Source of the DNA: a virus
Length of the DNA: 57,089 nucleotides
Strand: one strand, 5' to 3'
IMG/VR virus record: IMGVR_UViG_3300023084_002319
Location: 1 to 57,089 of that record
Shown here piece by piece: positions 1 to 57,089 of the stretch (the first letter of the stretch is position 1; every line of letters starts with the position of its first letter). Both the position numbers and the translations under genes were made by a program. A model generated the notes under the pieces. The model saw only the letters and a list, made by a program, of their open reading frames with translations. It was not told where the DNA came from and searched no databases.

Positions 1-1
1 T

Positions 2-1873
2 GACGGCGGCGGATGGATAGGCCATCCTGAGTTTCAAAATAACTGCTCAGGATCTTCTACACCTTATGCATATGTCGGGGGTAATGTGCTGCCAGGAGAT
101 GGAACATGCGATGTACTAGATTTAGTATTAGATGCACCTTACTATTTAGATCCAGATTATTTTGATGCAGATCCTAGCAATAGACTTACAACAAGATGGG
201 ATAACACACTTGTTCCTGTAGAAAGTTTTGCACGTGACTGGTGGATAAGCACTGCAAATAGAAGTGCAATTTTTAATGCAAAGTTTCCTTCAGCAGGTAC
301 TACAACAGCAGTTACAAGCAGTTATACACGCAGTTATTGCAATGGCAGTAACACAGCACAGAGCAGCGTAGGCACCCACTGTACGCCCTGTATGGCGCTT
401 ACATACGGTAGAACACAAGGCTGGGCATACAATGCTAATAAATGGGTTTTAAACTTATATGGTACAAATGGTTCAGATATAGAACGTGGATTTGATATTC
501 AAAAGATTTTTCATAACACAAAACCTACTAATGCAAAATACGGCACACAAGATCCAACAATAAGTTCAAACAGTTGGGGGTATAGAGCAAGTAAAGGTAC
601 CACAAACGGTTATTATCACTTCCGTACAGACGCACCTGTACAATATGGTGGAACAGGCGACGAGCCGACATTTATCGATCATATGGGATCTCAAGGTGAT
701 TTAGGTCGCTGGAAAAGCGAAATGAAAACCAACTCACTGACAACTGCACTAGACGAACTTATAGACTCAGGTGTAATATTTGTTTGTGCTGCTGGTAATA
801 GTAATCAAAAACAAGTGAACTGGGATCATCCTGATTTTAACAACTATGTAAGTGACATTAGTACCAGAGACTTAGAAGACACAAGTTACTTTGAGTTTAG
901 TGTAGAAACTACTGGCACAACGAACCGTAGAGGATTTCCACAGCAAGGTGGAAAGACACTTGGCGCAGGCAGTACTTACACCGTAGATGCAACCAACAAC
1001 GGAACGACTGCCTACACATTGAGCAACGGTACAGACAGAGATGGTGCAGTGTCTGGTGATAATGCAGGTATCAACATAAGAGTAGGTGATACAATTTCAA
1101 TTACAAACAATGCTAGTGCAAGTCATCCAATGTATTTAAAAACTGTACAAGGCACAGGCACCGGAGACCAAGTTACAGGTGCAACAGGACAAGGTGCAAG
1201 CGAGGGTAGTACAGTAAGTTGGACACCAACTGCTCACGGTACCTATTACTATCAATGTAGTGCACACAGTGCAATGAACGGTACAATTACTGTAGGTGCT
1301 AGAGAAACTACATATGGTACAATCAACATAGGCGCACTTGATGATGAATATGTAACCTCTAAAGAAGCAAAAGTAGGTTATAGTGACAGAGGTAATGGCA
1401 TCGATGTATATTTTGCCGCAGATGGTACATTGGCAGCAAATAGAGCATATACATCCGAAGGTAGATATCCTGATACATATCCTGGTTTTACAGCGGATAG
1501 TGGTAGTGGTGCAGGTGTACCAGAAGATTGTGCATTTGGCGGCACTAGTGCAGCATGTCCAGTTGCAGCAGGGTTTATATCGTGTCTAGTTGGACTTAAC
1601 AGGAACTGGACATATGCAGATGTCAAAAACTATTTTAATAGTTTAGATGCACAAGATAGTGCAAACTTTTATACAGGCACAGAATCTACAACTGCAACAA
1701 CAAACAACTGGCTTGATTATAATAGCTTAGAAGGCGGCGATGCACGAGTTGGATATCAAGATACAAATCTTATTACCCAGACAACTTTTCCACAACGTAC
1801 AAGTTCGTTTAATGGTGCTATACGAATAAAGAATGCAATAGTTACAATAAAACAACGATTTGATAGAGGTTAA
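2..1873 (+). CDS. Subtilisin-like (S8) serine protease with inserted cupredoxin domain, 5' end missing
   Basis: The frame is open from base 2, so the N-terminus lies outside the window; an internal GTG at 86 is not the real start. The subtilase triad is recognisable: an Asp-containing motif at the window edge (DGGGWIGHPEF, read from base 2), the His motif VGTHCTPCMA, the oxyanion region AAGNSN, and the Ser motif GGTSAACPVAAGF. Between oxyanion Asn and Ser lies an insertion with the His, Cys, His, Met pattern of a type-1 copper site (SHPMYL, then YYQCSAHSAMNG). Family knowledge gives proteolysis and copper binding; a virion maturation or host-surface role is inferred. It converges on the sulfotransferase gene and overlaps it by 4 bp. 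Confidence 0.85.
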   Translation, partial: DGGGWIGHPEFQNNCSGSSTPYAYVGGNVLPGDGTCDVLDLVLDAPYYLDPDYFDADPSNRLTTRWDNTLVPVESFARDWWISTANRSAIFNAKFPSAGTTTAVTSSYTRSYCNGSNTAQSSVGTHCTPCMALTYGRTQGWAYNANKWVLNLYGTNGSDIERGFDIQKIFHNTKPTNAKYGTQDPTISSNSWGYRASKGTTNGYYHFRTDAPVQYGGTGDEPTFIDHMGSQGDLGRWKSEMKTNSLTTALDELIDSGVIFVCAAGNSNQKQVNWDHPDFNNYVSDISTRDLEDTSYFEFSVETTGTTNRRGFPQQGGKTLGAGSTYTVDATNNGTTAYTLSNGTDRDGAVSGDNAGINIRVGDTISITNNASASHPMYLKTVQGTGTGDQVTGATGQGASEGSTVSWTPTAHGTYYYQCSAHSAMNGTITVGARETTYGTINIGALDDEYVTSKEAKVGYSDRGNGIDVYFAADGTLAANRAYTSEGRYPDTYPGFTADSGSGAGVPEDCAFGGTSAACPVAAGFISCLVGLNRNWTYADVKNYFNSLDAQDSANFYTGTESTTATTNNWLDYNSLEGGDARVGYQDTNLITQTTFPQRTSSFNGAIRIKNAIVTIKQRFDRG

Positions 1874-2481
1874 AAAGTATAGTTAAACCTATCTAAATCG
1901 TCCTTGTGATATTTTTCAACAAAGTCTATAGCTTCCTGGCTATAGACATTTTTGTATCCAGGACGCATACTTGTGTTTTTCATTGGTAACTCTGTGTATT
2001 TAATTTTATAAAGATCACAGATAGTTTTCCAATCGGTATCTATAGTTTCAAACTTACCAATATAGTCAACAAGTATGTTATTGTTGTTATCACACAAATA
2101 ATCACATTGCGTTTGTTTTTGAATAATACTTTCTTTGTACAAATATTGTTCTTTTATAACAGTTTCGGTTTCTAGTAACCAATAGTTAAATCCTTTATTA
2201 ATGTCACTTAAACTTCCTAAAAACTCTTTGGTAAAAACACCATATTGTTTTTGTATTAAAAAATGATAATAACTTACTAATCTATCAAATGGATTACGTA
2301 CTACTGAACAAATAAGATAATCTTCAAAATGATTTTTTATTACACCTATGGGCAAAGTATAAAACTTGCCATATTCTTCAAACTTTACAAAATCATGTTT
2401 AAGTAATGTACCAGTAACAGAAGTTCCTGCATTTTTTGGTATATGGACAAATCCTATTTTTTTCTCTTTGTTATACCACAT
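1870..2481 (-). CDS. Sulfotransferase-family protein
   Basis: This 203-residue protein has the two PAPS-binding elements of membrane-type carbohydrate sulfotransferases. The 5'-phosphosulfate loop is HIPKNAGTS at residues 13-21, and the 3'-phosphate loop VRNPFDRLVS lies at 61-70 with Arg62 and Ser70. Family members transfer sulfate from PAPS to sugar hydroxyls. No transmembrane segment is visible, so it would be cytosolic. It is the last gene of the long minus-strand block, and its start overlaps the GNAT-like gene by 11 bp. A sugar substrate fits the glycosyltransferases elsewhere in the window but is inferred. Confidence 0.85.
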   Translation of the reverse strand: MWYNKEKKIGFVHIPKNAGTSVTGTLLKHDFVKFEEYGKFYTLPIGVIKNHFEDYLICSVVRNPFDRLVSYYHFLIQKQYGVFTKEFLGSLSDINKGFNYWLLETETVIKEQYLYKESIIQKQTQCDYLCDNNNNILVDYIGKFETIDTDWKTICDLYKIKYTELPMKNTSMRPGYKNVYSQEAIDFVEKYHKDDLDRFNYTF

Positions 2482-3073
2482 TCTTTATGCTTTCTATTGG
2501 TATTTTAGGCAAGTTTATATCTTTACCTTTGTAACTTATAACACTCTGCCAGCATTTAGGATTATATACGTTAGGATTATATTTCTCATTACATGTGTAA
2601 TACATATCTTTCAACATAGCAAAATCAAAGTTACCTTTGCTTTTTTGATATTTTAACATTTTTTGCAAAGCAGGTCTACGATTTATTTCTTGAATACTTA
2701 AAAAAATATTAGTAATACCATTTTCTAAACACCATTCTTTTTGAGTTGGTACTAGATAATCGCTATTATATGCAGTATATCCATTTGCTGCTTTAAAACC
2801 TAATGTTTTAGATCTTGCTATAGGAAAATAATAGTTTCTATCACCTATACGAGCTAAATCTTTATCCCAATGATCACCTTGATATATTCCACTCATTGCA
2901 AGATATGTTTCGTCTTCCTTTACTACATAAAATGCTTTATAGTTTTTTATCCTTGCACCAAAGTTTTCATAGTTTACAGCATTGCGATGTTTATCCATAC
3001 TTGCTATAGTAGTGAGTTGTAAAATAAGATCAACATCGTCTATAATATTTGTTACACTAATAGCCAAACTCAT
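2471..3073 (-). CDS. GNAT-like acyltransferase
   Basis: This 200-residue protein has the strand order of a GNAT fold: a central strand with YLAMSGIYQ, a turn with ARIGDRNYYF, and a C-terminal half with LSIQEINRRPALQKML. The protein at 31508-32128 has the same layout (KPMGSVAVHS then YRIGARTC), so the two are probably paralogues. The classical acetyl-CoA loop (R/Q-x-x-G-x-G/A) is not clear, so donor and acceptor are unknown. It overlaps the radical SAM gene upstream by 17 bp and the sulfotransferase downstream by 11 bp, so it is probably translated with them. Confidence 0.5.
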   Translation of the reverse strand: MSLAISVTNIIDDVDLILQLTTIASMDKHRNAVNYENFGARIKNYKAFYVVKEDETYLAMSGIYQGDHWDKDLARIGDRNYYFPIARSKTLGFKAANGYTAYNSDYLVPTQKEWCLENGITNIFLSIQEINRRPALQKMLKYQKSKGNFDFAMLKDMYYTCNEKYNPNVYNPKCWQSVISYKGKDINLPKIPIESIKNVV

Positions 3074-3956
3074 TTTCCTTTACATGATCAAAAAACGGTG
3101 CAATCTTAAAATCCTGTGTAATACGACCTCTACTGTTGCTATCAGGATCAGGAACTCCGTATTCATCTGCATCCCAATCAACAAGTCTTATAAACACTTC
3201 ACCTACTTCTGTTTGTATTGGAAAAATATATCCAAATGTATTATTTTTTACATCAATATTTGCTTTTACATCATTGCTTTCAATATGCGAAATACTAACA
3301 CCTAGTTGTTTACTAGCCAACTGAATAAGTTCGTTATATGTCATGCTTGTATTTTCCATATACCGTCCTAAAGCACCAACACTTCTAAAACGTAAAATAG
3401 GTGTTATTTTTGTTTTATAGTTATGCAACTTGGCCTTTTCTACAAACAAGTTAACCTGTTTCTGTATAACATTTTCATTTACACCTTTTGCTACAATAGT
3501 ACCTGTATTAATGATCATATTATGTTTAAGTAGATTTTCAAGTGCTCTTACCTTTGCAGTTGCCCAGTTTCCTTCATCTATAACTTTGTATATTGTATTG
3601 TCATCGGCGCCATTCATACTCAAAAGAACAAGTCGTAATCCTGCATCTTTCAAACGTTTTACATAAGGTTCGTGTGCAAGTTTTAATCCATTTGTAGTCA
3701 AACTTACATGGTGTCCTAGTTTTTTTATAGTGCTAATAATGTCAAAAATATCTTCACGCATTGTAGGTTCGGCACCTATTAATCTAACAAATGTCCTCTT
3801 TGGCAGCTTAGAAATAGTTTCATATAATCTGTTGATATCCATATCAGGAATATCTCTATTTGGCAAATAACAGTTAGCACATTCCATATTGCAACGATGT
3901 GTTACATCAACCATTATAGTATCAAATGGGTTATTACATGCTTCGTATGTCTTCAT
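3057..3956 (-). CDS. Radical SAM protein without auxiliary-cluster cysteines
   Basis: The SAM-cleaving 4Fe-4S motif is C22-x3-C26-x2-C29 and the SAM-binding GxEP-type motif is GAEP at 61-64. After Cys29 there is no further cysteine in the 299 residues, so unlike most radical SAM proteins here it has no SPASM or twitch clusters. The C-terminal 100 residues are β-rich and unrecognised. Its start overlaps the stop of the cobalamin-type radical SAM gene by 4 bp, so the two probably work as a pair. Substrate unknown. Confidence 0.9.
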   Translation of the reverse strand: MKTYEACNNPFDTIMVDVTHRCNMECANCYLPNRDIPDMDINRLYETISKLPKRTFVRLIGAEPTMREDIFDIISTIKKLGHHVSLTTNGLKLAHEPYVKRLKDAGLRLVLLSMNGADDNTIYKVIDEGNWATAKVRALENLLKHNMIINTGTIVAKGVNENVIQKQVNLFVEKAKLHNYKTKITPILRFRSVGALGRYMENTSMTYNELIQLASKQLGVSISHIESNDVKANIDVKNNTFGYIFPIQTEVGEVFIRLVDWDADEYGVPDPDSNSRGRITQDFKIAPFFDHVKENEFGY

Positions 3957-5911
3957 TGTTTTATTGCCCCATGATAGTAATATAATCGGTGCCGATAATT
4001 GGGCGCCTGTTTGAGTATCTTATTATAAATGTTTTCTTTATATTGATTAATATTGTTGACTTTAGGAATCAAATATTCCTTTTGTAATCCTAGATATCCA
4101 TCGTTTACATATACAGTGCGTTCTTTTTTTGGTATTAGTTTGGATTTTTCAAATGCAGGAGTTTGTAGTACATCTTTAAAATAATCTTTAAAGTTGTGTC
4201 CAATAGTTATTTCGTGTTCGTGTTCAAAGTTTATCTGTATAAACTTGTTAAATGCAATAATATCATTTAACACATCGCCGAAATCATCCTTAAATTCAAC
4301 ACAGAATTCTTCGTATAATGTTTCTAAATTTTCAATACTCTTGTAGTAAACGAAAGCATCTGGTTGCCACAGTCTATTATCATAATCAATAAACTTATTA
4401 ACCGCATCTTCCAATACAAACCTGTGCATTTGAATCCTGACATGTGAAATGATATCTTTAACAGTTTTAAGATTTGCTACACGATCATAAAAATCTTTAT
4501 AATGTATATTTAGAGTATGATGTGCATACAGAGCAGCCCATTTAAAAATACCAAGTGTATGGAATCCAAGATAGAAATAACTCCACGTTTGCATTTCAAC
4601 AAAATCTTCTTTTGTGTAAGAAAATGTTTCGGCTACAAACTTAGCAGGACTTGCTTTGCGTTTTGAATTGGGCATCTCGTGATAAGTTTTATCAATATAG
4701 CCTATTTTATACTTTTCCATATATTCTGTATCCATGGCAGGTGAATTAGGCAATAACTGAAAATCGTGCAATCTCACGTCATCATGAAAACTCATACACA
4801 TTAAATCTGTAATAGCAGTCTTCCACTTGTCTATACTGTCTCCTGGACTGCCAACAATAAGAGCAGGCACAAGCGGAACTCCTGCTTTTAAGCCGTCGTT
4901 TATTTCTTTAATGCTTTCTATTGCCTTGATATTATCTCTGTCCATTATTTTTGTAACTTCTTCATCGGTATGTTGTATACCCATATGAGAAACTTTTAAC
5001 ATATCTTCTTTGTGCAATGCAACATGTGCTTGTGTTGCCCTTGTTTTTTTATTTTTTGCACTACTGAAGGCCACTGTTGTGACGTAGTTGTTTTTCTTTT
5101 TACATTCAATAAGTTTATATATGTAATCTAGATCGTCTTCAAAAATACCAAAGTTAGCATCTACAATTAAAACCAAATCAGGTTTTAACTCCATTACGGA
5201 ATCTATTTCTTCCATGACATAATCACGTTGAAACTTTTTTATCTTTGAGGCAGTTGCACTTCCCCAATCACAAAAAGTACAACCATAAGGACATCCACGA
5301 TTTGTTTCGAAGCTAACAGCAACACGAGATTGGCTGCCTTTTGATTTTATTTCTTTTGCCCATTTTATAAATTCATGTTTTAAATGGGTATATGGTTTGC
5401 CGATGATATCTTTACATTCTATTTTTAGTACTGGTGTTCTTGGTTTTAAGGGATTCGTTTTTAAAATAATACCATTGATATCATAATCAATATTGTTCTG
5501 ATAGTTATATAAAAATTCAGGCATCACACTTTCTATTTCAGCGTAACATATAGCATCTACACAATCTAATCTTTCAAATACTTTTAAATTTTTATATTCA
5601 ATCTCCGGGCCGCCTGCTATTATAAAGCAGTTTGGGTTTACTTTCTTTACATAACGTGATAACTCTAACTGATCATTTATATTCCAAGTATAGTTACTTG
5701 TTAACAGCATATCTAGATTTTTTACATCAATATCTTTTAGAATTTCTTCAGCGGATACATCGTTATCGTAACAACGAAATATAGGAGTTTGCCATTTCAA
5801 ATCGATGTGTTTATCATAGTCAACTTCTATATATGTCCTAAGTCTTGCATACAAGTAAGGTAAAAATGTACTCATAGGCAGTAAGCCAAGATTACATACT
5901 AATATCTTCAT
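3953..5911 (-). CDS. Cobalamin-binding-domain (class B-type) radical SAM protein
   Basis: The 652-residue protein has three parts. Residues 1-180 resemble a B12-binding Rossmann domain (FIIAGGPEIEY near 97-107), but the DxHxxG signature for lower-axial histidine ligation is absent. Residues 200-430 are a radical SAM core with C207-x3-C211-x2-C214 followed by DWGS. The C-terminal 200 residues are unassigned. B12-dependent radical SAM enzymes commonly methylate unactivated carbons or rearrange rings. Absence of the His motif is also known in active family members, so it does not mean inactivity. It lies 4 bp from the upstream hydroxylase-like gene and overlaps the next radical SAM gene by 4 bp. 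Confidence 0.85.
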   Translation of the reverse strand: MKILVCNLGLLPMSTFLPYLYARLRTYIEVDYDKHIDLKWQTPIFRCYDNDVSAEEILKDIDVKNLDMLLTSNYTWNINDQLELSRYVKKVNPNCFIIAGGPEIEYKNLKVFERLDCVDAICYAEIESVMPEFLYNYQNNIDYDINGIILKTNPLKPRTPVLKIECKDIIGKPYTHLKHEFIKWAKEIKSKGSQSRVAVSFETNRGCPYGCTFCDWGSATASKIKKFQRDYVMEEIDSVMELKPDLVLIVDANFGIFEDDLDYIYKLIECKKKNNYVTTVAFSSAKNKKTRATQAHVALHKEDMLKVSHMGIQHTDEEVTKIMDRDNIKAIESIKEINDGLKAGVPLVPALIVGSPGDSIDKWKTAITDLMCMSFHDDVRLHDFQLLPNSPAMDTEYMEKYKIGYIDKTYHEMPNSKRKASPAKFVAETFSYTKEDFVEMQTWSYFYLGFHTLGIFKWAALYAHHTLNIHYKDFYDRVANLKTVKDIISHVRIQMHRFVLEDAVNKFIDYDNRLWQPDAFVYYKSIENLETLYEEFCVEFKDDFGDVLNDIIAFNKFIQINFEHEHEITIGHNFKDYFKDVLQTPAFEKSKLIPKKERTVYVNDGYLGLQKEYLIPKVNNINQYKENIYNKILKQAPNYRHRLYYYHGAIKQ

Positions 5912-5915
5912 ATTA

Positions 5916-6581
5916 TTACAAACCTCTAATGTCCTCTTGACCGTTTACACATACCATTAAGTGAATACGTGGTGTATCTCCGTCATTATATGCGGCGTGT
6001 GGCAACCCTTGGTTTAAGAAATAGGTGCTTCCATCTGCTTCCATTCTAAAAGTTTCAACTTCTTTTGCACCTTTTTGTCTTGTAGTAAAATAACTTTTGT
6101 CATTAGTTACTAGTGGAATATGATAACGCATAGAAAATGTAGTATCATAATCCATGTGCTCGCTAATACTTCCTCCTGGATCCATAACACGAATATTACA
6201 TCTAGATACTTGTCCTTTGAATGATTTTAGTACCTCTTCAATGTATGTGCCTTTTGCCCAATCTGCTATTTTAGTATATTTTCTTTCATCCCAACGTGGA
6301 TCTTTTTTAACTTCTGCAATGTTTTTCATGACACCGTTATCTTCTGGTTCAAAAGATTCATCAAACTCTGTTACACTGTATAAGTTATAGTTTCCGTCGC
6401 TATATGTGCTATATCCTCTATCACATTGACTTACAATAAAATCTCTTCCAGTTCCTTTTTTAAGTTCGTCAAAGTTATTTTGGAATACTTCTAAAATTTT
6501 ATCAATGTCAAACTTGTATGTATCCGGAAGTTTTAAAAAACCAGGTAGCTGATGGCGTCTTAATAGTTTTTCTTTTAACAT
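5916..6581 (-). CDS. Aspartyl/asparaginyl β-hydroxylase-like 2OG/Fe(II) oxygenase
   Basis: This 221-residue protein carries the complete facial triad and co-substrate residue of the double-stranded β-helix oxygenases: H142-x-D144 (SEHMDYD), distal H195 (GLPHAAYN) and R205 (TPRIHL). The motif spacing and the PGGSISEH stretch resemble the aspartyl β-hydroxylase group, which hydroxylates amino-acid side chains using 2-oxoglutarate and O2. All metal ligands are present, so an active enzyme is likely. It is followed 4 bp later by the B12-type radical SAM gene. The substrate is unknown. Confidence 0.8.
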   Translation of the reverse strand: MLKEKLLRRHQLPGFLKLPDTYKFDIDKILEVFQNNFDELKKGTGRDFIVSQCDRGYSTYSDGNYNLYSVTEFDESFEPEDNGVMKNIAEVKKDPRWDERKYTKIADWAKGTYIEEVLKSFKGQVSRCNIRVMDPGGSISEHMDYDTTFSMRYHIPLVTNDKSYFTTRQKGAKEVETFRMEADGSTYFLNQGLPHAAYNDGDTPRIHLMVCVNGQEDIRGL

Positions 6582-6590
6582 TTTTTACCC

Positions 6591-7223
6591 CTATATTGCT
6601 TCAAAATGTTTCATTACTGTTTTAACAGTATGTTCATTAGTATTTACATTTATTACTATCCAATAACTTGGTTTACTCGAACAGTTAAACAAATAATGTA
6701 CTTTAGCTGAATCAAAAAAGTATACTTTTCCGCCTTCCCAATACAGCATTTTATCTTCTAGTATAAAGTTAAAATATGGAGGATTGTAGTTATTTAATGG
6801 TACAATCAACCTAAAATATTTAAACTTATCGTTTTTTAAATCTCTATGTGGAGGAAAAAATCCTCCTGGATTTAGTTTTAAAAAATGAGTTCTTACATAG
6901 TAGTTATCAAATGGACTTAATATTTTTTTTAGTTCAGGATGCTCATATACAGGCGTATGGACACAAAAGTCTTCTTCTTTATAAGCTGTATCGTTTTCTT
7001 TATTGTATTCGGACAAACTATCTAAATCTGGTATTCCGTCAACACCGCCGTTTAAACTTGTAATACTTAGACCCCAACGATCTATTTTTTTACGAGGATT
7101 GTATGGTACATATTCAAAGTTTTCTTCTGTCCAATCTACCAACTGATTAGGCGACTTTATTTTCAAGTTTAGAGGATAAAAGTTTCCAAACTGGGTAAGC
7201 ATACTATAATAGTCAAACGACAT
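6591..7223 (-). CDS. Aspartyl-hydroxylase-like 2OG/Fe(II) oxygenase, co-substrate Arg not evident
   Basis: The 210-residue protein has PGGFFPPHRD with H126-x-D128 and a distal H176 (AKVHYLFN), as in the neighbouring oxygenase at 5916-6581. The Arg that normally binds the 2-oxoglutarate carboxylate follows the distal His in the neighbour; here the segment reads SSKPSYWIVI, with no Arg. A Lys or Ser may replace it, or the protein may be altered in co-substrate use. The start overlaps the upstream radical SAM gene by 11 bp, and a purine-rich ribosome-binding site (AAAAGGAAAG) precedes the ATG. Confidence 0.7.
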   Translation of the reverse strand: MSFDYYSMLTQFGNFYPLNLKIKSPNQLVDWTEENFEYVPYNPRKKIDRWGLSITSLNGGVDGIPDLDSLSEYNKENDTAYKEEDFCVHTPVYEHPELKKILSPFDNYYVRTHFLKLNPGGFFPPHRDLKNDKFKYFRLIVPLNNYNPPYFNFILEDKMLYWEGGKVYFFDSAKVHYLFNCSSKPSYWIVINVNTNEHTVKTVMKHFEAI

Positions 7224-8334
7224 TTTCTTTCCTTTTTGGAATCTTGCTATCAGCCGAACTTACACAACTTTCTGTGATACAAGGCATCGGCTTATCAAAT
7301 AGTTTAAATCCTGTTTCTATATTACCAAGAGGAACATCATGACAACTGTAACTACGTTTAACGCTACCATCTGGCTCACGAATAATAATACCTTGATAGC
7401 CAGCATTACAATTCCAGCCTTTAAACTTGTTAAAGTTGAAAGCATTAAATCTTTCAGCTTGATCCATATACCATTTTTCGCCTTGACTATCTTTAAACTC
7501 AACTTGCATATGCCACGGTACACTGGCATCATTTTTTCCATTTACTCCAGTAGGAATAGCAAAACTAGGTTTAGGTCTTCCTTCCCATTTGCGTTTGCTT
7601 TCTGTATATGCACGTTGTGGCATACCGTTCCAAAGTCGCTTCAAGTCTTCTTCTTTGTATCCTTCAACGATTCTTGACGCCGTAGGGTCAGACTGCGGTT
7701 TAAGGGTGACGTTGATACCTTGCTCATGGAAGAACAAAGCATTTTCCCAATCACGTTCAAACCAGTCTGGAACCATAACCATATTGATTGTAACTTGTAC
7801 ATCATGCTCCTGACACAGTATCAACTTGTCTGCAAAGTCTTGTAACTTGTCAGTAGTATTTAAATGTTCTGTGTGCAAACTTGCTGTAATACTTGCCCTA
7901 TGGAAAGGCTTAACACGTTCTACATAATCCTCAAACCAACTCATTGGTCTAGAGCAGTTTGATGTCATATGTACGGAAGTATAATTAGTATTGTCGACAT
8001 CAGAAGCCAAATGACCAAGTATGTCCAAGTATCCTGGATGAAAGGTAGGCTCACCGCCAGACAAACTAAAATGGAAACTGTTAAAACCGTTATCACGTGC
8101 TTGCCTCTTTATCTCATCTATTGTCTTGAGACATAGTTCTGTTGGTCTATGATCTTTCCTGTCGCTACGAGCGTAGGGCCAACAATAACTGCAACGATAA
8201 TTGCAAAACCTACCAAGAAGCCAACTAACAGTAAAGATATCTCTATAAAGAAGAGTACGTTGTCCGACTTGGACAATGTCGTTAAAAGGTATCTTAGTAA
8301 AATCGTAGTTGCTCCATTTTAAATCTTCAATCAT
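7213..8334 (-). CDS. Radical SAM protein with C-terminal SPASM-like cysteines (GW-C group)
   Basis: The 373-residue protein has the 4Fe-4S motif C44-x3-C48-x2-C51 and GGEP at 93-96. The C-terminal region has the signature shared by eight proteins in this window: FKGWNC, then a strand ending in EPDGSVKR, then a Cys followed by PLGNI, then spaced cysteines (PMPCITESC). This resembles a SPASM/twitch domain holding auxiliary clusters, typical of peptide-modifying or dehydrogenating radical SAM enzymes. It starts a transcription unit: a strong host-type promoter lies directly upstream, with the -10 box six bases from the ATG. Confidence 0.9.
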   Translation of the reverse strand: MIEDLKWSNYDFTKIPFNDIVQVGQRTLLYRDIFTVSWLLGRFCNYRCSYCWPYARSDRKDHRPTELCLKTIDEIKRQARDNGFNSFHFSLSGGEPTFHPGYLDILGHLASDVDNTNYTSVHMTSNCSRPMSWFEDYVERVKPFHRASITASLHTEHLNTTDKLQDFADKLILCQEHDVQVTINMVMVPDWFERDWENALFFHEQGINVTLKPQSDPTASRIVEGYKEEDLKRLWNGMPQRAYTESKRKWEGRPKPSFAIPTGVNGKNDASVPWHMQVEFKDSQGEKWYMDQAERFNAFNFNKFKGWNCNAGYQGIIIREPDGSVKRSYSCHDVPLGNIETGFKLFDKPMPCITESCVSSADSKIPKRKENVV

Positions 8335-8340
8335 AATAAT

Positions 8341-8368
8341 ATTATAACACCTTTAAACTTTGTGTCAA
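8341..8368 (-). promoter_or_regulatory. Consensus σ70-type promoter with extended -10, positioned for a leaderless mRNA
   Basis: On the minus strand TTGACA (8368-8363) is followed after 16 bp by TATAAT (8346-8341), preceded by TGT as an extended -10. The -10 box ends six bases before the ATG of the radical SAM gene at 8334, so transcription would begin at or next to the A of the ATG. The TGA stop of the upstream QueC-like gene (8367-8365) is part of the -35 box. Confidence 0.75.
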
Positions 8369-9102
8369 CCGTATGGCAACTCTAAATCGCCACAAGTTCT
8401 AATAAAATGACCAAATGCATAAAGTCTTTCTAAACAAGGAAAACAATGATTACAATGATTAAAGTTATTTAAATCTGTAAAGTTTTCATTTGTATGAGCT
8501 GCACAGCTATTTGTTAAAGGCCACAATGTTTCTAATACTTCTAAGTTTTTATATGCATAATAAACATCCTTTTTATCTACAGCTAAAAATGGAGTGTTTT
8601 GTAAAATATTAGCTTCGCCTCGGATTGTATCAACTGTTGAATCAGTTCCTGTAAATGTATCTCTGGATACATCTCTATTTTTAATATGTTCCATTGCAAT
8701 AACAGGATTGATGTTATATTCTTTATGATATTTCATAACCATAAATGAAATATGATCTAAGGGAGGATTTATTGTAAGTCCGCTGTATACAATATCTATA
8801 TTGTTTTTTCTTATGATCTTTTCTACTGCTGCATCCAGTCTTTCTGTATAATCATCATGTTTTGCAAACACTACAACATGTTCTTCAGGCTCTTTACCTG
8901 TAAGCTCTGTTACTTTTTTAATGATTCTTCTAGTGACTGGGCCATAAAAAGGCTTTTTATCAGTTTGTAGAGTTATTGGATATATTTTTGCATTTGGATA
9001 TGCCAAGCAACAAGCATAATACAAAATAGTGCTATCTGCTCCTCCACTAAACTTTACTGCAATATTTTTAAAATTTTGATTTGAATAAAAACTATCAAAC
9101 AT
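8365..9102 (-). CDS. QueC-like PP-loop ATPase (first of a tandem trio)
   Basis: The 245-residue protein has the PP-loop SGGADS at residues 19-24, which binds ATP pyrophosphate, and a C-terminal cysteine set (NSC, then HCNHCFPC) like the zinc site of QueC. QueC adenylates 7-carboxy-7-deazaguanine and converts it to the nitrile preQ0; related enzymes make amides or thio groups. No FolE, QueD or QueE partner is recognisable here, so another carboxylate may be the substrate. It shares the TAATG junction with the next QueC-like gene. The SGGADS and CxxCxxC elements are intact, so it is probably functional. Confidence 0.8.
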   Translation of the reverse strand: MFDSFYSNQNFKNIAVKFSGGADSTILYYACCLAYPNAKIYPITLQTDKKPFYGPVTRRIIKKVTELTGKEPEEHVVVFAKHDDYTERLDAAVEKIIRKNNIDIVYSGLTINPPLDHISFMVMKYHKEYNINPVIAMEHIKNRDVSRDTFTGTDSTVDTIRGEANILQNTPFLAVDKKDVYYAYKNLEVLETLWPLTNSCAAHTNENFTDLNNFNHCNHCFPCLERLYAFGHFIRTCGDLELPYG

Positions 9103-9968
9103 TAAATGATCCTGTTAAAACCATACCATCTTTCTGCACAAAAGAAACAGTGCTCGCAATGTTTGTGATCAGGACCGATGCCATTATATTCTGTTGTATC
9201 TTCACAACTAAATGTCAAAGGATATAAAATATCCATCATATTTAAATCGTCATATGCTTTAAATACACCCCTCTTATCTCCTGTGGCAAAAGGTCTGTTA
9301 AAATACACGCCATTAAAATGTAGTAAAGGGTCAAAAGGTGTATATTTCTTTTTATGTGGTTTCCTAGGCTTTAATCCTAGTTTAAACAATACATAGTTAT
9401 GTTCAGCATTCCAGTCGTATATAAAGTTTTTTGTTTTATGCACTCTATATTCAAACCAAAGTTTAATAGTAGGAAAGACTAGTTGGTACCATGCTTCAGG
9501 GTCGCGACTTTTATCTCTCTTATTAAGATGGAACATTATAGTTTCATAGTCATAACCCATGCTTTCTTGATTTTCACGTAAGAACTTTGAGAATATCGAA
9601 TATTTAGGATTTTTAGTCAAACCACTATATACGATTTCAAGATTTTGTTCTTCTATTGCTTTCTTAACTATTTCATTTTGTCCTTCAATATAAACTTGCT
9701 CGTTACTAAAGCCTTCGTGTTCTTTGAATATTGTGTAATGTTTCTCGGCTGACTTACCAGTTAGTTCTTCAACTTTTTCTATTATACGTTTTGCATAATC
9801 AATGTAGTAAGGTTTACCACTAGTTGCAAGTGTAATGGGAAAAACTTTTGTATCAGTGTCGGCATAATACTTACAAACTGCATAATAAAGTATGCTACTG
9901 TCTGCACCTCCTGATAACTTTACTCCTACGTTTTTAAACTTTTTATCTAACTTTATATTATCAATCAT
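9102..9968 (-). CDS. QueC-like PP-loop ATPase with internal insertion (second of trio)
   Basis: I start it at the ATG at 9968, not the upstream in-frame codon at 10022, because the N-terminus (MIDNIKLDKKFKN) then matches the adjacent paralogue (MIDNLVLDKKFKN) and the ATG overlaps the previous TGA as ATGA. That gives 288 residues. SGGADS lies at 19-24 and the zinc-type cysteines at the C-terminus (FSC, then HCEHCFFC). It is about 48 residues longer than its neighbour because of an insertion around residues 165-220 rich in Tyr, Phe, Lys and His. Function as for QueC-like enzymes; substrate unknown. Confidence 0.8.
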   Translation of the reverse strand: MIDNIKLDKKFKNVGVKLSGGADSSILYYAVCKYYADTDTKVFPITLATSGKPYYIDYAKRIIEKVEELTGKSAEKHYTIFKEHEGFSNEQVYIEGQNEIVKKAIEEQNLEIVYSGLTKNPKYSIFSKFLRENQESMGYDYETIMFHLNKRDKSRDPEAWYQLVFPTIKLWFEYRVHKTKNFIYDWNAEHNYVLFKLGLKPRKPHKKKYTPFDPLLHFNGVYFNRPFATGDKRGVFKAYDDLNMMDILYPLTFSCEDTTEYNGIGPDHKHCEHCFFCAERWYGFNRII

Positions 9969-10687
9969 ACTATTCTTCCAAATCCGTACCAACGTTCTAA
10001 GCAGAAAAAACAATGACCACAATGTTCTACTGTGTCTATATCTTTATAATCATCAGGGTCTTCACAACTAAAAGTTAAAGGGTATAAGATATCTAGCATA
10101 TCAAGATCCTTATATGCTTTGAAGGTTCCTTTTTTATCTCCATCAATAAAAGGAAAGTTTGCTATTACCTTTCCTTCTCCGTGCACTGTATCTACAGGAC
10201 CCCAATCAAATGGATTGTCTCTTGCAATATCTCTTTTATTATTGTGATGATGTACTCTATCCATGTCTATTTTAAATGTTTCAGCATTGTCATTTAAAAA
10301 CTTTACTAGTGTAGGATTATGTGGATTTACAGTTAATCCACTATAAATTATTTCTAAGTTTTCACAACTGATAGCATAGTCCATTAGATTATCTTGACTG
10401 TCAATATATTGTTGTCCTAAATCATCAACAGTGTCATCATCTTCAAAATAAGTGTAATGTTTCGTAGGATATACTCCAAGCAAATCGCCTACAGTTTGTA
10501 TTACACGATTTGCTCCGTCAATATACCACGGTTTGCGTTTTGTAGCTATAGTGATAGGAAAAATATTTGTATCAGTGTCTTTGTAATATTTACAGATAGC
10601 ATAGTATAAGATACTACTATCAGCACCACCTGATAATCTTATACCTATATTCTTAAACTTTTTATCTAAAACTAGATTATCAATCAT
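9965..10687 (-). CDS. QueC-like PP-loop ATPase (third of trio)
   Basis: The 240-residue protein has SGGADS at 19-24 and the C-terminal cysteine set FSC, then HCGHCFFC. It is closest in sequence to the neighbour at 9102-9968, including near-identical DNA at both starts, which points to tandem duplication. It overlaps the next gene by 4 bp (ATGA) and the upstream radical SAM gene by 4 bp. A radical SAM gene directly upstream of a QueC-like gene recalls QueE-QueC. However, the radical SAM protein is much longer than QueE and carries SPASM-like cysteines, so a queuosine role is not supported. Confidence 0.8.
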   Translation of the reverse strand: MIDNLVLDKKFKNIGIRLSGGADSSILYYAICKYYKDTDTNIFPITIATKRKPWYIDGANRVIQTVGDLLGVYPTKHYTYFEDDDTVDDLGQQYIDSQDNLMDYAISCENLEIIYSGLTVNPHNPTLVKFLNDNAETFKIDMDRVHHHNNKRDIARDNPFDWGPVDTVHGEGKVIANFPFIDGDKKGTFKAYKDLDMLDILYPLTFSCEDPDDYKDIDTVEHCGHCFFCLERWYGFGRIV

Positions 10688-11751
10688 AAATGGGAATCCC
10701 CGATAAGCTCTTTACATTTTTTAACACAGAGATCAATATTTTGCTGTTCTTCGTCAATAAAACTCCAAACTTGACCCTGTAATATATCAGCTATCGGACG
10801 ATGTAAGACATTGTGATCATGTCTATTTAAAAAGTCATATGTGCTCCAAAGTTTTTCTAACTCTCTAAGGTTTCCCATCCAACAGCAAGGAACTAAATAT
10901 CCATCTGCGCTAATATATATATTTCCTTTTGTTTTATGAAACTTCGAAACTGAGCTGTCCTTCCTTGCAGGACATTGCACACACTCTAGTGTAATATTTG
11001 CATCTCTTAACTCTTTAAAAGTTTTACCGTTTATACTGTCACCTTTGCCTTTGTCATACCATTCAGGTATTTCAACTTTTTCAACTTCTACTTTTTCGGG
11101 TTTTTTCTTTTTTGGAGCATCCTCTACAGTTTCAACTTCAGAACGTCCTGATTGAATAATATTGAAACTGATAAATCCTTCTTCGTCTGCACGTTTTTTT
11201 ACGTCTTCAAGTTGATGTTTATTGTGACTAAAAACTATAAACTGCCATACTGCTTTGCCGCCTGCCTTTATATATGTTCTAAAGTTGTTTTCTAATATAT
11301 CCCATTTTACATTTCTACGGTATATGTGATTTGTGTCTTCTAAACCATCTATACCAAAATGCACAAATAAGTTTGTTTCGGCACTTATTTCTCCTAATCG
11401 TTGCCAAAACTCTTCATTGCGTGTACCGCCATTTGTAGCAACAGCAATATTCATTGTATTATTTAGAGTTAAAAAATACTCTGTGATTTCTATCATTTCT
11501 GGATTAGTTGTTGGTTCATCTACATTACCGCAATAATGTAAATAGTCTAAGTTTGACCAATCGTATCTTCCAAAAATATTTTGTATATCTTGTAAAGTAT
11601 AATATCTATTATTTAGATTATCTGAAGGTCTTTTTCCTTTTTTAAAATCTACCCATTGTTCCCATCGATCGCACTGAGGGCAAGCAGCATTACAGTAGTT
11701 AGTTAACTCAATTTGTACTCTGCCGATTTCACTTACATCAAACCATGCCAT
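10684..11751 (-). CDS. Radical SAM/SPASM-like protein with CGN-x-DEP motif and Lys-rich linker
   Basis: C20-x3-C24-x2-C27 binds the 4Fe-4S cluster. The SAM-binding GGEP motif is replaced by CGNVDEP, a change shared with the proteins at 22990-24078 and 40801-41862. After the core comes a Lys/Glu-rich low-complexity linker (APKKKKPEKVEVEKVE), then a C-terminal cysteine region containing CVQCPARKD and GYLVPCCW, as in SPASM domains. The 355-residue protein overlaps the QueC-like gene by 4 bp. Substrate unknown; SPASM enzymes mostly act on peptides. Confidence 0.88.
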   Translation of the reverse strand: MAWFDVSEIGRVQIELTNYCNAACPQCDRWEQWVDFKKGKRPSDNLNNRYYTLQDIQNIFGRYDWSNLDYLHYCGNVDEPTTNPEMIEITEYFLTLNNTMNIAVATNGGTRNEEFWQRLGEISAETNLFVHFGIDGLEDTNHIYRRNVKWDILENNFRTYIKAGGKAVWQFIVFSHNKHQLEDVKKRADEEGFISFNIIQSGRSEVETVEDAPKKKKPEKVEVEKVEIPEWYDKGKGDSINGKTFKELRDANITLECVQCPARKDSSVSKFHKTKGNIYISADGYLVPCCWMGNLRELEKLWSTYDFLNRHDHNVLHRPIADILQGQVWSFIDEEQQNIDLCVKKCKELIGDSHL

Positions 11752-11760
11752 ATAAAAGTC

Positions 11761-12765
11761 CTATAAAAATTCAATATTGATCACTTTGTCCTCGCTGTCA
11801 TCAACTTCGTAACCGTATTGCCCTTCTATAATAATCGACCCTCTTGAATAATCTTGTCTAGGTTTACCTATACCTAGCATCAAACCTGTATTTACAACAG
11901 GTCTCTGTACGTTAAACTGTGATTCTGCATCATCAAAAAATGCACTCCATTGCACACATTGGCAGTAACCAGTTCTATAACCAAGTGTAGCCGCTGTATG
12001 TGCTGCTACACCTGCTGCAATACCAGAACTTTGATTGTAGTTAGTATAAAAATCATCTCCAAATGGATTGTCAATAGAATCTGGATCTTCTGGTACAAAT
12101 ATTAATAATAGTGGTGCCCAAACTTGTCCATTTCTGTGTAAAGGTCTATCAAAGTCAGGATTAGCTGGATCAATACTATGATCATATGCAAGGCGATTAA
12201 ACTCAATATTTGTGCTTACTATCATTTTATAAAATGATTTATTTTGTTTTGTTGGCATATTTACACAGGCTTGCAGAATAGTGTTGTAATCTTCTTCAGG
12301 TATTTCTTGGCTAAAGTCAAAGTTACGCTGTGCTCTTTGAGCAATAAATGCAGCTTTGACTGGATCCATATCAGTCCAAACTGGGCCATTGTCCAGTTGT
12401 GATAGTAAAACTGTAAAAGATTCTGTAACTGCTTGTTCAACTGCAAAAGACATGTTATGATCGGCCAAAGTTTTCAAGATCAATGGCTTTAATATATTAT
12501 AAACATCTCTTTCTACATCGGTAGTGTGTATCTGTCTTACACCAAACTTATAAAACTCCTCAACAATAAATTGCATTTGTTTATCATTGCCCCAACGTAG
12601 TTTTTCCATTACTGCATCGTATACTTTTGACATATCAGTCATACATTTATAAAAATTATCTGTTCTACTAGGAGCGTTAGTCCTAATATAATCTGTTAAT
12701 GTTTCTAAATGTTGTTGCTTATAACTTCTAAGTAGTTCTGCTGCTTCTAAACTGATAATGGCCAT
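11761..12765 (-). CDS. Nitroreductase-family-like flavoprotein with N-terminal helical extension
   Basis: Residues about 145-334 look like an FMN-binding nitroreductase domain: an Arg-rich start (AQRAQRNFDF), NMPTKQNKSF, and the dimer/FMN segment SSGIAAGVAAHTAATLGYRTG. The first 140 residues are predicted helical and unrecognised. Family members reduce nitro groups, quinones or enones, or act as dehydrogenases in natural-product pathways. It has its own ribosome-binding site (AAGGAAAG) and sits between two radical SAM genes with gaps of about 10 bp. In this setting an oxidoreductase step in the modification pathway is more plausible than detoxification, but that is inference. Confidence 0.7.
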   Translation of the reverse strand: MAIISLEAAELLRSYKQQHLETLTDYIRTNAPSRTDNFYKCMTDMSKVYDAVMEKLRWGNDKQMQFIVEEFYKFGVRQIHTTDVERDVYNILKPLILKTLADHNMSFAVEQAVTESFTVLLSQLDNGPVWTDMDPVKAAFIAQRAQRNFDFSQEIPEEDYNTILQACVNMPTKQNKSFYKMIVSTNIEFNRLAYDHSIDPANPDFDRPLHRNGQVWAPLLLIFVPEDPDSIDNPFGDDFYTNYNQSSGIAAGVAAHTAATLGYRTGYCQCVQWSAFFDDAESQFNVQRPVVNTGLMLGIGKPRQDYSRGSIIIEGQYGYEVDDSEDKVINIEFL

Positions 12766-12774
12766 TTTCTTTCC

Positions 12775-13938
12775 TTAATATGCTTTAAGCATACGAATGA
12801 TTGAGTTGTCCTTATTTTCTTCTTTTGCTTCTTGCTGGAACAACGGCGTTAAATCTTTTGTATGCTTTTTAAATATTTCTTCTGCTACACTTGTATTTAA
12901 CGCTTTTGGCGAACATAAACCACACCCACAATAGGATTTTGGACATTTTATTACTGGCATTACACCTGTTTCTAAAGTATTTTTTAGTTTTTCATTTATA
13001 AGATCAAATCTGCTTGCTTTTCCTATAGGTCCTATTTCGCCATCTAAGTTGACCTGGCATGTTTGGTGATGCCAGACACCATCCAGCTCACTGTTAATAA
13101 ACAAGAAGTCCCAGTTTACCATACAGTTCCAACCATTAAAGTTGTTTTCTGGTACAAATCTCCCTTCTGACCATTTATTATCTATGCAAAGATTAAGGCC
13201 TCTGCCTGCACAACAAGGACGTCCTATGTTTTGCGCCATTTCGCAACTCTTGGCTTTTTTGTTTACTTTTTCTTTTTTACCTCTACTCCAATAATCTTTA
13301 AACCATTGATGTTGTTCTTCGGTGTAAATATGTGCAGAACCGTCTTCAACGTCTTTTGGATTTCCACTATCTCCTATCACTCTTGGAGTATATCTAACAC
13401 CCAGTTCATCAAGCCAATCTGCAACAGCAATACATTCATCAAAATAATCTTTATGAAACATTAAGTTTATTCTAAAATTGTAATCTGCTTCTTTCATTGC
13501 AATAATATTATTACGCACAAGTTGTTCTTCAATTTCGCTTTGTTCAGCATGCCAGCTCACAGTACAACTATCAATATTGTCAATAATCTGTTGACATTTT
13601 TTTGGTGTATAACAGCCATTAGTTGTAATATTTGTCTTAACTTTTGGATATTTTTCTTCACAGTATTCTATAAATCTAAAGAAGTCAGGATTTATTGTTG
13701 GTTCGCCTCCTGTGAAAGCGAGTGTTGTTTTCTTTTGTTGCTTCCTATACTTGTTTAGCGTATCAGTATATTCTACAATACCGTCTAATGTGTGCACCAA
13801 AACATCAAACGGAGTGTTTGGGCTTGTTTTATTACTATGATGCGGGCCACAATATGTACAAGCATAAGTACATCTTCTTCCTAAGTCCCATACTACATCA
13901 AAACTATCATTATCTATTTGATCAATTGCGTTGAACAT
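12775..13938 (-). CDS. Radical SAM protein with C-terminal SPASM-like cysteines (GW-C group)
   Basis: C23-x3-C27-x2-C30 and TGGEPTINP mark the radical SAM core. The C-terminal half has FNGWNC, then a dG-type strand (NLDGEIGPIGKA), then CPKSYCGCGLCSPKAL, consistent with auxiliary Fe-S clusters. The proteins at 38041-39102 and 41849-42871 share the HQTC/GPIG and CGCGxCxPKA elements, so the three form a subfamily of about 340-390 residues. The start overlaps the oxygenase-like gene upstream by 17 bp. Confidence 0.9.
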   Translation of the reverse strand: MFNAIDQIDNDSFDVVWDLGRRCTYACTYCGPHHSNKTSPNTPFDVLVHTLDGIVEYTDTLNKYRKQQKKTTLAFTGGEPTINPDFFRFIEYCEEKYPKVKTNITTNGCYTPKKCQQIIDNIDSCTVSWHAEQSEIEEQLVRNNIIAMKEADYNFRINLMFHKDYFDECIAVADWLDELGVRYTPRVIGDSGNPKDVEDGSAHIYTEEQHQWFKDYWSRGKKEKVNKKAKSCEMAQNIGRPCCAGRGLNLCIDNKWSEGRFVPENNFNGWNCMVNWDFLFINSELDGVWHHQTCQVNLDGEIGPIGKASRFDLINEKLKNTLETGVMPVIKCPKSYCGCGLCSPKALNTSVAEEIFKKHTKDLTPLFQQEAKEENKDNSIIRMLKAY

Positions 13939-14599
13939 CTACAGATCCAAATCCTATTATTGCACGTTTCCATTCAGTACTAACTTCAGGAATATCGTTT
14001 GTTGAAAGGAACCAACTGCTGCTATGCCATCTAGCTGCATCAAACAGCATAAGTGTGCCTAGTTCCCATGTGTAAACACTGTCTACTTTTAAATCAGCAT
14101 ATTCTTTTGCATACAAGCAATCAGCTGGATTATATTTTAAAACTTCTTCGTCATATTCCCATTTTGTTCTATACTCAAAGATTTCGTCATTATCTCTGTA
14201 CCGCATTTCTCCTTTGCGATACATCATTTTTCTTGGAATATCACTAACTTTATTGTAGTTTACTGTATAAGGCTGTTTACTATTCCATTCTAAAGGTATA
14301 ATGCATCCTACAACAGTATGACAATCTACTTTATCATCCCACGGAACTGTCTCATAATCAGTGTGTAAACCAGCAGGTTCTCCACTATGAAAGTAATCAA
14401 AGTTCCAATCATTAAAGGTTCCAGTAAGATCAACAAGATAGTCTTGTAACACTGCTTTATCTTCTTTTGATAAACTACAAAACAGGTTATGTCCTTTTAG
14501 GCCGGTGACTTTTGCTTTGCTTTCTGCTAAGATATTCCTAAACTCATTTTTATGGTATTCGATATCTATATTAACTTTATGAGAACCAAAATCATACAT
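13922..14599 (-). CDS. 2OG/Fe(II) oxygenase-like protein
   Basis: In this 225-residue protein the pattern H79-x-D81 (GLHTDYE), distal H192 (DAARWHSSS) and R212 (EWKRAIIGF) matches the metal and 2-oxoglutarate ligands of the double-stranded β-helix oxygenases. About 110 residues separate the HxD and the distal His, longer than the roughly 50 in the other oxygenases here, so an insertion of charged residues sits between them. It overlaps the methyltransferase gene by 8 bp and the radical SAM gene by 17 bp. Hydroxylation is the family default; the substrate is unknown. Confidence 0.7.
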   Translation of the reverse strand: MYDFGSHKVNIDIEYHKNEFRNILAESKAKVTGLKGHNLFCSLSKEDKAVLQDYLVDLTGTFNDWNFDYFHSGEPAGLHTDYETVPWDDKVDCHTVVGCIIPLEWNSKQPYTVNYNKVSDIPRKMMYRKGEMRYRDNDEIFEYRTKWEYDEEVLKYNPADCLYAKEYADLKVDSVYTWELGTLMLFDAARWHSSSWFLSTNDIPEVSTEWKRAIIGFGSVDVQRN

Positions 14600-15113
14600 T
14601 TATTACAAAACTACCTTTTGCTTGATCGATAAGATTGTATTGTGTTATTACGTTTTTTATAATAGGACCATATTTTTTATGATTATAGTTTCTTCCAATA
14701 ACAATACCATTTGGTTTTAATAAACTAAAAGCCTTTATATACGCACTTTTCCAATCTACACTACTACTTACCAAACCCATACTTACAATATCATATTTCT
14801 GATCAGTTTCAAAATCATCAAAATACATTTCATAAGTTTTTGAAAAAGGACAGTTATTTACAAACATTTCTTTTGTAATAACTTCTTTAAGATTATCTTT
14901 ATCGAAATATCCCTTATTCCAGTCAACTTGTAATCTAACTTTTTCTTGCTCCCAAGGATCTAATGCATAATAATCAGCAGTAGGAAAATCCTTGTACAAA
15001 TAACTAAAAAGTCGCCCATTAGCTGCACCCACTTCAAGTATACTAGTGGTAGGTGTCATATATTTTTTTACAAGATCCATTTCTTGTATGCTAATCCATC
15101 CCTCTGCAATCAT
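14592..15113 (-). CDS. Class I SAM-dependent methyltransferase-like protein
   Basis: The 173-residue protein starts its Rossmann fold with SILEVGAANGRLFSYLY (from residue 24), the SAM-binding motif I. An acidic residue ends the second strand (YYALDPWEQ), and KYDIVSMGLV follows as motif IV. It ends with GIVIGRNYNHKKYG and lacks a long C-terminal extension, so it is small for the fold. The next gene upstream is a clear paralogue, which indicates tandem duplication. The methyl acceptor is unknown. Confidence 0.75.
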   Translation of the reverse strand: MIAEGWISIQEMDLVKKYMTPTTSILEVGAANGRLFSYLYKDFPTADYYALDPWEQEKVRLQVDWNKGYFDKDNLKEVITKEMFVNNCPFSKTYEMYFDDFETDQKYDIVSMGLVSSSVDWKSAYIKAFSLLKPNGIVIGRNYNHKKYGPIIKNVITQYNLIDQAKGSFVINV

Positions 15114-15691
15114 CTCAGTTTTGCAATCTTCTTTTTACTAATAACAAAAGAACCAAACTCAACATCAAGCACCTCGTATTTTCTCATTGCTTTTCTTGGT
15201 GTATCTTTACCTCTTGGGTCAGGAAGTTGTACAATATTTCTACCTACAATATAACCATCATCTTTAAGCATACTAAATGCTTTCTTGTAAACATCTTTCC
15301 ATCTTATTTCAGGATTGTTCATGCCCATACTAATAACATCAAACTTCATGTCTGTTTCAAAATCTTCAAATGGCATATCGTAGCAGGTTGCAAAAGGAAT
15401 ATTTTGTTTTAATCCTTCATGAGTGGCCCTATATCCTCTATTACCATTATCAAAATATCTTTTAGATTTGTCAAGCTGTTTATATACTTCACGTTCACTC
15501 AACGGATCTACAGATACATAGTTCCAGTTAGGGTGTTTCCAATACAAGTAATCAAATAATCTGCCAAATGCACTTCCTGTTTCCAATATATTTCCAGTCT
15601 CGGGTAACATCCATCTACTAACTAGTTCACATTCTTCTCTACTGATCCATCCATCAAGTAAAGGTGCTTGGTTATCTCCAAAGTTACTCAT
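15110..15691 (-). CDS. Class I SAM-dependent methyltransferase-like protein (tandem paralogue)
   Basis: The 193-residue protein matches the downstream gene at motif I (NILETGSAFGRLFDYLY), the acidic second-strand end (YVSVDPLSER), and the KFDVISMGMNNPEIRWKD segment that replaces the usual proline-rich motif. Motif I is ETGSAFG rather than EVGAANG, so the pair has diverged. The ATG overlaps the neighbouring gene by 4 bp. The two genes may methylate related positions or form a heterodimer; both ideas are inference. Confidence 0.75.
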   Translation of the reverse strand: MSNFGDNQAPLLDGWISREECELVSRWMLPETGNILETGSAFGRLFDYLYWKHPNWNYVSVDPLSEREVYKQLDKSKRYFDNGNRGYRATHEGLKQNIPFATCYDMPFEDFETDMKFDVISMGMNNPEIRWKDVYKKAFSMLKDDGYIVGRNIVQLPDPRGKDTPRKAMRKYEVLDVEFGSFVISKKKIAKLR

Positions 15692-16136
15692 ACAAACTCC
15701 TTATCAACTTCCACCAATGACTGTTCCTGTCTGCCATTAACTCATCCCAATCGACTGCTAAGGCAAGTTGTAAATTAACTCTAAGATTATTATTGTTAAA
15801 AACAGCATGAGGAGATTGTGTATCAATCATTACGGTAGTATTTATTGCTCCTCCAGTTGTATGCACAGGTGCATAATCGTCAGTTAATGGATGCAATATC
15901 ACAGTTTGTCTGTCAAATCTTGGAGAATCTGTATGCCAGTCTTGCACCATGTTTGGATACATTTTCATTACACATGCACGAGGCATATGTCTAAACTCAG
16001 TTTGACCAAAATGCAAAGAACTATTTGTTCCAGTCTGTGTATTTGTATGGTTGACAAAAATATCACTGTCAACTAAAGAAAGCAAATGCTTTTTTTCTTC
16101 TTTTGTAACAAAGTTAGGCAACTTTAAAAAACTCAT
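15684..16136 (-). CDS. Small aspartyl-hydroxylase-like 2OG/Fe(II) oxygenase
   Basis: With 150 residues this is the shortest oxygenase in the window, yet the ligand set is complete: H68-x-D70 (DWHTDSP), distal H110 (SPHAVFNN) and R119 (LRVNLQLAL). The spacing resembles the protein at 5916-6581. It overlaps the methyltransferase by 8 bp and the PLP enzyme by 4 bp. A single-domain hydroxylase on a small molecule or side chain is the likely activity; substrate unknown. Confidence 0.75.
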   Translation of the reverse strand: MSFLKLPNFVTKEEKKHLLSLVDSDIFVNHTNTQTGTNSSLHFGQTEFRHMPRACVMKMYPNMVQDWHTDSPRFDRQTVILHPLTDDYAPVHTTGGAINTTVMIDTQSPHAVFNNNNLRVNLQLALAVDWDELMADRNSHWWKLIRSLYE

Positions 16137-17065
16137 TTTCGTTCACCTTGCTCTATTTTATTTAGACCTTTATCGGTTCCTCTTTGATCATATATGCCAT
16201 CTATAAGAAGACGTAATGGCGTTCTAATACCATATTGGTTAATGCCGTGTTTTCCTTCATCAATCCATCCGACATGAATACTATCACTTTCTATAAGACC
16301 AAAATCTTTACAAACTTTTGTATACAGGTGTTCATAGTTACCCCACCAATAATCAACACCAAAGGATTTTATCATTTCTACACCAATCCACATATCACTT
16401 ACATTAGAGTAGTCAAAGTCATTCATAATACTTATAGGTCCATTAACACGTTCGCGGGTATATCTTATTCCTATACGTTGACTGCCCATTCCAAAGGCTT
16501 TACTTAGACTTACACTAACACTTTTTACAGCAGGATGCGATACATCAAAATCAAAGTTTCTACATTGTCCAAACCATGCACCATCAATGTGAACAGGTAT
16601 GTCATTATCTTGACAATGGTCTAATAGTTTATCAAAATCTTTGTGATGGTTAGTGGTAATACAACTTGGATAACTAGCAACAAACACATTACCAGGTTGT
16701 AGTTCTGTATAATCTTCTATTTGATTTACTTGAAAATCAGTAAGACGTCTGTGGTATTTGTATTCGCCTTTATAAGTTGTAATATTTTTTCCATGCAGTT
16801 GATGAAGTTCGTCAAGTTGATGTGTTGTGCCTATAATAGCGTCTTTTCTAGTAAAAGAATCAAGATTAGTATATTTGATTCTCTTATGTCCTTTAATCCA
16901 TTGATCCATATAATCTAAAAACTTGTCTTTATATGCATGAGGATTTTTTGGATAATCTTTCATATCCAACTGTGCTCTAAATTTATTAAACATACTTACA
17001 AACATAGGACGTTGTCTACGTGTACCTAAATGTTCTAATGTTAAATCTTCGTATTTTATATCCAT
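16133..17065 (-). CDS. PLP-dependent fold-type I enzyme (aminotransferase-like)
   Basis: The strongest evidence is the pair of PLP contacts in the right order: D161 in VHIDGAWFG, which pairs with the pyridine nitrogen, and K189 in SVSLSKAFGMGS, the Schiff-base lysine. An Arg-rich strand (QRIGIRYTRER) follows, as in class I/II aminotransferases. At 310 residues it is shorter than the usual 380-420. Possible reactions are transamination, decarboxylation or C-acylation. It lies between a radical SAM gene and an oxygenase and overlaps both by 4-10 bp. Confidence 0.7.
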   Translation of the reverse strand: MDIKYEDLTLEHLGTRRQRPMFVSMFNKFRAQLDMKDYPKNPHAYKDKFLDYMDQWIKGHKRIKYTNLDSFTRKDAIIGTTHQLDELHQLHGKNITTYKGEYKYHRRLTDFQVNQIEDYTELQPGNVFVASYPSCITTNHHKDFDKLLDHCQDNDIPVHIDGAWFGQCRNFDFDVSHPAVKSVSVSLSKAFGMGSQRIGIRYTRERVNGPISIMNDFDYSNVSDMWIGVEMIKSFGVDYWWGNYEHLYTKVCKDFGLIESDSIHVGWIDEGKHGINQYGIRTPLRLLIDGIYDQRGTDKGLNKIEQGERK

Positions 17066-17952
17066 TTTTCTACTACTGCATCTAACTTACAAGGACATGC
17101 TCTATAATCACAAATAATAGGATCTTTGGGCAATGTATATGTACCTGTTTTGATATTTCCTAAACTGCCGCCAACACCTTTTGTACACCTTTTTACATTA
17201 CCATCAGGTTCTACCATAAGTCTGCGTATGCCTGCGGTGCAAGTATAACCTTCAAACTTGTGCAATCCTTGATCTAGAACTTTCATAAAACGCATAGGTT
17301 CTCCGTCAAAGTGCAAGTTTTGAGGTATCTTCCAATCAATACCAAAAGGTTTCATTTTATGCCAACTGTTGTTTTGTATCCATTCACGTTGTTCATCTGT
17401 ATATTCAAAATAACTTGTACCGTCAATACTAGTTCTTGTGAACTTTGGTGTTATTTCTACGTCGAGATCTTTTAGTCTTTCATATAATGCTTTTGCTCTT
17501 TCGTAGTTATCAGGAACAATCATAAGAGGAATACTAACACTTGCCTTGTGTTGCATAATCTTTGCAACTTCGTAAAAATGGTCATCATTTGCTTCTTCAG
17601 CATGCCAACTTAAAAATACAAATGCTTTTTGTGTTTTAAACTTTTCCCAGTATCTTAAAGTTCTACTAGCATTTGTTGCATATTCTACAAATACATCTTC
17701 ATCACTTATTGTATCTACAAAGTCTTGGAACTTAGGCCATACAGTTGGTTCGCCGCCTAATACTTCCACATAGATGTATTTGTTTTGTTTTTTTACTTCT
17801 TTGATTAAATCTATATAAGGTTGCCAATCTGTCGGCCATCTATAACTTCCATCTCTATGATAATCATTACAGTAAGAGCAGTTAAAGTTACAAACATTAT
17901 GAACAAAAAGAGTTAGTACACAGCAATCAAGATTTTCATTTGTTATATGCAT
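17056..17952 (-). CDS. Radical SAM protein with C-terminal SPASM-like cysteines (GW-C group)
   Basis: I chose the ATG at 17952 over the upstream codon at 17979 because a Shine-Dalgarno (AAGGAG) lies at the right distance before it and it leaves only a 17 bp overlap. The 298-residue protein has C21-x3-C25-x2-C28, LGGEPTVWP, then FEGYTC, PDGNVKRCTKGVGGSLGNI and YRACPCKLD. Its closest relatives here by layout are the proteins at 37154-38050 and 42859-43788. It is the partner gene directly after the run of four N-terminal-twitch radical SAM genes. Confidence 0.9.
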   Translation of the reverse strand: MHITNENLDCCVLTLFVHNVCNFNCSYCNDYHRDGSYRWPTDWQPYIDLIKEVKKQNKYIYVEVLGGEPTVWPKFQDFVDTISDEDVFVEYATNASRTLRYWEKFKTQKAFVFLSWHAEEANDDHFYEVAKIMQHKASVSIPLMIVPDNYERAKALYERLKDLDVEITPKFTRTSIDGTSYFEYTDEQREWIQNNSWHKMKPFGIDWKIPQNLHFDGEPMRFMKVLDQGLHKFEGYTCTAGIRRLMVEPDGNVKRCTKGVGGSLGNIKTGTYTLPKDPIICDYRACPCKLDAVVEKWI

Positions 17953-19318
17953 CAAATAACTCCTTGTACTGTGGTACAATATCTAAGATATTTTGCTTAC
18001 GTATTTCATCTAACTTTACAGTAACGTCAACAAACTCTTCTAGCCATGTACGCCCACTCCAACACATTCCATCAGAATAATCTTCGCTCATCATAAACTT
18101 GATAACACCGTTAGCTATTTTAGCAAAATCTTTTTTAACTTTTTCATCAAAATCAGTATCATTTATCCAATCTATGTGTTCTTGATAATATTCGGCTACT
18201 TGATCTTTTAAATACTGAGGTAAAACTTTGACGTTATAATATTTTGGACTATGACACATATGATGAGATACAATCGGGCGTGAGTCTGATATAGGATTGA
18301 ATCTTTCTAATCCACTCTCAGTTAACTTCCATTTCATAAACTCTACAAAATGAAATACATTCATAGGTGTGACAGTAAATGCAAACCATCCTTTGAGATT
18401 TATATTTGGATTTTGATCAATCTTTAACATGTTTTTATAAACTGCATCAAACTTTGCAGGTGTGCGTTGATAGTTAAACACATCTCCTGTGCCATCAATA
18501 CTTACTCCTAGCCTAACTTGTTTAAAGTTCTCCCACATCTTGATTAATCTATTTGGAACATTTGTAAGATTAGTGTTATATTCTAAACGCATGTCTTTTG
18601 CTGTACCATTAGCAACAATACGTTCTAAACTTTCAAAATGCTCATCAATAATCAAAGGTTCGCCGCCCACAATGTAAAGTTTTTTTGCTTTTGCAGCATA
18701 CTTTTCAAAGTTATGCCAATACATATTATTATTTTGGAACCAATCATACTGATCAGTGTAATACTTTCCTTTTTCATTTTTTACAAGTTGTATTTTTTCA
18801 TGCGTATCTTTATAGTGTGTCCTGCCTGTTAGTTTTACATGATCTTCGTACCATTTGTGACTATCAGTAGGACCACACATACGACACTTTAGATTGCAAA
18901 AGTTACCATAACGTATGTCAACAAAGTTAATATCTTGTTTACTTACATCTAATGTTCCGTCTTCGTCTGTGATTTGCACAGCTTTTTCATAATCAATGTG
19001 ATTACCAAACCAGCGTTCCCAATCTTCTTTTTCGTATTCTCTACGACTACGAATACCGTTTAGTTCTTCTTGTCTACAACGCTCACATTCAGGATGCCAT
19101 TCGCCTTTGAGCATAGCAGCACGTACTTCTTTTAAAATAGGTGCATTACGTGCTTCATTCCAGTCGTCTTTACCAGCATTATATGTTTCGCCATTTTCTT
19201 TTTTCATAATACCACGCTGCGGACTATAACTATTTGTGTTACAGCAAATACGCAAGTCGCCGTTATTACGTAGATTTATACTGTTCCAAGGCAAAGGACA
19301 AAATCTACAATCACTCAT
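17936..19318 (-). CDS. N-terminal-twitch radical SAM protein
   Basis: The cysteines that usually lie after the radical SAM core come first here: FCPLPW with C7, ICC at 25-26, and C78-x2-C81 (ECERC). This is the pattern CxxPW, dG, CC, C..C of a twitch/SPASM auxiliary cluster. The core follows with C141-x3-C145-x2-C148 and VGGEPLIIDEHF. About 200 residues after the core are poorly conserved and end in an acidic, aromatic tail. The 460-residue layout is shared by seven other genes in the window, one partial. Twitch enzymes include sugar dehydrogenases of aminoglycoside pathways; the substrate here is unknown. Confidence 0.92.
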   Translation of the reverse strand: MSDCRFCPLPWNSINLRNNGDLRICCNTNSYSPQRGIMKKENGETYNAGKDDWNEARNAPILKEVRAAMLKGEWHPECERCRQEELNGIRSRREYEKEDWERWFGNHIDYEKAVQITDEDGTLDVSKQDINFVDIRYGNFCNLKCRMCGPTDSHKWYEDHVKLTGRTHYKDTHEKIQLVKNEKGKYYTDQYDWFQNNNMYWHNFEKYAAKAKKLYIVGGEPLIIDEHFESLERIVANGTAKDMRLEYNTNLTNVPNRLIKMWENFKQVRLGVSIDGTGDVFNYQRTPAKFDAVYKNMLKIDQNPNINLKGWFAFTVTPMNVFHFVEFMKWKLTESGLERFNPISDSRPIVSHHMCHSPKYYNVKVLPQYLKDQVAEYYQEHIDWINDTDFDEKVKKDFAKIANGVIKFMMSEDYSDGMCWSGRTWLEEFVDVTVKLDEIRKQNILDIVPQYKELFDAYNK

Positions 19319-20720
19319 AGACTATCTCCTGTAATAAAGGAAATACTTCACCAAACTTTGTTTCCCAGCCACGTTGTTTGTTAATCAACTGTAAATATTC
19401 CTTTGTTTCTGGTAATCTAGCACTCCAATCCTCTGCATTCATAAAGTTGATTATACCTTTATACCTTTTTAATCCATATGGTGCTTGCAAGAACTGTTCC
19501 TTTGTTACTCCTGCTTCTTTCACTCCTGTAAATCTTTCCCAGTTTTCGTCAACCCAAGGATAAAACTCATTTTCGTATTTGTCTGTAATTTTCTTTTTTA
19601 TATGTTGAGGCAAAACTTTTACATTTAGTTGCGGAGGCCAATAAGCAAAGTGCATATTAACACCACCTGCACCTAGAGGCCATTTGTTTATCTTCTTAAA
19701 TCCTTGGTTAACTTTCCATTGTATAAACTCTGGAATATATCCAATGTTTAATGCCATGATAGTTGTAGCAGTTGTAACTTCAACTTGTGGTGAAGTGTTA
19801 TCTAATTTATGGAAAACTTCTTCTTGGTGTTCCCATTGGCTAGGATATCTAATATAATCATTGTGTTCGCCGGCTGCATCAATACTATAATGAAATCTAA
19901 CTCTTTTAAACTCGGCCCATAGGTCAAACAAATCGTCACGCCATTCTACTGCATTGCTATTATACCGTAACTCAATCTTTTCAGCATAGCCACGCTTAAT
20001 ACATTCTTCAAGTAAATCATAATGTTCGTCGATGATAAGACTTTCACCGCCTGCAAAATACAACTGATAAAGGTTTGGTACTTGATCATACAAGTCTTGC
20101 CAAAAACGTGGATTGTTTTTGTGCCAATTATAACTTGCACCATGATTTCTGCCTTTGTTATCCCACTGACTTGTGCCTTTTAGTTTTTCGTTTTTCATGT
20201 TTGGATACATTTGTTGCCATTCTTTGATCCACCCACTACTATCATGTGGACTACACATAACACAAGCAAGCTGGCATTTTGTGCCCATTCTAAGGTCAAT
20301 ATATCTAATCTTTGTAGGAATAGTTCCATCTTCATCAGTTTCAGCAGCAAGTTTTTCTAAGTCATATCTGTATCCCCAATACTGACTTTCCCAGTTACGT
20401 TTAGACAAATGTCCTGCATCTTCTTCTTTGTAACACTTTAAACAACTTGCAGGTTTTTCTCCACGTAACATCATTTTACGAACGTTACGCATATATGCAC
20501 TATTCCATGCATCTTCTAAACTTGTGTGATTAAAGTTTGCTGGAATACCATCATCGTTTTTTACAACACCAACTTCGCCGCCGCCAACTTTATTACTACT
20601 ATCAGGGTCTTGTACACTACTAGCATTAGAAGTACAACAGGTTCTCATTTTGCCGTCTGGTCTGCTAGATAGGTGTAACCATGGCAGTGCACAGAATGTA
20701 GGGGATATATTATCAGTCAT
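19311..20720 (-). CDS. N-terminal-twitch radical SAM protein, GGES variant
   Basis: The N-terminal auxiliary motif is FCALPW (C10), TCC at 28-29 and CLKC further on. The core is GTKCQLACVMCSPHDS, followed by FAGGESLIIDEHY with Ser in place of the Pro of GGEP. At 469 residues it is the longest of the group, and it is most like the protein at 43785-45167 (both have CVMCSPHDSS and YIRYP). Its start overlaps the next gene upstream by 8 bp. It probably arose by duplication within this four-gene run. Confidence 0.92.
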   Translation of the reverse strand: MTDNISPTFCALPWLHLSSRPDGKMRTCCTSNASSVQDPDSSNKVGGGEVGVVKNDDGIPANFNHTSLEDAWNSAYMRNVRKMMLRGEKPASCLKCYKEEDAGHLSKRNWESQYWGYRYDLEKLAAETDEDGTIPTKIRYIDLRMGTKCQLACVMCSPHDSSGWIKEWQQMYPNMKNEKLKGTSQWDNKGRNHGASYNWHKNNPRFWQDLYDQVPNLYQLYFAGGESLIIDEHYDLLEECIKRGYAEKIELRYNSNAVEWRDDLFDLWAEFKRVRFHYSIDAAGEHNDYIRYPSQWEHQEEVFHKLDNTSPQVEVTTATTIMALNIGYIPEFIQWKVNQGFKKINKWPLGAGGVNMHFAYWPPQLNVKVLPQHIKKKITDKYENEFYPWVDENWERFTGVKEAGVTKEQFLQAPYGLKRYKGIINFMNAEDWSARLPETKEYLQLINKQRGWETKFGEVFPLLQEIVYE

Positions 20721-21855
20721 TTATTTTATTTTTTACCATTTCGTATATGTCTGGATTGATATCTTTAAACTTAATACCTTGAAAGTTATCTAAAATATCA
20801 ATACTTTTTGCCAAAGTTTTGTATTCTGGTTCATACTTATCATTTGCTAAAACAAGTTGTTCAAAGTTAGCGCCTATACCCTTGTTCATTTTTTCTTTTC
20901 TTTCATTTATTTCAAGCTGATATATTGACAAATATTTAGGACGCTGTAAAGGATTGCACCAGAAAGATATTCCATAAGTTTCGCAAAACTTTTCTAGTTT
21001 ATCTATCATGTTAAAGTTAAGTATATTTATCGTAGCTGTATTACTCAAAATTATATTTTTACTTCTTTCTTTAAGTTGAACCCATTTTTGCACATTATTT
21101 TCAATCTGCTCCCAACTTATTCCATATCGTAAACACTCAGCCAACGAGCCAACTGCATCAAGACTAAAACTTATTTCACATTTTTTAAACATCAAAAGTT
21201 TATCTATTAGTTCTTGTTTAGGAAAAATACTTCCATTTGTATTAATGAATAAGGATACTTTACTCACATCACAACTATTATACAGTTTTTCAAAAAACTT
21301 GTCAAGATGTTTAGCGTAAAAAGGTTCTCCTCCTATAAGCCTTATACTTTCTATACTTGACAGATCTGTTTTATTCCAAACCTCAATGAACTTATTTTGA
21401 TATTGCTTATATGTTACATTTGTTCTGTTTGTAAACAAATCAATATCATTTTCGGCAAAATCATTTATAACACTTTTTGCACTACCCCATTTACTACTGG
21501 CTGCTGGACCGCACATCCTGCACATCATATTACATGTATAGTCAATACTTATTTCTAGTTCAACAGTAGAACCTGTGTCCTGTGTAAGAATATTGTTTTC
21601 CACAAGATAGTTTCCATATTGACGTCTACTTTCACGCCCAGATTCCTCATCTTCTTTGCACATCCAACAACCGGTTGGCCACTTGTTTTCTTCTAAACTT
21701 TTTTGAATATATTTAAAATGCTTGCTCTTAGATACTTCATCTAAACTATCTACTTCATACAAATATGGTGTATCACCTGTATACTTACAACATGGCAAAA
21801 TTTTGCCATCCATGTCTACCATGCTTCTTCCATTGTATGCATAAAAACAATTCAT
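20713..21855 (-). CDS. N-terminal-twitch radical SAM protein (short form)
   Basis: C3 with AYNGRS replaces the CxxPW motif, so the first part is atypical; PCC at 21-23 and CWMC follow. The core motif is YTCNMMCRMCGPAASS, then LIGGEPFYAKHL. At 380 residues it lacks part of the C-terminal extension of its neighbours. The four genes 17936-22982 are adjacent, on the same strand and overlapping by 4-8 bp where they touch, yet their sequences have diverged strongly, which argues for different substrates rather than dosage. Confidence 0.9.
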   Translation of the reverse strand: MNCFYAYNGRSMVDMDGKILPCCKYTGDTPYLYEVDSLDEVSKSKHFKYIQKSLEENKWPTGCWMCKEDEESGRESRRQYGNYLVENNILTQDTGSTVELEISIDYTCNMMCRMCGPAASSKWGSAKSVINDFAENDIDLFTNRTNVTYKQYQNKFIEVWNKTDLSSIESIRLIGGEPFYAKHLDKFFEKLYNSCDVSKVSLFINTNGSIFPKQELIDKLLMFKKCEISFSLDAVGSLAECLRYGISWEQIENNVQKWVQLKERSKNIILSNTATINILNFNMIDKLEKFCETYGISFWCNPLQRPKYLSIYQLEINERKEKMNKGIGANFEQLVLANDKYEPEYKTLAKSIDILDNFQGIKFKDINPDIYEMVKNKIND

Positions 21856-22982
21856 ACTTTCTCCAACATATAACTAGCCCAAGGATATCGATCTAAAAAC
21901 TTTTCATTACATTTATAGTCCCAAATAGTAAGAGCATAAAGTTTTAAATCTTTACAATCTTTTATTGTAGGCTGTGCCGTTTCATACATCACCTTTTGTT
22001 GAAATGCATACCAACGCCTATTAGCATTTACAAGATTCATATTTACAAATGATTTGTAAAAATCTTCTCTTACGTTTTCTGGAATAAATCTAAAGTTCAT
22101 AAAATCAAAGTTTTCTATTTCATTGTAATGAACTTTTGCTTTTGGAAACTGATTAGCCCATGCAAAAAAGTTATGTATATCTAAATAGTTTAAAATGCCG
22201 ATGCACGGATTAATACTTACATTACATTTACTATTGTAAAACTTTATAAAGTTGTTTTCAATACTTTTCCATTTACTAGGGTACCGTTGGTATTCTAGTG
22301 TGTCTTTGATTCCATCAATGCTACAGCACAGCCAAGGATTTCTAAATTTTTCAAGTGCTTCTAATATTCTCGGTTTTGCAGATGTTACATTTGTAATAAA
22401 CTCTACTTCCAAGTTTGTTTTACCCATTTCAACTAGTTTTACTAAAAACTCTTCAACCTCGGGCATTAAGAAAGGTTCACCGCCTGCAAATCTTATCTTT
22501 TCTAAATGAGGCAACTTTAACACCATTTCAAGAAACTTGGTTTGATCAGGAACAGGACTAGGAATATCTTCAACTAATGGCGTGTGTATACCCTTGCTTT
22601 GGAGTTCTAGTCCTAACTTTACAAGTTGATCTGTTTCTTGAGGCTGACACATTTTACATTGCAAGTTGCACTTATTACTTAATCTAATGTCAACAAACTT
22701 TATCCTGGGTTCAGTTTCTGTGCGCATGTCATCAAAACGCCAACTGTGATTGTATTTTTCTTCTGCTATCCAGCAGTTTTCGCAAGCAGGGTGTTTAATA
22801 CCTTTGTCTAAACTTTTTCTTATTTCTTTAAATGCTTTATGTTTTTTATAATAATCGTCTAGTTTTGTAACATCGCTCCAGTCAACTTTATAGTTGTCTA
22901 GATTGGTTTGCATACAACAATGTGTAATATTTCCAGTATTAAAGTATATACTGTTATAAGTTTTTGCGCAATGTAAAGACAT
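21852..22982 (-). CDS. N-terminal-twitch radical SAM protein (short form)
   Basis: I start it at the ATG at 22982, since the resulting N-terminus (MSLHCAKTYNS) aligns with its neighbours; a GTG at 23030 would overlap the upstream gene by 41 bp. Neither has a clear ribosome-binding site. The protein of 376 residues has HCC, then CENC as the auxiliary set, a core of SNKCNLQCKMCQPQET and FAGGEPFLMPEV. The second proline-type residue of CxxPW is lost (CAKTYNS). The upstream gene ends 7 bp before it. Confidence 0.88.
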   Translation of the reverse strand: MSLHCAKTYNSIYFNTGNITHCCMQTNLDNYKVDWSDVTKLDDYYKKHKAFKEIRKSLDKGIKHPACENCWIAEEKYNHSWRFDDMRTETEPRIKFVDIRLSNKCNLQCKMCQPQETDQLVKLGLELQSKGIHTPLVEDIPSPVPDQTKFLEMVLKLPHLEKIRFAGGEPFLMPEVEEFLVKLVEMGKTNLEVEFITNVTSAKPRILEALEKFRNPWLCCSIDGIKDTLEYQRYPSKWKSIENNFIKFYNSKCNVSINPCIGILNYLDIHNFFAWANQFPKAKVHYNEIENFDFMNFRFIPENVREDFYKSFVNMNLVNANRRWYAFQQKVMYETAQPTIKDCKDLKLYALTIWDYKCNEKFLDRYPWASYMLEKV

Positions 22983-22989
22983 ACAGTAC

Positions 22990-24078
22990 TTATTTAAACT
23001 GCTCTCCGAAAGGGTCAAACTCGATACCACATTTCATGCTACAAACTTTAAGTTTGCCGTTATCACAACCTTTTATATTCCAACTGGTTTCAATATTATC
23101 AAAGATGCCAGTTTCAAATACTGCTTTTAAGCCGTGTGTTTTAGCATTAAGTACATCTTTGCCTCCAGCGGCATCTATGAAATGCCATACTTGTTCAGTT
23201 TTAGGATCTTTATGCCACCATTTGTACATACGACCAGCAGTCCAACAACAAGGCATTGCAAGACCTTCTGCTGTTATAAACAAGTTGCCTTCGTCTTTAA
23301 CCTTACACTTAATAGGAACAACATCATAATATGAATCCATACTACCATATTTTTCTAACAACATATCTTGTTTGCTTAATGCTTTATTAAGATACTTTTT
23401 TTCAGGCTTTTTTAGTTCAGCAGTTTTATTACCTTTTTTATCAACTGCTTGATGAGATTCTTTTTTATCGCTTTTTGCAGTTACAAATCTTCCTGTTTTC
23501 TTTGCTTGGAATCTTTCAAAACCCATTGCCTTACTAAGTTCTTCTGCTTGTTCTACTTGATGTTGGTTATGTTCAAATATTAAGAAGTCCCAACGTGCTC
23601 TGCCTCCGGCAGCAATAAAACTACGCATTGCACGTTCTACATTGTCCCAGACAACACCCTGCCTGTAAATATGATTAGTGTCACTAAGACCATCCACGCT
23701 GAAAATAACAGTGCCCATCCTGCCAAAGACTTGGGCAAGTTCACGCCACCACGTTTCATCTCTTGCTCCTGCATTTGTGTTCATAGAAAGCCAAATATCT
23801 TTGTTCTGCTCTCTAAAGTATTTGAATATTTCTAGTGTATCTCGTGCAACAATAGGATCGCCTAAGTTACCACACATGTACATAGTTTTTAACTGCTTGA
23901 TAAAGTCTGGTTCAAAGATGCGTTTACAATCTTCCAGTGTAAGCTCGCTCAAATCAATATGAGGATTAACTGCACCTCCGTTTTGATTACGATCACACAT
24001 TGGACAACTAGCTTGACAGTTTTGTGTGTTTTCTAAATGTATAGTTCTAATATCTTCATACTTGTACATCGTTATCAA
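22990..24078 (-). CDS. Radical SAM/SPASM-like protein with CGN-x-GDP motif and Lys-rich linker
   Basis: C21-x3-C25-x2-C28 (TQNCQASCPMCDRN) is followed by MCGNLGDP where GGEP is expected. After the core, from about residue 205, a long Lys/Glu-rich linker (KSDKKESHQAVDKKGNK and beyond) joins to a C-terminal region with PIKC, GLAMPCCW, GCDNGKLKVCSMKCG. The proteins at 10684-11751 and 40801-41862 share the core (SVDGLSDTNHIYR, FEHNQHQ). This 362-residue member has the longest linker. It overlaps the SGNH-like gene by 23 bp. Confidence 0.9.
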   Translation of the reverse strand: MITMYKYEDIRTIHLENTQNCQASCPMCDRNQNGGAVNPHIDLSELTLEDCKRIFEPDFIKQLKTMYMCGNLGDPIVARDTLEIFKYFREQNKDIWLSMNTNAGARDETWWRELAQVFGRMGTVIFSVDGLSDTNHIYRQGVVWDNVERAMRSFIAAGGRARWDFLIFEHNQHQVEQAEELSKAMGFERFQAKKTGRFVTAKSDKKESHQAVDKKGNKTAELKKPEKKYLNKALSKQDMLLEKYGSMDSYYDVVPIKCKVKDEGNLFITAEGLAMPCCWTAGRMYKWWHKDPKTEQVWHFIDAAGGKDVLNAKTHGLKAVFETGIFDNIETSWNIKGCDNGKLKVCSMKCGIEFDPFGEQFK

Positions 24079-24721
24079 TCCAACTTTCTAGTTTGAGTAA
24101 AAAAGTTTTATGGTGTTCCTCCGGTAAATGATTACATTGATTATCGTTATAATCTAGTTTTTTGCCTAAAATATCAATCATAGGATCCCACACATCTATA
24201 TTATCATGCAACTTAATCCTTCTTAAATCAATTTTTTCAAAGTTAGGAACAATCAATATTTTTTCATACATACCTGCCATTAGGTTAATCATACCTATTG
24301 TTTTTGTAGTTTCTCTCATTGCATATCTTGGAGCAACATTTCGAAAAAAGATTCTTGAAAACCCCTTATATCTTAAATATGGACTTATAGTTTCTTTCAA
24401 CTCTTTGTCTTTTAACCAAAACCTAGGGGGTTCAACTAACCATTTTGCTAGAAACTGATGATTTTGTTCAAAAAATGACCAGTTTTGTCTCCACGGATCA
24501 GTAAGAAAAAAAATCATTACTGTCGACTCTCCGAAAAGGTTATCTTTAACAGCACGGCCTAGTTGCTGCAGAGACCAATCAAGACTGGTACCATCTCGTG
24601 CAAAGTTGTGTACTTCATATTTATTTTCTAACTTTTCAGGCCAAGTAAAATTATATATTGTTGTGTTTTTTTGAGCCCAACTGTCGCCAAATATAACTAC
24701 TCTTTTAGATTTATTCATCAT
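24056..24721 (-). CDS. SGNH/GDSL-hydrolase-like protein
   Basis: The N-terminal VVIFGDSWAQ (FGDSW at 11-15) is the nucleophile block I of SGNH hydrolases, and NFARDGTSLDWS resembles the Gly-containing block II. A terminal histidine region (NHLPEEHH) may supply the catalytic His. Family members remove or add acyl groups on glycans and lipids. No signal peptide is visible, so it would act in the cytoplasm. There are three further SGNH-like proteins in the window (49412, 51226, 53374), with GCS in place of GDS. Confidence 0.65.
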   Translation of the reverse strand: MMNKSKRVVIFGDSWAQKNTTIYNFTWPEKLENKYEVHNFARDGTSLDWSLQQLGRAVKDNLFGESTVMIFFLTDPWRQNWSFFEQNHQFLAKWLVEPPRFWLKDKELKETISPYLRYKGFSRIFFRNVAPRYAMRETTKTIGMINLMAGMYEKILIVPNFEKIDLRRIKLHDNIDVWDPMIDILGKKLDYNDNQCNHLPEEHHKTFLLKLESWIDNDVQV

Positions 24722-24932
24722 ATAGTAACCTTATATCTTTACCAGGACCAGTCTTACTTGGTAAATCACCATATTGTTCTATGTACCACTCGATTACAGC
24801 CTTATACCAGTTTTGACTATTATGATGTGCTTTTTTGTTAAACTGCCAAATATTATTATTTGTTGCTTGCATTGTGCTTAAAGCTCTGGCACTTTCTTTT
24901 TGTAACTCTCTTAAACTTAAATCTTCAATCAT
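24711..24932 (-). CDS. Small unrecognised protein (73 aa)
   Basis: It is placed in a tight chain, overlapping the genes on either side by 4 and 11 bp, which supports that it is translated. The sequence is charged and probably helical, with no Cys and no signal peptide, and it has a Trp/His/Asn-rich middle (NNNIWQFNKKAHHNSQNW). It could be a small subunit, a chaperone or a peptide substrate for the neighbouring radical SAM enzymes; none of these can be supported by a motif. Confidence 0.6.
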   Translation of the reverse strand: MIEDLSLRELQKESARALSTMQATNNNIWQFNKKAHHNSQNWYKAVIEWYIEQYGDLPSKTGPGKDIRLLYDE

Positions 24933-25882
24933 GGACGTCCTATCAACATAAATCTTTTATAACCAGGTAACTCTAGTTCTCCTGCATATTCTAATCTAGA
25001 CATAGGAAATCTTTTTTTCATATGATCAATACTGTGTACACATTCAACATGATCTTCATGCTCAAACAAGTTATTTGTTTGTATAACAAATAATGGATCA
25101 GACGGTAATGGTCTATATTTAAACTTGTAATACCATATGTGATCCATGTGTTCTGCACTTGTGTTAATAATCAAGTTTGGAATAGTTTTTTCTTTATAAC
25201 TAGTTTCTTTTTTGTAGTTTTTTACTTCGTATTCAACACCAGTCCTACTTAACCAAGGCATTACTGTTTCAGGATTTACATCATCGTCCCTCAAAGGTAA
25301 ATCAAGTTCTGCAGATTTTACTTTATAATCTTCAATCAAATCAAGATTAAAAACATAATCACTTATTTCACAAGCTGTTTTGTCAATATCAAAAACACGC
25401 ATCTTATCAAACTCAATACCTGCATTTTCTAAATATAATCTTGTTTGTCCGTACCAGCCTGCATGTACATGAATCATTTCAAACTTGTTTTGAATTTTTT
25501 CTAACTCTTGCGACATCCATATTTTACTTTTGACTTGACCTCTACTAAATGCATCAGCTAGATGAGTCATATCATATTCTTTGCGTCCATACTTGTGAAA
25601 TATATCTAACAACTTTACATTTGGTAATCGTTTACGCATTACACTAACAGTTTCAACAAAATCGATTTCGTTGTCTTCTAATAACTTAAAATAAAAGTTA
25701 AATCTTGATAGTCTTTCGGTTGCATCGCCTGCATCTGATAAACACAAGTTCTTTACACTGTTTGCTTTATTATCGCTGAAATATACACTGATTAACTGAT
25801 CTACAAATAACTTTGCAATGTAATCGTTTTCAAAGTCTAAATAATCTTGAAGTCCATATAACCAACTAGGCGGTTGCATCAA
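24929..25882 (-). CDS. Methyltransferase-like protein (Rossmann fold)
   Basis: Residues 130-317 match the protein at 45164-45769 segment by segment: MIHVHAGWYGQTRLYLE against IVIHGGWNGVLASLLF as the SAM-binding loop, VFDIDKTACE as the acidic strand, LIINTSAEHMDH as motif IV, and LPGYKRFMLIGRP against LPLYNRFLLIGEK at the end. The first 130 residues are an extra domain absent from the paralogue. SAM use is inferred from fold-like motifs. It overlaps the repeat protein upstream by 17 bp and the small gene downstream by 4 bp. Confidence 0.6.
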   Translation of the reverse strand: MMQPPSWLYGLQDYLDFENDYIAKLFVDQLISVYFSDNKANSVKNLCLSDAGDATERLSRFNFYFKLLEDNEIDFVETVSVMRKRLPNVKLLDIFHKYGRKEYDMTHLADAFSRGQVKSKIWMSQELEKIQNKFEMIHVHAGWYGQTRLYLENAGIEFDKMRVFDIDKTACEISDYVFNLDLIEDYKVKSAELDLPLRDDDVNPETVMPWLSRTGVEYEVKNYKKETSYKEKTIPNLIINTSAEHMDHIWYYKFKYRPLPSDPLFVIQTNNLFEHEDHVECVHSIDHMKKRFPMSRLEYAGELELPGYKRFMLIGRP

Positions 25883-28388
25883 ACTGCTCCTTTAACCAAT
25901 CAAAGTCATTAATTTTTCTCAATGCTTCTATATTTCCTTTATTTTGTTCACCATATTTCTTGCCTGCTTTTGCACCGGCAATAGCATATGACCCAAACTT
26001 TCTATCTGCTCCAACATTTGTCCAAGTAAACAATCTGTCATCTGTTTCTTTATCTTGTTGTCTATCGATAACTTTACTACTTAGCTTACAACATTCTCTA
26101 AAAGCACTTTTCCAAGTTTCAAAAGGATCAGTATTAAATCCAGTTAACACACTCATTTCACCAACTGCTTTAAACTTGTCGCTTATACTTGTAGTCATAT
26201 CAGGTTTACTTGTATCCATATTAATGGTAAGTTCTGTTGGAAATAACTTTACACCTCCATAACCGTAAACTAAATCGTTTACAGGATTAATGCTGCGCCA
26301 TACATGAACTGTATCTTTGTCCCACTGTGCACACTGGTAATCAAACTTAAACTCATCTAAAACAATCGCATCGCCATCAACTATCCAAAACATATGAGTA
26401 TCAACTTGCTTTGCTGCTTCAATATGCGCTTGGTGAATACCTTTAACGCCATGCACACGTTTTGCATTCGGAAAACGTGTTAGCAGTCTTTGATAGTTTT
26501 GATCTGCAAGTTTTTCTTGATAACTAATAAACACAATATCATAAGGCAAAGGTGTGCTTATAACTACAGGAACTTCTTTCTTTGCAGCAATAAACTTGTA
26601 GTCAAACTCACGTTTACTAAACTTGCTTTTCTTACTACATAGTACAATACCATCGTGATACTTTCCATTCAAATATACATGATTGATTTCTCTGTTATAA
26701 GTTTCGTCATGTGTAAAATATGTGTCAAACTTAAATCTGTCGGTTGGATTTACATAATCTGGTATAATCCAAAACATTTCTGTTTTGCTGTTTTCAAGAG
26801 CATTTAAATAATCTTCATATGTCTTAGGATAGAATATGTCATATTTTAAAGGACCACTTGCTTTAATATTCCACTCTTTTGCATTTACTAAAAACCTGTG
26901 TTCTATTTCTTTTTTTGTTACAGGTGTGTGTTTACTGAGTAAAAACAACCCGTTTCTTTTATCATCACAATGTATAAAGTTATGATTTGTTTTTCTGTCA
27001 TATGTATTATCGTGCGTAAAATATAAGTTCGGAATATCTGCTTTTATATTTGCACTACTCATCCAAAACATTTCAGTTTTGCTATTATCAAGTGCGTATA
27101 GATAATCTTCATAACTATCAATATCAAATACATCATACTCAATAGCAGTGCTACCTATGATGTTCCATTCTTTGCGATCTACAATATGTCTAAACTCTAC
27201 TTCTTTTTGTGTTAGGGGTCGATGCTTGCTGCAAAGAAATAACCCGTTATACAGATTATTATCTTGCACCCTGTGAATAAATGCATGATTACGTTTTCTA
27301 TCATACTCGTTATCATGTGTAAAGTATATATTAGGAATATCTGCTTTTATATTTGCACTACTCATCCAAAACATTTCAGTTTTACTTTCCTCTAGTGCTT
27401 GTAAGTATTCATCATACGAGTCAATCTCAAATACAGGATATTCTATTTCTTGGCTTGCAACAATATTCCATTCTTTTGCATTTACAATAAATCTATATTC
27501 TATTTCACGCTCTGTAACAGGCGAATGTTTACTAAACAAAAACAAACCATTTCTTTTATCATCACAGTGTATAAAGTTATGATTTGTTTTTCGATCATAC
27601 TCGTTGTCGTGCGGAAAATATAAATCAGGAATATTGCTGAGAATATTATTACTATCTCCCCAGAACATTTCAGTTTCACTATTTTCTAATGCTACAATAT
27701 AATCTTCATAACTATCAATAGTAAAAACATCATACTTTGTTTTTGTGCTACCAACAGTATCGTTGTGTTCTATTTTGTTGACTAAAAATCTGAAGTCTAT
27801 TTCTTTTTGTGTAGCAATCTTATTTTTGCTACACAAAAACAGTCCGTTATATGCGCCAAACTCGGTTATCCAAGCATGATTTTGTTTACGTAACTGAGAT
27901 TCATGATGTGTAATATAATAAGAATTTACTAGTTCTTTATTATGTTGTATATTTTTTGAACTTACCCAAAATAGTTGTGTACTACTGTTTTCACTTGCAA
28001 ACAAATAGTCATTGTAGGTATCTACATAAAATAAGTCAAACGGCTTAGGAACACTTGCTTGTATATCAACTTCTTTACGATTTACAAAAAACCTATGCTC
28101 AACTTCTTTTGAAGAAATATTTCTAGTTTTTGGAATCAATGCTATTCCATCATAATAGTTTCCATTCTTAAAAACATGAACATAATCTTTGCTCCAGTCA
28201 TCAACTTCATAGTCAAAGACAAAGTTGTCATCGACTAACAAGTCATCAAAAACTAGATAGTAAAAATCCGTAAGTGCTAAATTTTTTGCTTGCTCGATGT
28301 CTTTGGCAAACTTCAATAAAGGCAAACGTTTTTTTAATATGCTGTAATCTTTTGTTTTTTGTGGCGAAATATATATAATATCGTACAT
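25866..28388 (-). CDS. Repeat protein with C-terminal GT-A-like glycosyltransferase module
   Basis: The 840-residue protein consists of seven related units. An N-terminal unit (1-116) is followed by five repeats of 98-102 residues (117-615) and a C-terminal unit (616-840). Only the last has a DxD-like motif (MFWIVDGDAIV) as in metal-dependent GT-A glycosyltransferases; at the same point the repeats read MFWMSSANI or MFWGDSNNI. I use the ATG at 28388, since the unit then begins YDIIYIS like the others (YDIVFIS) and a promoter lies just upstream. It is the first gene of the 28-gene block. Sugar transfer by the last unit is inferred; the repeats may bind glycans. Confidence 0.7.
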   Translation of the reverse strand: MYDIIYISPQKTKDYSILKKRLPLLKFAKDIEQAKNLALTDFYYLVFDDLLVDDNFVFDYEVDDWSKDYVHVFKNGNYYDGIALIPKTRNISSKEVEHRFFVNRKEVDIQASVPKPFDLFYVDTYNDYLFASENSSTQLFWVSSKNIQHNKELVNSYYITHHESQLRKQNHAWITEFGAYNGLFLCSKNKIATQKEIDFRFLVNKIEHNDTVGSTKTKYDVFTIDSYEDYIVALENSETEMFWGDSNNILSNIPDLYFPHDNEYDRKTNHNFIHCDDKRNGLFLFSKHSPVTEREIEYRFIVNAKEWNIVASQEIEYPVFEIDSYDEYLQALEESKTEMFWMSSANIKADIPNIYFTHDNEYDRKRNHAFIHRVQDNNLYNGLFLCSKHRPLTQKEVEFRHIVDRKEWNIIGSTAIEYDVFDIDSYEDYLYALDNSKTEMFWMSSANIKADIPNLYFTHDNTYDRKTNHNFIHCDDKRNGLFLLSKHTPVTKKEIEHRFLVNAKEWNIKASGPLKYDIFYPKTYEDYLNALENSKTEMFWIIPDYVNPTDRFKFDTYFTHDETYNREINHVYLNGKYHDGIVLCSKKSKFSKREFDYKFIAAKKEVPVVISTPLPYDIVFISYQEKLADQNYQRLLTRFPNAKRVHGVKGIHQAHIEAAKQVDTHMFWIVDGDAIVLDEFKFDYQCAQWDKDTVHVWRSINPVNDLVYGYGGVKLFPTELTINMDTSKPDMTTSISDKFKAVGEMSVLTGFNTDPFETWKSAFRECCKLSSKVIDRQQDKETDDRLFTWTNVGADRKFGSYAIAGAKAGKKYGEQNKGNIEALRKINDFDWLKEQFDATA
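26544..28040 (-). repeat. Five in-frame tandem repeats of about 300 bp
   Basis: The units start at about 28040, 27734, 27440, 27137 and 26843 (minus strand) and encode 102, 98, 101, 98 and 100 residues. Units three and four share long nearly identical DNA segments (for example around 27030-27080 and 27330-27380), so part of the array was amplified recently. The conserved core in each unit is SYEDY, then EMFW, then a HDxxYDRxxNH segment, then NGLFL and EWN. Confidence 0.85.
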
Positions 28389-28395
28389 TATGTCC

Positions 28396-28424
28396 AGTAT
28401 ATAGCAAATAAGAAAGGTTGTCAA
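28396..28424 (-). promoter_or_regulatory. Consensus σ70-type promoter ahead of the 28-gene minus block
   Basis: TTGACA (28424-28419), a 17 bp spacer and TATACT (28401-28396) on the minus strand. Seven bases separate the -10 box from the ATG at 28388, so the transcript would have little or no leader. The TTG of the -35 box is also an in-frame alternative start, which I reject. Confidence 0.7.
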
Positions 28425-28436
28425 TATTTATGTAAA

Positions 28437-28444
28437 GATAAATA
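28437..28444 (+). promoter_or_regulatory. T4-late-like promoter (GATAAATA) before the fibre gene
   Basis: GATAAATA matches 7 of 8 bases of the T4 late promoter TATAAATA. It is followed by a leader with the ribosome-binding site AAGGAG (28451-28456), six bases before the ATG at 28463. It lies between two divergent genes 74 bp apart. Confidence 0.55.
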
Positions 28445-28462
28445 TGTTATAAGGAGATTTCT

Positions 28463-30796
28463 ATGAGTTTTTCAGAAGGTGCATCATATAGAATAAACAT
28501 CATGGGCGAAGACAGCTCAATGATTTTGGATAGCTACACAAGCAGAGTGAAGGCAACGATTGTTGGTGCAGATAATACTGTTTTAGTAGACAAAGACACA
28601 AATACTATCCTTGCAGATCTGAGTGCTAACATAGTAGACACAGACGGAAATGTTGCATACAATACGTCTACCAATACATTTTCTGGTAACTTACAAAATG
28701 ACGTTGGCGGTATTGCATTTAACAAAAATACAGGCACGTTCTTTGGTAATTTTAGAGGTACATTTAGAGCCCATGACGGCGATGTAATAATCAACCACGA
28801 AACAAAATCTCTTTATGGTGGGTTACAAGGCGACCTATATGATGTAAACGGTGTTAAAGTTTACGATCATGCCACAAATACATTTACCGGAACCTTTGTA
28901 GGAAATGTTACAGGTAATGTCACAGGTGATGGTAGCAACTTAACTAATGTAGATGCAGATTCTTTAAATGGATTAGATCCTACTTACTATCTGGACTGGC
29001 GTAATATAACAAATAAGCCTACAAATGCAGCAGAATACGGTATCGAAGGAGCAACCGTTACCGATTTTGACGATTTAGAAAATACTCCTACAACACTTGC
29101 AGGATACAATATTATAGATGGTGCAACTAGACAATATGTCGACGATGCGGTTGCAGATGCAAGACCTACTCAACTAACCAAACCCAACGGCGAGACAGTT
29201 GTTGATGTTCCTAATAGCAGATTCTATGGTACTTTGATTGGTGATATTTTAAAACCAGATGGTACACCTATATTCGAGGATGGAAATATTAGTGCAACTA
29301 TTAAAGGAGCACAAGTAGTTGATTTCCAAAATACTGTAGTTCTTGATGCTCAGAGTAAAACATATCACGGTAATATACATGCAGCAGACGATAGTTTACT
29401 TCTAGACTATACCGACAGATTGTTCATAGGTAAACTAGAAGGTGATGTTTTTAGCAGGACAGGTTTACTTATTGATGCAGAAACAGGACTAGCAACCCTT
29501 AACCTCAAAGGTAATCTAATAAACAAATGGGGTGCCTATGCGTATGATATTAACAATGACACATTTTCAGGTACATTTAGCGGTTCTATTGTAGATAGTT
29601 CTGGAGATGTTGTTATTGATACAAATGCTAGAATATATCTGCCACTGAGTGCTAACATTATTGACGAAGATGGTTTGGTTGTATACGATAATGTTACAAG
29701 AACTTTCAATGGTAGTTTTATTGGTTCTTTATCAAATCACGATGGCGAAATAATAGCAAACAGTTTAACAAAAGATTTTTATGGAAACTTCAATGGTAAC
29801 GTTTACAACACGTTAGGAAATACTATTGTAGATGCAGAAGCAGATATTTTCTACGGAACATTAAGAGGGTTAACAGCAGGAACACTTGTACACGACGAAA
29901 CATTAGAAACAGTATTTGATATTACTGAATCAAGATTCTATACAACTGTAACTGCACCTACATTCAGAGGATCTCTTGCAGGTGATTTAGTTGATTCAGA
30001 TGGTATTGCTGTAGTAGAATATGCAACAGGTAACATAAATGCAAATGATATTAGAGGCAACCTGACTGGAAATGTTGTAGGTAATGTTACAGGTAACTTA
30101 ACAGGAAATCTCTTAAATAACGGTGGTACCACACTAATTGACGCTGTCAATAGTACAATAAAAGGTAGCATAGTTGATTTTCATGGAAATGTTGTAATCA
30201 ACCAACAGACAAAAAGAGCAGATCTTTCAACAGTGGTTACAGGTACATTAGATGCACAGCTAGTGGAAACTGATGCTGTAAGCATTAGTGGTAACATTAG
30301 TATCAATCAACCAGTAGACGGTCATGCTCTACTTATTAATGCAGTGCCGTTAACAGGCAGGTTGCATTCGCACGATATGGGTATTATTATAAAGAAATCA
30401 AATGGAACATACGATGATCCAACACCCATTAATGCAGGAGATCACATTAGTGCAATAGGATTTGGCGGAAGAACACAACACGCTCCAGACGACGACGATC
30501 CAGGCTGGACTGATTACGACTATCAAGTTGCAGGTAGTATTGGATTTAGAGTTGCAGCAGATGCAGACACTAGCAGTGAATGTATGCCAGGCGAGTTTGT
30601 ATTAAGTGTATGTGATTATGACGGTAATCGACAAGAGCCTGTATTAGTAAATGCAAATGGCGAAATGACAGCTAAAATAAAAGATCTTACAGTGGTAGGA
30701 GAAACAGGAAACACACCTGCAAGTTCAGCAGCACCAAGCGAATGGTTAGAAATCACTGTGAACGGCAACACTAGATACATGCCTCTTTACACTTGA
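28463..30796 (+). CDS. Tail-fibre-like virion protein with short β-repeats
   Basis: The 777-residue protein consists mainly of short repeats of the form dG-x-V-x-D-x-x-T-x-x-F-x-G-x-F/L (for example VYDHATNTFTGTFVGNV and VYDNVTRTFNGSFIGSL). It includes the motif GNVTGDGSNLTNVDADSLNG and a NKPT-type turn, all common in phage fibre and receptor-binding proteins, where they form trimeric β-helices. The last 130 residues differ and may be a head or chaperone-like domain. It has a strong ribosome-binding site (AAGGAG) and a T4-late-like promoter. Its stop TGA sits inside the TTGACA box of the next promoter. It is a candidate substrate of the modification enzymes around it, which is speculation. 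Confidence 0.8.
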   Translation: MSFSEGASYRINIMGEDSSMILDSYTSRVKATIVGADNTVLVDKDTNTILADLSANIVDTDGNVAYNTSTNTFSGNLQNDVGGIAFNKNTGTFFGNFRGTFRAHDGDVIINHETKSLYGGLQGDLYDVNGVKVYDHATNTFTGTFVGNVTGNVTGDGSNLTNVDADSLNGLDPTYYLDWRNITNKPTNAAEYGIEGATVTDFDDLENTPTTLAGYNIIDGATRQYVDDAVADARPTQLTKPNGETVVDVPNSRFYGTLIGDILKPDGTPIFEDGNISATIKGAQVVDFQNTVVLDAQSKTYHGNIHAADDSLLLDYTDRLFIGKLEGDVFSRTGLLIDAETGLATLNLKGNLINKWGAYAYDINNDTFSGTFSGSIVDSSGDVVIDTNARIYLPLSANIIDEDGLVVYDNVTRTFNGSFIGSLSNHDGEIIANSLTKDFYGNFNGNVYNTLGNTIVDAEADIFYGTLRGLTAGTLVHDETLETVFDITESRFYTTVTAPTFRGSLAGDLVDSDGIAVVEYATGNINANDIRGNLTGNVVGNVTGNLTGNLLNNGGTTLIDAVNSTIKGSIVDFHGNVVINQQTKRADLSTVVTGTLDAQLVETDAVSISGNISINQPVDGHALLINAVPLTGRLHSHDMGIIIKKSNGTYDDPTPINAGDHISAIGFGGRTQHAPDDDDPGWTDYDYQVAGSIGFRVAADADTSSECMPGEFVLSVCDYDGNRQEPVLVNANGEMTAKIKDLTVVGETGNTPASSAAPSEWLEITVNGNTRYMPLYT

Positions 30797-30822
30797 CACA
30801 CAAACTAAAACCATAGTATAAT
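30793..30822 (+). promoter_or_regulatory. Consensus σ70-type promoter, positioned for a leaderless mRNA
   Basis: TTGACA (30793-30798), 18 bp, TATAAT (30817-30822), then six bases and the ATG at 30829. As at 8341-8368, the upstream gene's TGA stop (30794-30796) is inside the -35 box. Confidence 0.75.
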
Positions 30823-30828
30823 AATAAA

Positions 30829-31515
30829 ATGGATTATATGTTGTATTACAACAATGTTCCCGGTAAGGGCCGTTGTAGAAATAACTTGATTTATACCAGT
30901 TTAATAAATGCAGACAAGACAGTGTTTTGTCAGCACTATTGGAATGATCCATCATACCACAAAGGCATGAACAAAGTGGTAGATCCTAGTCTCATGCAAG
31001 AAAAGTGGAACAGAGATCTCAAGTTTAGCAACATCATGTTAAACAACAATCCCACAGTTGTACCTAAGCTGGCTAATGTTGATTTGAAAAACAAAAGATT
31101 GTGCTGGCGCATACAAGGTGTAGACTTTTGGGAACGCACAGGCTGTACACAGGACTTTGATAATGTATTAAAAGACTGGCAAGAACAAATGCTGGACATT
31201 CTAGCAGCATACAGAAATCTAGGTATTTGGAAATACAGTTTGCATCCAAGCAGTTATTTTGTAGTTAATGGCAAACTCAAAAGCATCAATCACTTTTTTT
31301 GCTATGAAGACAACGAACCTGAAATATGCATTGCAGATTGCTTGTCGCACATCAGTGAAGATAGACTATCACAGTTGATGCCTATGGTAAATGCAGCAGG
31401 ATTGGATTTACACAAGCCTGTGCCATTTGCAGTATTAGGACAACTGGCGCTTGATAGCTTTGCAGATAGCTATCCTGCAGATTTTATTGCAAAGGCCAAA
31501 GAAATATATGTATAG
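30829..31515 (+). CDS. Degenerate kinase-fold protein (paralogue of 54093-54743)
   Basis: The 228-residue protein resembles the one at 54093-54743 in the N-terminal stretch (VPGKGRCRNNLIYTSL against RGMVRPNIVYVPRI, then DKTVFCQHYWND against NKSIFCMQYQYD) and in the position of the catalytic loop. There the other protein has NFYPHNAYL and IHDFYA, while this one has SLHPSSYFVVNG and INHFFCYE. The catalytic-loop Asn and metal-binding Asp of a kinase fold are thus missing, so it may be a pseudokinase. This is a weak, similarity-based assignment. The ATG lies 6 bp after a consensus promoter. Confidence 0.55.
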   Translation: MDYMLYYNNVPGKGRCRNNLIYTSLINADKTVFCQHYWNDPSYHKGMNKVVDPSLMQEKWNRDLKFSNIMLNNNPTVVPKLANVDLKNKRLCWRIQGVDFWERTGCTQDFDNVLKDWQEQMLDILAAYRNLGIWKYSLHPSSYFVVNGKLKSINHFFCYEDNEPEICIADCLSHISEDRLSQLMPMVNAAGLDLHKPVPFAVLGQLALDSFADSYPADFIAKAKEIYV

Positions 31516-32128
31516 TGTAAAAAAATACAATCCTATGTTGGATTTAGATGATTTTTATGCAGAAGCAGCCCGTAGAGGTTTTGAAAACAACAGCAATAGA
31601 CAAGTATTAGCAGAAAGTTTTGCACATTTTGATGCAAGCAGCGTTTGGCTGTTGTATTGGAATGACAAACCTATGGGCAGTGTAGCAGTGCACAGTTTAG
31701 AAGAACTACCACTAGGTGATGCATATCGTATTGGTGCAAGAACTTGTTTACTTACAGGTATAGATCCACATGGTAGATTGTTTACACGTAATCAAATTAA
31801 AACACATCAAGGTCCTGCTCCACAAATATTATTACCAGTGTGCATGGAATGGGCAGGATTAGACAAAGATTTGTATATAAGCAGTAACGATAGTCCAGTT
31901 GCAACACAGCAGCATGTGCATAGATTTTACTGCCCACTGTTACGCAGCGTAGGTATATTGGAAGATCCTATTGAGTTGGATTATCGCAACGAGTTTCAAT
32001 ATTTTTGGCGAGTAAATACCAAAGAGTTTTACAGACAACTAGAAGAACATTGGTGGGACGATTGTAGAGCAGCTATGATTCAATGGCGTAAAGATTATTC
32101 AGGCGAAATCCGAACTCCGTGGGTGTGA
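31508..32128 (+). CDS. GNAT-like acyltransferase
   Basis: The start at 31508 overlaps the previous stop by 8 bp; an in-frame ATG at 31451 would overlap by 65 bp and is rejected. The 206-residue protein has the β-strand order of a GNAT domain: SVWLLYWNDKPMGSVAVHS, GDAYRIGARTC, then LPVCMEWAG. It is similar in layout to the 200-residue protein at 2471-3073. The acetyl-CoA loop is not clear. It overlaps the convergent oxygenase gene by 56 bp, unusually long for this genome. Confidence 0.5.
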   Translation: MYSVKKYNPMLDLDDFYAEAARRGFENNSNRQVLAESFAHFDASSVWLLYWNDKPMGSVAVHSLEELPLGDAYRIGARTCLLTGIDPHGRLFTRNQIKTHQGPAPQILLPVCMEWAGLDKDLYISSNDSPVATQQHVHRFYCPLLRSVGILEDPIELDYRNEFQYFWRVNTKEFYRQLEEHWWDDCRAAMIQWRKDYSGEIRTPWV

Positions 32129-32753
32129 TACTTTTTAGTTCATCCATGTAATAGCGTTCTACTTCAAATGCCACACCTCTTGATGTTTGTTTGAAGTTGC
32201 TGATAATGCCTTTTTTGTTTGCCCAGTTGAGCCAAGGTGACAAATGTTTGTCAAATGCAAATCTAGGATTTTCACCACCTGGTGTAATCAATACCTTTTC
32301 TGCATCTAGCAAAGAGTTTTTGCGCAACAACTGTCTAATCACAAGTTGAAATCTAGTGTGTTCGCCAAAGTTGGCAGCACTGTGAGTTTTGCCTGCATCC
32401 ATTAGATACACTTTGCCATCCGGTTCGAGAAAATAGTTGACATTGCTGTCTATGTCTATTAATGCAGCACAATCGCCTGTGATGTTAACATGATATCTAT
32501 CGTCAATATCACTGTGTGCATAATAGCAAGTGCCCGATTCTTGTCGTATGATTCTTGCTTCGCCACAGAACGGCAGTTTGTCCAATAGATTGGCTACTGG
32601 AGTGCCGGAATATTCATCTTTGACTGTCCATTTATCGTAAAAGAAGTCACCTGTGGGTTTGTTTAGTGTAAGCCTGTCTACATCTCTTTCACAAATGCTG
32701 TGCAAGTATGCAAGCTCACTGTGACTTACTGAGTAAATCGTGTTTGCTATCAT
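32073..32753 (-). CDS. 2OG/Fe(II) oxygenase-like protein
   Basis: The 226-residue protein has H80-x-D82 (YYAHSDIDD), distal H124 (AGKTHSAANFG) and R134 (HTRFQLVIR), the full ligand set of a double-stranded β-helix oxygenase. The last 80 residues are an extension without recognised motif. Its 3' end overlaps the convergent GNAT-like gene by 56 bp. It starts divergently from the SDR gene, 26 bp away, and a T4-late-like octamer (ACTAAATA) precedes its ATG by 5 bp. Confidence 0.7.
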   Translation of the reverse strand: MIANTIYSVSHSELAYLHSICERDVDRLTLNKPTGDFFYDKWTVKDEYSGTPVANLLDKLPFCGEARIIRQESGTCYYAHSDIDDRYHVNITGDCAALIDIDSNVNYFLEPDGKVYLMDAGKTHSAANFGEHTRFQLVIRQLLRKNSLLDAEKVLITPGGENPRFAFDKHLSPWLNWANKKGIISNFKQTSRGVAFEVERYYMDELKSITPTEFGFRLNNLYAIES

Positions 32754-32779
32754 ATTGGTATTTAGTCAATAAGTACAGT
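32754..32779. promoter_or_regulatory. Divergent T4-late-like promoter pair, 26 bp
   Basis: The 26 bp gap carries ACTAAATA on the minus strand (32759-32766, 5 bp from the ATG at 32753) and AATAAGTA on the plus strand (32768-32775, 4 bp from the ATG at 32780). The plus side ends in ATAAGTACAGTATG, also found at 35241-35254. Confidence 0.5.
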
Positions 32780-33370
32780 ATGAGAATATTAATGACAGGT
32801 GCTACCAGTGATGTAGGCAGAGTTGTGTTTGATCATATTGCTCCCAATCATCATGTTGCTTGTATAAGCAGAAGCACAGGCTTTGACTTGAGATTTCCTG
32901 AAAAGAATCTAGAATATCTAGTACAAGACTATGATGTGTTTATAAATCTTGCAAACATTGATTATTTTCAGGGAGATGCGCTGTATCAAGTTTATGATGT
33001 ATTTGAAAAACAACAAACTGATACGCCAAAAAAGATAATCAGTTTTGGTAGTTTGGTAACTGAACTGCCTATGCGTATTATTGTGGACAGTAACAATGCA
33101 TACTACAATAGATCAAGAGAACAAAGCGAATACATAGGACAAAAACTTTACTTGGAAAAGGTACACAACGAGTGTGTACAACGACATTTAGCAGGCTACA
33201 GCAAAGATTATGCTATGCCGCAAAGTGTGTTGCTCAAACTGGGCAATGTGTTTGAAAAAAAGGAACGCAATCACGAGCCTTACACTACACAAGCACAGTT
33301 GTTGGAAGTAATAGACGCTGTATTACTAGGCTCAAACTATATTCCCACACTTGAAGTGCGTTGGAACTAG
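32780..33370 (+). CDS. Short SDR-like NAD(P)-binding protein
   Basis: The start is the ATG at 32780, which follows the promoter motif; an upstream in-frame codon at 32708 would lie inside the divergent gene. The 196-residue product begins MRILMTGATSDVG, the Rossmann glycine motif of extended SDRs, and has an FGSLV strand near the usual catalytic Ser. It is about 100 residues shorter than the epimerase at 46866-47777 and lacks the C-terminal substrate domain. A sugar-related reductase or epimerase role is inferred. It overlaps the convergent oxygenase by 4 bp. Confidence 0.65.
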   Translation: MRILMTGATSDVGRVVFDHIAPNHHVACISRSTGFDLRFPEKNLEYLVQDYDVFINLANIDYFQGDALYQVYDVFEKQQTDTPKKIISFGSLVTELPMRIIVDSNNAYYNRSREQSEYIGQKLYLEKVHNECVQRHLAGYSKDYAMPQSVLLKLGNVFEKKERNHEPYTTQAQLLEVIDAVLLGSNYIPTLEVRWN

Positions 33371-34167
33371 TAATGGTCTAGTAACCCAATGCCTGTACGA
33401 TTTCTAAACTTTTCTGTAAACACACCATCAATACGCATACCATAACTTTGCTGCATCAGTCTGTCGCCACCATGCCAATCTTGGTCATTCCAAAATGCTG
33501 CACGACTGTTGATGTAAACTTTGCGTTCGGTTTCAGGATCCCAAATGTAAAATGGTGCTCTTGTGTTGGGTCTTATGTGTATAAACTCGTTTCTGTGGTC
33601 ACTGTAATCTTGTATGCCGTTGCTACCGTCTAAATCTCTGTGTTCAAACGGAATACCATCATGTTCTCTGTGAAAAAACATAACTCTACCCAAATGTTCA
33701 AACACTTCACCTTGCAAACTTTCAACCCATTTTACAACATTAGGAAAAAACTCTGCTTCTGGCGCTAGATTGCGTTTTGCAGTTCTGTCATTCCAACTGC
33801 CTTCTTCCCACAAGAAGTAATAAATGTAAGGATCATATGCACCCATTGCCATTTTTAGATATCTTGTGAACTTGTTTCTTGTTTCATGATCTTTGATGTT
33901 GCAGTACAAGTCCCAACCACCTATCTTTACAGGATCATCGTCGGGCAATGCTAGGTATTCATCAAGTGCAGCAAATATAGGCTTCCAGTTTAATGTATAA
34001 CTCATGTACTTTGGATCAAATCCTGGTTTCATCCATGTGCCTTCTTTGGCATACATCCTGCCTTCGGCAAATCCTCTGTATATTTCAGGTTGCAATCTAT
34101 CAAACTCGTCAAGATCAACCCAAGCACTCATATCAATGTACGGCACACCGCCTATACCTCTAATCAT
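33367..34167 (-). CDS. 2OG/Fe(II) oxygenase-like protein
   Basis: Residues H176-x-D178 (PFEHRDLD), H232 (QDWHGGDR) and R245 (YGMRIDGVF) form the ligand set. The catalytic half is preceded by a 150-residue N-terminal region rich in Trp, Tyr and acidic residues, which makes this 266-residue protein the largest of the nine oxygenases. The next two minus-strand genes upstream are also oxygenases, so three lie in a row. The overlap with the upstream gene is 8 bp and with the convergent SDR gene 4 bp. Confidence 0.7.
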   Translation of the reverse strand: MIRGIGGVPYIDMSAWVDLDEFDRLQPEIYRGFAEGRMYAKEGTWMKPGFDPKYMSYTLNWKPIFAALDEYLALPDDDPVKIGGWDLYCNIKDHETRNKFTRYLKMAMGAYDPYIYYFLWEEGSWNDRTAKRNLAPEAEFFPNVVKWVESLQGEVFEHLGRVMFFHREHDGIPFEHRDLDGSNGIQDYSDHRNEFIHIRPNTRAPFYIWDPETERKVYINSRAAFWNDQDWHGGDRLMQQSYGMRIDGVFTEKFRNRTGIGLLDHY

Positions 34168-34705
34168 AGCGTTTTCCTATAATGTTCATTGTAAACTTTT
34201 TTTGCAATCCAGCATTTACACCAGCGTGATAGTCTCTCCAACTGCCCCATTGATAAACATCTCCTGCTGTATATCCGTATGCACACTCGTTGCCTACAAA
34301 AAATGCATGTCCTGGTACGCTTTTTGTGATGTGTACATGGTATCTTTCTACACCGGGTTGGTCAAACACTGTTTCGTCGTCTTGAAAGTCATAGTGCAGT
34401 GGAGCATATTCTCCAGGATGTATAGCACTGATCCATGTGCTGATGTTTTCAATTCCAATCCAATCGCATACCTTGGTTACTACACTGTGTGGAAAGTTTT
34501 CTCCACTCAAATACATGTCCCAACCTACTGTACCACCAGCATCAGTCAACACATAGCCAGCATCATTCCACTGTTTGTGCATTCCGTTTGCGTTAGGATG
34601 GTCTGCTTGGTGATGTCCTGGTCCTCTTTTTACAGGAGGACAGTGCATGAGCTGCACCAACAGTTGTGTCCAGTTTACTGCATCACAGTTTCCTACATAT
34701 CGCAT
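34160..34705 (-). CDS. 2OG/Fe(II) oxygenase-like protein (tandem paralogue A)
   Basis: H104-x-D106 (APLHYDFQ) and H160 (WRDYHAGVNAG) match the neighbour at 34693-35223, which has HWD and TDYHAGVNAS at the same places. The two also share an N-terminal RYVGNC/QYIGVC segment, WIS, and a FF-V-x-N/D strand. After the distal His the usual Arg is not evident, and a Lys-rich stretch (LQKKFTMNIIGKR) takes its place. The 181-residue gene overlaps the paralogue by 13 bp. Confidence 0.7.
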   Translation of the reverse strand: MRYVGNCDAVNWTQLLVQLMHCPPVKRGPGHHQADHPNANGMHKQWNDAGYVLTDAGGTVGWDMYLSGENFPHSVVTKVCDWIGIENISTWISAIHPGEYAPLHYDFQDDETVFDQPGVERYHVHITKSVPGHAFFVGNECAYGYTAGDVYQWGSWRDYHAGVNAGLQKKFTMNIIGKRYD

Positions 34706-35223
34706 CTTAACCCCACATAGTTGTATTGGAACTTGGGTACCATACTTGCGTTTACACCTGCATGATAGTCAGTGTAATGGTCCCACTGATACACACTGCC
34801 AACTGCATCGTTGTAACAAATACCATCTTTCACAAAAAATGCTTGTCCAGGATGCCACGGTGATATATTTGCAGTATATCTCACAACATCATCAAAGGGC
34901 AAATCTGCATCGTCTTGATGCCAATCCCAATGCCAGGGTGCTGTTTTGCCCGGCTTAACACAACTGATCCAACTTCTTATGTGTGTTGCACCTACATATT
35001 TTTCAAACAGTTGTGTTACACCCGGATCATAATCTTTGTCTGGATAAAAGTTCAACCATTCAATGCTGTTCATGTTGTAGCCAGCGTTCTTTAGATTGTT
35101 GAACATGTTTGTTACAGGCGGCACATCCGGCAAGTTTGCACTGCTGTTGTATCCTGCATCAATGTCTAACCAATCTACAAGGTTGTTCCAGTCTATTGTG
35201 TTGCATACACCAATATATTGCAT
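34693..35223 (-). CDS. 2OG/Fe(II) oxygenase-like protein (tandem paralogue B)
   Basis: The 176-residue protein has H98-x-D100 (APWHWDWHQ) and H154 (TDYHAGVNAS). It is a tandem duplicate of the next gene with a similar spacing, and both lack a clear 2-oxoglutarate Arg, so the pair may use a Lys or another co-substrate. It starts divergently from a QueC-like gene, with an exact TATAAATA on the minus strand 4 bp before its ATG, and is the first gene of a three-oxygenase minus-strand unit. Confidence 0.7.
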   Translation of the reverse strand: MQYIGVCNTIDWNNLVDWLDIDAGYNSSANLPDVPPVTNMFNNLKNAGYNMNSIEWLNFYPDKDYDPGVTQLFEKYVGATHIRSWISCVKPGKTAPWHWDWHQDDADLPFDDVVRYTANISPWHPGQAFFVKDGICYNDAVGSVYQWDHYTDYHAGVNASMVPKFQYNYVGLRCDM

Positions 35224-35251
35224 ATGGTATTTATATACCTATAAGTACAGT
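35224..35251. promoter_or_regulatory. Symmetric divergent T4-late-like promoter, 28 bp
   Basis: The entire 28 bp gap is organised as 4-8-4-8-4: the minus ATG (35223), 4 bp, TATAAATA on the minus strand (35228-35235), 4 bp, TATAAGTA on the plus strand (35240-35247), 4 bp, and the plus ATG (35252). The minus-strand octamer is an exact T4 late consensus. No room is left for a ribosome-binding site that is not also part of the promoter. Confidence 0.6.
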
Positions 35252-35929
35252 ATGATAGATGTTGATCCAAAGTATAAAAAGATAGGCATAAGCATCAGTG
35301 GCGGAGCAGACAGTGCATTACTTGCTTGGATGATTTGCAAACAAAGCAGAGCACAAATGCATTTTGTTTATCAAATCCGCATGTGGAAGACTAGACCGTG
35401 GCAAGAATACTATGCAGATAGAGTTATACGTTGGTTTAGATACAACTTTCCGCATGAGTTTGTAGTACACAAGAACTTTGTGCCGCCTGAAATGGAAGAG
35501 CCACACACAGATTATATCACAGACGAATACGGCCAACAAAAACCAGGCAACAGAATCATACTGCGAGCACACAATGAGTACATTGCACACACTCAAAAAC
35601 TAGATGCATGGTATGCAGGTGTTACACTAAACCCACCTGTGACACTAGAAGGAGAACTAGAAGACAGAAACACACCTAGTTATGAGAAACATAAAGTTAT
35701 ACACGGTGTAAATGTGCATCATCCTTTTGTGAATCATGCCAAAGATTGGGTGATGAGACAGTACTTGGACAACAACTTGCACGAACTGTTGAGACTTACT
35801 CGCAGTTGTGAAGGCGAGTTCGAAGGCATTGATTATACCAACTATCGCTATGGTGAAGATGTATACGAATGCGGCGAGTGTTTTTGGTGTAGAGAAAGAA
35901 AATGGGGCTTGGATAATGCATTCCAGTAA
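35252..35929 (+). CDS. QueC-like PP-loop ATPase (fourth copy)
   Basis: The start is set at 35252, right after the promoter motif; the longer frame from 35096 lies inside the divergent oxygenase. The 225-residue protein has SGGADS at 16-21 and the C-terminal set TRSC, then ECGECFWC, like the trio at 8365-10687. It is more divergent from the trio than they are from each other. It is followed by a radical SAM gene that overlaps by 14 bp, so QueC-like plus radical SAM is repeated at two loci. Confidence 0.8.
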   Translation: MIDVDPKYKKIGISISGGADSALLAWMICKQSRAQMHFVYQIRMWKTRPWQEYYADRVIRWFRYNFPHEFVVHKNFVPPEMEEPHTDYITDEYGQQKPGNRIILRAHNEYIAHTQKLDAWYAGVTLNPPVTLEGELEDRNTPSYEKHKVIHGVNVHHPFVNHAKDWVMRQYLDNNLHELLRLTRSCEGEFEGIDYTNYRYGEDVYECGECFWCRERKWGLDNAFQ

Positions 35930-37166
35930 AACATTTTGTATGCATCCTTTCACAGGACTTGCAACAAGAGAAGACGGTGCTATCAAAGTGTGCTGTCGCA
36001 GTCAACCTATTGGTTGGATACAGAACGAAACACTGGAGCAAGCATGGAACAACGATGCTATGCGCAGTGTAAGAAAGCAAGTTCTCAACAATGAGATACC
36101 AGATGTATGCGTACCTTGCTTTGATTTAGAAGCACAAGGCGTAGAAAGTTTAAGACAAAGACATATTCGAGATAGTTTTCCTGATGCTAGAATAAACCTG
36201 TACCCAAATGCATTGGATAAACTTAACGACGACTATACTATGCCATTTGAGTTTCCTACTATTGAGATAAAAATCAATAACTTGTGCAATCTCAAGTGCA
36301 GAATGTGCAATCCACTGGACAGTACACAATGGAAAGATTGGGAACAAGTAGAACAGTTTTATGCAGAAGAAGGCAACTACCTAGTAGATGCTGTGCGCAA
36401 ACTAGGACTAACACGAGCACCATACATTGGTCTGTTTGAAGACAGTGCAGAGTTTTGGAGCAACCTTGAAAAACTGTTACCATATTTCCGCAGAGTAGAG
36501 TTTGCTGGCGGGGAGCCACTGATGGATCCTAATCATTACAAGATATTAGACTTATTAGCAACACACGGTGAGAACATAGAACTAAAGTATGCTACAAACG
36601 GTACAGTAACGGGTATAAAGGGTGGAAGGACAATACACGACTACTGGCCCAAGTTTAAAAACATAGTCGTAAATGTAAGCATAGACGGTCTACACGATGT
36701 GTATGAATACATTAGAGGAAATGGTGTGTTTAGTGAAGTAGAAGAAAATATCAAAATCTTCAAGAGCTTTCCTAATGTTAAATATGTTGTAGGTGCTTGT
36801 ACTGTGCAAGCAGGCAATGTCATGCAACTGCCCGATATTATTGACTACTTTTTAAACACCATGGGTATTGTGTTTTATTCACACAGAGTAAACTATCCAA
36901 ATGTGTTAAGTGCGCAATGTTTGCCTCTGGAATACAAGCAAGTTGTTGTTGACCAATTAACCACAATGAAAGAAATAGTGCCAAAGTATCCTATTATGAG
37001 TGTGGATGATAGATTATTGCCAATAACACTACAACAAATACAGGATAATATCAACTTCTTAATGGCTAGAGACTTGAGCGACAAATGGCCACAAACACTG
37101 GAGTTCAATCACAGACTAGATGCAAGTAGGAATCAAAGAAAGTTTGAGGAAGTATGTTTAGGGTAG
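35916..37166 (+). CDS. N-terminal-twitch radical SAM protein
   Basis: The ATG at 35916 is preferred over 35808 because the N-terminus (MHSSKTFCMHPF) then aligns with its relatives and the overlap is 14 bp. The 416-residue protein has FCMHPF, VCC and CVPC as the N-terminal auxiliary cysteines, a core of NNLCNLKCRMCNPLDS and FAGGEPLMDPNHY. It forms a unit with the two GW-C radical SAM genes that follow, all overlapping by 10-13 bp. Confidence 0.9.
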   Translation: MHSSKTFCMHPFTGLATREDGAIKVCCRSQPIGWIQNETLEQAWNNDAMRSVRKQVLNNEIPDVCVPCFDLEAQGVESLRQRHIRDSFPDARINLYPNALDKLNDDYTMPFEFPTIEIKINNLCNLKCRMCNPLDSTQWKDWEQVEQFYAEEGNYLVDAVRKLGLTRAPYIGLFEDSAEFWSNLEKLLPYFRRVEFAGGEPLMDPNHYKILDLLATHGENIELKYATNGTVTGIKGGRTIHDYWPKFKNIVVNVSIDGLHDVYEYIRGNGVFSEVEENIKIFKSFPNVKYVVGACTVQAGNVMQLPDIIDYFLNTMGIVFYSHRVNYPNVLSAQCLPLEYKQVVVDQLTTMKEIVPKYPIMSVDDRLLPITLQQIQDNINFLMARDLSDKWPQTLEFNHRLDASRNQRKFEEVCLG

Positions 37167-38050
37167 AAAATCGCTGGCCACATTATGCAGACAGTGTGAA
37201 AATAGAATGGAATCTAGGTAAACGCTGTAATCTAGATTGCACATATTGTCCTCCTGAAATACACGACTTGATAAGTCCACACACAAATGCAGGCAAACTA
37301 TTCGACACTGTTGACGAGATAAGCAAAATACCAAATGCTAGAATCAGCTTCACAGGTGGAGAACCAACTGTGCATCCTGCTTTTGAAGATTTACTAGAGT
37401 ATGCAAGACCCAAGATCAAATGGTTAAGTGTTACAACCAATGGCACAAGGACTACAGAGTTTTATGAACGCATACCTGTAAACTATATTGTGTTCAGTTT
37501 ACACTTTGAGGATCCTCAGTGGAGTAAAAGATTATACAATATTATGAACTTTGCAACTGCAACAGAAAGTTTGAAGTTTCCAAAGGATTATCATATTGCA
37601 CTAATGGCACATCAGGATCATATGAGTGATGTCAAAAAAGCAGCAGCATATCTAACAGGACACGAAATACCATACACAGTTAGAAGAATAAGATGGACAG
37701 AAAAGCACGATTGGTTTGACGATTTAAAATACAATCAAAATGACTTGGATTGGATAATGCGCAACACTGCAACTGCTCAACCCAATACACTGATAGACCA
37801 ACACGAACTAAAGCACGCCAACGATGTAATAAAAGAACATCTAAATCAGTTCGAAGGATGGAACTGTATGGCAGGTATAGAAAGCCTAATGATAAACTGG
37901 GACGGTGAAGTACACAGAGCCACTTGTAGAGTAGGTGGAAGTTTGGGCAATATATACAATAACACATTTAAACTACCAGAGGAGCCTGTTGTTTGCACAC
38001 GCAAGTGGTGTACTTGTGCCGCAGACATTAATATAACAAAATGGAAGTAG
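37154..38050 (+). CDS. Radical SAM protein with C-terminal SPASM-like cysteines (GW-C group)
   Basis: The 298-residue protein has GKRCNLDCTYCPPE (CxxxCxxC), TGGEPTVHP, then FEGWNC, WDGEVHRATCRVGGSLGNI and CTRKWCTCAAD. It is closest in layout to 17056-17952, including GVGGSLGNI/RVGGSLGNI. It shares a 13 bp overlap with the twitch gene and a 10 bp overlap with the next radical SAM gene, an arrangement parallel to 17056-19318 on the other strand. Confidence 0.92.
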   Translation: MFRVENRWPHYADSVKIEWNLGKRCNLDCTYCPPEIHDLISPHTNAGKLFDTVDEISKIPNARISFTGGEPTVHPAFEDLLEYARPKIKWLSVTTNGTRTTEFYERIPVNYIVFSLHFEDPQWSKRLYNIMNFATATESLKFPKDYHIALMAHQDHMSDVKKAAAYLTGHEIPYTVRRIRWTEKHDWFDDLKYNQNDLDWIMRNTATAQPNTLIDQHELKHANDVIKEHLNQFEGWNCMAGIESLMINWDGEVHRATCRVGGSLGNIYNNTFKLPEEPVVCTRKWCTCAADINITKWK

Positions 38051-39102
38051 AAGCAATAAAACTAGCCAAACCCGAACCCATGACAGTTACATGGGATATA
38101 GGGCGCCGTTGCAACTTTGACTGTACTTACTGCGAAAGCAATAGACACAACACATACAGTGCACCTACAAGCTGGGAAGAACTGTTGCACACATATGAGT
38201 TTGTTAAAAACTACACAACGATGTACAACCAACCAAATGCAAACATCAACTTTACGGGCGGTGAACCAACTGTCAATCCTAGATTTTGGGACTTTGTACA
38301 ACACATAAAAGATACCAGTGACTTTACAGTAGGACTTACCAGTAATGGCACATGGCCAGAAAAACACATAGACGCTATCAAACAAAATATTGTGGGTGTT
38401 ACATTGAGTTATCATGCAGAAGCAAAACACTTCAGCAAACAAAGAACCATAGACAATGCTCGAGTGTTAAAAGACAACGGTGTATGGCTAACAGTTAATG
38501 TAATGATGCACACAGACCACTGGGCAGAATGTGTAGAAACAGTTGACATTTTGCGAGAATATGGTATAATAGTATTTCCTACTATTATTGGAGACGGTAA
38601 CTTGGGCACAACAGAGTGGTTCAAAGACGGCGAAGGTGTATTGCGTAGAACAAGTCATCCTTACACGCAAGAACAGCAAGCATGGTTTTTTGACTACCAC
38701 GGCATTGATGCAGACACACAGGAACAAATATTAAGTGGCAATCAAATGCCACGAGGTTGTTGTGGTAACAGAGACATACTGGGCAAGTGCAACAACTGTT
38801 GGAGCAAGATCAGTGCTGTAAACACAAACTTCAAAGGTTGGTATTGCAGTGTAAACAAACACTTTTTACACATAGACCAACACACACAAAAAGTGTATCA
38901 TCATCAGACTTGCAAAGCCAAGTTTGAAGGCAGAGGTGCAATAGGCAGTTTACGCAACACAGATGGTATACTCAACTATGTGCTGGAAAACCAAGATAGA
39001 ACTATTGTGTGTCCAAACAGTAGGTGCGGATGTGGCATGTGTGTGCCCAAAGCACAATCAAGGAGCGAATATGAAAGCATTACCAGACCTACCACTGTAT
39101 GA
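38041..39102 (+). CDS. Radical SAM protein with C-terminal SPASM-like cysteines (GW-C group)
   Basis: GRRCNFDCTYCESN and TGGEPTVNP identify the core; FKGWYC, HQTC, and CPNSRCGCGMCVPKAQ form the C-terminal set. It belongs with 12775-13938 (CGCGLCSPKAL) and 41849-42871 (CWCGVCAPKAR). A middle insert, CCGNRDILGKCNNC, adds further cysteines, as in those relatives. Its 353 residues overlap the oxygenase downstream by 32 bp. Confidence 0.92.
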   Translation: MEVEAIKLAKPEPMTVTWDIGRRCNFDCTYCESNRHNTYSAPTSWEELLHTYEFVKNYTTMYNQPNANINFTGGEPTVNPRFWDFVQHIKDTSDFTVGLTSNGTWPEKHIDAIKQNIVGVTLSYHAEAKHFSKQRTIDNARVLKDNGVWLTVNVMMHTDHWAECVETVDILREYGIIVFPTIIGDGNLGTTEWFKDGEGVLRRTSHPYTQEQQAWFFDYHGIDADTQEQILSGNQMPRGCCGNRDILGKCNNCWSKISAVNTNFKGWYCSVNKHFLHIDQHTQKVYHHQTCKAKFEGRGAIGSLRNTDGILNYVLENQDRTIVCPNSRCGCGMCVPKAQSRSEYESITRPTTV

Positions 39103-39760
39103 TCAAGTGACTTGGATATTCCAAGAAAGCAACTTTGATTACATAGAACTGGATTATCCTATGCTGAATATCAACCAGTTCAAAGCAGAAGCAGAACTTG
39201 CAGATGATTATTATGTAGATCACAGAGATGAAAGCACAGGCGAAGGCTCACACCAAGGGTGGCAGGCTTGCACACTGTACGGCATAGACACAGACAAAAC
39301 CAATCACTGGTGGGTGTACGATTACGAACTGCCTCCTACACACGATTGGACAGAACTTGGCAACTTGTGTCAGTACATCAAAAACTTTTGGTTGCAGTTT
39401 CCTGCAGAGTTTATATACAGAAGTAGATTTATGAAACTTGGTGCAGGTGGTATGATAGACACACACAACGACAATCCAGGTGACATAGATTTAAGTGCAT
39501 GGCACACACTGCAAATACCAATCAACACTGCAATCAATCATCCTGTAGGATGTGAGATGCGTGTAGAAAACACTGTTGTTCCATTTGCTGACGGAAAACA
39601 GTTTTTGGTAAACATTTTCAAAGATCACAATGTGCATAATCCAACTGACACAGATAGAATACACAATATCACACATGTTATTCCTGGCAGTATGCACACA
39701 CTATTTGCAAATCTTGTTGTAAGGAGTTATAAGAAGCAATATGATAAAGTATCCAGGTAA
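39071..39760 (+). CDS. 2OG/Fe(II) oxygenase-like protein
   Basis: I start it at 39071, where AGGAG lies just upstream; the in-frame ATG at 38963 is inside the previous gene. The 229-residue protein has H132-x-D134 (DTHNDNPGD) and a distal His in FKDHNVHNP (H186 or H189), and R196 (DTDRIHN). The ligand set is therefore nearly complete. It follows three radical SAM genes and precedes an unknown gene with a 20 bp overlap. Confidence 0.7.
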   Translation: MKALPDLPLYDQVTWIFQESNFDYIELDYPMLNINQFKAEAELADDYYVDHRDESTGEGSHQGWQACTLYGIDTDKTNHWWVYDYELPPTHDWTELGNLCQYIKNFWLQFPAEFIYRSRFMKLGAGGMIDTHNDNPGDIDLSAWHTLQIPINTAINHPVGCEMRVENTVVPFADGKQFLVNIFKDHNVHNPTDTDRIHNITHVIPGSMHTLFANLVVRSYKKQYDKVSR

Positions 39761-40829
39761 GTTTCACAGCAGAGAAGACTTTTGTGTTGTTATTGTAGAC
39801 GATACTCACAAGTACTCTGGCATTACAAAAGAATATGTTAAAAATCAAGCAGATTATACAATACAGAACTGTGTAGGTATGAACTTTGATGTGTATGTTA
39901 CAAGAGATGAAGAACATACACTTGCTCAGTTGGACTACGAAAAAGCTGTTGTTATAAGTGCTGGCACAGAGTTTTTACACGGCGAAGATTTTTTTGATTC
40001 AATAAAAGGTGATTATTATCTGCTAGGACACCTTTTAGACATGGGAGATGCATATTTTCATTTACATGAACAATGCTATGTCATTAATTTAAAAATGTTA
40101 GACACAGAAATCGGACAAACAGAACACTGTACATATAACAGACAAGTAATACCTGTAAAAAGTGACGAAAACATTCATGACGATTATACTCCTTTATGGA
40201 TAGACACTGGATATAAGTTTTATAATTATCGACACAAACTACATGGATGGAAAGTTATTAGCCATGGTATTAATAACGGACATAAGATGTATGCATTTAA
40301 CGAGAAACAACGTAACTCAAAAAACTACATTTATCCAAACGGCACTGGCATAGATTATTTGCATAAAAGATATCATTACTCTATTACAGATTTAGTTTAC
40401 AAAGAAAATACTGGTAGTGACAACTTACCAGACAGGGCAAGGAATTGTTTGGTTGCTGTTTTGCCTGCAAGCGGCAATATGTATGAGTACATAGGCAGAC
40501 CTGATACTCATTACAAGTTTTTTGATCATTCACCTAAAGCAATAGAATACATTAAAGAAAAAACAAGTCATTTGAGTGCAGAATATCACGTTATTGATGT
40601 TATAGCTAACACAGAAGACTTTATCGAAATGATAGGATTTAACGGAGGACTTACATATATCGAAATGAGTAATGTTTTTTGTTTCGAATGCACTACTCCA
40701 TTCTATAGCACAGAATATAGAAAACAAAAAGAACAGAAAATTATTGAGTTTGCAGATAATATTGGAGCAATGGTACACTTTGATCAACGAGCAGGAGATC
40801 TTAACTTGTTACCTTATTGGCACTACTAA
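39741..40829 (+). CDS. Unrecognised two-part protein (362 aa)
   Basis: I do not recognise this family. The first 200 residues contain VVIVDDTHKYSG, then FDVYVTRDEEHTLAQLDYEKAVVIS and YLLGHLLDMGDAY, which have a nucleotide-sugar-transferase feel but no clear DxD. The last 130 have a Rossmann-like run (CLVAVLPASGNMYEYIG, then FFDHSPKAIEYI, then LTYIEMSNVF), which could be a degenerate methyltransferase half. It is the last gene of the plus-strand QueC/radical SAM unit and converges on a radical SAM gene with a 29 bp overlap. Confidence 0.5.
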   Translation: MIKYPGKFHSREDFCVVIVDDTHKYSGITKEYVKNQADYTIQNCVGMNFDVYVTRDEEHTLAQLDYEKAVVISAGTEFLHGEDFFDSIKGDYYLLGHLLDMGDAYFHLHEQCYVINLKMLDTEIGQTEHCTYNRQVIPVKSDENIHDDYTPLWIDTGYKFYNYRHKLHGWKVISHGINNGHKMYAFNEKQRNSKNYIYPNGTGIDYLHKRYHYSITDLVYKENTGSDNLPDRARNCLVAVLPASGNMYEYIGRPDTHYKFFDHSPKAIEYIKEKTSHLSAEYHVIDVIANTEDFIEMIGFNGGLTYIEMSNVFCFECTTPFYSTEYRKQKEQKIIEFADNIGAMVHFDQRAGDLNLLPYWHY

Positions 40830-41862
40830 TTTGTTCACTTGGGGATACAAGTTTATCCCCACAAGTCCTAGCACAAGTATACAGTTTATTAATAGTCCAG
40901 TATTTTTGCCAAACGTTTTGATATTCTTTTCCGTTTACTATTTGTTTAATATCTTTTTCTAAAACATTTGTATTACCAAGATCTGCTAATAACTCCTTAT
41001 ACTGAGATTCAATATGTAATCGTATATCATCTAACTTAGGATTTTCATAAGGCTGATAAGGAATACTTGCCAAGAAACAACACGGAAAAAGGTTTTTATG
41101 GGCATCAATATAAACTTCTTTAGCATGTTTTGAATAACAAGAAATATTTGTATTGTCAACAAAATCTTGAATGTTGTTTATCTCATTGTCTGATAATTGA
41201 ATATTATTTGCCTGTGAGCTAGGATATAAAAAATATTGAAAACGTATTTTACTGTCAAATACTGCAAAACTATCATCGAAAGCAAACCTACTACTGTGCT
41301 TCAAATAAAAATCTGAAAATCCATATGCTTTACTAAGTTTTTTTGCTTCAGTAATCTGATGTTCGTTATGTTTAAATGCTAAGAAACTCCATATAGCGTT
41401 ACCCCCATTGAGCATAAAATGTTTTGCATGGGATAACACTCTATCATATGTTGTTCCTATTCTATACATACTGTGTGTATCGCTTAAACCATCTATGCTA
41501 AAGATAACTTTATGTTTTTTTGGTAAGCATGAAACTAAACTTTGCCACCAAGCTGGTGTATGCATACCTCCATTTGTGTGTATTTCCACACTTAGATTGT
41601 ATTCTTTAATATACTGCAATATTGGTAATATGTCTTTACATATCATTGGATCTCCAAAGTTACCACAAATATAAAAATGTTCTATTGAAGATATAATTTC
41701 TTTATGAAATACTTTTTTAAAATCGTGTATCGTCCAATCTGCTATGCTAATACGACTATTTTCCAATCCTCCATGCCAGTTGCGATCGCACATAGGACAC
41801 GATGCCTGGCATCGATTTGTAAGTTCTATATGTACAGTTTTTATTTCTTTAAATGGTATCAT
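40801..41862 (-). CDS. Radical SAM/SPASM-like protein with CGN-x-GDP motif
   Basis: The ATG at 41862 is chosen over 41898, since it leaves a 14 bp overlap instead of 50 and aligns with 22990-24078. The 353-residue protein has TNRCQASCPMCDRN, ICGNFGDP, SIDGLSDTHSMYR and FKHNEHQ, matching the CGN group. Unlike the two others it has no Lys-rich linker; the corresponding stretch is FDDSFAVFDSKIRF. The C-terminal cysteines include NLFPCCFLAS and CARTCG. Its stop overlaps the convergent gene by 29 bp. Confidence 0.88.
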   Translation of the reverse strand: MIPFKEIKTVHIELTNRCQASCPMCDRNWHGGLENSRISIADWTIHDFKKVFHKEIISSIEHFYICGNFGDPMICKDILPILQYIKEYNLSVEIHTNGGMHTPAWWQSLVSCLPKKHKVIFSIDGLSDTHSMYRIGTTYDRVLSHAKHFMLNGGNAIWSFLAFKHNEHQITEAKKLSKAYGFSDFYLKHSSRFAFDDSFAVFDSKIRFQYFLYPSSQANNIQLSDNEINNIQDFVDNTNISCYSKHAKEVYIDAHKNLFPCCFLASIPYQPYENPKLDDIRLHIESQYKELLADLGNTNVLEKDIKQIVNGKEYQNVWQKYWTINKLYTCARTCGDKLVSPSEQISSANKVTS

Positions 41863-42871
41863 ATAATGCTTTCGTCCTTGCTTTGGGTGCACATACACCG
41901 CACCAGCATGATTTCTTTTTACACACTATTGTGTCAGTGGTGCCTAGCCTGTCCAATATTTCTTTTGTGTTGTTAAGTGTACCAATAGGGCCTATACCAC
42001 CGTCCCAGTTCATTCTACAGTCTTTGTTGGTGTAAACCATTTTGCTGTGTTGTTGCACATATAAAAAATGTTTGTCTACACTACAATGCCACCCTTCAAA
42101 ACGATTTTCAACTTTGTCCACAGTGCATCCATCTGCACAAAGTTTTGCTCCACCGCAACAAGCTCTTTTGTCACTGGTGTTAAATCCACGAGTGATTATA
42201 GCCAACAATTTTTTGTTTAACTTGGTAGGAGATTCTCCACGCAGGTATTTTACTTGTTCAGCATTGTAGTTGAATCTAAAATCTAACCAATGATGATCTA
42301 TTTCTCTCAAGTGGTAAGGCACATTTGATTTTTTGCACCACTCAACCATAGCTACACATTTTTCCCAATGCTTTGGATGCATCATTATGTTGACTTGAAA
42401 CTGTTTGTTAGCAACTTTTAATCCCAATACATTGTGTTTGAAAATCTTTACCTGCTTTGGTTCTGTTTCGGCATGAAAGGTAACAGTGTAGTAATCAATG
42501 TACTGCATCATTCTATGCCACAGTTTCTTTCCTACAACACCGTTTGTGATAGTGCTCACATTTATATTTTTTCCTGTGTCTTTTATTCTGTAATGCAAGT
42601 GTTGAAAAACATTGAGTATACCAAGTTGAAAGAAACTTTCGCCGCCCTGTATATTGATACCTGCATACTGTTGATCTACAGGCTTTGTGTCTAATATTCT
42701 ACTGGTATATTCAACTATAAAATCAGATGTGGCCAAACAATCCTGCCAGTCAGGATGATCGGTTTTGTTATCATGGCCATCTCCACAGTACGAACAATCG
42801 AGATTACACTTGAGAGTAGTTTCCCATTGCACATCAAACATTTTAGGATTTACAGGTTTTAAAATGTCCAT
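41849..42871 (-). CDS. Radical SAM protein, GGES variant (GW-C group)
   Basis: C23-x3-C27-x2-C30 (LKCNLDCSYCGDG) marks the core and GGES (IQGGESFFQ) replaces GGEP. FEGWHC, NKDCRMNWDGGIGPIG and CKKKSCWCGVCAPKAR form the C-terminal set, as in 12775 and 38041. There is an extra cysteine cluster in the middle (ACCGGAKLCADGC). Length 340 residues. It overlaps the genes on both sides by 13-14 bp. Confidence 0.9.
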   Translation of the reverse strand: MDILKPVNPKMFDVQWETTLKCNLDCSYCGDGHDNKTDHPDWQDCLATSDFIVEYTSRILDTKPVDQQYAGINIQGGESFFQLGILNVFQHLHYRIKDTGKNINVSTITNGVVGKKLWHRMMQYIDYYTVTFHAETEPKQVKIFKHNVLGLKVANKQFQVNIMMHPKHWEKCVAMVEWCKKSNVPYHLREIDHHWLDFRFNYNAEQVKYLRGESPTKLNKKLLAIITRGFNTSDKRACCGGAKLCADGCTVDKVENRFEGWHCSVDKHFLYVQQHSKMVYTNKDCRMNWDGGIGPIGTLNNTKEILDRLGTTDTIVCKKKSCWCGVCAPKARTKALYDTI

Positions 42872-43788
42872 TTTGTTGCTCCCATTTCTCCACTACATCC
42901 ACAGTATGATTGCTCACATATCACAGGCTCTGTTCTTGCTGTAAACTTGTTTACAAAATCAGCATCATAAAAGTTACAATCGTATAAATGCTGTTGACAG
43001 TTTCCAGTTAACGCTCCGTCTCTAAATATTTTTAAAACATCTAATCCAAGATTACAATAAAATCCTACAAAGTTATTGTATCCATTTATGTGAAACCAGT
43101 TGTCGTTGTCAAGTTCTATAGTGTCTGTGTCTGTTTCGACTAATATTCGTGTTTGCGGCACTCGTGCAGCGTTTTTGTACCAATCAAGTTCTGGATACCT
43201 TTTAACACTATTGCTCAAGTATTCTTTTTGTGCTTCTGTGTATTCTGTAGGACCTATCACAGGCTTTGCTATAACTGTAAACGGATATTCACTATTTGTC
43301 AACTGATGTACTATATCAACACATTTGTCAAAACACAACGGATCCATCAACACATCTGCATTGCACTCTATATTGTGTTGATACAGTAAATCTAACAATG
43401 CTTTGCTATGCTCAACTTTGGTATATTCGTGATGTATGCTTACATTTACTATGTCAAAACAATCTATATGCCGTTTCCACCAACCGATACTTTTGCTGCC
43501 ATTGGTGCTTATTTGATAAACAACATCAAACTCTGCTTTGAGTTTGTGCATCACAGACGGTAAGCCTTTCCATATAGTAGGTTCGCCGCCGATGAAATAC
43601 AATATCACAGGTTTGTTGTAACTGTGTAACAAATGTCTTAAGTTGTTGTAAAAAAGTTCTTCATCTGGCCAAGGCATAGTACCGCTGTTACTGTCAGGAA
43701 AACAATAACTGCATTTGAAATTGCAGAGATTGCCCAACATTATTTCAATGCGTAATCTAGTGCTGTTGTTGGATATCGACTTTATCAT
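42859..43788 (-). CDS. Radical SAM protein with C-terminal SPASM-like cysteines (GW-C group)
   Basis: The 309-residue protein has GNLCNFKCSYCFPDSN, FIGGEPTIWKG, then a region with FVGFYCNLG, FRDGALTGNCQQH and CEQSYCGCSGE. The final GW-C motif is modified to GFYC, and the LGNI element is missing, so the auxiliary site may differ. It is followed by the GGES variant with a 13 bp overlap and preceded by an N-terminal-twitch gene with a 4 bp overlap. Confidence 0.88.
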   Translation of the reverse strand: MIKSISNNSTRLRIEIMLGNLCNFKCSYCFPDSNSGTMPWPDEELFYNNLRHLLHSYNKPVILYFIGGEPTIWKGLPSVMHKLKAEFDVVYQISTNGSKSIGWWKRHIDCFDIVNVSIHHEYTKVEHSKALLDLLYQHNIECNADVLMDPLCFDKCVDIVHQLTNSEYPFTVIAKPVIGPTEYTEAQKEYLSNSVKRYPELDWYKNAARVPQTRILVETDTDTIELDNDNWFHINGYNNFVGFYCNLGLDVLKIFRDGALTGNCQQHLYDCNFYDADFVNKFTARTEPVICEQSYCGCSGEMGATKWTF

Positions 43789-45167
43789 AACAAATGTGCA
43801 AGTTCAGGAAATACATCCCGTGCATTTACTCCTCTTATTGCATCTAGTTTGTTTACATACTCTTTGAAGCCTGGCAACAAATGACTGTTGTCCTGTGCAT
43901 CCATGTGATTTAGTATTGCTTCCCAACGGCGCCAACCATATGGATTCTGTTCCCAAAACACAGGATCCTTTGTGTAAAAGTCGTACAAGTAACTTTTGAA
44001 CTTGGCAAACAAATCTCTTATTTCTGCTTTGTCCTCTTTGGGCAATATTTGTATACTCATAAATGTTGGAATATACAGCAAATGCATGTTTATTAAGCCG
44101 CCGCCTGCTCTAACACCCCTAATCATTTCAGTGTTTACTTTGCTGAAGTTTTGTGTGTTTTTCCAATGTATAAAATCAGGCAAATGCTTGATATTGAATA
44201 TTTGTATAGCAGTGGCAATGCTTGGACGAATGTTGTCAGGTGTGCGATCCAACATGTGCAAGTTGCGTTCTACAGTTGCCCAATCTGTTGGGTACCTAAT
44301 GTAGTTGTTTCTAGGGCCAGCAGCATCAATACTTACACCCACTTTTACTAGATCAAAGTGTTTCCAAAGTTCGATAAGATCCTCGTCTACAAGAATACCG
44401 TTGGTGTTGTATCGCAATCTAATATGTGTATTATGCCCACTGCGTACTATTTCTTCAATAAACTTTTTGTGCTCTGCAATCATTAATGGCTCGCCACCTG
44501 CAAAGTACACTTCCTTCAAGTTGGGTATTTGCTTGTACAACTGTTCCCAGAATATTTCATTTTCATGCCACTTGTTGTTGAAAGCAGCTTTGTCCCATTG
44601 CATTTGTCGCTTTACTTCAGGATCTTCCAGTTGTGGTTCTAGCACTTTCCAGTCTTTTACCCACTTACTGCTGTCATGAGGTGAACACATTACACACTTG
44701 ATATTACATGTGTGTCCTAATCGCAAATCCAAGTATTGCAGTTCTTCTTTATAACTACCATCTTTGTCTGTTTCGTTGAGCAGTTCTTCTACATTGAGTC
44801 CACGCTCCATCCATGTTCCTGTTTCCCATAGGCGTTTGCTAACAACACCCTGCGACTCTTCGGCAAAGCACTTGGTACAACTTGCAGGCACTGCACCTTC
44901 CATCATGGTTGTGCGCACACTTTTCATGTAATCACTGTTCCACGCTTGCATAGGTGTGACAGTGTTGAAGTTGATAGGATCACCGTTTTCTTGTTTGACT
45001 AATCCTACTGTGTGATCCGATCCTGCACCACTAGCATTAGCACTGCAACACAATCTCATGTCTCCGTTGGGTCTTGTTGCCATGTGTATCCACGGCAATG
45101 CACAAAATGTTGGAGTGGTTTTTTCAGCAATAGTGTTTTGCACCATTGCAATCAAGTCTTTGTTCAT
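43785..45167 (-). CDS. N-terminal-twitch radical SAM protein
   Basis: FCALPW, CCSANASG and CTKCFAEES form the N-terminal set; the core is HTCNIKCVMCSPHDS and FAGGEPLMIAEHK. It is the closest relative of 19311-20720, sharing FCALPWIHM/LHL, the ASG/ASS segment, YIRYPTDW/QW and an acidic C-terminus (DVFPELAHLL against EVFPLLQEIV). Its 460 residues also match the layout of 17936-19318. It overlaps the next gene by 4 bp. Confidence 0.92.
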   Translation of the reverse strand: MNKDLIAMVQNTIAEKTTPTFCALPWIHMATRPNGDMRLCCSANASGAGSDHTVGLVKQENGDPINFNTVTPMQAWNSDYMKSVRTTMMEGAVPASCTKCFAEESQGVVSKRLWETGTWMERGLNVEELLNETDKDGSYKEELQYLDLRLGHTCNIKCVMCSPHDSSKWVKDWKVLEPQLEDPEVKRQMQWDKAAFNNKWHENEIFWEQLYKQIPNLKEVYFAGGEPLMIAEHKKFIEEIVRSGHNTHIRLRYNTNGILVDEDLIELWKHFDLVKVGVSIDAAGPRNNYIRYPTDWATVERNLHMLDRTPDNIRPSIATAIQIFNIKHLPDFIHWKNTQNFSKVNTEMIRGVRAGGGLINMHLLYIPTFMSIQILPKEDKAEIRDLFAKFKSYLYDFYTKDPVFWEQNPYGWRRWEAILNHMDAQDNSHLLPGFKEYVNKLDAIRGVNARDVFPELAHLL

Positions 45168-45769
45168 TTTTCTCCAATCAAAAGGAATCGATTGTATAAA
45201 GGCAGTTCTAAAGTGTCATGCTGTTTTATATATCTAAGTTTACTATGTTCATAAAAATCTACTACATTGGCAAAGCATCTAATGTGTTCAGGCAAGTCAT
45301 AATAGTTATTGCTTTGTAGAACTATTAAACTAGTCGAAGGCACTTTAGATAACCATTTATCATACTGTTCTTGACTAATATGTTCTGTGCTTGTATTAAT
45401 AACAACATCAGGATCAAACTCATATTCATATTCACACATATCAGCAGTAATAGCATTAAACTTGCCTGACATTTCTTGTCTTTTACAAATCATATTTGCA
45501 GTTTCTACGCAACTTGAATCAATGTCTACACTGCGAATGTCATTTATTTTCATATTGCTGTTAAATAACAAACTTGCAAGCACGCCATTCCAGCCGCCAT
45601 GTATTACTATATTGAGAGGTTTGTCGGGTACATGTTTAGATAACTGGTTTACAAGCCATACTTTGCTTTTGAGTTGTCCTTTCCAAAAACTTTCAAGCAC
45701 ACCAAAGTGGTTTTCACTGTTGCGTATTGCATCCATCCAAAATGCAACATCATCTAAATCTACCAACAT
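45164..45769 (-). CDS. Methyltransferase-like protein (short paralogue of 24929-25882)
   Basis: The 201-residue protein aligns with the C-terminal two thirds of 24929-25882, including IVIHGGWNGVLASLLF, SVDIDSSCVETA, VVINTSTEHI and LPLYNRFLLIGEK. The N-terminal domain of that protein is missing. The HGGWNG loop takes the place of a typical glycine-rich motif I. SAM dependence is inferred. It is translationally coupled to a twitch radical SAM gene by a 4 bp overlap. Confidence 0.6.
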   Translation of the reverse strand: MLVDLDDVAFWMDAIRNSENHFGVLESFWKGQLKSKVWLVNQLSKHVPDKPLNIVIHGGWNGVLASLLFNSNMKINDIRSVDIDSSCVETANMICKRQEMSGKFNAITADMCEYEYEFDPDVVINTSTEHISQEQYDKWLSKVPSTSLIVLQSNNYYDLPEHIRCFANVVDFYEHSKLRYIKQHDTLELPLYNRFLLIGEK

Positions 45770-46887
45770 GTTTTAACCATTTGTTTTTGTATTCTTAAAA
45801 AATGTTCTAAGTTGTGTTTACGTATATCTTTAGTTAGATGTATCATTGTGGCTCTATCATATTTCATCATTGCTTCTTTCAACGCATCAATTGCACTAAA
45901 CAATCTTGTATTTTCGTCTTCAGAATCATAGCTTTCGTTTATTATACACGAAAATGTTTTAAAGCCAAGTTTTTTTAGATATTGTAATGTATTTTTTGGA
46001 CCTATCACTATAAACGCTTGTTTACAAACAATGGGCTTCCACATCTTTTCACTTAAAAATATATGATAATGTTTTTGATGTACTTCATGATAATGTGTTT
46101 CAGTCACTATATTTAAAAAACAATCTTCATATATTTCTCTATTGTAATCATGCGGGCGACAACCTTGAGAAAAGTCTGTTGTATCGATGTTTAAAGGTAA
46201 CTTTTTCCAAAGTTCAGTTGTTTGTTCTTTTAATATTTGTTTATGTTTATCGCTATAGTTTTGACTATAAGGAAATAAAAGTTGTTCAGGTGTTAGTTTA
46301 TTTGTATCTCTTTCGTAGTGATTGTCTAAGCAACTTACTCTGCCGTATTGTAACATGTTTAAATGATTCAAGTAGGCAACAGTTTGCATACGATGAGCTC
46401 GTGGACGATTATTTAGACAACAAAAAAAGTTATGTTTTCTTATTAGATGAATATCGTCTAATGGCTGATCATAATAGTTGTCGTATACTCTATGATACCA
46501 TTCAGGATAATAAAATACTTCAAATGTTTTTTTAAGTTTCTTTTCACGCAACCAACGATTATATTCAGCTTCTGCTTGATATAAACCTGTAGCAAAATAT
46601 ATCTTATTAATACAATCATATTTTTGTGTGCATTCATAAAGTTTTGGAAAATATCTAAGTGCATATCCTTCTAATACATCGGAAAACAAAACATAAACAT
46701 CTTTGTTGTTTTTTGCTTCTTGTATTTTATCCTCACAGTTGAATATATTTGCAATAGGAACTATAAAGAAATATTTTCCACTAGGATTAGCTAACCATTC
46801 ACTGTATTTTTTTGTGTGTAAGTTAAATGGCTCAATGTATCTTGTGTGTTTTACATCACAGTAGTTTAGTTGATTATTTGTTTCCAA
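45760..46887 (-). CDS. Glycosyltransferase-like protein (exostosin/GT10-like C-terminus)
   Basis: The C-terminal part holds LNIVTETHY, FLSEKMWKPIVCKQAFIVIG and LKKLGFKTF, a signature shared with 47779-48843 and 52066-53397 and resembling the donor-binding region of exostosin and fucosyltransferase-like GT-B enzymes (SEK, then a P/Q-A-FIV-G strand). The N-terminal half is unassigned and has a His/Asn-rich middle (FCCLNNRPRAHRM). Donor and acceptor cannot be read. Length 375 residues. Confidence 0.7.
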   Translation of the reverse strand: METNNQLNYCDVKHTRYIEPFNLHTKKYSEWLANPSGKYFFIVPIANIFNCEDKIQEAKNNKDVYVLFSDVLEGYALRYFPKLYECTQKYDCINKIYFATGLYQAEAEYNRWLREKKLKKTFEVFYYPEWYHRVYDNYYDQPLDDIHLIRKHNFFCCLNNRPRAHRMQTVAYLNHLNMLQYGRVSCLDNHYERDTNKLTPEQLLFPYSQNYSDKHKQILKEQTTELWKKLPLNIDTTDFSQGCRPHDYNREIYEDCFLNIVTETHYHEVHQKHYHIFLSEKMWKPIVCKQAFIVIGPKNTLQYLKKLGFKTFSCIINESYDSEDENTRLFSAIDALKEAMMKYDRATMIHLTKDIRKHNLEHFLRIQKQMVKTCW

Positions 46888-47777
46888 TGATGAATGGTCC
46901 TATCTATTCCTTCTTCGTAGGTAATTTTAGGTGCCCATCCCGTAACTTCGGTGATTTTATTATGATTACTGTTTAGCCACCAAATCTCTCCGTGACGAGG
47001 ATCTTTTGTATCCCAATTGATTTGTCCAGTCCATTCTAGTTGTTCTGCAATATATTCTGCACAATGTCTAATCTTCCGTGGGTCGTCTGGACCAATAGTA
47101 AATATGTTGCCTTTGACTTTATCGCCGTTTGTAATAACTGCCATCCATGCATCAAGCAAATCTTCAATGTAAATAAAGTTTCTGTATGGTTCGGCATAAC
47201 CTAGATTACAAGTATCACCTTTGAGCATTTGACTAATGATTTGTTCTGTTACAAAGAAATCATTGTCTTTACGACCATATGCATTAGTTTGTCTAAAACT
47301 TGCCCAGTTTAATCCATATGCTCTTTCTGCATATTCTAAATACTTTTCACAACCATACTTAGCAACTGCATATGGTGCATTAGGATGAGGGGTAGTGTTT
47401 TCGTCAAATGCAACACTATTTACATATGTGCCAGTTTGTTCTACCTCGTCACTAATAGGTTGCCATCCATAAACTTCCATTGTGCTTGCAAACACAAAAT
47501 ATGGCATAGGATCAACAGCTCTACATGCTTCGATAAGATTTACTGTTCCTACGTAGTTTACTTCACTAAAACTTACCTGCTCATAAAAACTTTTTTGTAC
47601 TTCTGTGCGAGCAGCCAAGTGTACAACAATATCGGGTTTGATTTCTTTTACCTCTTGCTGTACTCCTGTATGATGTGTAAGATCACTTTTTAGTTCAAAT
47701 ACTTCTCCGATTGTTTTCAATCTTGGCAACAAATGCTGCCCAATAAATCCGCTAGATCCTGTTAGTAATATTCTCAT
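46866..47777 (-). CDS. NAD-dependent sugar epimerase/dehydratase
   Basis: MRILLTGSSGFIG at the N-terminus binds NAD(P), VFASTMEVYGW holds the catalytic Ser/Thr strand, and YAVAKYGCEKY has the catalytic YxxxK. The C-terminal half has the extended SDR segment FRQTNAYG and NFIYIEDLLDAW. The 303 residues match the usual length of UDP-glucose-4-epimerase-like enzymes. It acts on nucleotide sugars by family default; the exact sugar is unknown. It is followed by one glycosyltransferase gene and preceded by another. Confidence 0.9.
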   Translation of the reverse strand: MRILLTGSSGFIGQHLLPRLKTIGEVFELKSDLTHHTGVQQEVKEIKPDIVVHLAARTEVQKSFYEQVSFSEVNYVGTVNLIEACRAVDPMPYFVFASTMEVYGWQPISDEVEQTGTYVNSVAFDENTTPHPNAPYAVAKYGCEKYLEYAERAYGLNWASFRQTNAYGRKDNDFFVTEQIISQMLKGDTCNLGYAEPYRNFIYIEDLLDAWMAVITNGDKVKGNIFTIGPDDPRKIRHCAEYIAEQLEWTGQINWDTKDPRHGEIWWLNSNHNKITEVTGWAPKITYEEGIDRTIHHWKQIIN

Positions 47778-47778
47778 G

Positions 47779-48843
47779 TTAACTTTTTAAAAACTCCATT
47801 AATGGCTCATAACTATTTACACATTCTAAATATGTTAAAAGCTGTTTGTGGTTATCAATATTTTCAATACAAAACTTTTCAAACCCTTCAGGAACAAACT
47901 TTTTTGTTTTTAAATGATCTAAAAAAACTTCAAAGTTGTATTCTGCTGCATCTTTTGTAAGTTTGTGTAACTCTTGTTTATCAATAAGACAAAAGTCATG
48001 TACTTGTTGAATAAACATTTCGCATCTTTTTTCGTCATCTTCTATTTTATCAAACTTATAGTCAATAACATTATCAAATAACTTAAAACCTATATTTTTT
48101 AAATATCTATGCGTGTAAGGAACACCCCAAACAATAAACGGACGAGTATGATAGATTGCCATATATGTTTTTTCTGTTAAAAACAGACAGTTTAGATTAC
48201 TTTCACTTATTATGCTAAAAACACTGTTCTTAAACTCTTTTGGAGGTACGAATATATCGCACATACCGTTGTCTTGTTTAAAATCGCTGTCAAACTCTAA
48301 GTTTTTAGGCTCCCAGTATTCAAAATCCCATAATGTATGATAATCTTCGTAATCAAACTCATGCCAACTAATATACCCGTAATCAAACAAACCTTTTCCA
48401 AAAAGTTTGTCAATGAACATACAGCGCCACCAATGGGGACGTCCATTCATTGATACAAAATGTTTCTTCAGAATATCTGCTTCAGGCTTCTGAGGATAAA
48501 TGCCAAACTTGCTTCTATACGCTATTCTATGTCCAAAATAATTAGGCCAATGCTTGATATTAAAATCTATATGCTGATATCTAGTATTAAGTTGTTTATC
48601 CATAACTGCACCATAATACGCATTTAATTTAATATTTTTCCTTTCGGCAAACTTTAAAGTTTCATCTACAGTGTCACGATCGCCGCCTAAAAGCACAGGT
48701 TCCCACTCTTCGGGTCCTACTATAGTTATTTCTTTGGTTCGAGGATGACGTAATGCTTTTTCGACAGGTTCTGGACCGTCAGGCCCCCAAGCATAAAACA
48801 CATATCTACCAGTATTGTCATGATGGTTCTCTAGTTCATACAT
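47779..48843 (-). CDS. Glycosyltransferase-like protein
   Basis: The start at 48843 is chosen over 48873, since the upstream ATG is inside the divergent gene. The C-terminal signature is FSIISESNLNCLFLTEK, then TRPFIVWG and LKNIGFKLF. The 354-residue protein is longer than its relative at 45760 in the N-terminal half, with RGPDGPEP-like turns (WGPDGPEPVEKA). It starts from the palindromic promoter shared with the DegT-like gene, 10 bp away. Confidence 0.7.
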   Translation of the reverse strand: MYELENHHDNTGRYVFYAWGPDGPEPVEKALRHPRTKEITIVGPEEWEPVLLGGDRDTVDETLKFAERKNIKLNAYYGAVMDKQLNTRYQHIDFNIKHWPNYFGHRIAYRSKFGIYPQKPEADILKKHFVSMNGRPHWWRCMFIDKLFGKGLFDYGYISWHEFDYEDYHTLWDFEYWEPKNLEFDSDFKQDNGMCDIFVPPKEFKNSVFSIISESNLNCLFLTEKTYMAIYHTRPFIVWGVPYTHRYLKNIGFKLFDNVIDYKFDKIEDDEKRCEMFIQQVHDFCLIDKQELHKLTKDAAEYNFEVFLDHLKTKKFVPEGFEKFCIENIDNHKQLLTYLECVNSYEPLMEFLKS

Positions 48844-48856
48844 AAATATACTTATG
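48841..48856. promoter_or_regulatory. Quasi-palindromic divergent late-like promoter with both start codons inside
   Basis: CATAAATATACTTATG reads CATAAGTATATTTATG on the other strand. On each strand the octamer CATAAATA or CATAAGTA is followed by 5 bp and an ATG, and its CAT is the antisense of the other gene's ATG. Only 10 bp separate the genes at 48843 (-) and 48854 (+). Confidence 0.55.
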
Positions 48857-49453
48857 TTTGACATAGTTAACACATTTGAAAACAGAATAGCTGATTTTTT
48901 TGGTGCACCTTATGCAGTGAGCACAGATTGTTGTACACATGCTGTTGAACTATGTTTACGTTATAAACAAGTAAATCAAGCAAAATGTCCTAAAAATACT
49001 TACTTGAGCATTCCTATGACCTTTAGTAAACTTAATATAAAATGGAACTTTGCAAAAGATAGATGGAAAGAATATTATTATATTACTGATGAAATAATAG
49101 ATGCTGCAACTATGTGGCGACAGTATAGTTATATACCGGGTACCTTTATGTGTATCAGCTTTCAATACAAAAAACATTTGAGTTTAGGCAGAGGTGGTGT
49201 AATATTATTAGACAATAAAGAGGATAGAGATGCTCTTATTAAACTAGGTTATGACGGGCGTCATAGAGATGCACCATGGGCTGAACAAGATATTTCAACT
49301 ATGGGATATCATTATTATATGACTCCAGAAACTGCACAACTAGGTTTAGATAAACTATCTGACGCAATAAGTACCTTACCAAAAATTTGGGGCACAGAAG
49401 ACTATCCAGATTTAACTAAACTCCATATCTTCAAAAACATAAATATTTCTTGA
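48854..49453 (+). CDS. Short DegT/DnrJ/EryC1/StrS-type PLP aminotransferase
   Basis: The order of the family is retained: NTFENRIADFFGAPYAVSTDCCTHAVEL at the N-terminus, IIDAATMW with the PLP-contacting Asp83, and FQYKKHLSLGRGGVILLD with Schiff-base Lys (106 or 107). At 199 residues it is only half the usual 370 residues and lacks the C-terminal domain. It may be a minimal form or rely on a partner. Family members aminate keto-sugars. Its 3' end overlaps the convergent SGNH-like gene by 42 bp. Confidence 0.75.
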   Translation: MFDIVNTFENRIADFFGAPYAVSTDCCTHAVELCLRYKQVNQAKCPKNTYLSIPMTFSKLNIKWNFAKDRWKEYYYITDEIIDAATMWRQYSYIPGTFMCISFQYKKHLSLGRGGVILLDNKEDRDALIKLGYDGRHRDAPWAEQDISTMGYHYYMTPETAQLGLDKLSDAISTLPKIWGTEDYPDLTKLHIFKNINIS

Positions 49454-50224
49454 ATACTTTTTAATATCTTGAAAATCATCACGTAAATAAAGATTGCGAT
49501 GTATAAAATCATATACTTTGTCTAAGTCTTCCTTAATCTTATTTTCTAATACAAAATCGACAATAAAATGTTGCATAAGTGTAAAACGATCTTCAGTTTT
49601 AGATCTTAACTCTAGTCCTAAACTTGGATAAATCCAATCTCTAACTTTTTGCAAATGACCTAGTATATCAGGATGACTATCTTGTAGTGTACCAAAAGGT
49701 TTATTAGTTTCAAACATATGCCAATCTATGTGAGGTATTTCTTTTGAATAAAAATCTTTAAGCAAGTTATAGTGTTCTGATTCGTCGTATATTAGTGCTG
49801 CTTCATTATTATATGGAGTAAAACTATGCCCTTGCCAAATAATATTATCCTTGTACAACTTATTAACTGTAATAATAGCAGTCATATTTTTTACAAGATC
49901 GTTTTGCATACTCCAGTGATTTTTGAGCCAACTACGGTTATCGTATCTACAACCAGCATTAAACACACTACCTTCTGCTTGCCAACGTCCGTCGATAAAT
50001 CTGTCTTCTCTACTAAAACTGGTCCATAAAATCATTATTTTGTCTTCGGGCTGAAACTTGTATTTTATATCTGCCTCGATAATCCTATGATGTATTCCAA
50101 CATTTCCTAAACCAGGCAATGCTAAATTGTAGTGTTCTGCTTCTTGATCATATGCAACAATGTTTGCCCAAGTTGGCCACATGTAGCTAGTAAAACTGCA
50201 ACCAAAAGTGAATAATCTACCCAT
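49412..50224 (-). CDS. SGNH-hydrolase-like protein
   Basis: LFTFGCSFTSYMWPTW (GCSFT at 8-12) is in the position of the GDSL nucleophile block, and NLALPGLGNVGIHHR resembles block II with Gly. IMILWTSFSREDRF follows as a third block. The 270-residue protein has no signal peptide. Ester or amide hydrolysis or acyl transfer on glycans is the family default. It is divergent from the amidinotransferase by 20 bp and has AAGGA before its ATG. Confidence 0.6.
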   Translation of the reverse strand: MGRLFTFGCSFTSYMWPTWANIVAYDQEAEHYNLALPGLGNVGIHHRIIEADIKYKFQPEDKIMILWTSFSREDRFIDGRWQAEGSVFNAGCRYDNRSWLKNHWSMQNDLVKNMTAIITVNKLYKDNIIWQGHSFTPYNNEAALIYDESEHYNLLKDFYSKEIPHIDWHMFETNKPFGTLQDSHPDILGHLQKVRDWIYPSLGLELRSKTEDRFTLMQHFIVDFVLENKIKEDLDKVYDFIHRNLYLRDDFQDIKKYSRNIYVFEDMEFS

Positions 50225-50232
50225 ATATAATC

Positions 50233-50240
50233 CTTAAATA
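50233..50240 (+). promoter_or_regulatory. Late-like octamer CTTAAATA before the amidinotransferase gene
   Basis: CTTAAATA matches the last six bases of TATAAATA and lies 4 bp (TAGT) before the ATG at 50245, the same spacing as in the 32780 and 35252 starts. Evidence is weaker than at those sites. Confidence 0.35.
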
Positions 50241-50244
50241 TAGT

Positions 50245-51252
50245 ATGAATATTTATAGCACTAATGAGTGGGATCCACTAAAGAAGGTTGTAGTTGGCGT
50301 AGCCGATTATTGCCGTATTCCCGAAATGGATATAAGTTTACGTTGTATCAACTATGCAGACAAAAAAGATGTAAGCGATATCAAGGCTGGTTTATATCCA
50401 GATCAAGTTGTAGAAGAAAGCAACGAAGATCTTGAAACGTTTGTAAAATTTTTAGAAGGTGAAGGCGTTGAAGTTGTAAGACCTAAACGTACACCAGATG
50501 TTGAATATTACAACTATTGCCCACGTGATACTGTATTTGTTCATGGCCAAAAACTACTTGCTGCCCCTATGAGTTTAACAGCAAGAACCAACGAGTTTCA
50601 TCACATGCTCCCTCACATAGCAGGTGTTAATATGTCTCATCGGATTGATCGAACTAACCTGTACGATGAAACTTGTGTAGGCGATCCTGATCGTCTTGCC
50701 CTCACTGAAGTAGCACCTTGTTTTGACGCTGCTAATGCTATACGTGCAAATGATGACATTTTGTACTTGGTCAGCAATAGTGGTAACAAAGCAGGTGCTG
50801 CATATTTACAAGATTTTATTAATAAACCAAGATACGATTTTATGGAACCAGGAGATGTACGTGTGCACAGACTTGAAAATGTGTATAGTTACATGCATAT
50901 AGATAGCACCGTTGCTTTCCTTCGTGAAGGACTGCTTTTAGCTAATCCAAGTCGTATTAAAGACAAAGATGTTTTACCTGCTCCTTTTAACGATTGGGAT
51001 ATTATTTGGGCACCAGACCCTGTTGATGCTGGACACTATCCAGGACTATGTAATAGTAGTATATGGACGTGGAATGTTAACTTGTTTAGTGTAAATCCAA
51101 ACTTGGTTGTATTAGAAGAACATCAAGAGCCAACTCGTAAAGCATTAGAAGCACATGGAATAGAATGTGCTATGCTACCATTGCGTCATGCTAGAACACT
51201 AGGTGGGTGTTTTCATTGTTGCACACTAGATCTTGTTCGTGAAGTCGGGTAA
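50245..51252 (+). CDS. Glycine amidinotransferase-like protein
   Basis: The 335-residue protein has the pentein fold motifs of amidinotransferases: YCPRDTVFVHG (the Asp of the active site), YMHIDSTVAFL (His and Asp), and GGCFHCCTLDL with the catalytic Cys most likely Cys325, ten residues from the C-terminus. The family transfers the amidino group of arginine to an amine; StrB-type enzymes do this on aminocyclitols, AGAT on glycine. Its neighbours here favour an amino-sugar or related amine acceptor, but that is inferred. It overlaps the convergent SGNH-like gene by 27 bp. Confidence 0.85.
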   Translation: MNIYSTNEWDPLKKVVVGVADYCRIPEMDISLRCINYADKKDVSDIKAGLYPDQVVEESNEDLETFVKFLEGEGVEVVRPKRTPDVEYYNYCPRDTVFVHGQKLLAAPMSLTARTNEFHHMLPHIAGVNMSHRIDRTNLYDETCVGDPDRLALTEVAPCFDAANAIRANDDILYLVSNSGNKAGAAYLQDFINKPRYDFMEPGDVRVHRLENVYSYMHIDSTVAFLREGLLLANPSRIKDKDVLPAPFNDWDIIWAPDPVDAGHYPGLCNSSIWTWNVNLFSVNPNLVVLEEHQEPTRKALEAHGIECAMLPLRHARTLGGCFHCCTLDLVREVG

Positions 51253-52014
51253 ATCTAACAACGGTAAAATTTTATTAGCAGTTTCTTGATGCCACTCGAT
51301 GCCATCATGCATTAGGTCTCTTGCTTTCATACTACCATTTTTACATCTAATAGGCCAAACTTGATAAGGACTTCTAAGTATAGGTTGATAATCCATTTCC
51401 CATGTGAAGTTAAGCACAGGAACACCAACACTTTTCCATAACAGATTAAAATGATCAAACCACAAACGATTGTTCCAGATACACTCACCCTCGTCCATAA
51501 TATATCTTCGTCTATACCATTTGCCATCAATACCGTTATCTTCGGCCATATCTTTAAAACCGAAATGATCATCTTTATTTAGAACAAAACTTTTTCTTGT
51601 ATGTGCAGGCCACTGAACAATAACTAGGTGTGGAATAGGAAATCCGTTTTTAATCCATTGTGATGCTTGATAACATGCTACATCGCAACCTGTTCCTTGT
51701 GCTGCTGCGTTATATACATCTGTACATCTTGCTTCGGCTACTTTCCAAGACCATGTGTCTTCGTGACGTAATCCAACACCTTCGGTATAACTACAACCAA
51801 ATGTCATCATAAACCCAGGACTCAAATCTTTTAAAGATTTTGTCCTATGCCCAAATTCATTAAACTTATATTCGATAGGAAGATTTGCCCATTCCCATTC
51901 TGGGTTTCTTTCACACTCTTTTTTAAACGCTTCTTCTTCTTCTGGACCCATAAATGCCATAGTTTGATTTATACGCTCAGGATTTATCAACAAACCGTTA
52001 TCATGTACTTCCAT
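51226..52014 (-). CDS. SGNH-hydrolase-like protein
   Basis: MMTFGCSYTEG (GCSYT at 73-77) is the block I equivalent, preceded by 70 residues of acidic N-terminal sequence. AAAQGTGCDVACYQAS is block II-like, and HLVIVQWPAHTRK follows as block III. The 262-residue protein has a ribosome-binding site (AGGAA) six bases before the ATG. Its 3' end overlaps the amidinotransferase by 27 bp. Confidence 0.6.
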   Translation of the reverse strand: MEVHDNGLLINPERINQTMAFMGPEEEEAFKKECERNPEWEWANLPIEYKFNEFGHRTKSLKDLSPGFMMTFGCSYTEGVGLRHEDTWSWKVAEARCTDVYNAAAQGTGCDVACYQASQWIKNGFPIPHLVIVQWPAHTRKSFVLNKDDHFGFKDMAEDNGIDGKWYRRRYIMDEGECIWNNRLWFDHFNLLWKSVGVPVLNFTWEMDYQPILRSPYQVWPIRCKNGSMKARDLMHDGIEWHQETANKILPLLDLPDFTNKI

Positions 52015-52024
52015 AAAATGTTCC

Positions 52025-52032
52025 TATAAATA
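52025..52032 (+). promoter_or_regulatory. Exact T4 late promoter TATAAATA before the glycosyltransferase gene
   Basis: TATAAATA matches the T4 late consensus in full. It would give a leader of about 30 bases containing AAAGGA (52051-52056) before the TTG at 52066. It overlaps the leader of the divergent SGNH-like gene. Confidence 0.5.
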
Positions 52033-52065
52033 TCTAATATATTTAATGCTAAAGGATACAAAAAC

Positions 52066-53397
52066 TTGTCAAACTGGTTTATGGGAATATATTTTAGACC
52101 AAAAAATAATCTTTTGCCCGAACTTATTGGAAGTAATGGCGAAAGACGATCTATGCAAGATATCAGCAAAATAGAACAACTTGTTGATTTAATACGAGAA
52201 TCAAATATAACTGACAGTAGTCATCCTATTGCTGTATTCAACGGTACACACACTATTGACTATTTAGATAGTTTGATTATCACCGAACAACATAGAAAAA
52301 TATTAGCAAGTAAAACTTTAGGATTTTATTTTTATGAACCTCTTACACACTACAAATACAATCCTGAAAAATACAAACAACCTCATATATTAAAAATAGA
52401 CAACTCACCCGACGAACTTAAAGATATTAGAGCATACGAACTCGACAGTTTAAACGAATGGGCAGGGCGTCATGGATTTGAAAATGTAAACGTATATTGC
52501 ACAGATTATAAATGTTGGGAATATTATCAACCAAAATATCCAAATCTAAAACTATTGTCTATGGACCTTTTTGTTGAATGGTGGACATGTCATGTAAAAC
52601 TTAGAGACAGAAAAAACTTTATCCAAAATAGAGAAGAAATGCCTCCTGAGTTTTTTCCCGAAAAAATACAAAAAAAGTTTTGGAGCGGAGCATGGCGTTA
52701 TGATCCAAGTAGACATTTTATCACTGCGTTTTTAGCAGGAAAAAATATGATAGATACTAACAATGTTAGTTTTTATTTTGGAATGACAAATGAAGACATG
52801 AAACGTAGAATGTGGTTTTCTTGGAAAGAGTTTGAACTGCGTCATCCAACACTATCTAAAACATTACTGCTAGGCAATGATATATTGCAACAAAAAGTTC
52901 CACTAAGTTTTGCTGTCAATAACCCTACAAAAAAAGGACCAAATGATAGTATAGAACCAGAAGACGCAGGCGGCAACGCAAGAACTACGCACGATCCTAC
53001 AGATACATATTTTGAAAGTTTTTGTGCTATTGTGCAAGAAAGTCGTGTTACACAACCATGGCCTAACATAAGTGAAAAAACACTCAATGCTATCAAAAGT
53101 TACAGACCATTTTTATTGTGCGGGGCACCAGGTGTTTTGCAAATGCTTAAAGATATGGGATTTAAAACATTTGACAAGTATTGGCCAGAAGATTATGATG
53201 ATATTATAAGCAACAAAGATAGACTTGCAAGGATATGCGAAACAATTGAATACATAGATTCATTTACAATCGAAGAAATGAGGCTTATGTATGAGGATAT
53301 GGAAGAAATACTAGTACACAATCATAATCAAATAAAACTGATACCAGACTTTTACAACAGAATAAATGCGGAACTAGGTGAAATAATCATCGAATAG
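52066..53397 (+). CDS. Glycosyltransferase-like protein
   Basis: FCAIVQESRV, NISEKTLNAIKSYRPFLLCG and LKDMGFKTFDKY match the signature of 45760-46887 and 47779-48843. The start is uncertain: TTG at 52066, nine bases after AAAGGA, gives 443 residues; ATG at 52081 gives 438. The first 180 residues are unassigned and have a Trp/Lys-rich middle. It is the longest of the trio. The 3' end overlaps the convergent SGNH-like gene by 24 bp. Confidence 0.7.
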   Translation: MSNWFMGIYFRPKNNLLPELIGSNGERRSMQDISKIEQLVDLIRESNITDSSHPIAVFNGTHTIDYLDSLIITEQHRKILASKTLGFYFYEPLTHYKYNPEKYKQPHILKIDNSPDELKDIRAYELDSLNEWAGRHGFENVNVYCTDYKCWEYYQPKYPNLKLLSMDLFVEWWTCHVKLRDRKNFIQNREEMPPEFFPEKIQKKFWSGAWRYDPSRHFITAFLAGKNMIDTNNVSFYFGMTNEDMKRRMWFSWKEFELRHPTLSKTLLLGNDILQQKVPLSFAVNNPTKKGPNDSIEPEDAGGNARTTHDPTDTYFESFCAIVQESRVTQPWPNISEKTLNAIKSYRPFLLCGAPGVLQMLKDMGFKTFDKYWPEDYDDIISNKDRLARICETIEYIDSFTIEEMRLMYEDMEEILVHNHNQIKLIPDFYNRINAELGEIIIE

Positions 53398-54132
53398 TTT
53401 ATCTGCCCAGTATTGGTGTGCATCTTCTTTATGGTGCCAATACTTTTGTCCGCTAATATCAAACCCGCGGCTCTTGCAATGTTCCCAAAAACTTTCTTCT
53501 GGCTTATCAAAGTTTTTAAATCTAGTCCTATCGACTTTGTTTCTATAAAACTGATATCTGCCTCCTATTTTACAGGCTTGGAAAGCATTTGCAAAAATAA
53601 ACTGAGCTCCGATATTTTGTATATTTGCCTGTGTTTGTATAATATTCAAATATCTTTGCACATACCAATGCGTAGAATTATAAAATAAATGTTTACGTAG
53701 AACTTTTTGATTATTGTTAAACTTTCTTGGAAATAGCTTACTACTATGATCATGATGCACATGACCTGATTGCTTATCAGGTGTATAATCTACATAATCA
53801 TATACATCATTTCCACTGTCATCAGGTGTATCATAAAACATTTCTGTTCTATGTTCTCCTGTCCAATGTATAAGAAACAGTGTATTTTTTGCACGTCTAG
53901 GATTATCTAATATATAAAATAAAGTTGTTCTTGCAATATAATCGTTGCTTGCACCAGGTACACTTAGATCAACTTTGGATACTCCTAGCCTATTAGCAAA
54001 CTTTGCTCCAAAAGATCTTTTCCTGTTTTCTGGGTGATCTCCTAGTCCACTTCTAAATATTTCACTACCTGCAGAATGACTACACCCGTTTATTAGTAAG
54101 TTTGTAAATTTGTAGTTAGACAAACTGGCCAT
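53374..54132 (-). CDS. SGNH-hydrolase-like protein
   Basis: LLINGCSHSAGSE (GCSHS at 16-20) takes the place of GDSL, and VDLSVPGASNDYIART follows as block II with Gly and Asn, close to the usual pattern. TLFLIHWTGEHR is block III. The 252-residue protein ends with KEDAHQYWADKLFDDY, which may hold the catalytic Asp-x-x-His pair. It overlaps the kinase-fold gene upstream by 40 bp. Confidence 0.65.
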   Translation of the reverse strand: MASLSNYKFTNLLINGCSHSAGSEIFRSGLGDHPENRKRSFGAKFANRLGVSKVDLSVPGASNDYIARTTLFYILDNPRRAKNTLFLIHWTGEHRTEMFYDTPDDSGNDVYDYVDYTPDKQSGHVHHDHSSKLFPRKFNNNQKVLRKHLFYNSTHWYVQRYLNIIQTQANIQNIGAQFIFANAFQACKIGGRYQFYRNKVDRTRFKNFDKPEESFWEHCKSRGFDISGQKYWHHKEDAHQYWADKLFDDYFT

Positions 54133-54743
54133 TCTCCTCTATTATTTTTAATAACTTCAATATACATATCTTTGAGATTTACTAATCCGTCAGTTGTATG
54201 TCTTTCATAATAAAACTTGTTGATATTACCTAAAATAACTTCAATTTTATCCATATGGATATAAGGAGAGTTTAAACTAGCACATGCATAAAAATCATGT
54301 ATGCGTACATTATCATTATCATCTAAATATGCATTATGAGGATAAAAGTTCATTTTAATCATATTATGTTTTTCTAATGCATCAAGAACATCATTTACTT
54401 TATTTGTGTAATCATTCTTCCATTTGGCTTTTTCTATTAAATGATTTAAACTTGTATCATACCATTTGAAAAATATCAGTTGTTTCTTTTTATCGATATC
54501 AATAATCTCTGGAGCAAACTTTTCTTTTTGAACATGCTCTAGCCATTTGCATTCATTTTCAAAAAAGAAATCGATATGCGCTTGGGTATATCCTGCTCTA
54601 TCAAAAAAGTATCTGCGATCATATTGATATTGCATACAAAATATGCTTTTATTTGGACTAATGCGAGGAACATAAACAATGTTAGGACGTACCATTCCTC
54701 TGTTTTGATACTTATAAAATATTTGCCATTCTTCTATATTCAT
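54093..54743 (-). CDS. Kinase-fold (phosphotransferase-like) protein
   Basis: MNFYPHNAYLDDNDNVRIHDFYA resembles the catalytic loop (HxxN) and metal-binding DF-type motif of protein or aminoglycoside kinases, with LIFFKWYD as a possible hinge strand. The N-terminal stretch (VRPNIVYVPRISPNKSIFC) is shared with 30829-31515, which has lost these catalytic residues. At 216 residues it lacks a full N-lobe glycine loop, so activity is uncertain. It overlaps the radical SAM gene upstream by 4 bp. Confidence 0.55.
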   Translation of the reverse strand: MNIEEWQIFYKYQNRGMVRPNIVYVPRISPNKSIFCMQYQYDRRYFFDRAGYTQAHIDFFFENECKWLEHVQKEKFAPEIIDIDKKKQLIFFKWYDTSLNHLIEKAKWKNDYTNKVNDVLDALEKHNMIKMNFYPHNAYLDDNDNVRIHDFYACASLNSPYIHMDKIEVILGNINKFYYERHTTDGLVNLKDMYIEVIKNNRGEWPVCLTTNLQTY

Positions 54744-55702
54744 AATCGTTCTTTTGGTATAATAATATCAGTTCCGCAATGACAATGCTCTTTACTACAT
54801 ATAACAGGTCTTGTAGTAAATTGCAAGTTTTTTTGTAAAATATTACCATGATTTCGTCCTACACCACAACTTGCACTGCTGATTTCCCCTCTAGGATTAA
54901 TAAACAGTGCATCATCTACAAAACATTTCCATCCTTTAAAAAAGTTTTGTCTAGCAGCAATAATCTTGTTACTGTTAATAGGTTCAATAGTATCAGTATA
55001 ATGTGCCATGCTTACAGCTTTGTTTGGATTGTAAGGCTTGGGAAGTTTTTCAACAGTTTCAAACTGTGCTTCTTCTAAAAACTTTACTTTTTCAGGATCA
55101 CTGTACTCCCAAGGTCCTGCATTCACACTCATTTCATCAAACAGAGGTGTCCATTCTAAGTTATAGTTTGGTACTTCTTCTCTTACCCGATTTCCAAACT
55201 CAACAATCTCCCAAAAGCGTTCTTCGTGCATCAGCATTTTTGTACACAAATAGTTTACTTTGTCGCACAAAAACTTTGCATTTTCAATATATCTATCTTT
55301 TTTACTGAACTCAATATGAAAACTTGCAATAATATCATCAAATAAATGATGATGTTGTTGCCAATATTTTACAGGACGAGATAAGTTTGTATTAACACTA
55401 ACTGTTAGAGTATCTCCTAACCAGTCTTTTAAATATTCTGTAAGAGGAATAAAGTTTTCCCAATGAGTAGGTTCGCCGCCACTATAGAATATTTTAAAAT
55501 ATTTGTAACCTTTATCTTTGTACGTTTGAAATATTTTTGTTACATTTTCAATATACTGATCTAGATTACCATTGTTTCTTACATCGCCTGCCCAGTTACC
55601 AGGATTGCAATATGTACATTGAAAGTTACAAAAGTTGTTGACTTGCCAAGTAATACATGCGTAAGGCTCTGCCATTGGAGTGATTTTGAGTAACTTAGAC
55701 AT
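54740..55702 (-). CDS. Radical SAM protein with C-terminal SPASM-like cysteines (GW-C group)
   Basis: NNFCNFQCTYCNPGNW marks the cluster-binding motif and YSGGEPTHWE the SAM motif. FKGWKC, NPRGEISSASCGVGRNHGNI and CSKEHCHCGTD form the auxiliary set, which is complete. Length 320 residues. It overlaps the next gene upstream by 8 bp and the kinase-fold gene by 4 bp. Confidence 0.92.
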   Translation of the reverse strand: MSKLLKITPMAEPYACITWQVNNFCNFQCTYCNPGNWAGDVRNNGNLDQYIENVTKIFQTYKDKGYKYFKIFYSGGEPTHWENFIPLTEYLKDWLGDTLTVSVNTNLSRPVKYWQQHHHLFDDIIASFHIEFSKKDRYIENAKFLCDKVNYLCTKMLMHEERFWEIVEFGNRVREEVPNYNLEWTPLFDEMSVNAGPWEYSDPEKVKFLEEAQFETVEKLPKPYNPNKAVSMAHYTDTIEPINSNKIIAARQNFFKGWKCFVDDALFINPRGEISSASCGVGRNHGNILQKNLQFTTRPVICSKEHCHCGTDIIIPKERL

Positions 55703-56978
55703 AACTTCTTAACCACTCCATTTCAGGAAATGTACTCCAAAAATCTTCACCTCTGTATTGATCAAGACGATGATTGTTTTCAAAAAACTGTTTAAGTTTA
55801 TCTTCGTTGAGTGTGCCTGCATTAAAAAACTGTATTACACTATCAATTTTGCCTATTACATCTTTGATTATTTCAGGTTTTGCAACTGCTCTATCTTTGA
55901 TTTTATCAAATGCCCAGGCTTTGTAATCGATATATTTTGCACGTAACTCTTGTTTGTAATGTTCGGGTATATAATCAACACGCATAAAGTCAGGCCCAGT
56001 AAGCATGTTTAATCTACAATTCTCAATATCAACAAGTCCTCTTTCAACCCAATCCATATGGAAATCGGGCCAGTTCCAAACATTATATAAACTTATGGTA
56101 GGAGTTAACTCAAAATGCACATGAGGAACTTCTTCCATCATCTGTAAACGGTTCTGTTCGATTACATTCCAATCTGTGCCGTGTCTACTGTATTCTGCTC
56201 TTGCACCATTACAATCCAAACTTGCACTAACATGTATATCTCTAAACTGTTTCCAATACTCAAGTATACTTTTACGTTTGTACTTGAAGTTACTAAAGTT
56301 AGTTGTGTAGCGTAAAGCTACATCTGTTTTGTTAGTTTCAAGCCACTTGTCTAGTATTTTGTAATGTTCTTCGGTGATAAGTGCTTCACCTCCAGCAAAA
56401 TATACTTCTTCACAGTCTGGCAAATATTTTTGCAAGTCTTCCCAGAAGTTATTTTGTTTTGCAATATTAATAATAATCTCGCCGTCGTTATTAAGAATAT
56501 TTGCAACTTCATGTTTACCATATAACTCGCCATGTTCTTTAGCATGTAAACTACTAAGTTCTGGTCCACAACTACGACATTTCATATTACATATATTGCT
56601 AAAGCGTACATCAAGGTATACCATACGCATTTCATCAATACTACCATCATCGTTGGTTTGTCTTACAAGATCAAAATGCTTGTCTCCATACCAATGATTG
56701 TGATTTTTCCGTAATGTCCACACATATGTTCTATCTTCTAACTCATAGCAACGTCTACAACAATCTAAACGTTCTCCATTAAGCATTGCAAGACGTAGTT
56801 CTTTATACCTGTCACTATTCCAGGCTTCTTCGATACTACTTTGTTTAAGATTTGCAAATGGTTGATCACTGTCAGCAATACAACAAGGCATAACTCTTCC
56901 GTCAGGCCAGGCATGCATATGAATCCATGGCAATATACAAAATGCCTTGTTTTCTTTTAATAAATGTTCTTTATCCAT
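55695..56978 (-). CDS. N-terminal-twitch radical SAM protein, GGEA variant
   Basis: FCILPW (C13), PCC near residue 32 and CCRRC form the N-terminal set; the core is FSNICNMKCRSCGPELSS and FAGGEALITEEHY, with Ala for the Pro of GGEP. Length 427 residues, ending GEDFWSTFPEMEWLRSYV. It is translationally coupled to the next partial gene by an 8 bp overlap. Substrate unknown. Confidence 0.9.
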   Translation of the reverse strand: MDKEHLLKENKAFCILPWIHMHAWPDGRVMPCCIADSDQPFANLKQSSIEEAWNSDRYKELRLAMLNGERLDCCRRCYELEDRTYVWTLRKNHNHWYGDKHFDLVRQTNDDGSIDEMRMVYLDVRFSNICNMKCRSCGPELSSLHAKEHGELYGKHEVANILNNDGEIIINIAKQNNFWEDLQKYLPDCEEVYFAGGEALITEEHYKILDKWLETNKTDVALRYTTNFSNFKYKRKSILEYWKQFRDIHVSASLDCNGARAEYSRHGTDWNVIEQNRLQMMEEVPHVHFELTPTISLYNVWNWPDFHMDWVERGLVDIENCRLNMLTGPDFMRVDYIPEHYKQELRAKYIDYKAWAFDKIKDRAVAKPEIIKDVIGKIDSVIQFFNAGTLNEDKLKQFFENNHRLDQYRGEDFWSTFPEMEWLRSYV

Positions 56979-57089
56979 TCATCATCTCCGCAAGTTCTGG
57001 AAAGGTTTTACAAAAATCTTCGTTGCGTATTTCGTCACGTCTTTGTATATGATGTTGAAACTGTTCTTTTTGTTCGTCCCATGTATCTT
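56971..57089 (-). CDS. C-terminal end of another N-terminal-twitch radical SAM protein (partial)
   Basis: The minus strand is open from the window edge to a TAA at 56973-56971 and encodes a C-terminus ending EDFCKTFPELAEMMNG. This resembles the tails of the twitch group (DFWSTFPEMEWL at 55695 and DVFPELAHLL at 43785). Only 38 residues are present, so the assignment rests on the tail and on adjacency. The cluster therefore continues beyond the right edge. Confidence 0.55.
   Translation of the reverse strand, partial: DTWDEQKEQFQHHIQRRDEIRNEDFCKTFPELAEMMNG

Follow-up and report, generated by a model that had tools for sequence, protein, structure and literature searches.

A DegT-like aminotransferase gene and a glycosyltransferase-like gene diverge from a 16-bp element in the viral DNA analysed in this study (57,089 nucleotides, hereafter the window). 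The features of this locus and of the divergent pairs used for comparison are listed in Table 1. For the glycosyltransferase-like protein, neither a cultured-phage relative nor a Pfam family was found. The original prediction had described a quasi-palindrome with two opposed start codons, each preceded at 5 bp by a late-like octamer that overlaps the start codon of the other gene. Indeed, the element is present where it had been placed and is palindromic at 14 of 16 positions. Its start codons (ATG at 48854-48856 on the plus strand and at 48843-48841 on the minus strand) lie 10 bp apart, both octamers stop 5 bp short of their own ATG, and each octamer begins with three bases (CAT) that are complementary to the start codon of the other gene. 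Together, CATAAATA on the plus strand and CATAAGTA on the minus strand tile the 16 bp exactly. Another CATAAATA octamer (window 49438-49445, plus strand) lies at the end of the DegT-like gene, facing a convergent minus-strand gene, and no plus-strand gene starts within about 800 bp of it.

Table 1. Coordinates of the genes, octamers and divergent pairs in the window.
Feature	Position	Strand	Details
DegT/DnrJ/EryC1/StrS aminotransferase-like gene, 199 aa	48854..49453	+	Pfam PF01041, E 1.1e-13
Glycosyltransferase-like gene, 354 aa	47779..48843	-	So named in the original prediction; no Pfam match
Interlocked 16-mer CATAAATATACTTATG	48841-48856		Two start codons and two late-type octamers
Late-type octamer CATAAATA of the DegT-like gene	48841..48848	+	Predicted +1 at 48854
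Late-type octamer CATAAGTA of the glycosyltransferase-like gene	48849..48856	-	A to G at -8; predicted +1 at 48843
Gap between both start codons, 10 bp	48844..48853	.	Non-coding if both starts are used
Second divergent leaderless-type pair	32759..32775		ACTAAATA (-) for ATG 32753; AATAAGTA (+) for ATG 32780
Third divergent leaderless-type pair	35228..35247		TATAAATA (-) for ATG 35223; TATAAGTA (+) for ATG 35252
Mixed pair	50233..50257		For ATG 50245, CTTAAATA (+) at a gap of 4 bp; it overlaps the Shine-Dalgarno sequence (AAGGA) of the minus-strand gene
Ordinary leadered back-to-back late pair	28425..28444		CATAAATA (-) and GATAAATA (+), between two operons; conventional contrast

The T4 late promoter consists of an octamer at -13 to -6 without a -35 element (PMC2988020), and the cyanophage late promoter has the form NATAAATA (PMC2984593). 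The plus-strand octamer fits NATAAATA and the minus-strand octamer deviates from it once, by the G at -8; symmetric core promoter elements are present on both strands. By T4 numbering, a gap of 5 bp makes the A of each ATG the +1, and both mRNAs are predicted to be leaderless, although these 5' ends are predicted from the spacing only. No Shine-Dalgarno sequence lies between the octamer and either ATG, as spacers of 4-5 nt are too short for it. A palindrome between divergent genes could also be an operator for a dimeric regulator of both. However, the near-palindrome already follows from the tiling of two NATAAATA-type octamers in which the CAT of each is the opposite start codon, and no separate element is needed. 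In addition, other divergent pairs (32759-32775 and 35228-35247 in the window, 18916/18943 in the pelagiphage HTVC008M) keep octamers and gaps without the palindrome, and identical 16-mers are found between unrelated genes in other phages. An operator is therefore very improbable.

The divergent DegT/glycosyltransferase junction was observed in four lineages, namely the window, L004/L005, L426-L429 and L425. The glycosyltransferase-like gene stays beside the DegT-like gene in relatives in which it is 72% (L004/L005) and 36% (L426-L429) identical to that of the window. In DegT orientation, the 16-mer of L004/L005 is identical to CATAAATATACTTATG, L426-L429 carry CATAAGTATACTTATG and L425 carries CATAAGTATAATTATG. 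Fourteen of 16 columns are invariant over the four lineages, and variation occurs solely at octamer position 6 (-8), once per side: the DegT-side octamer is unchanged in L004 and shows one change in L425/L426, and the minus-strand octamer has G in the window and T in L425. The flank within the glycosyltransferase-like gene is only 35% identical and that within the DegT-like gene 78%, compared with a mean pairwise identity of 88% over the four lineages in the inner 10 bp, and conservation drops abruptly at the left edge of the DegT octamer. The alignment of relatives that had been proposed with the original prediction, and in which a lack of conservation would have refuted it, therefore shows the arrangement to be kept. 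The start codons and the neighbouring, well-conserved DegT codons account for part of the conservation of the 16 bp.

The interlocked 16-mer also recurs elsewhere. Viral contigs were scanned for CATAARTATAYTTATG, which gave at least 91 distinct sites. Among the matches listed, ORFs of at least 150 aa open from both ATGs at 6 of 91 sites, whereas a permuted palindrome gave 0 of 94; at a cut-off of 90 aa these numbers are 9 and 1. The gene pairs differ and comprise, besides DegT/glycosyltransferase, a methyltransferase-like gene with a 367-aa partner (L223) and a radical SAM pair (L166), and a small basic protein is encoded beside differing partners in L204, L211 and L238. The palindrome is perfect in L166, L211, L228 and L238.

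The plus-strand ORF has no start codon earlier than 48854, and the minus-strand ORF of the window also harbors an in-frame ATG at 48864 and a GTG at 48873. Potentially, the DegT side alone is a leaderless late promoter, the minus-strand octamer is a by-product, and the minus-strand gene is expressed from ATG 48864 or by other transcription. This possibility gains support from that ATG, from the off-consensus base of CATAAGTA at -8, and from DegT relatives in G005 and G006 that retain the leaderless-type octamer without a glycosyltransferase-like neighbour. However, L004/L005 have ATT in place of the ATG at 48864, and the open frame of the minus-strand gene in L425 offers no start other than the interlocked ATG, so that the use of another start codon, which would have overturned the original prediction, did not come true. 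Furthermore, the five spacer bases of the minus-strand octamer are kept across lineages and are different where the neighbour differs, TAAGTA at a gap of 4-5 nt recurs before other starts (window 32780 on the plus, 22982 on the minus and 35252 on the plus strand, as well as in G005 and G017), and the 16-mers of L166 and L211/L238 carry the full consensus CATAAATA on both sides. Promoter activity on the DegT side only is thus unlikely, although the least unlikely of the alternatives considered.

Motif rarity was rejected as an argument, as CATAARTA (5 occurrences versus 11.4 expected) and near-matches of the 16-mer (5 versus 2.5) are not enriched in the window. ATAAATA is depleted in comparison with dinucleotide shuffles (10 versus 31.7); since the depletion is milder by a higher-order expectation (10 versus 19) and absent in G019, G007 and G012, it was used as background only. 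Significance comes from the position of the motif and not from its counts. In the window, TAAATA (P 9e-6) and TAAGTA (P 5e-5) are found 4-5 nt before ATG far above chance. When all 6-mers were compared without bias at every position upstream of start codons (window, G003, G005 and G006), TAAATA 4-5 nt before ATG was the top start-linked 6-mer, with 16-17 genes versus about 0.4 (0.38) expected, and outranked the Shine-Dalgarno words. The spacing is bimodal, with a 4-5 nt class, here called leaderless-type, an ordinary class at 16-30 nt and almost nothing between. An A at -12 is enriched in the leaderless-type class (19 of 36 versus a background of 20%, P 7e-6). P values are binomial with the genome-wide motif frequency and are not corrected for the kinship of orthologous genes, and contig genes are simple ORF calls made in this analysis. 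A coincidental placement of AT-rich sequence next to start codons would agree with motif counts that are not enriched by themselves, but in the face of the conservation in four lineages and of the genome-wide position statistics it is hardly credible.

The leaderless-type class is not restricted to the window. At a gap of 4-5 nt, TAAATA precedes 4 genes in the window (0.13 expected), 4 in G003, 4 in G005, 5 in G006 and 7 in G017 (0.17 expected). In HTVC008M, it precedes 13 genes versus 0.33 expected (P 7e-17), with a gap of exactly 5 nt in 11 cases, and in Rhizobium phage RHph_I1_18 4 genes versus 0.11, all at 5 nt. The highest numbers were observed in G022 and G024, two IMG/VR contigs with the interlocked 16-mer, in which 32 and 20 genes, respectively, have a gap of exactly 5 (P 3e-51 and 2e-28); both contigs encode a late sigma factor and a T4-type portal, and the 16-30 nt class is not enriched in G024. 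These T4-type contigs correspond to L483-L487 (G022) and L488-L492 (G024), and leaderless may be the default late class in G024. In further contigs that were checked (G021, G022, G024, G025 and G027), the leaderless-type class was enriched in all five. Most leaderless-type sites in the clade of the window have a gap of 4 and not 5, so that the A of the ATG is one base nearer than expected from T4 numbering. T4, S-PM2 and Syn9 have no gene at a gap of 4-5 nt, yet 31, 20 and 19 genes in the 16-30 nt class, and no such site was found in the sampled part of S-SCSM2R. In the jumbo portal relatives Atu_ph07, PA5oct and Phosso, the sampled parts show the leadered class, with a single leaderless-type site per phage, and leaderless spacing is thus not a general trait of jumbo phages.

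TAAATA near the start might alternatively be a signal for translation initiation, i.e., an AU-rich ribosome site instead of a promoter, as it occupies the position of the Shine-Dalgarno sequence, which the leaderless-type genes lack. However, the motif is also found 16-30 nt before genes that have a Shine-Dalgarno sequence, there likewise with a preference for A at -12, and a gap of 5 matches T4 late numbering. Moreover, the class sits mainly at divergent junctions, which require a promoter: in the clade of the window, 18 of 22 leaderless-type genes are at such junctions, compared with 28 of 186 other genes (P 3e-10). A purely translational role is thus quite improbable.

Back-to-back pairs that are not interlocked occur in the window (32753/32780 and 35223/35252), in G006 (2241/2280), in G017 (107108/107150) and in HTVC008M (18916/18943). 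The ATG at 35252 opens a 225-aa QueC-like ORF (MIDVDPKYKKIGISISGGADSA...). On the minus side of the mixed pair, ATAAATA lies within the first codons of the plus-strand gene (Met-Asn-Ile-Tyr), which would give a leadered minus-strand mRNA with its ATG at 50224; this arrangement is kept in G003, G005 and G006. In G019 (L104-L115, 240 kb), TATTTAT/ATTTAT is found about 5 nt before the ATG of roughly 30 of 233 genes, with A-runs near this signal, and this contig carries a T4-type capsid gene.

The window is a 57-kb fragment with many radical SAM and sugar-modification genes and a tail gene at its left end; a row of radical SAM domain genes at 35850-45167 lies beside QueC-like and sugar-modification genes. 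Its closest longer relative, G003, encodes a T4-type major capsid protein, a portal and a head protease. A gp55-type late sigma factor was identified in G003 and G004 (phrog_12791, E 5e-79 to 2e-81; 5.6e-79 in G003), and its gene adjoins gp47 and gp46, as in S-PM2. The 57-kb fragment itself contains no gp55 gene, and the presence of gp55 in this phage is therefore deduced from the closest relative. The most similar portals are those of jumbo T4-type phages, e.g., Sinorhizobium Phosso and Agrobacterium Atu_ph07. As the leaderless-type class is found in SAR11 and in Rhizobium phages, a connection with alphaproteobacterial hosts is suggested, though not demonstrated.

Gene starts annotated by the depositors coincide with leaderless-type sites in both cultivated phages, as far as sites were looked up: in HTVC008M at 6280, 7562, 11972, 16007(-), 18916(-), 18943, 19456, 31132 and 49760, and in RHph_I1_18 at 85354(-), 119569(-) and 9112(-). 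The pattern match at 36506 in HTVC008M has no annotated start. Among these sites are those of several T4-type late genes (gp25, gp2, gp4 and tape measure), with DNA end protector, head completion and baseplate wedge functions besides the tape measure. A gp25-like baseplate wedge gene has leaderless-type spacing in HTVC008M (31132), RHph_I1_18 (119569(-)), G003 (52479(-)) and G006 (53575(-), identified by sequence), and this spacing is thus common to distantly related T4-type phages. HTVC008M, an isolate with many leaderless-type late genes, also encodes a ribosomal protein bS21 (91237-91392). As a correlate of the leaderless class bS21 was rejected, since among the T4-type genomes tested it is present in HTVC008M only.

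gp55 recognises the late octamer at -13 to -6. We consider it probable that the 16-bp element serves a T4-type phage as a bidirectional late promoter, with outward-facing gp55-type octamers and leaderless DegT-like and glycosyltransferase-like mRNAs. This rests on the observed sequence, geometry, conservation and genome-wide enrichment of the spacing, and on the late sigma gene in the closest relative. Host RNA polymerase with the phage late sigma factor would recognise each octamer (NATAAATA class) at -13 to -6, and transcription would begin at the A of the respective ATG on each strand, giving two leaderless mRNAs. Both open complexes would occupy the same roughly 15 bp, so that polymerase could load in one direction at a time only. 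The start sites, the use of both octamers, leaderless translation and mutual exclusion are all inferred, as neither transcript ends nor proteins were measured. The 5-bp spacing represents a genome-wide leaderless-type class in these phages and not a single curiosity, but its usage is unproven. More broadly, we lean, if only slightly, towards the view that in a set of aquatic and alphaproteobacterial T4-type phages the late promoter was turned leaderless, in one lineage (G022/G024) apparently by default, and that promoter and start codon are merged so closely that the 16-bp form can serve two genes as a bidirectional either/or unit.

T4 late transcription is a textbook system, in which there is usually space between promoter and gene for a leader with a ribosome-binding site. 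If the leaderless class is real, it would be how structural genes are expressed in some phages that rank among the most abundant in the ocean, would link late transcription directly to 70S-type initiation on 5'-AUG mRNAs, and would help to place start codons. The interlocked form would be about the smallest bidirectional expression unit that can be written, with two promoters and two start codons in 16 bp. The prediction of late promoters by the cyanophage method failed in pelagimyophages, and leaderless spacing was not mentioned (PMC7029224); it is tempting to speculate that the leaderless class explains this failure. No description of leaderless T4-type late promoters was found in the literature, as far as open-licence papers are concerned. 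The claim is testable in the cultivated phages HTVC008M and RHph_I1_18.

The late promoters of T4 (TATAAATA; gp55/gp33/gp45) and cyanophages (NATAAATA) share with those described here the core octamer, the lack of a -35 element and a gp55-type sigma factor, and like these phages the window also has an ordinary leadered class (28425-28444). However, the octamers of T4, S-PM2, Syn9 and the sampled part of S-SCSM2R are located 16-30 nt before the ATG, never 4-5 nt, whereas here the predicted +1 is the A of the ATG and two octamers interlock. In the pelagimyophage HTVC008M, the late core precedes 13 genes by 4-5 nt and the divergent gp2 and gp4 have abutting octamers. In Alphaproteobacteria, leaderless mRNAs start at the A of the AUG, as predicted here, and 171 were mapped in Sinorhizobium meliloti; these belong to host genes and promoters, and T4-type late promoters were not described there (PMC3616915). 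Bidirectional promoters of E. coli, described by Warman, Grainger and colleagues, are also built on pseudo-symmetric DNA, on which polymerase bound in one orientation excludes the other, and 10 bp is among the common distances between divergent start sites (PMC12825309). However, the E. coli promoters share -10 elements of host promoters, whereas two complete late octamers stand side by side here, and the predicted starts, 11 bp apart, are both start codons.
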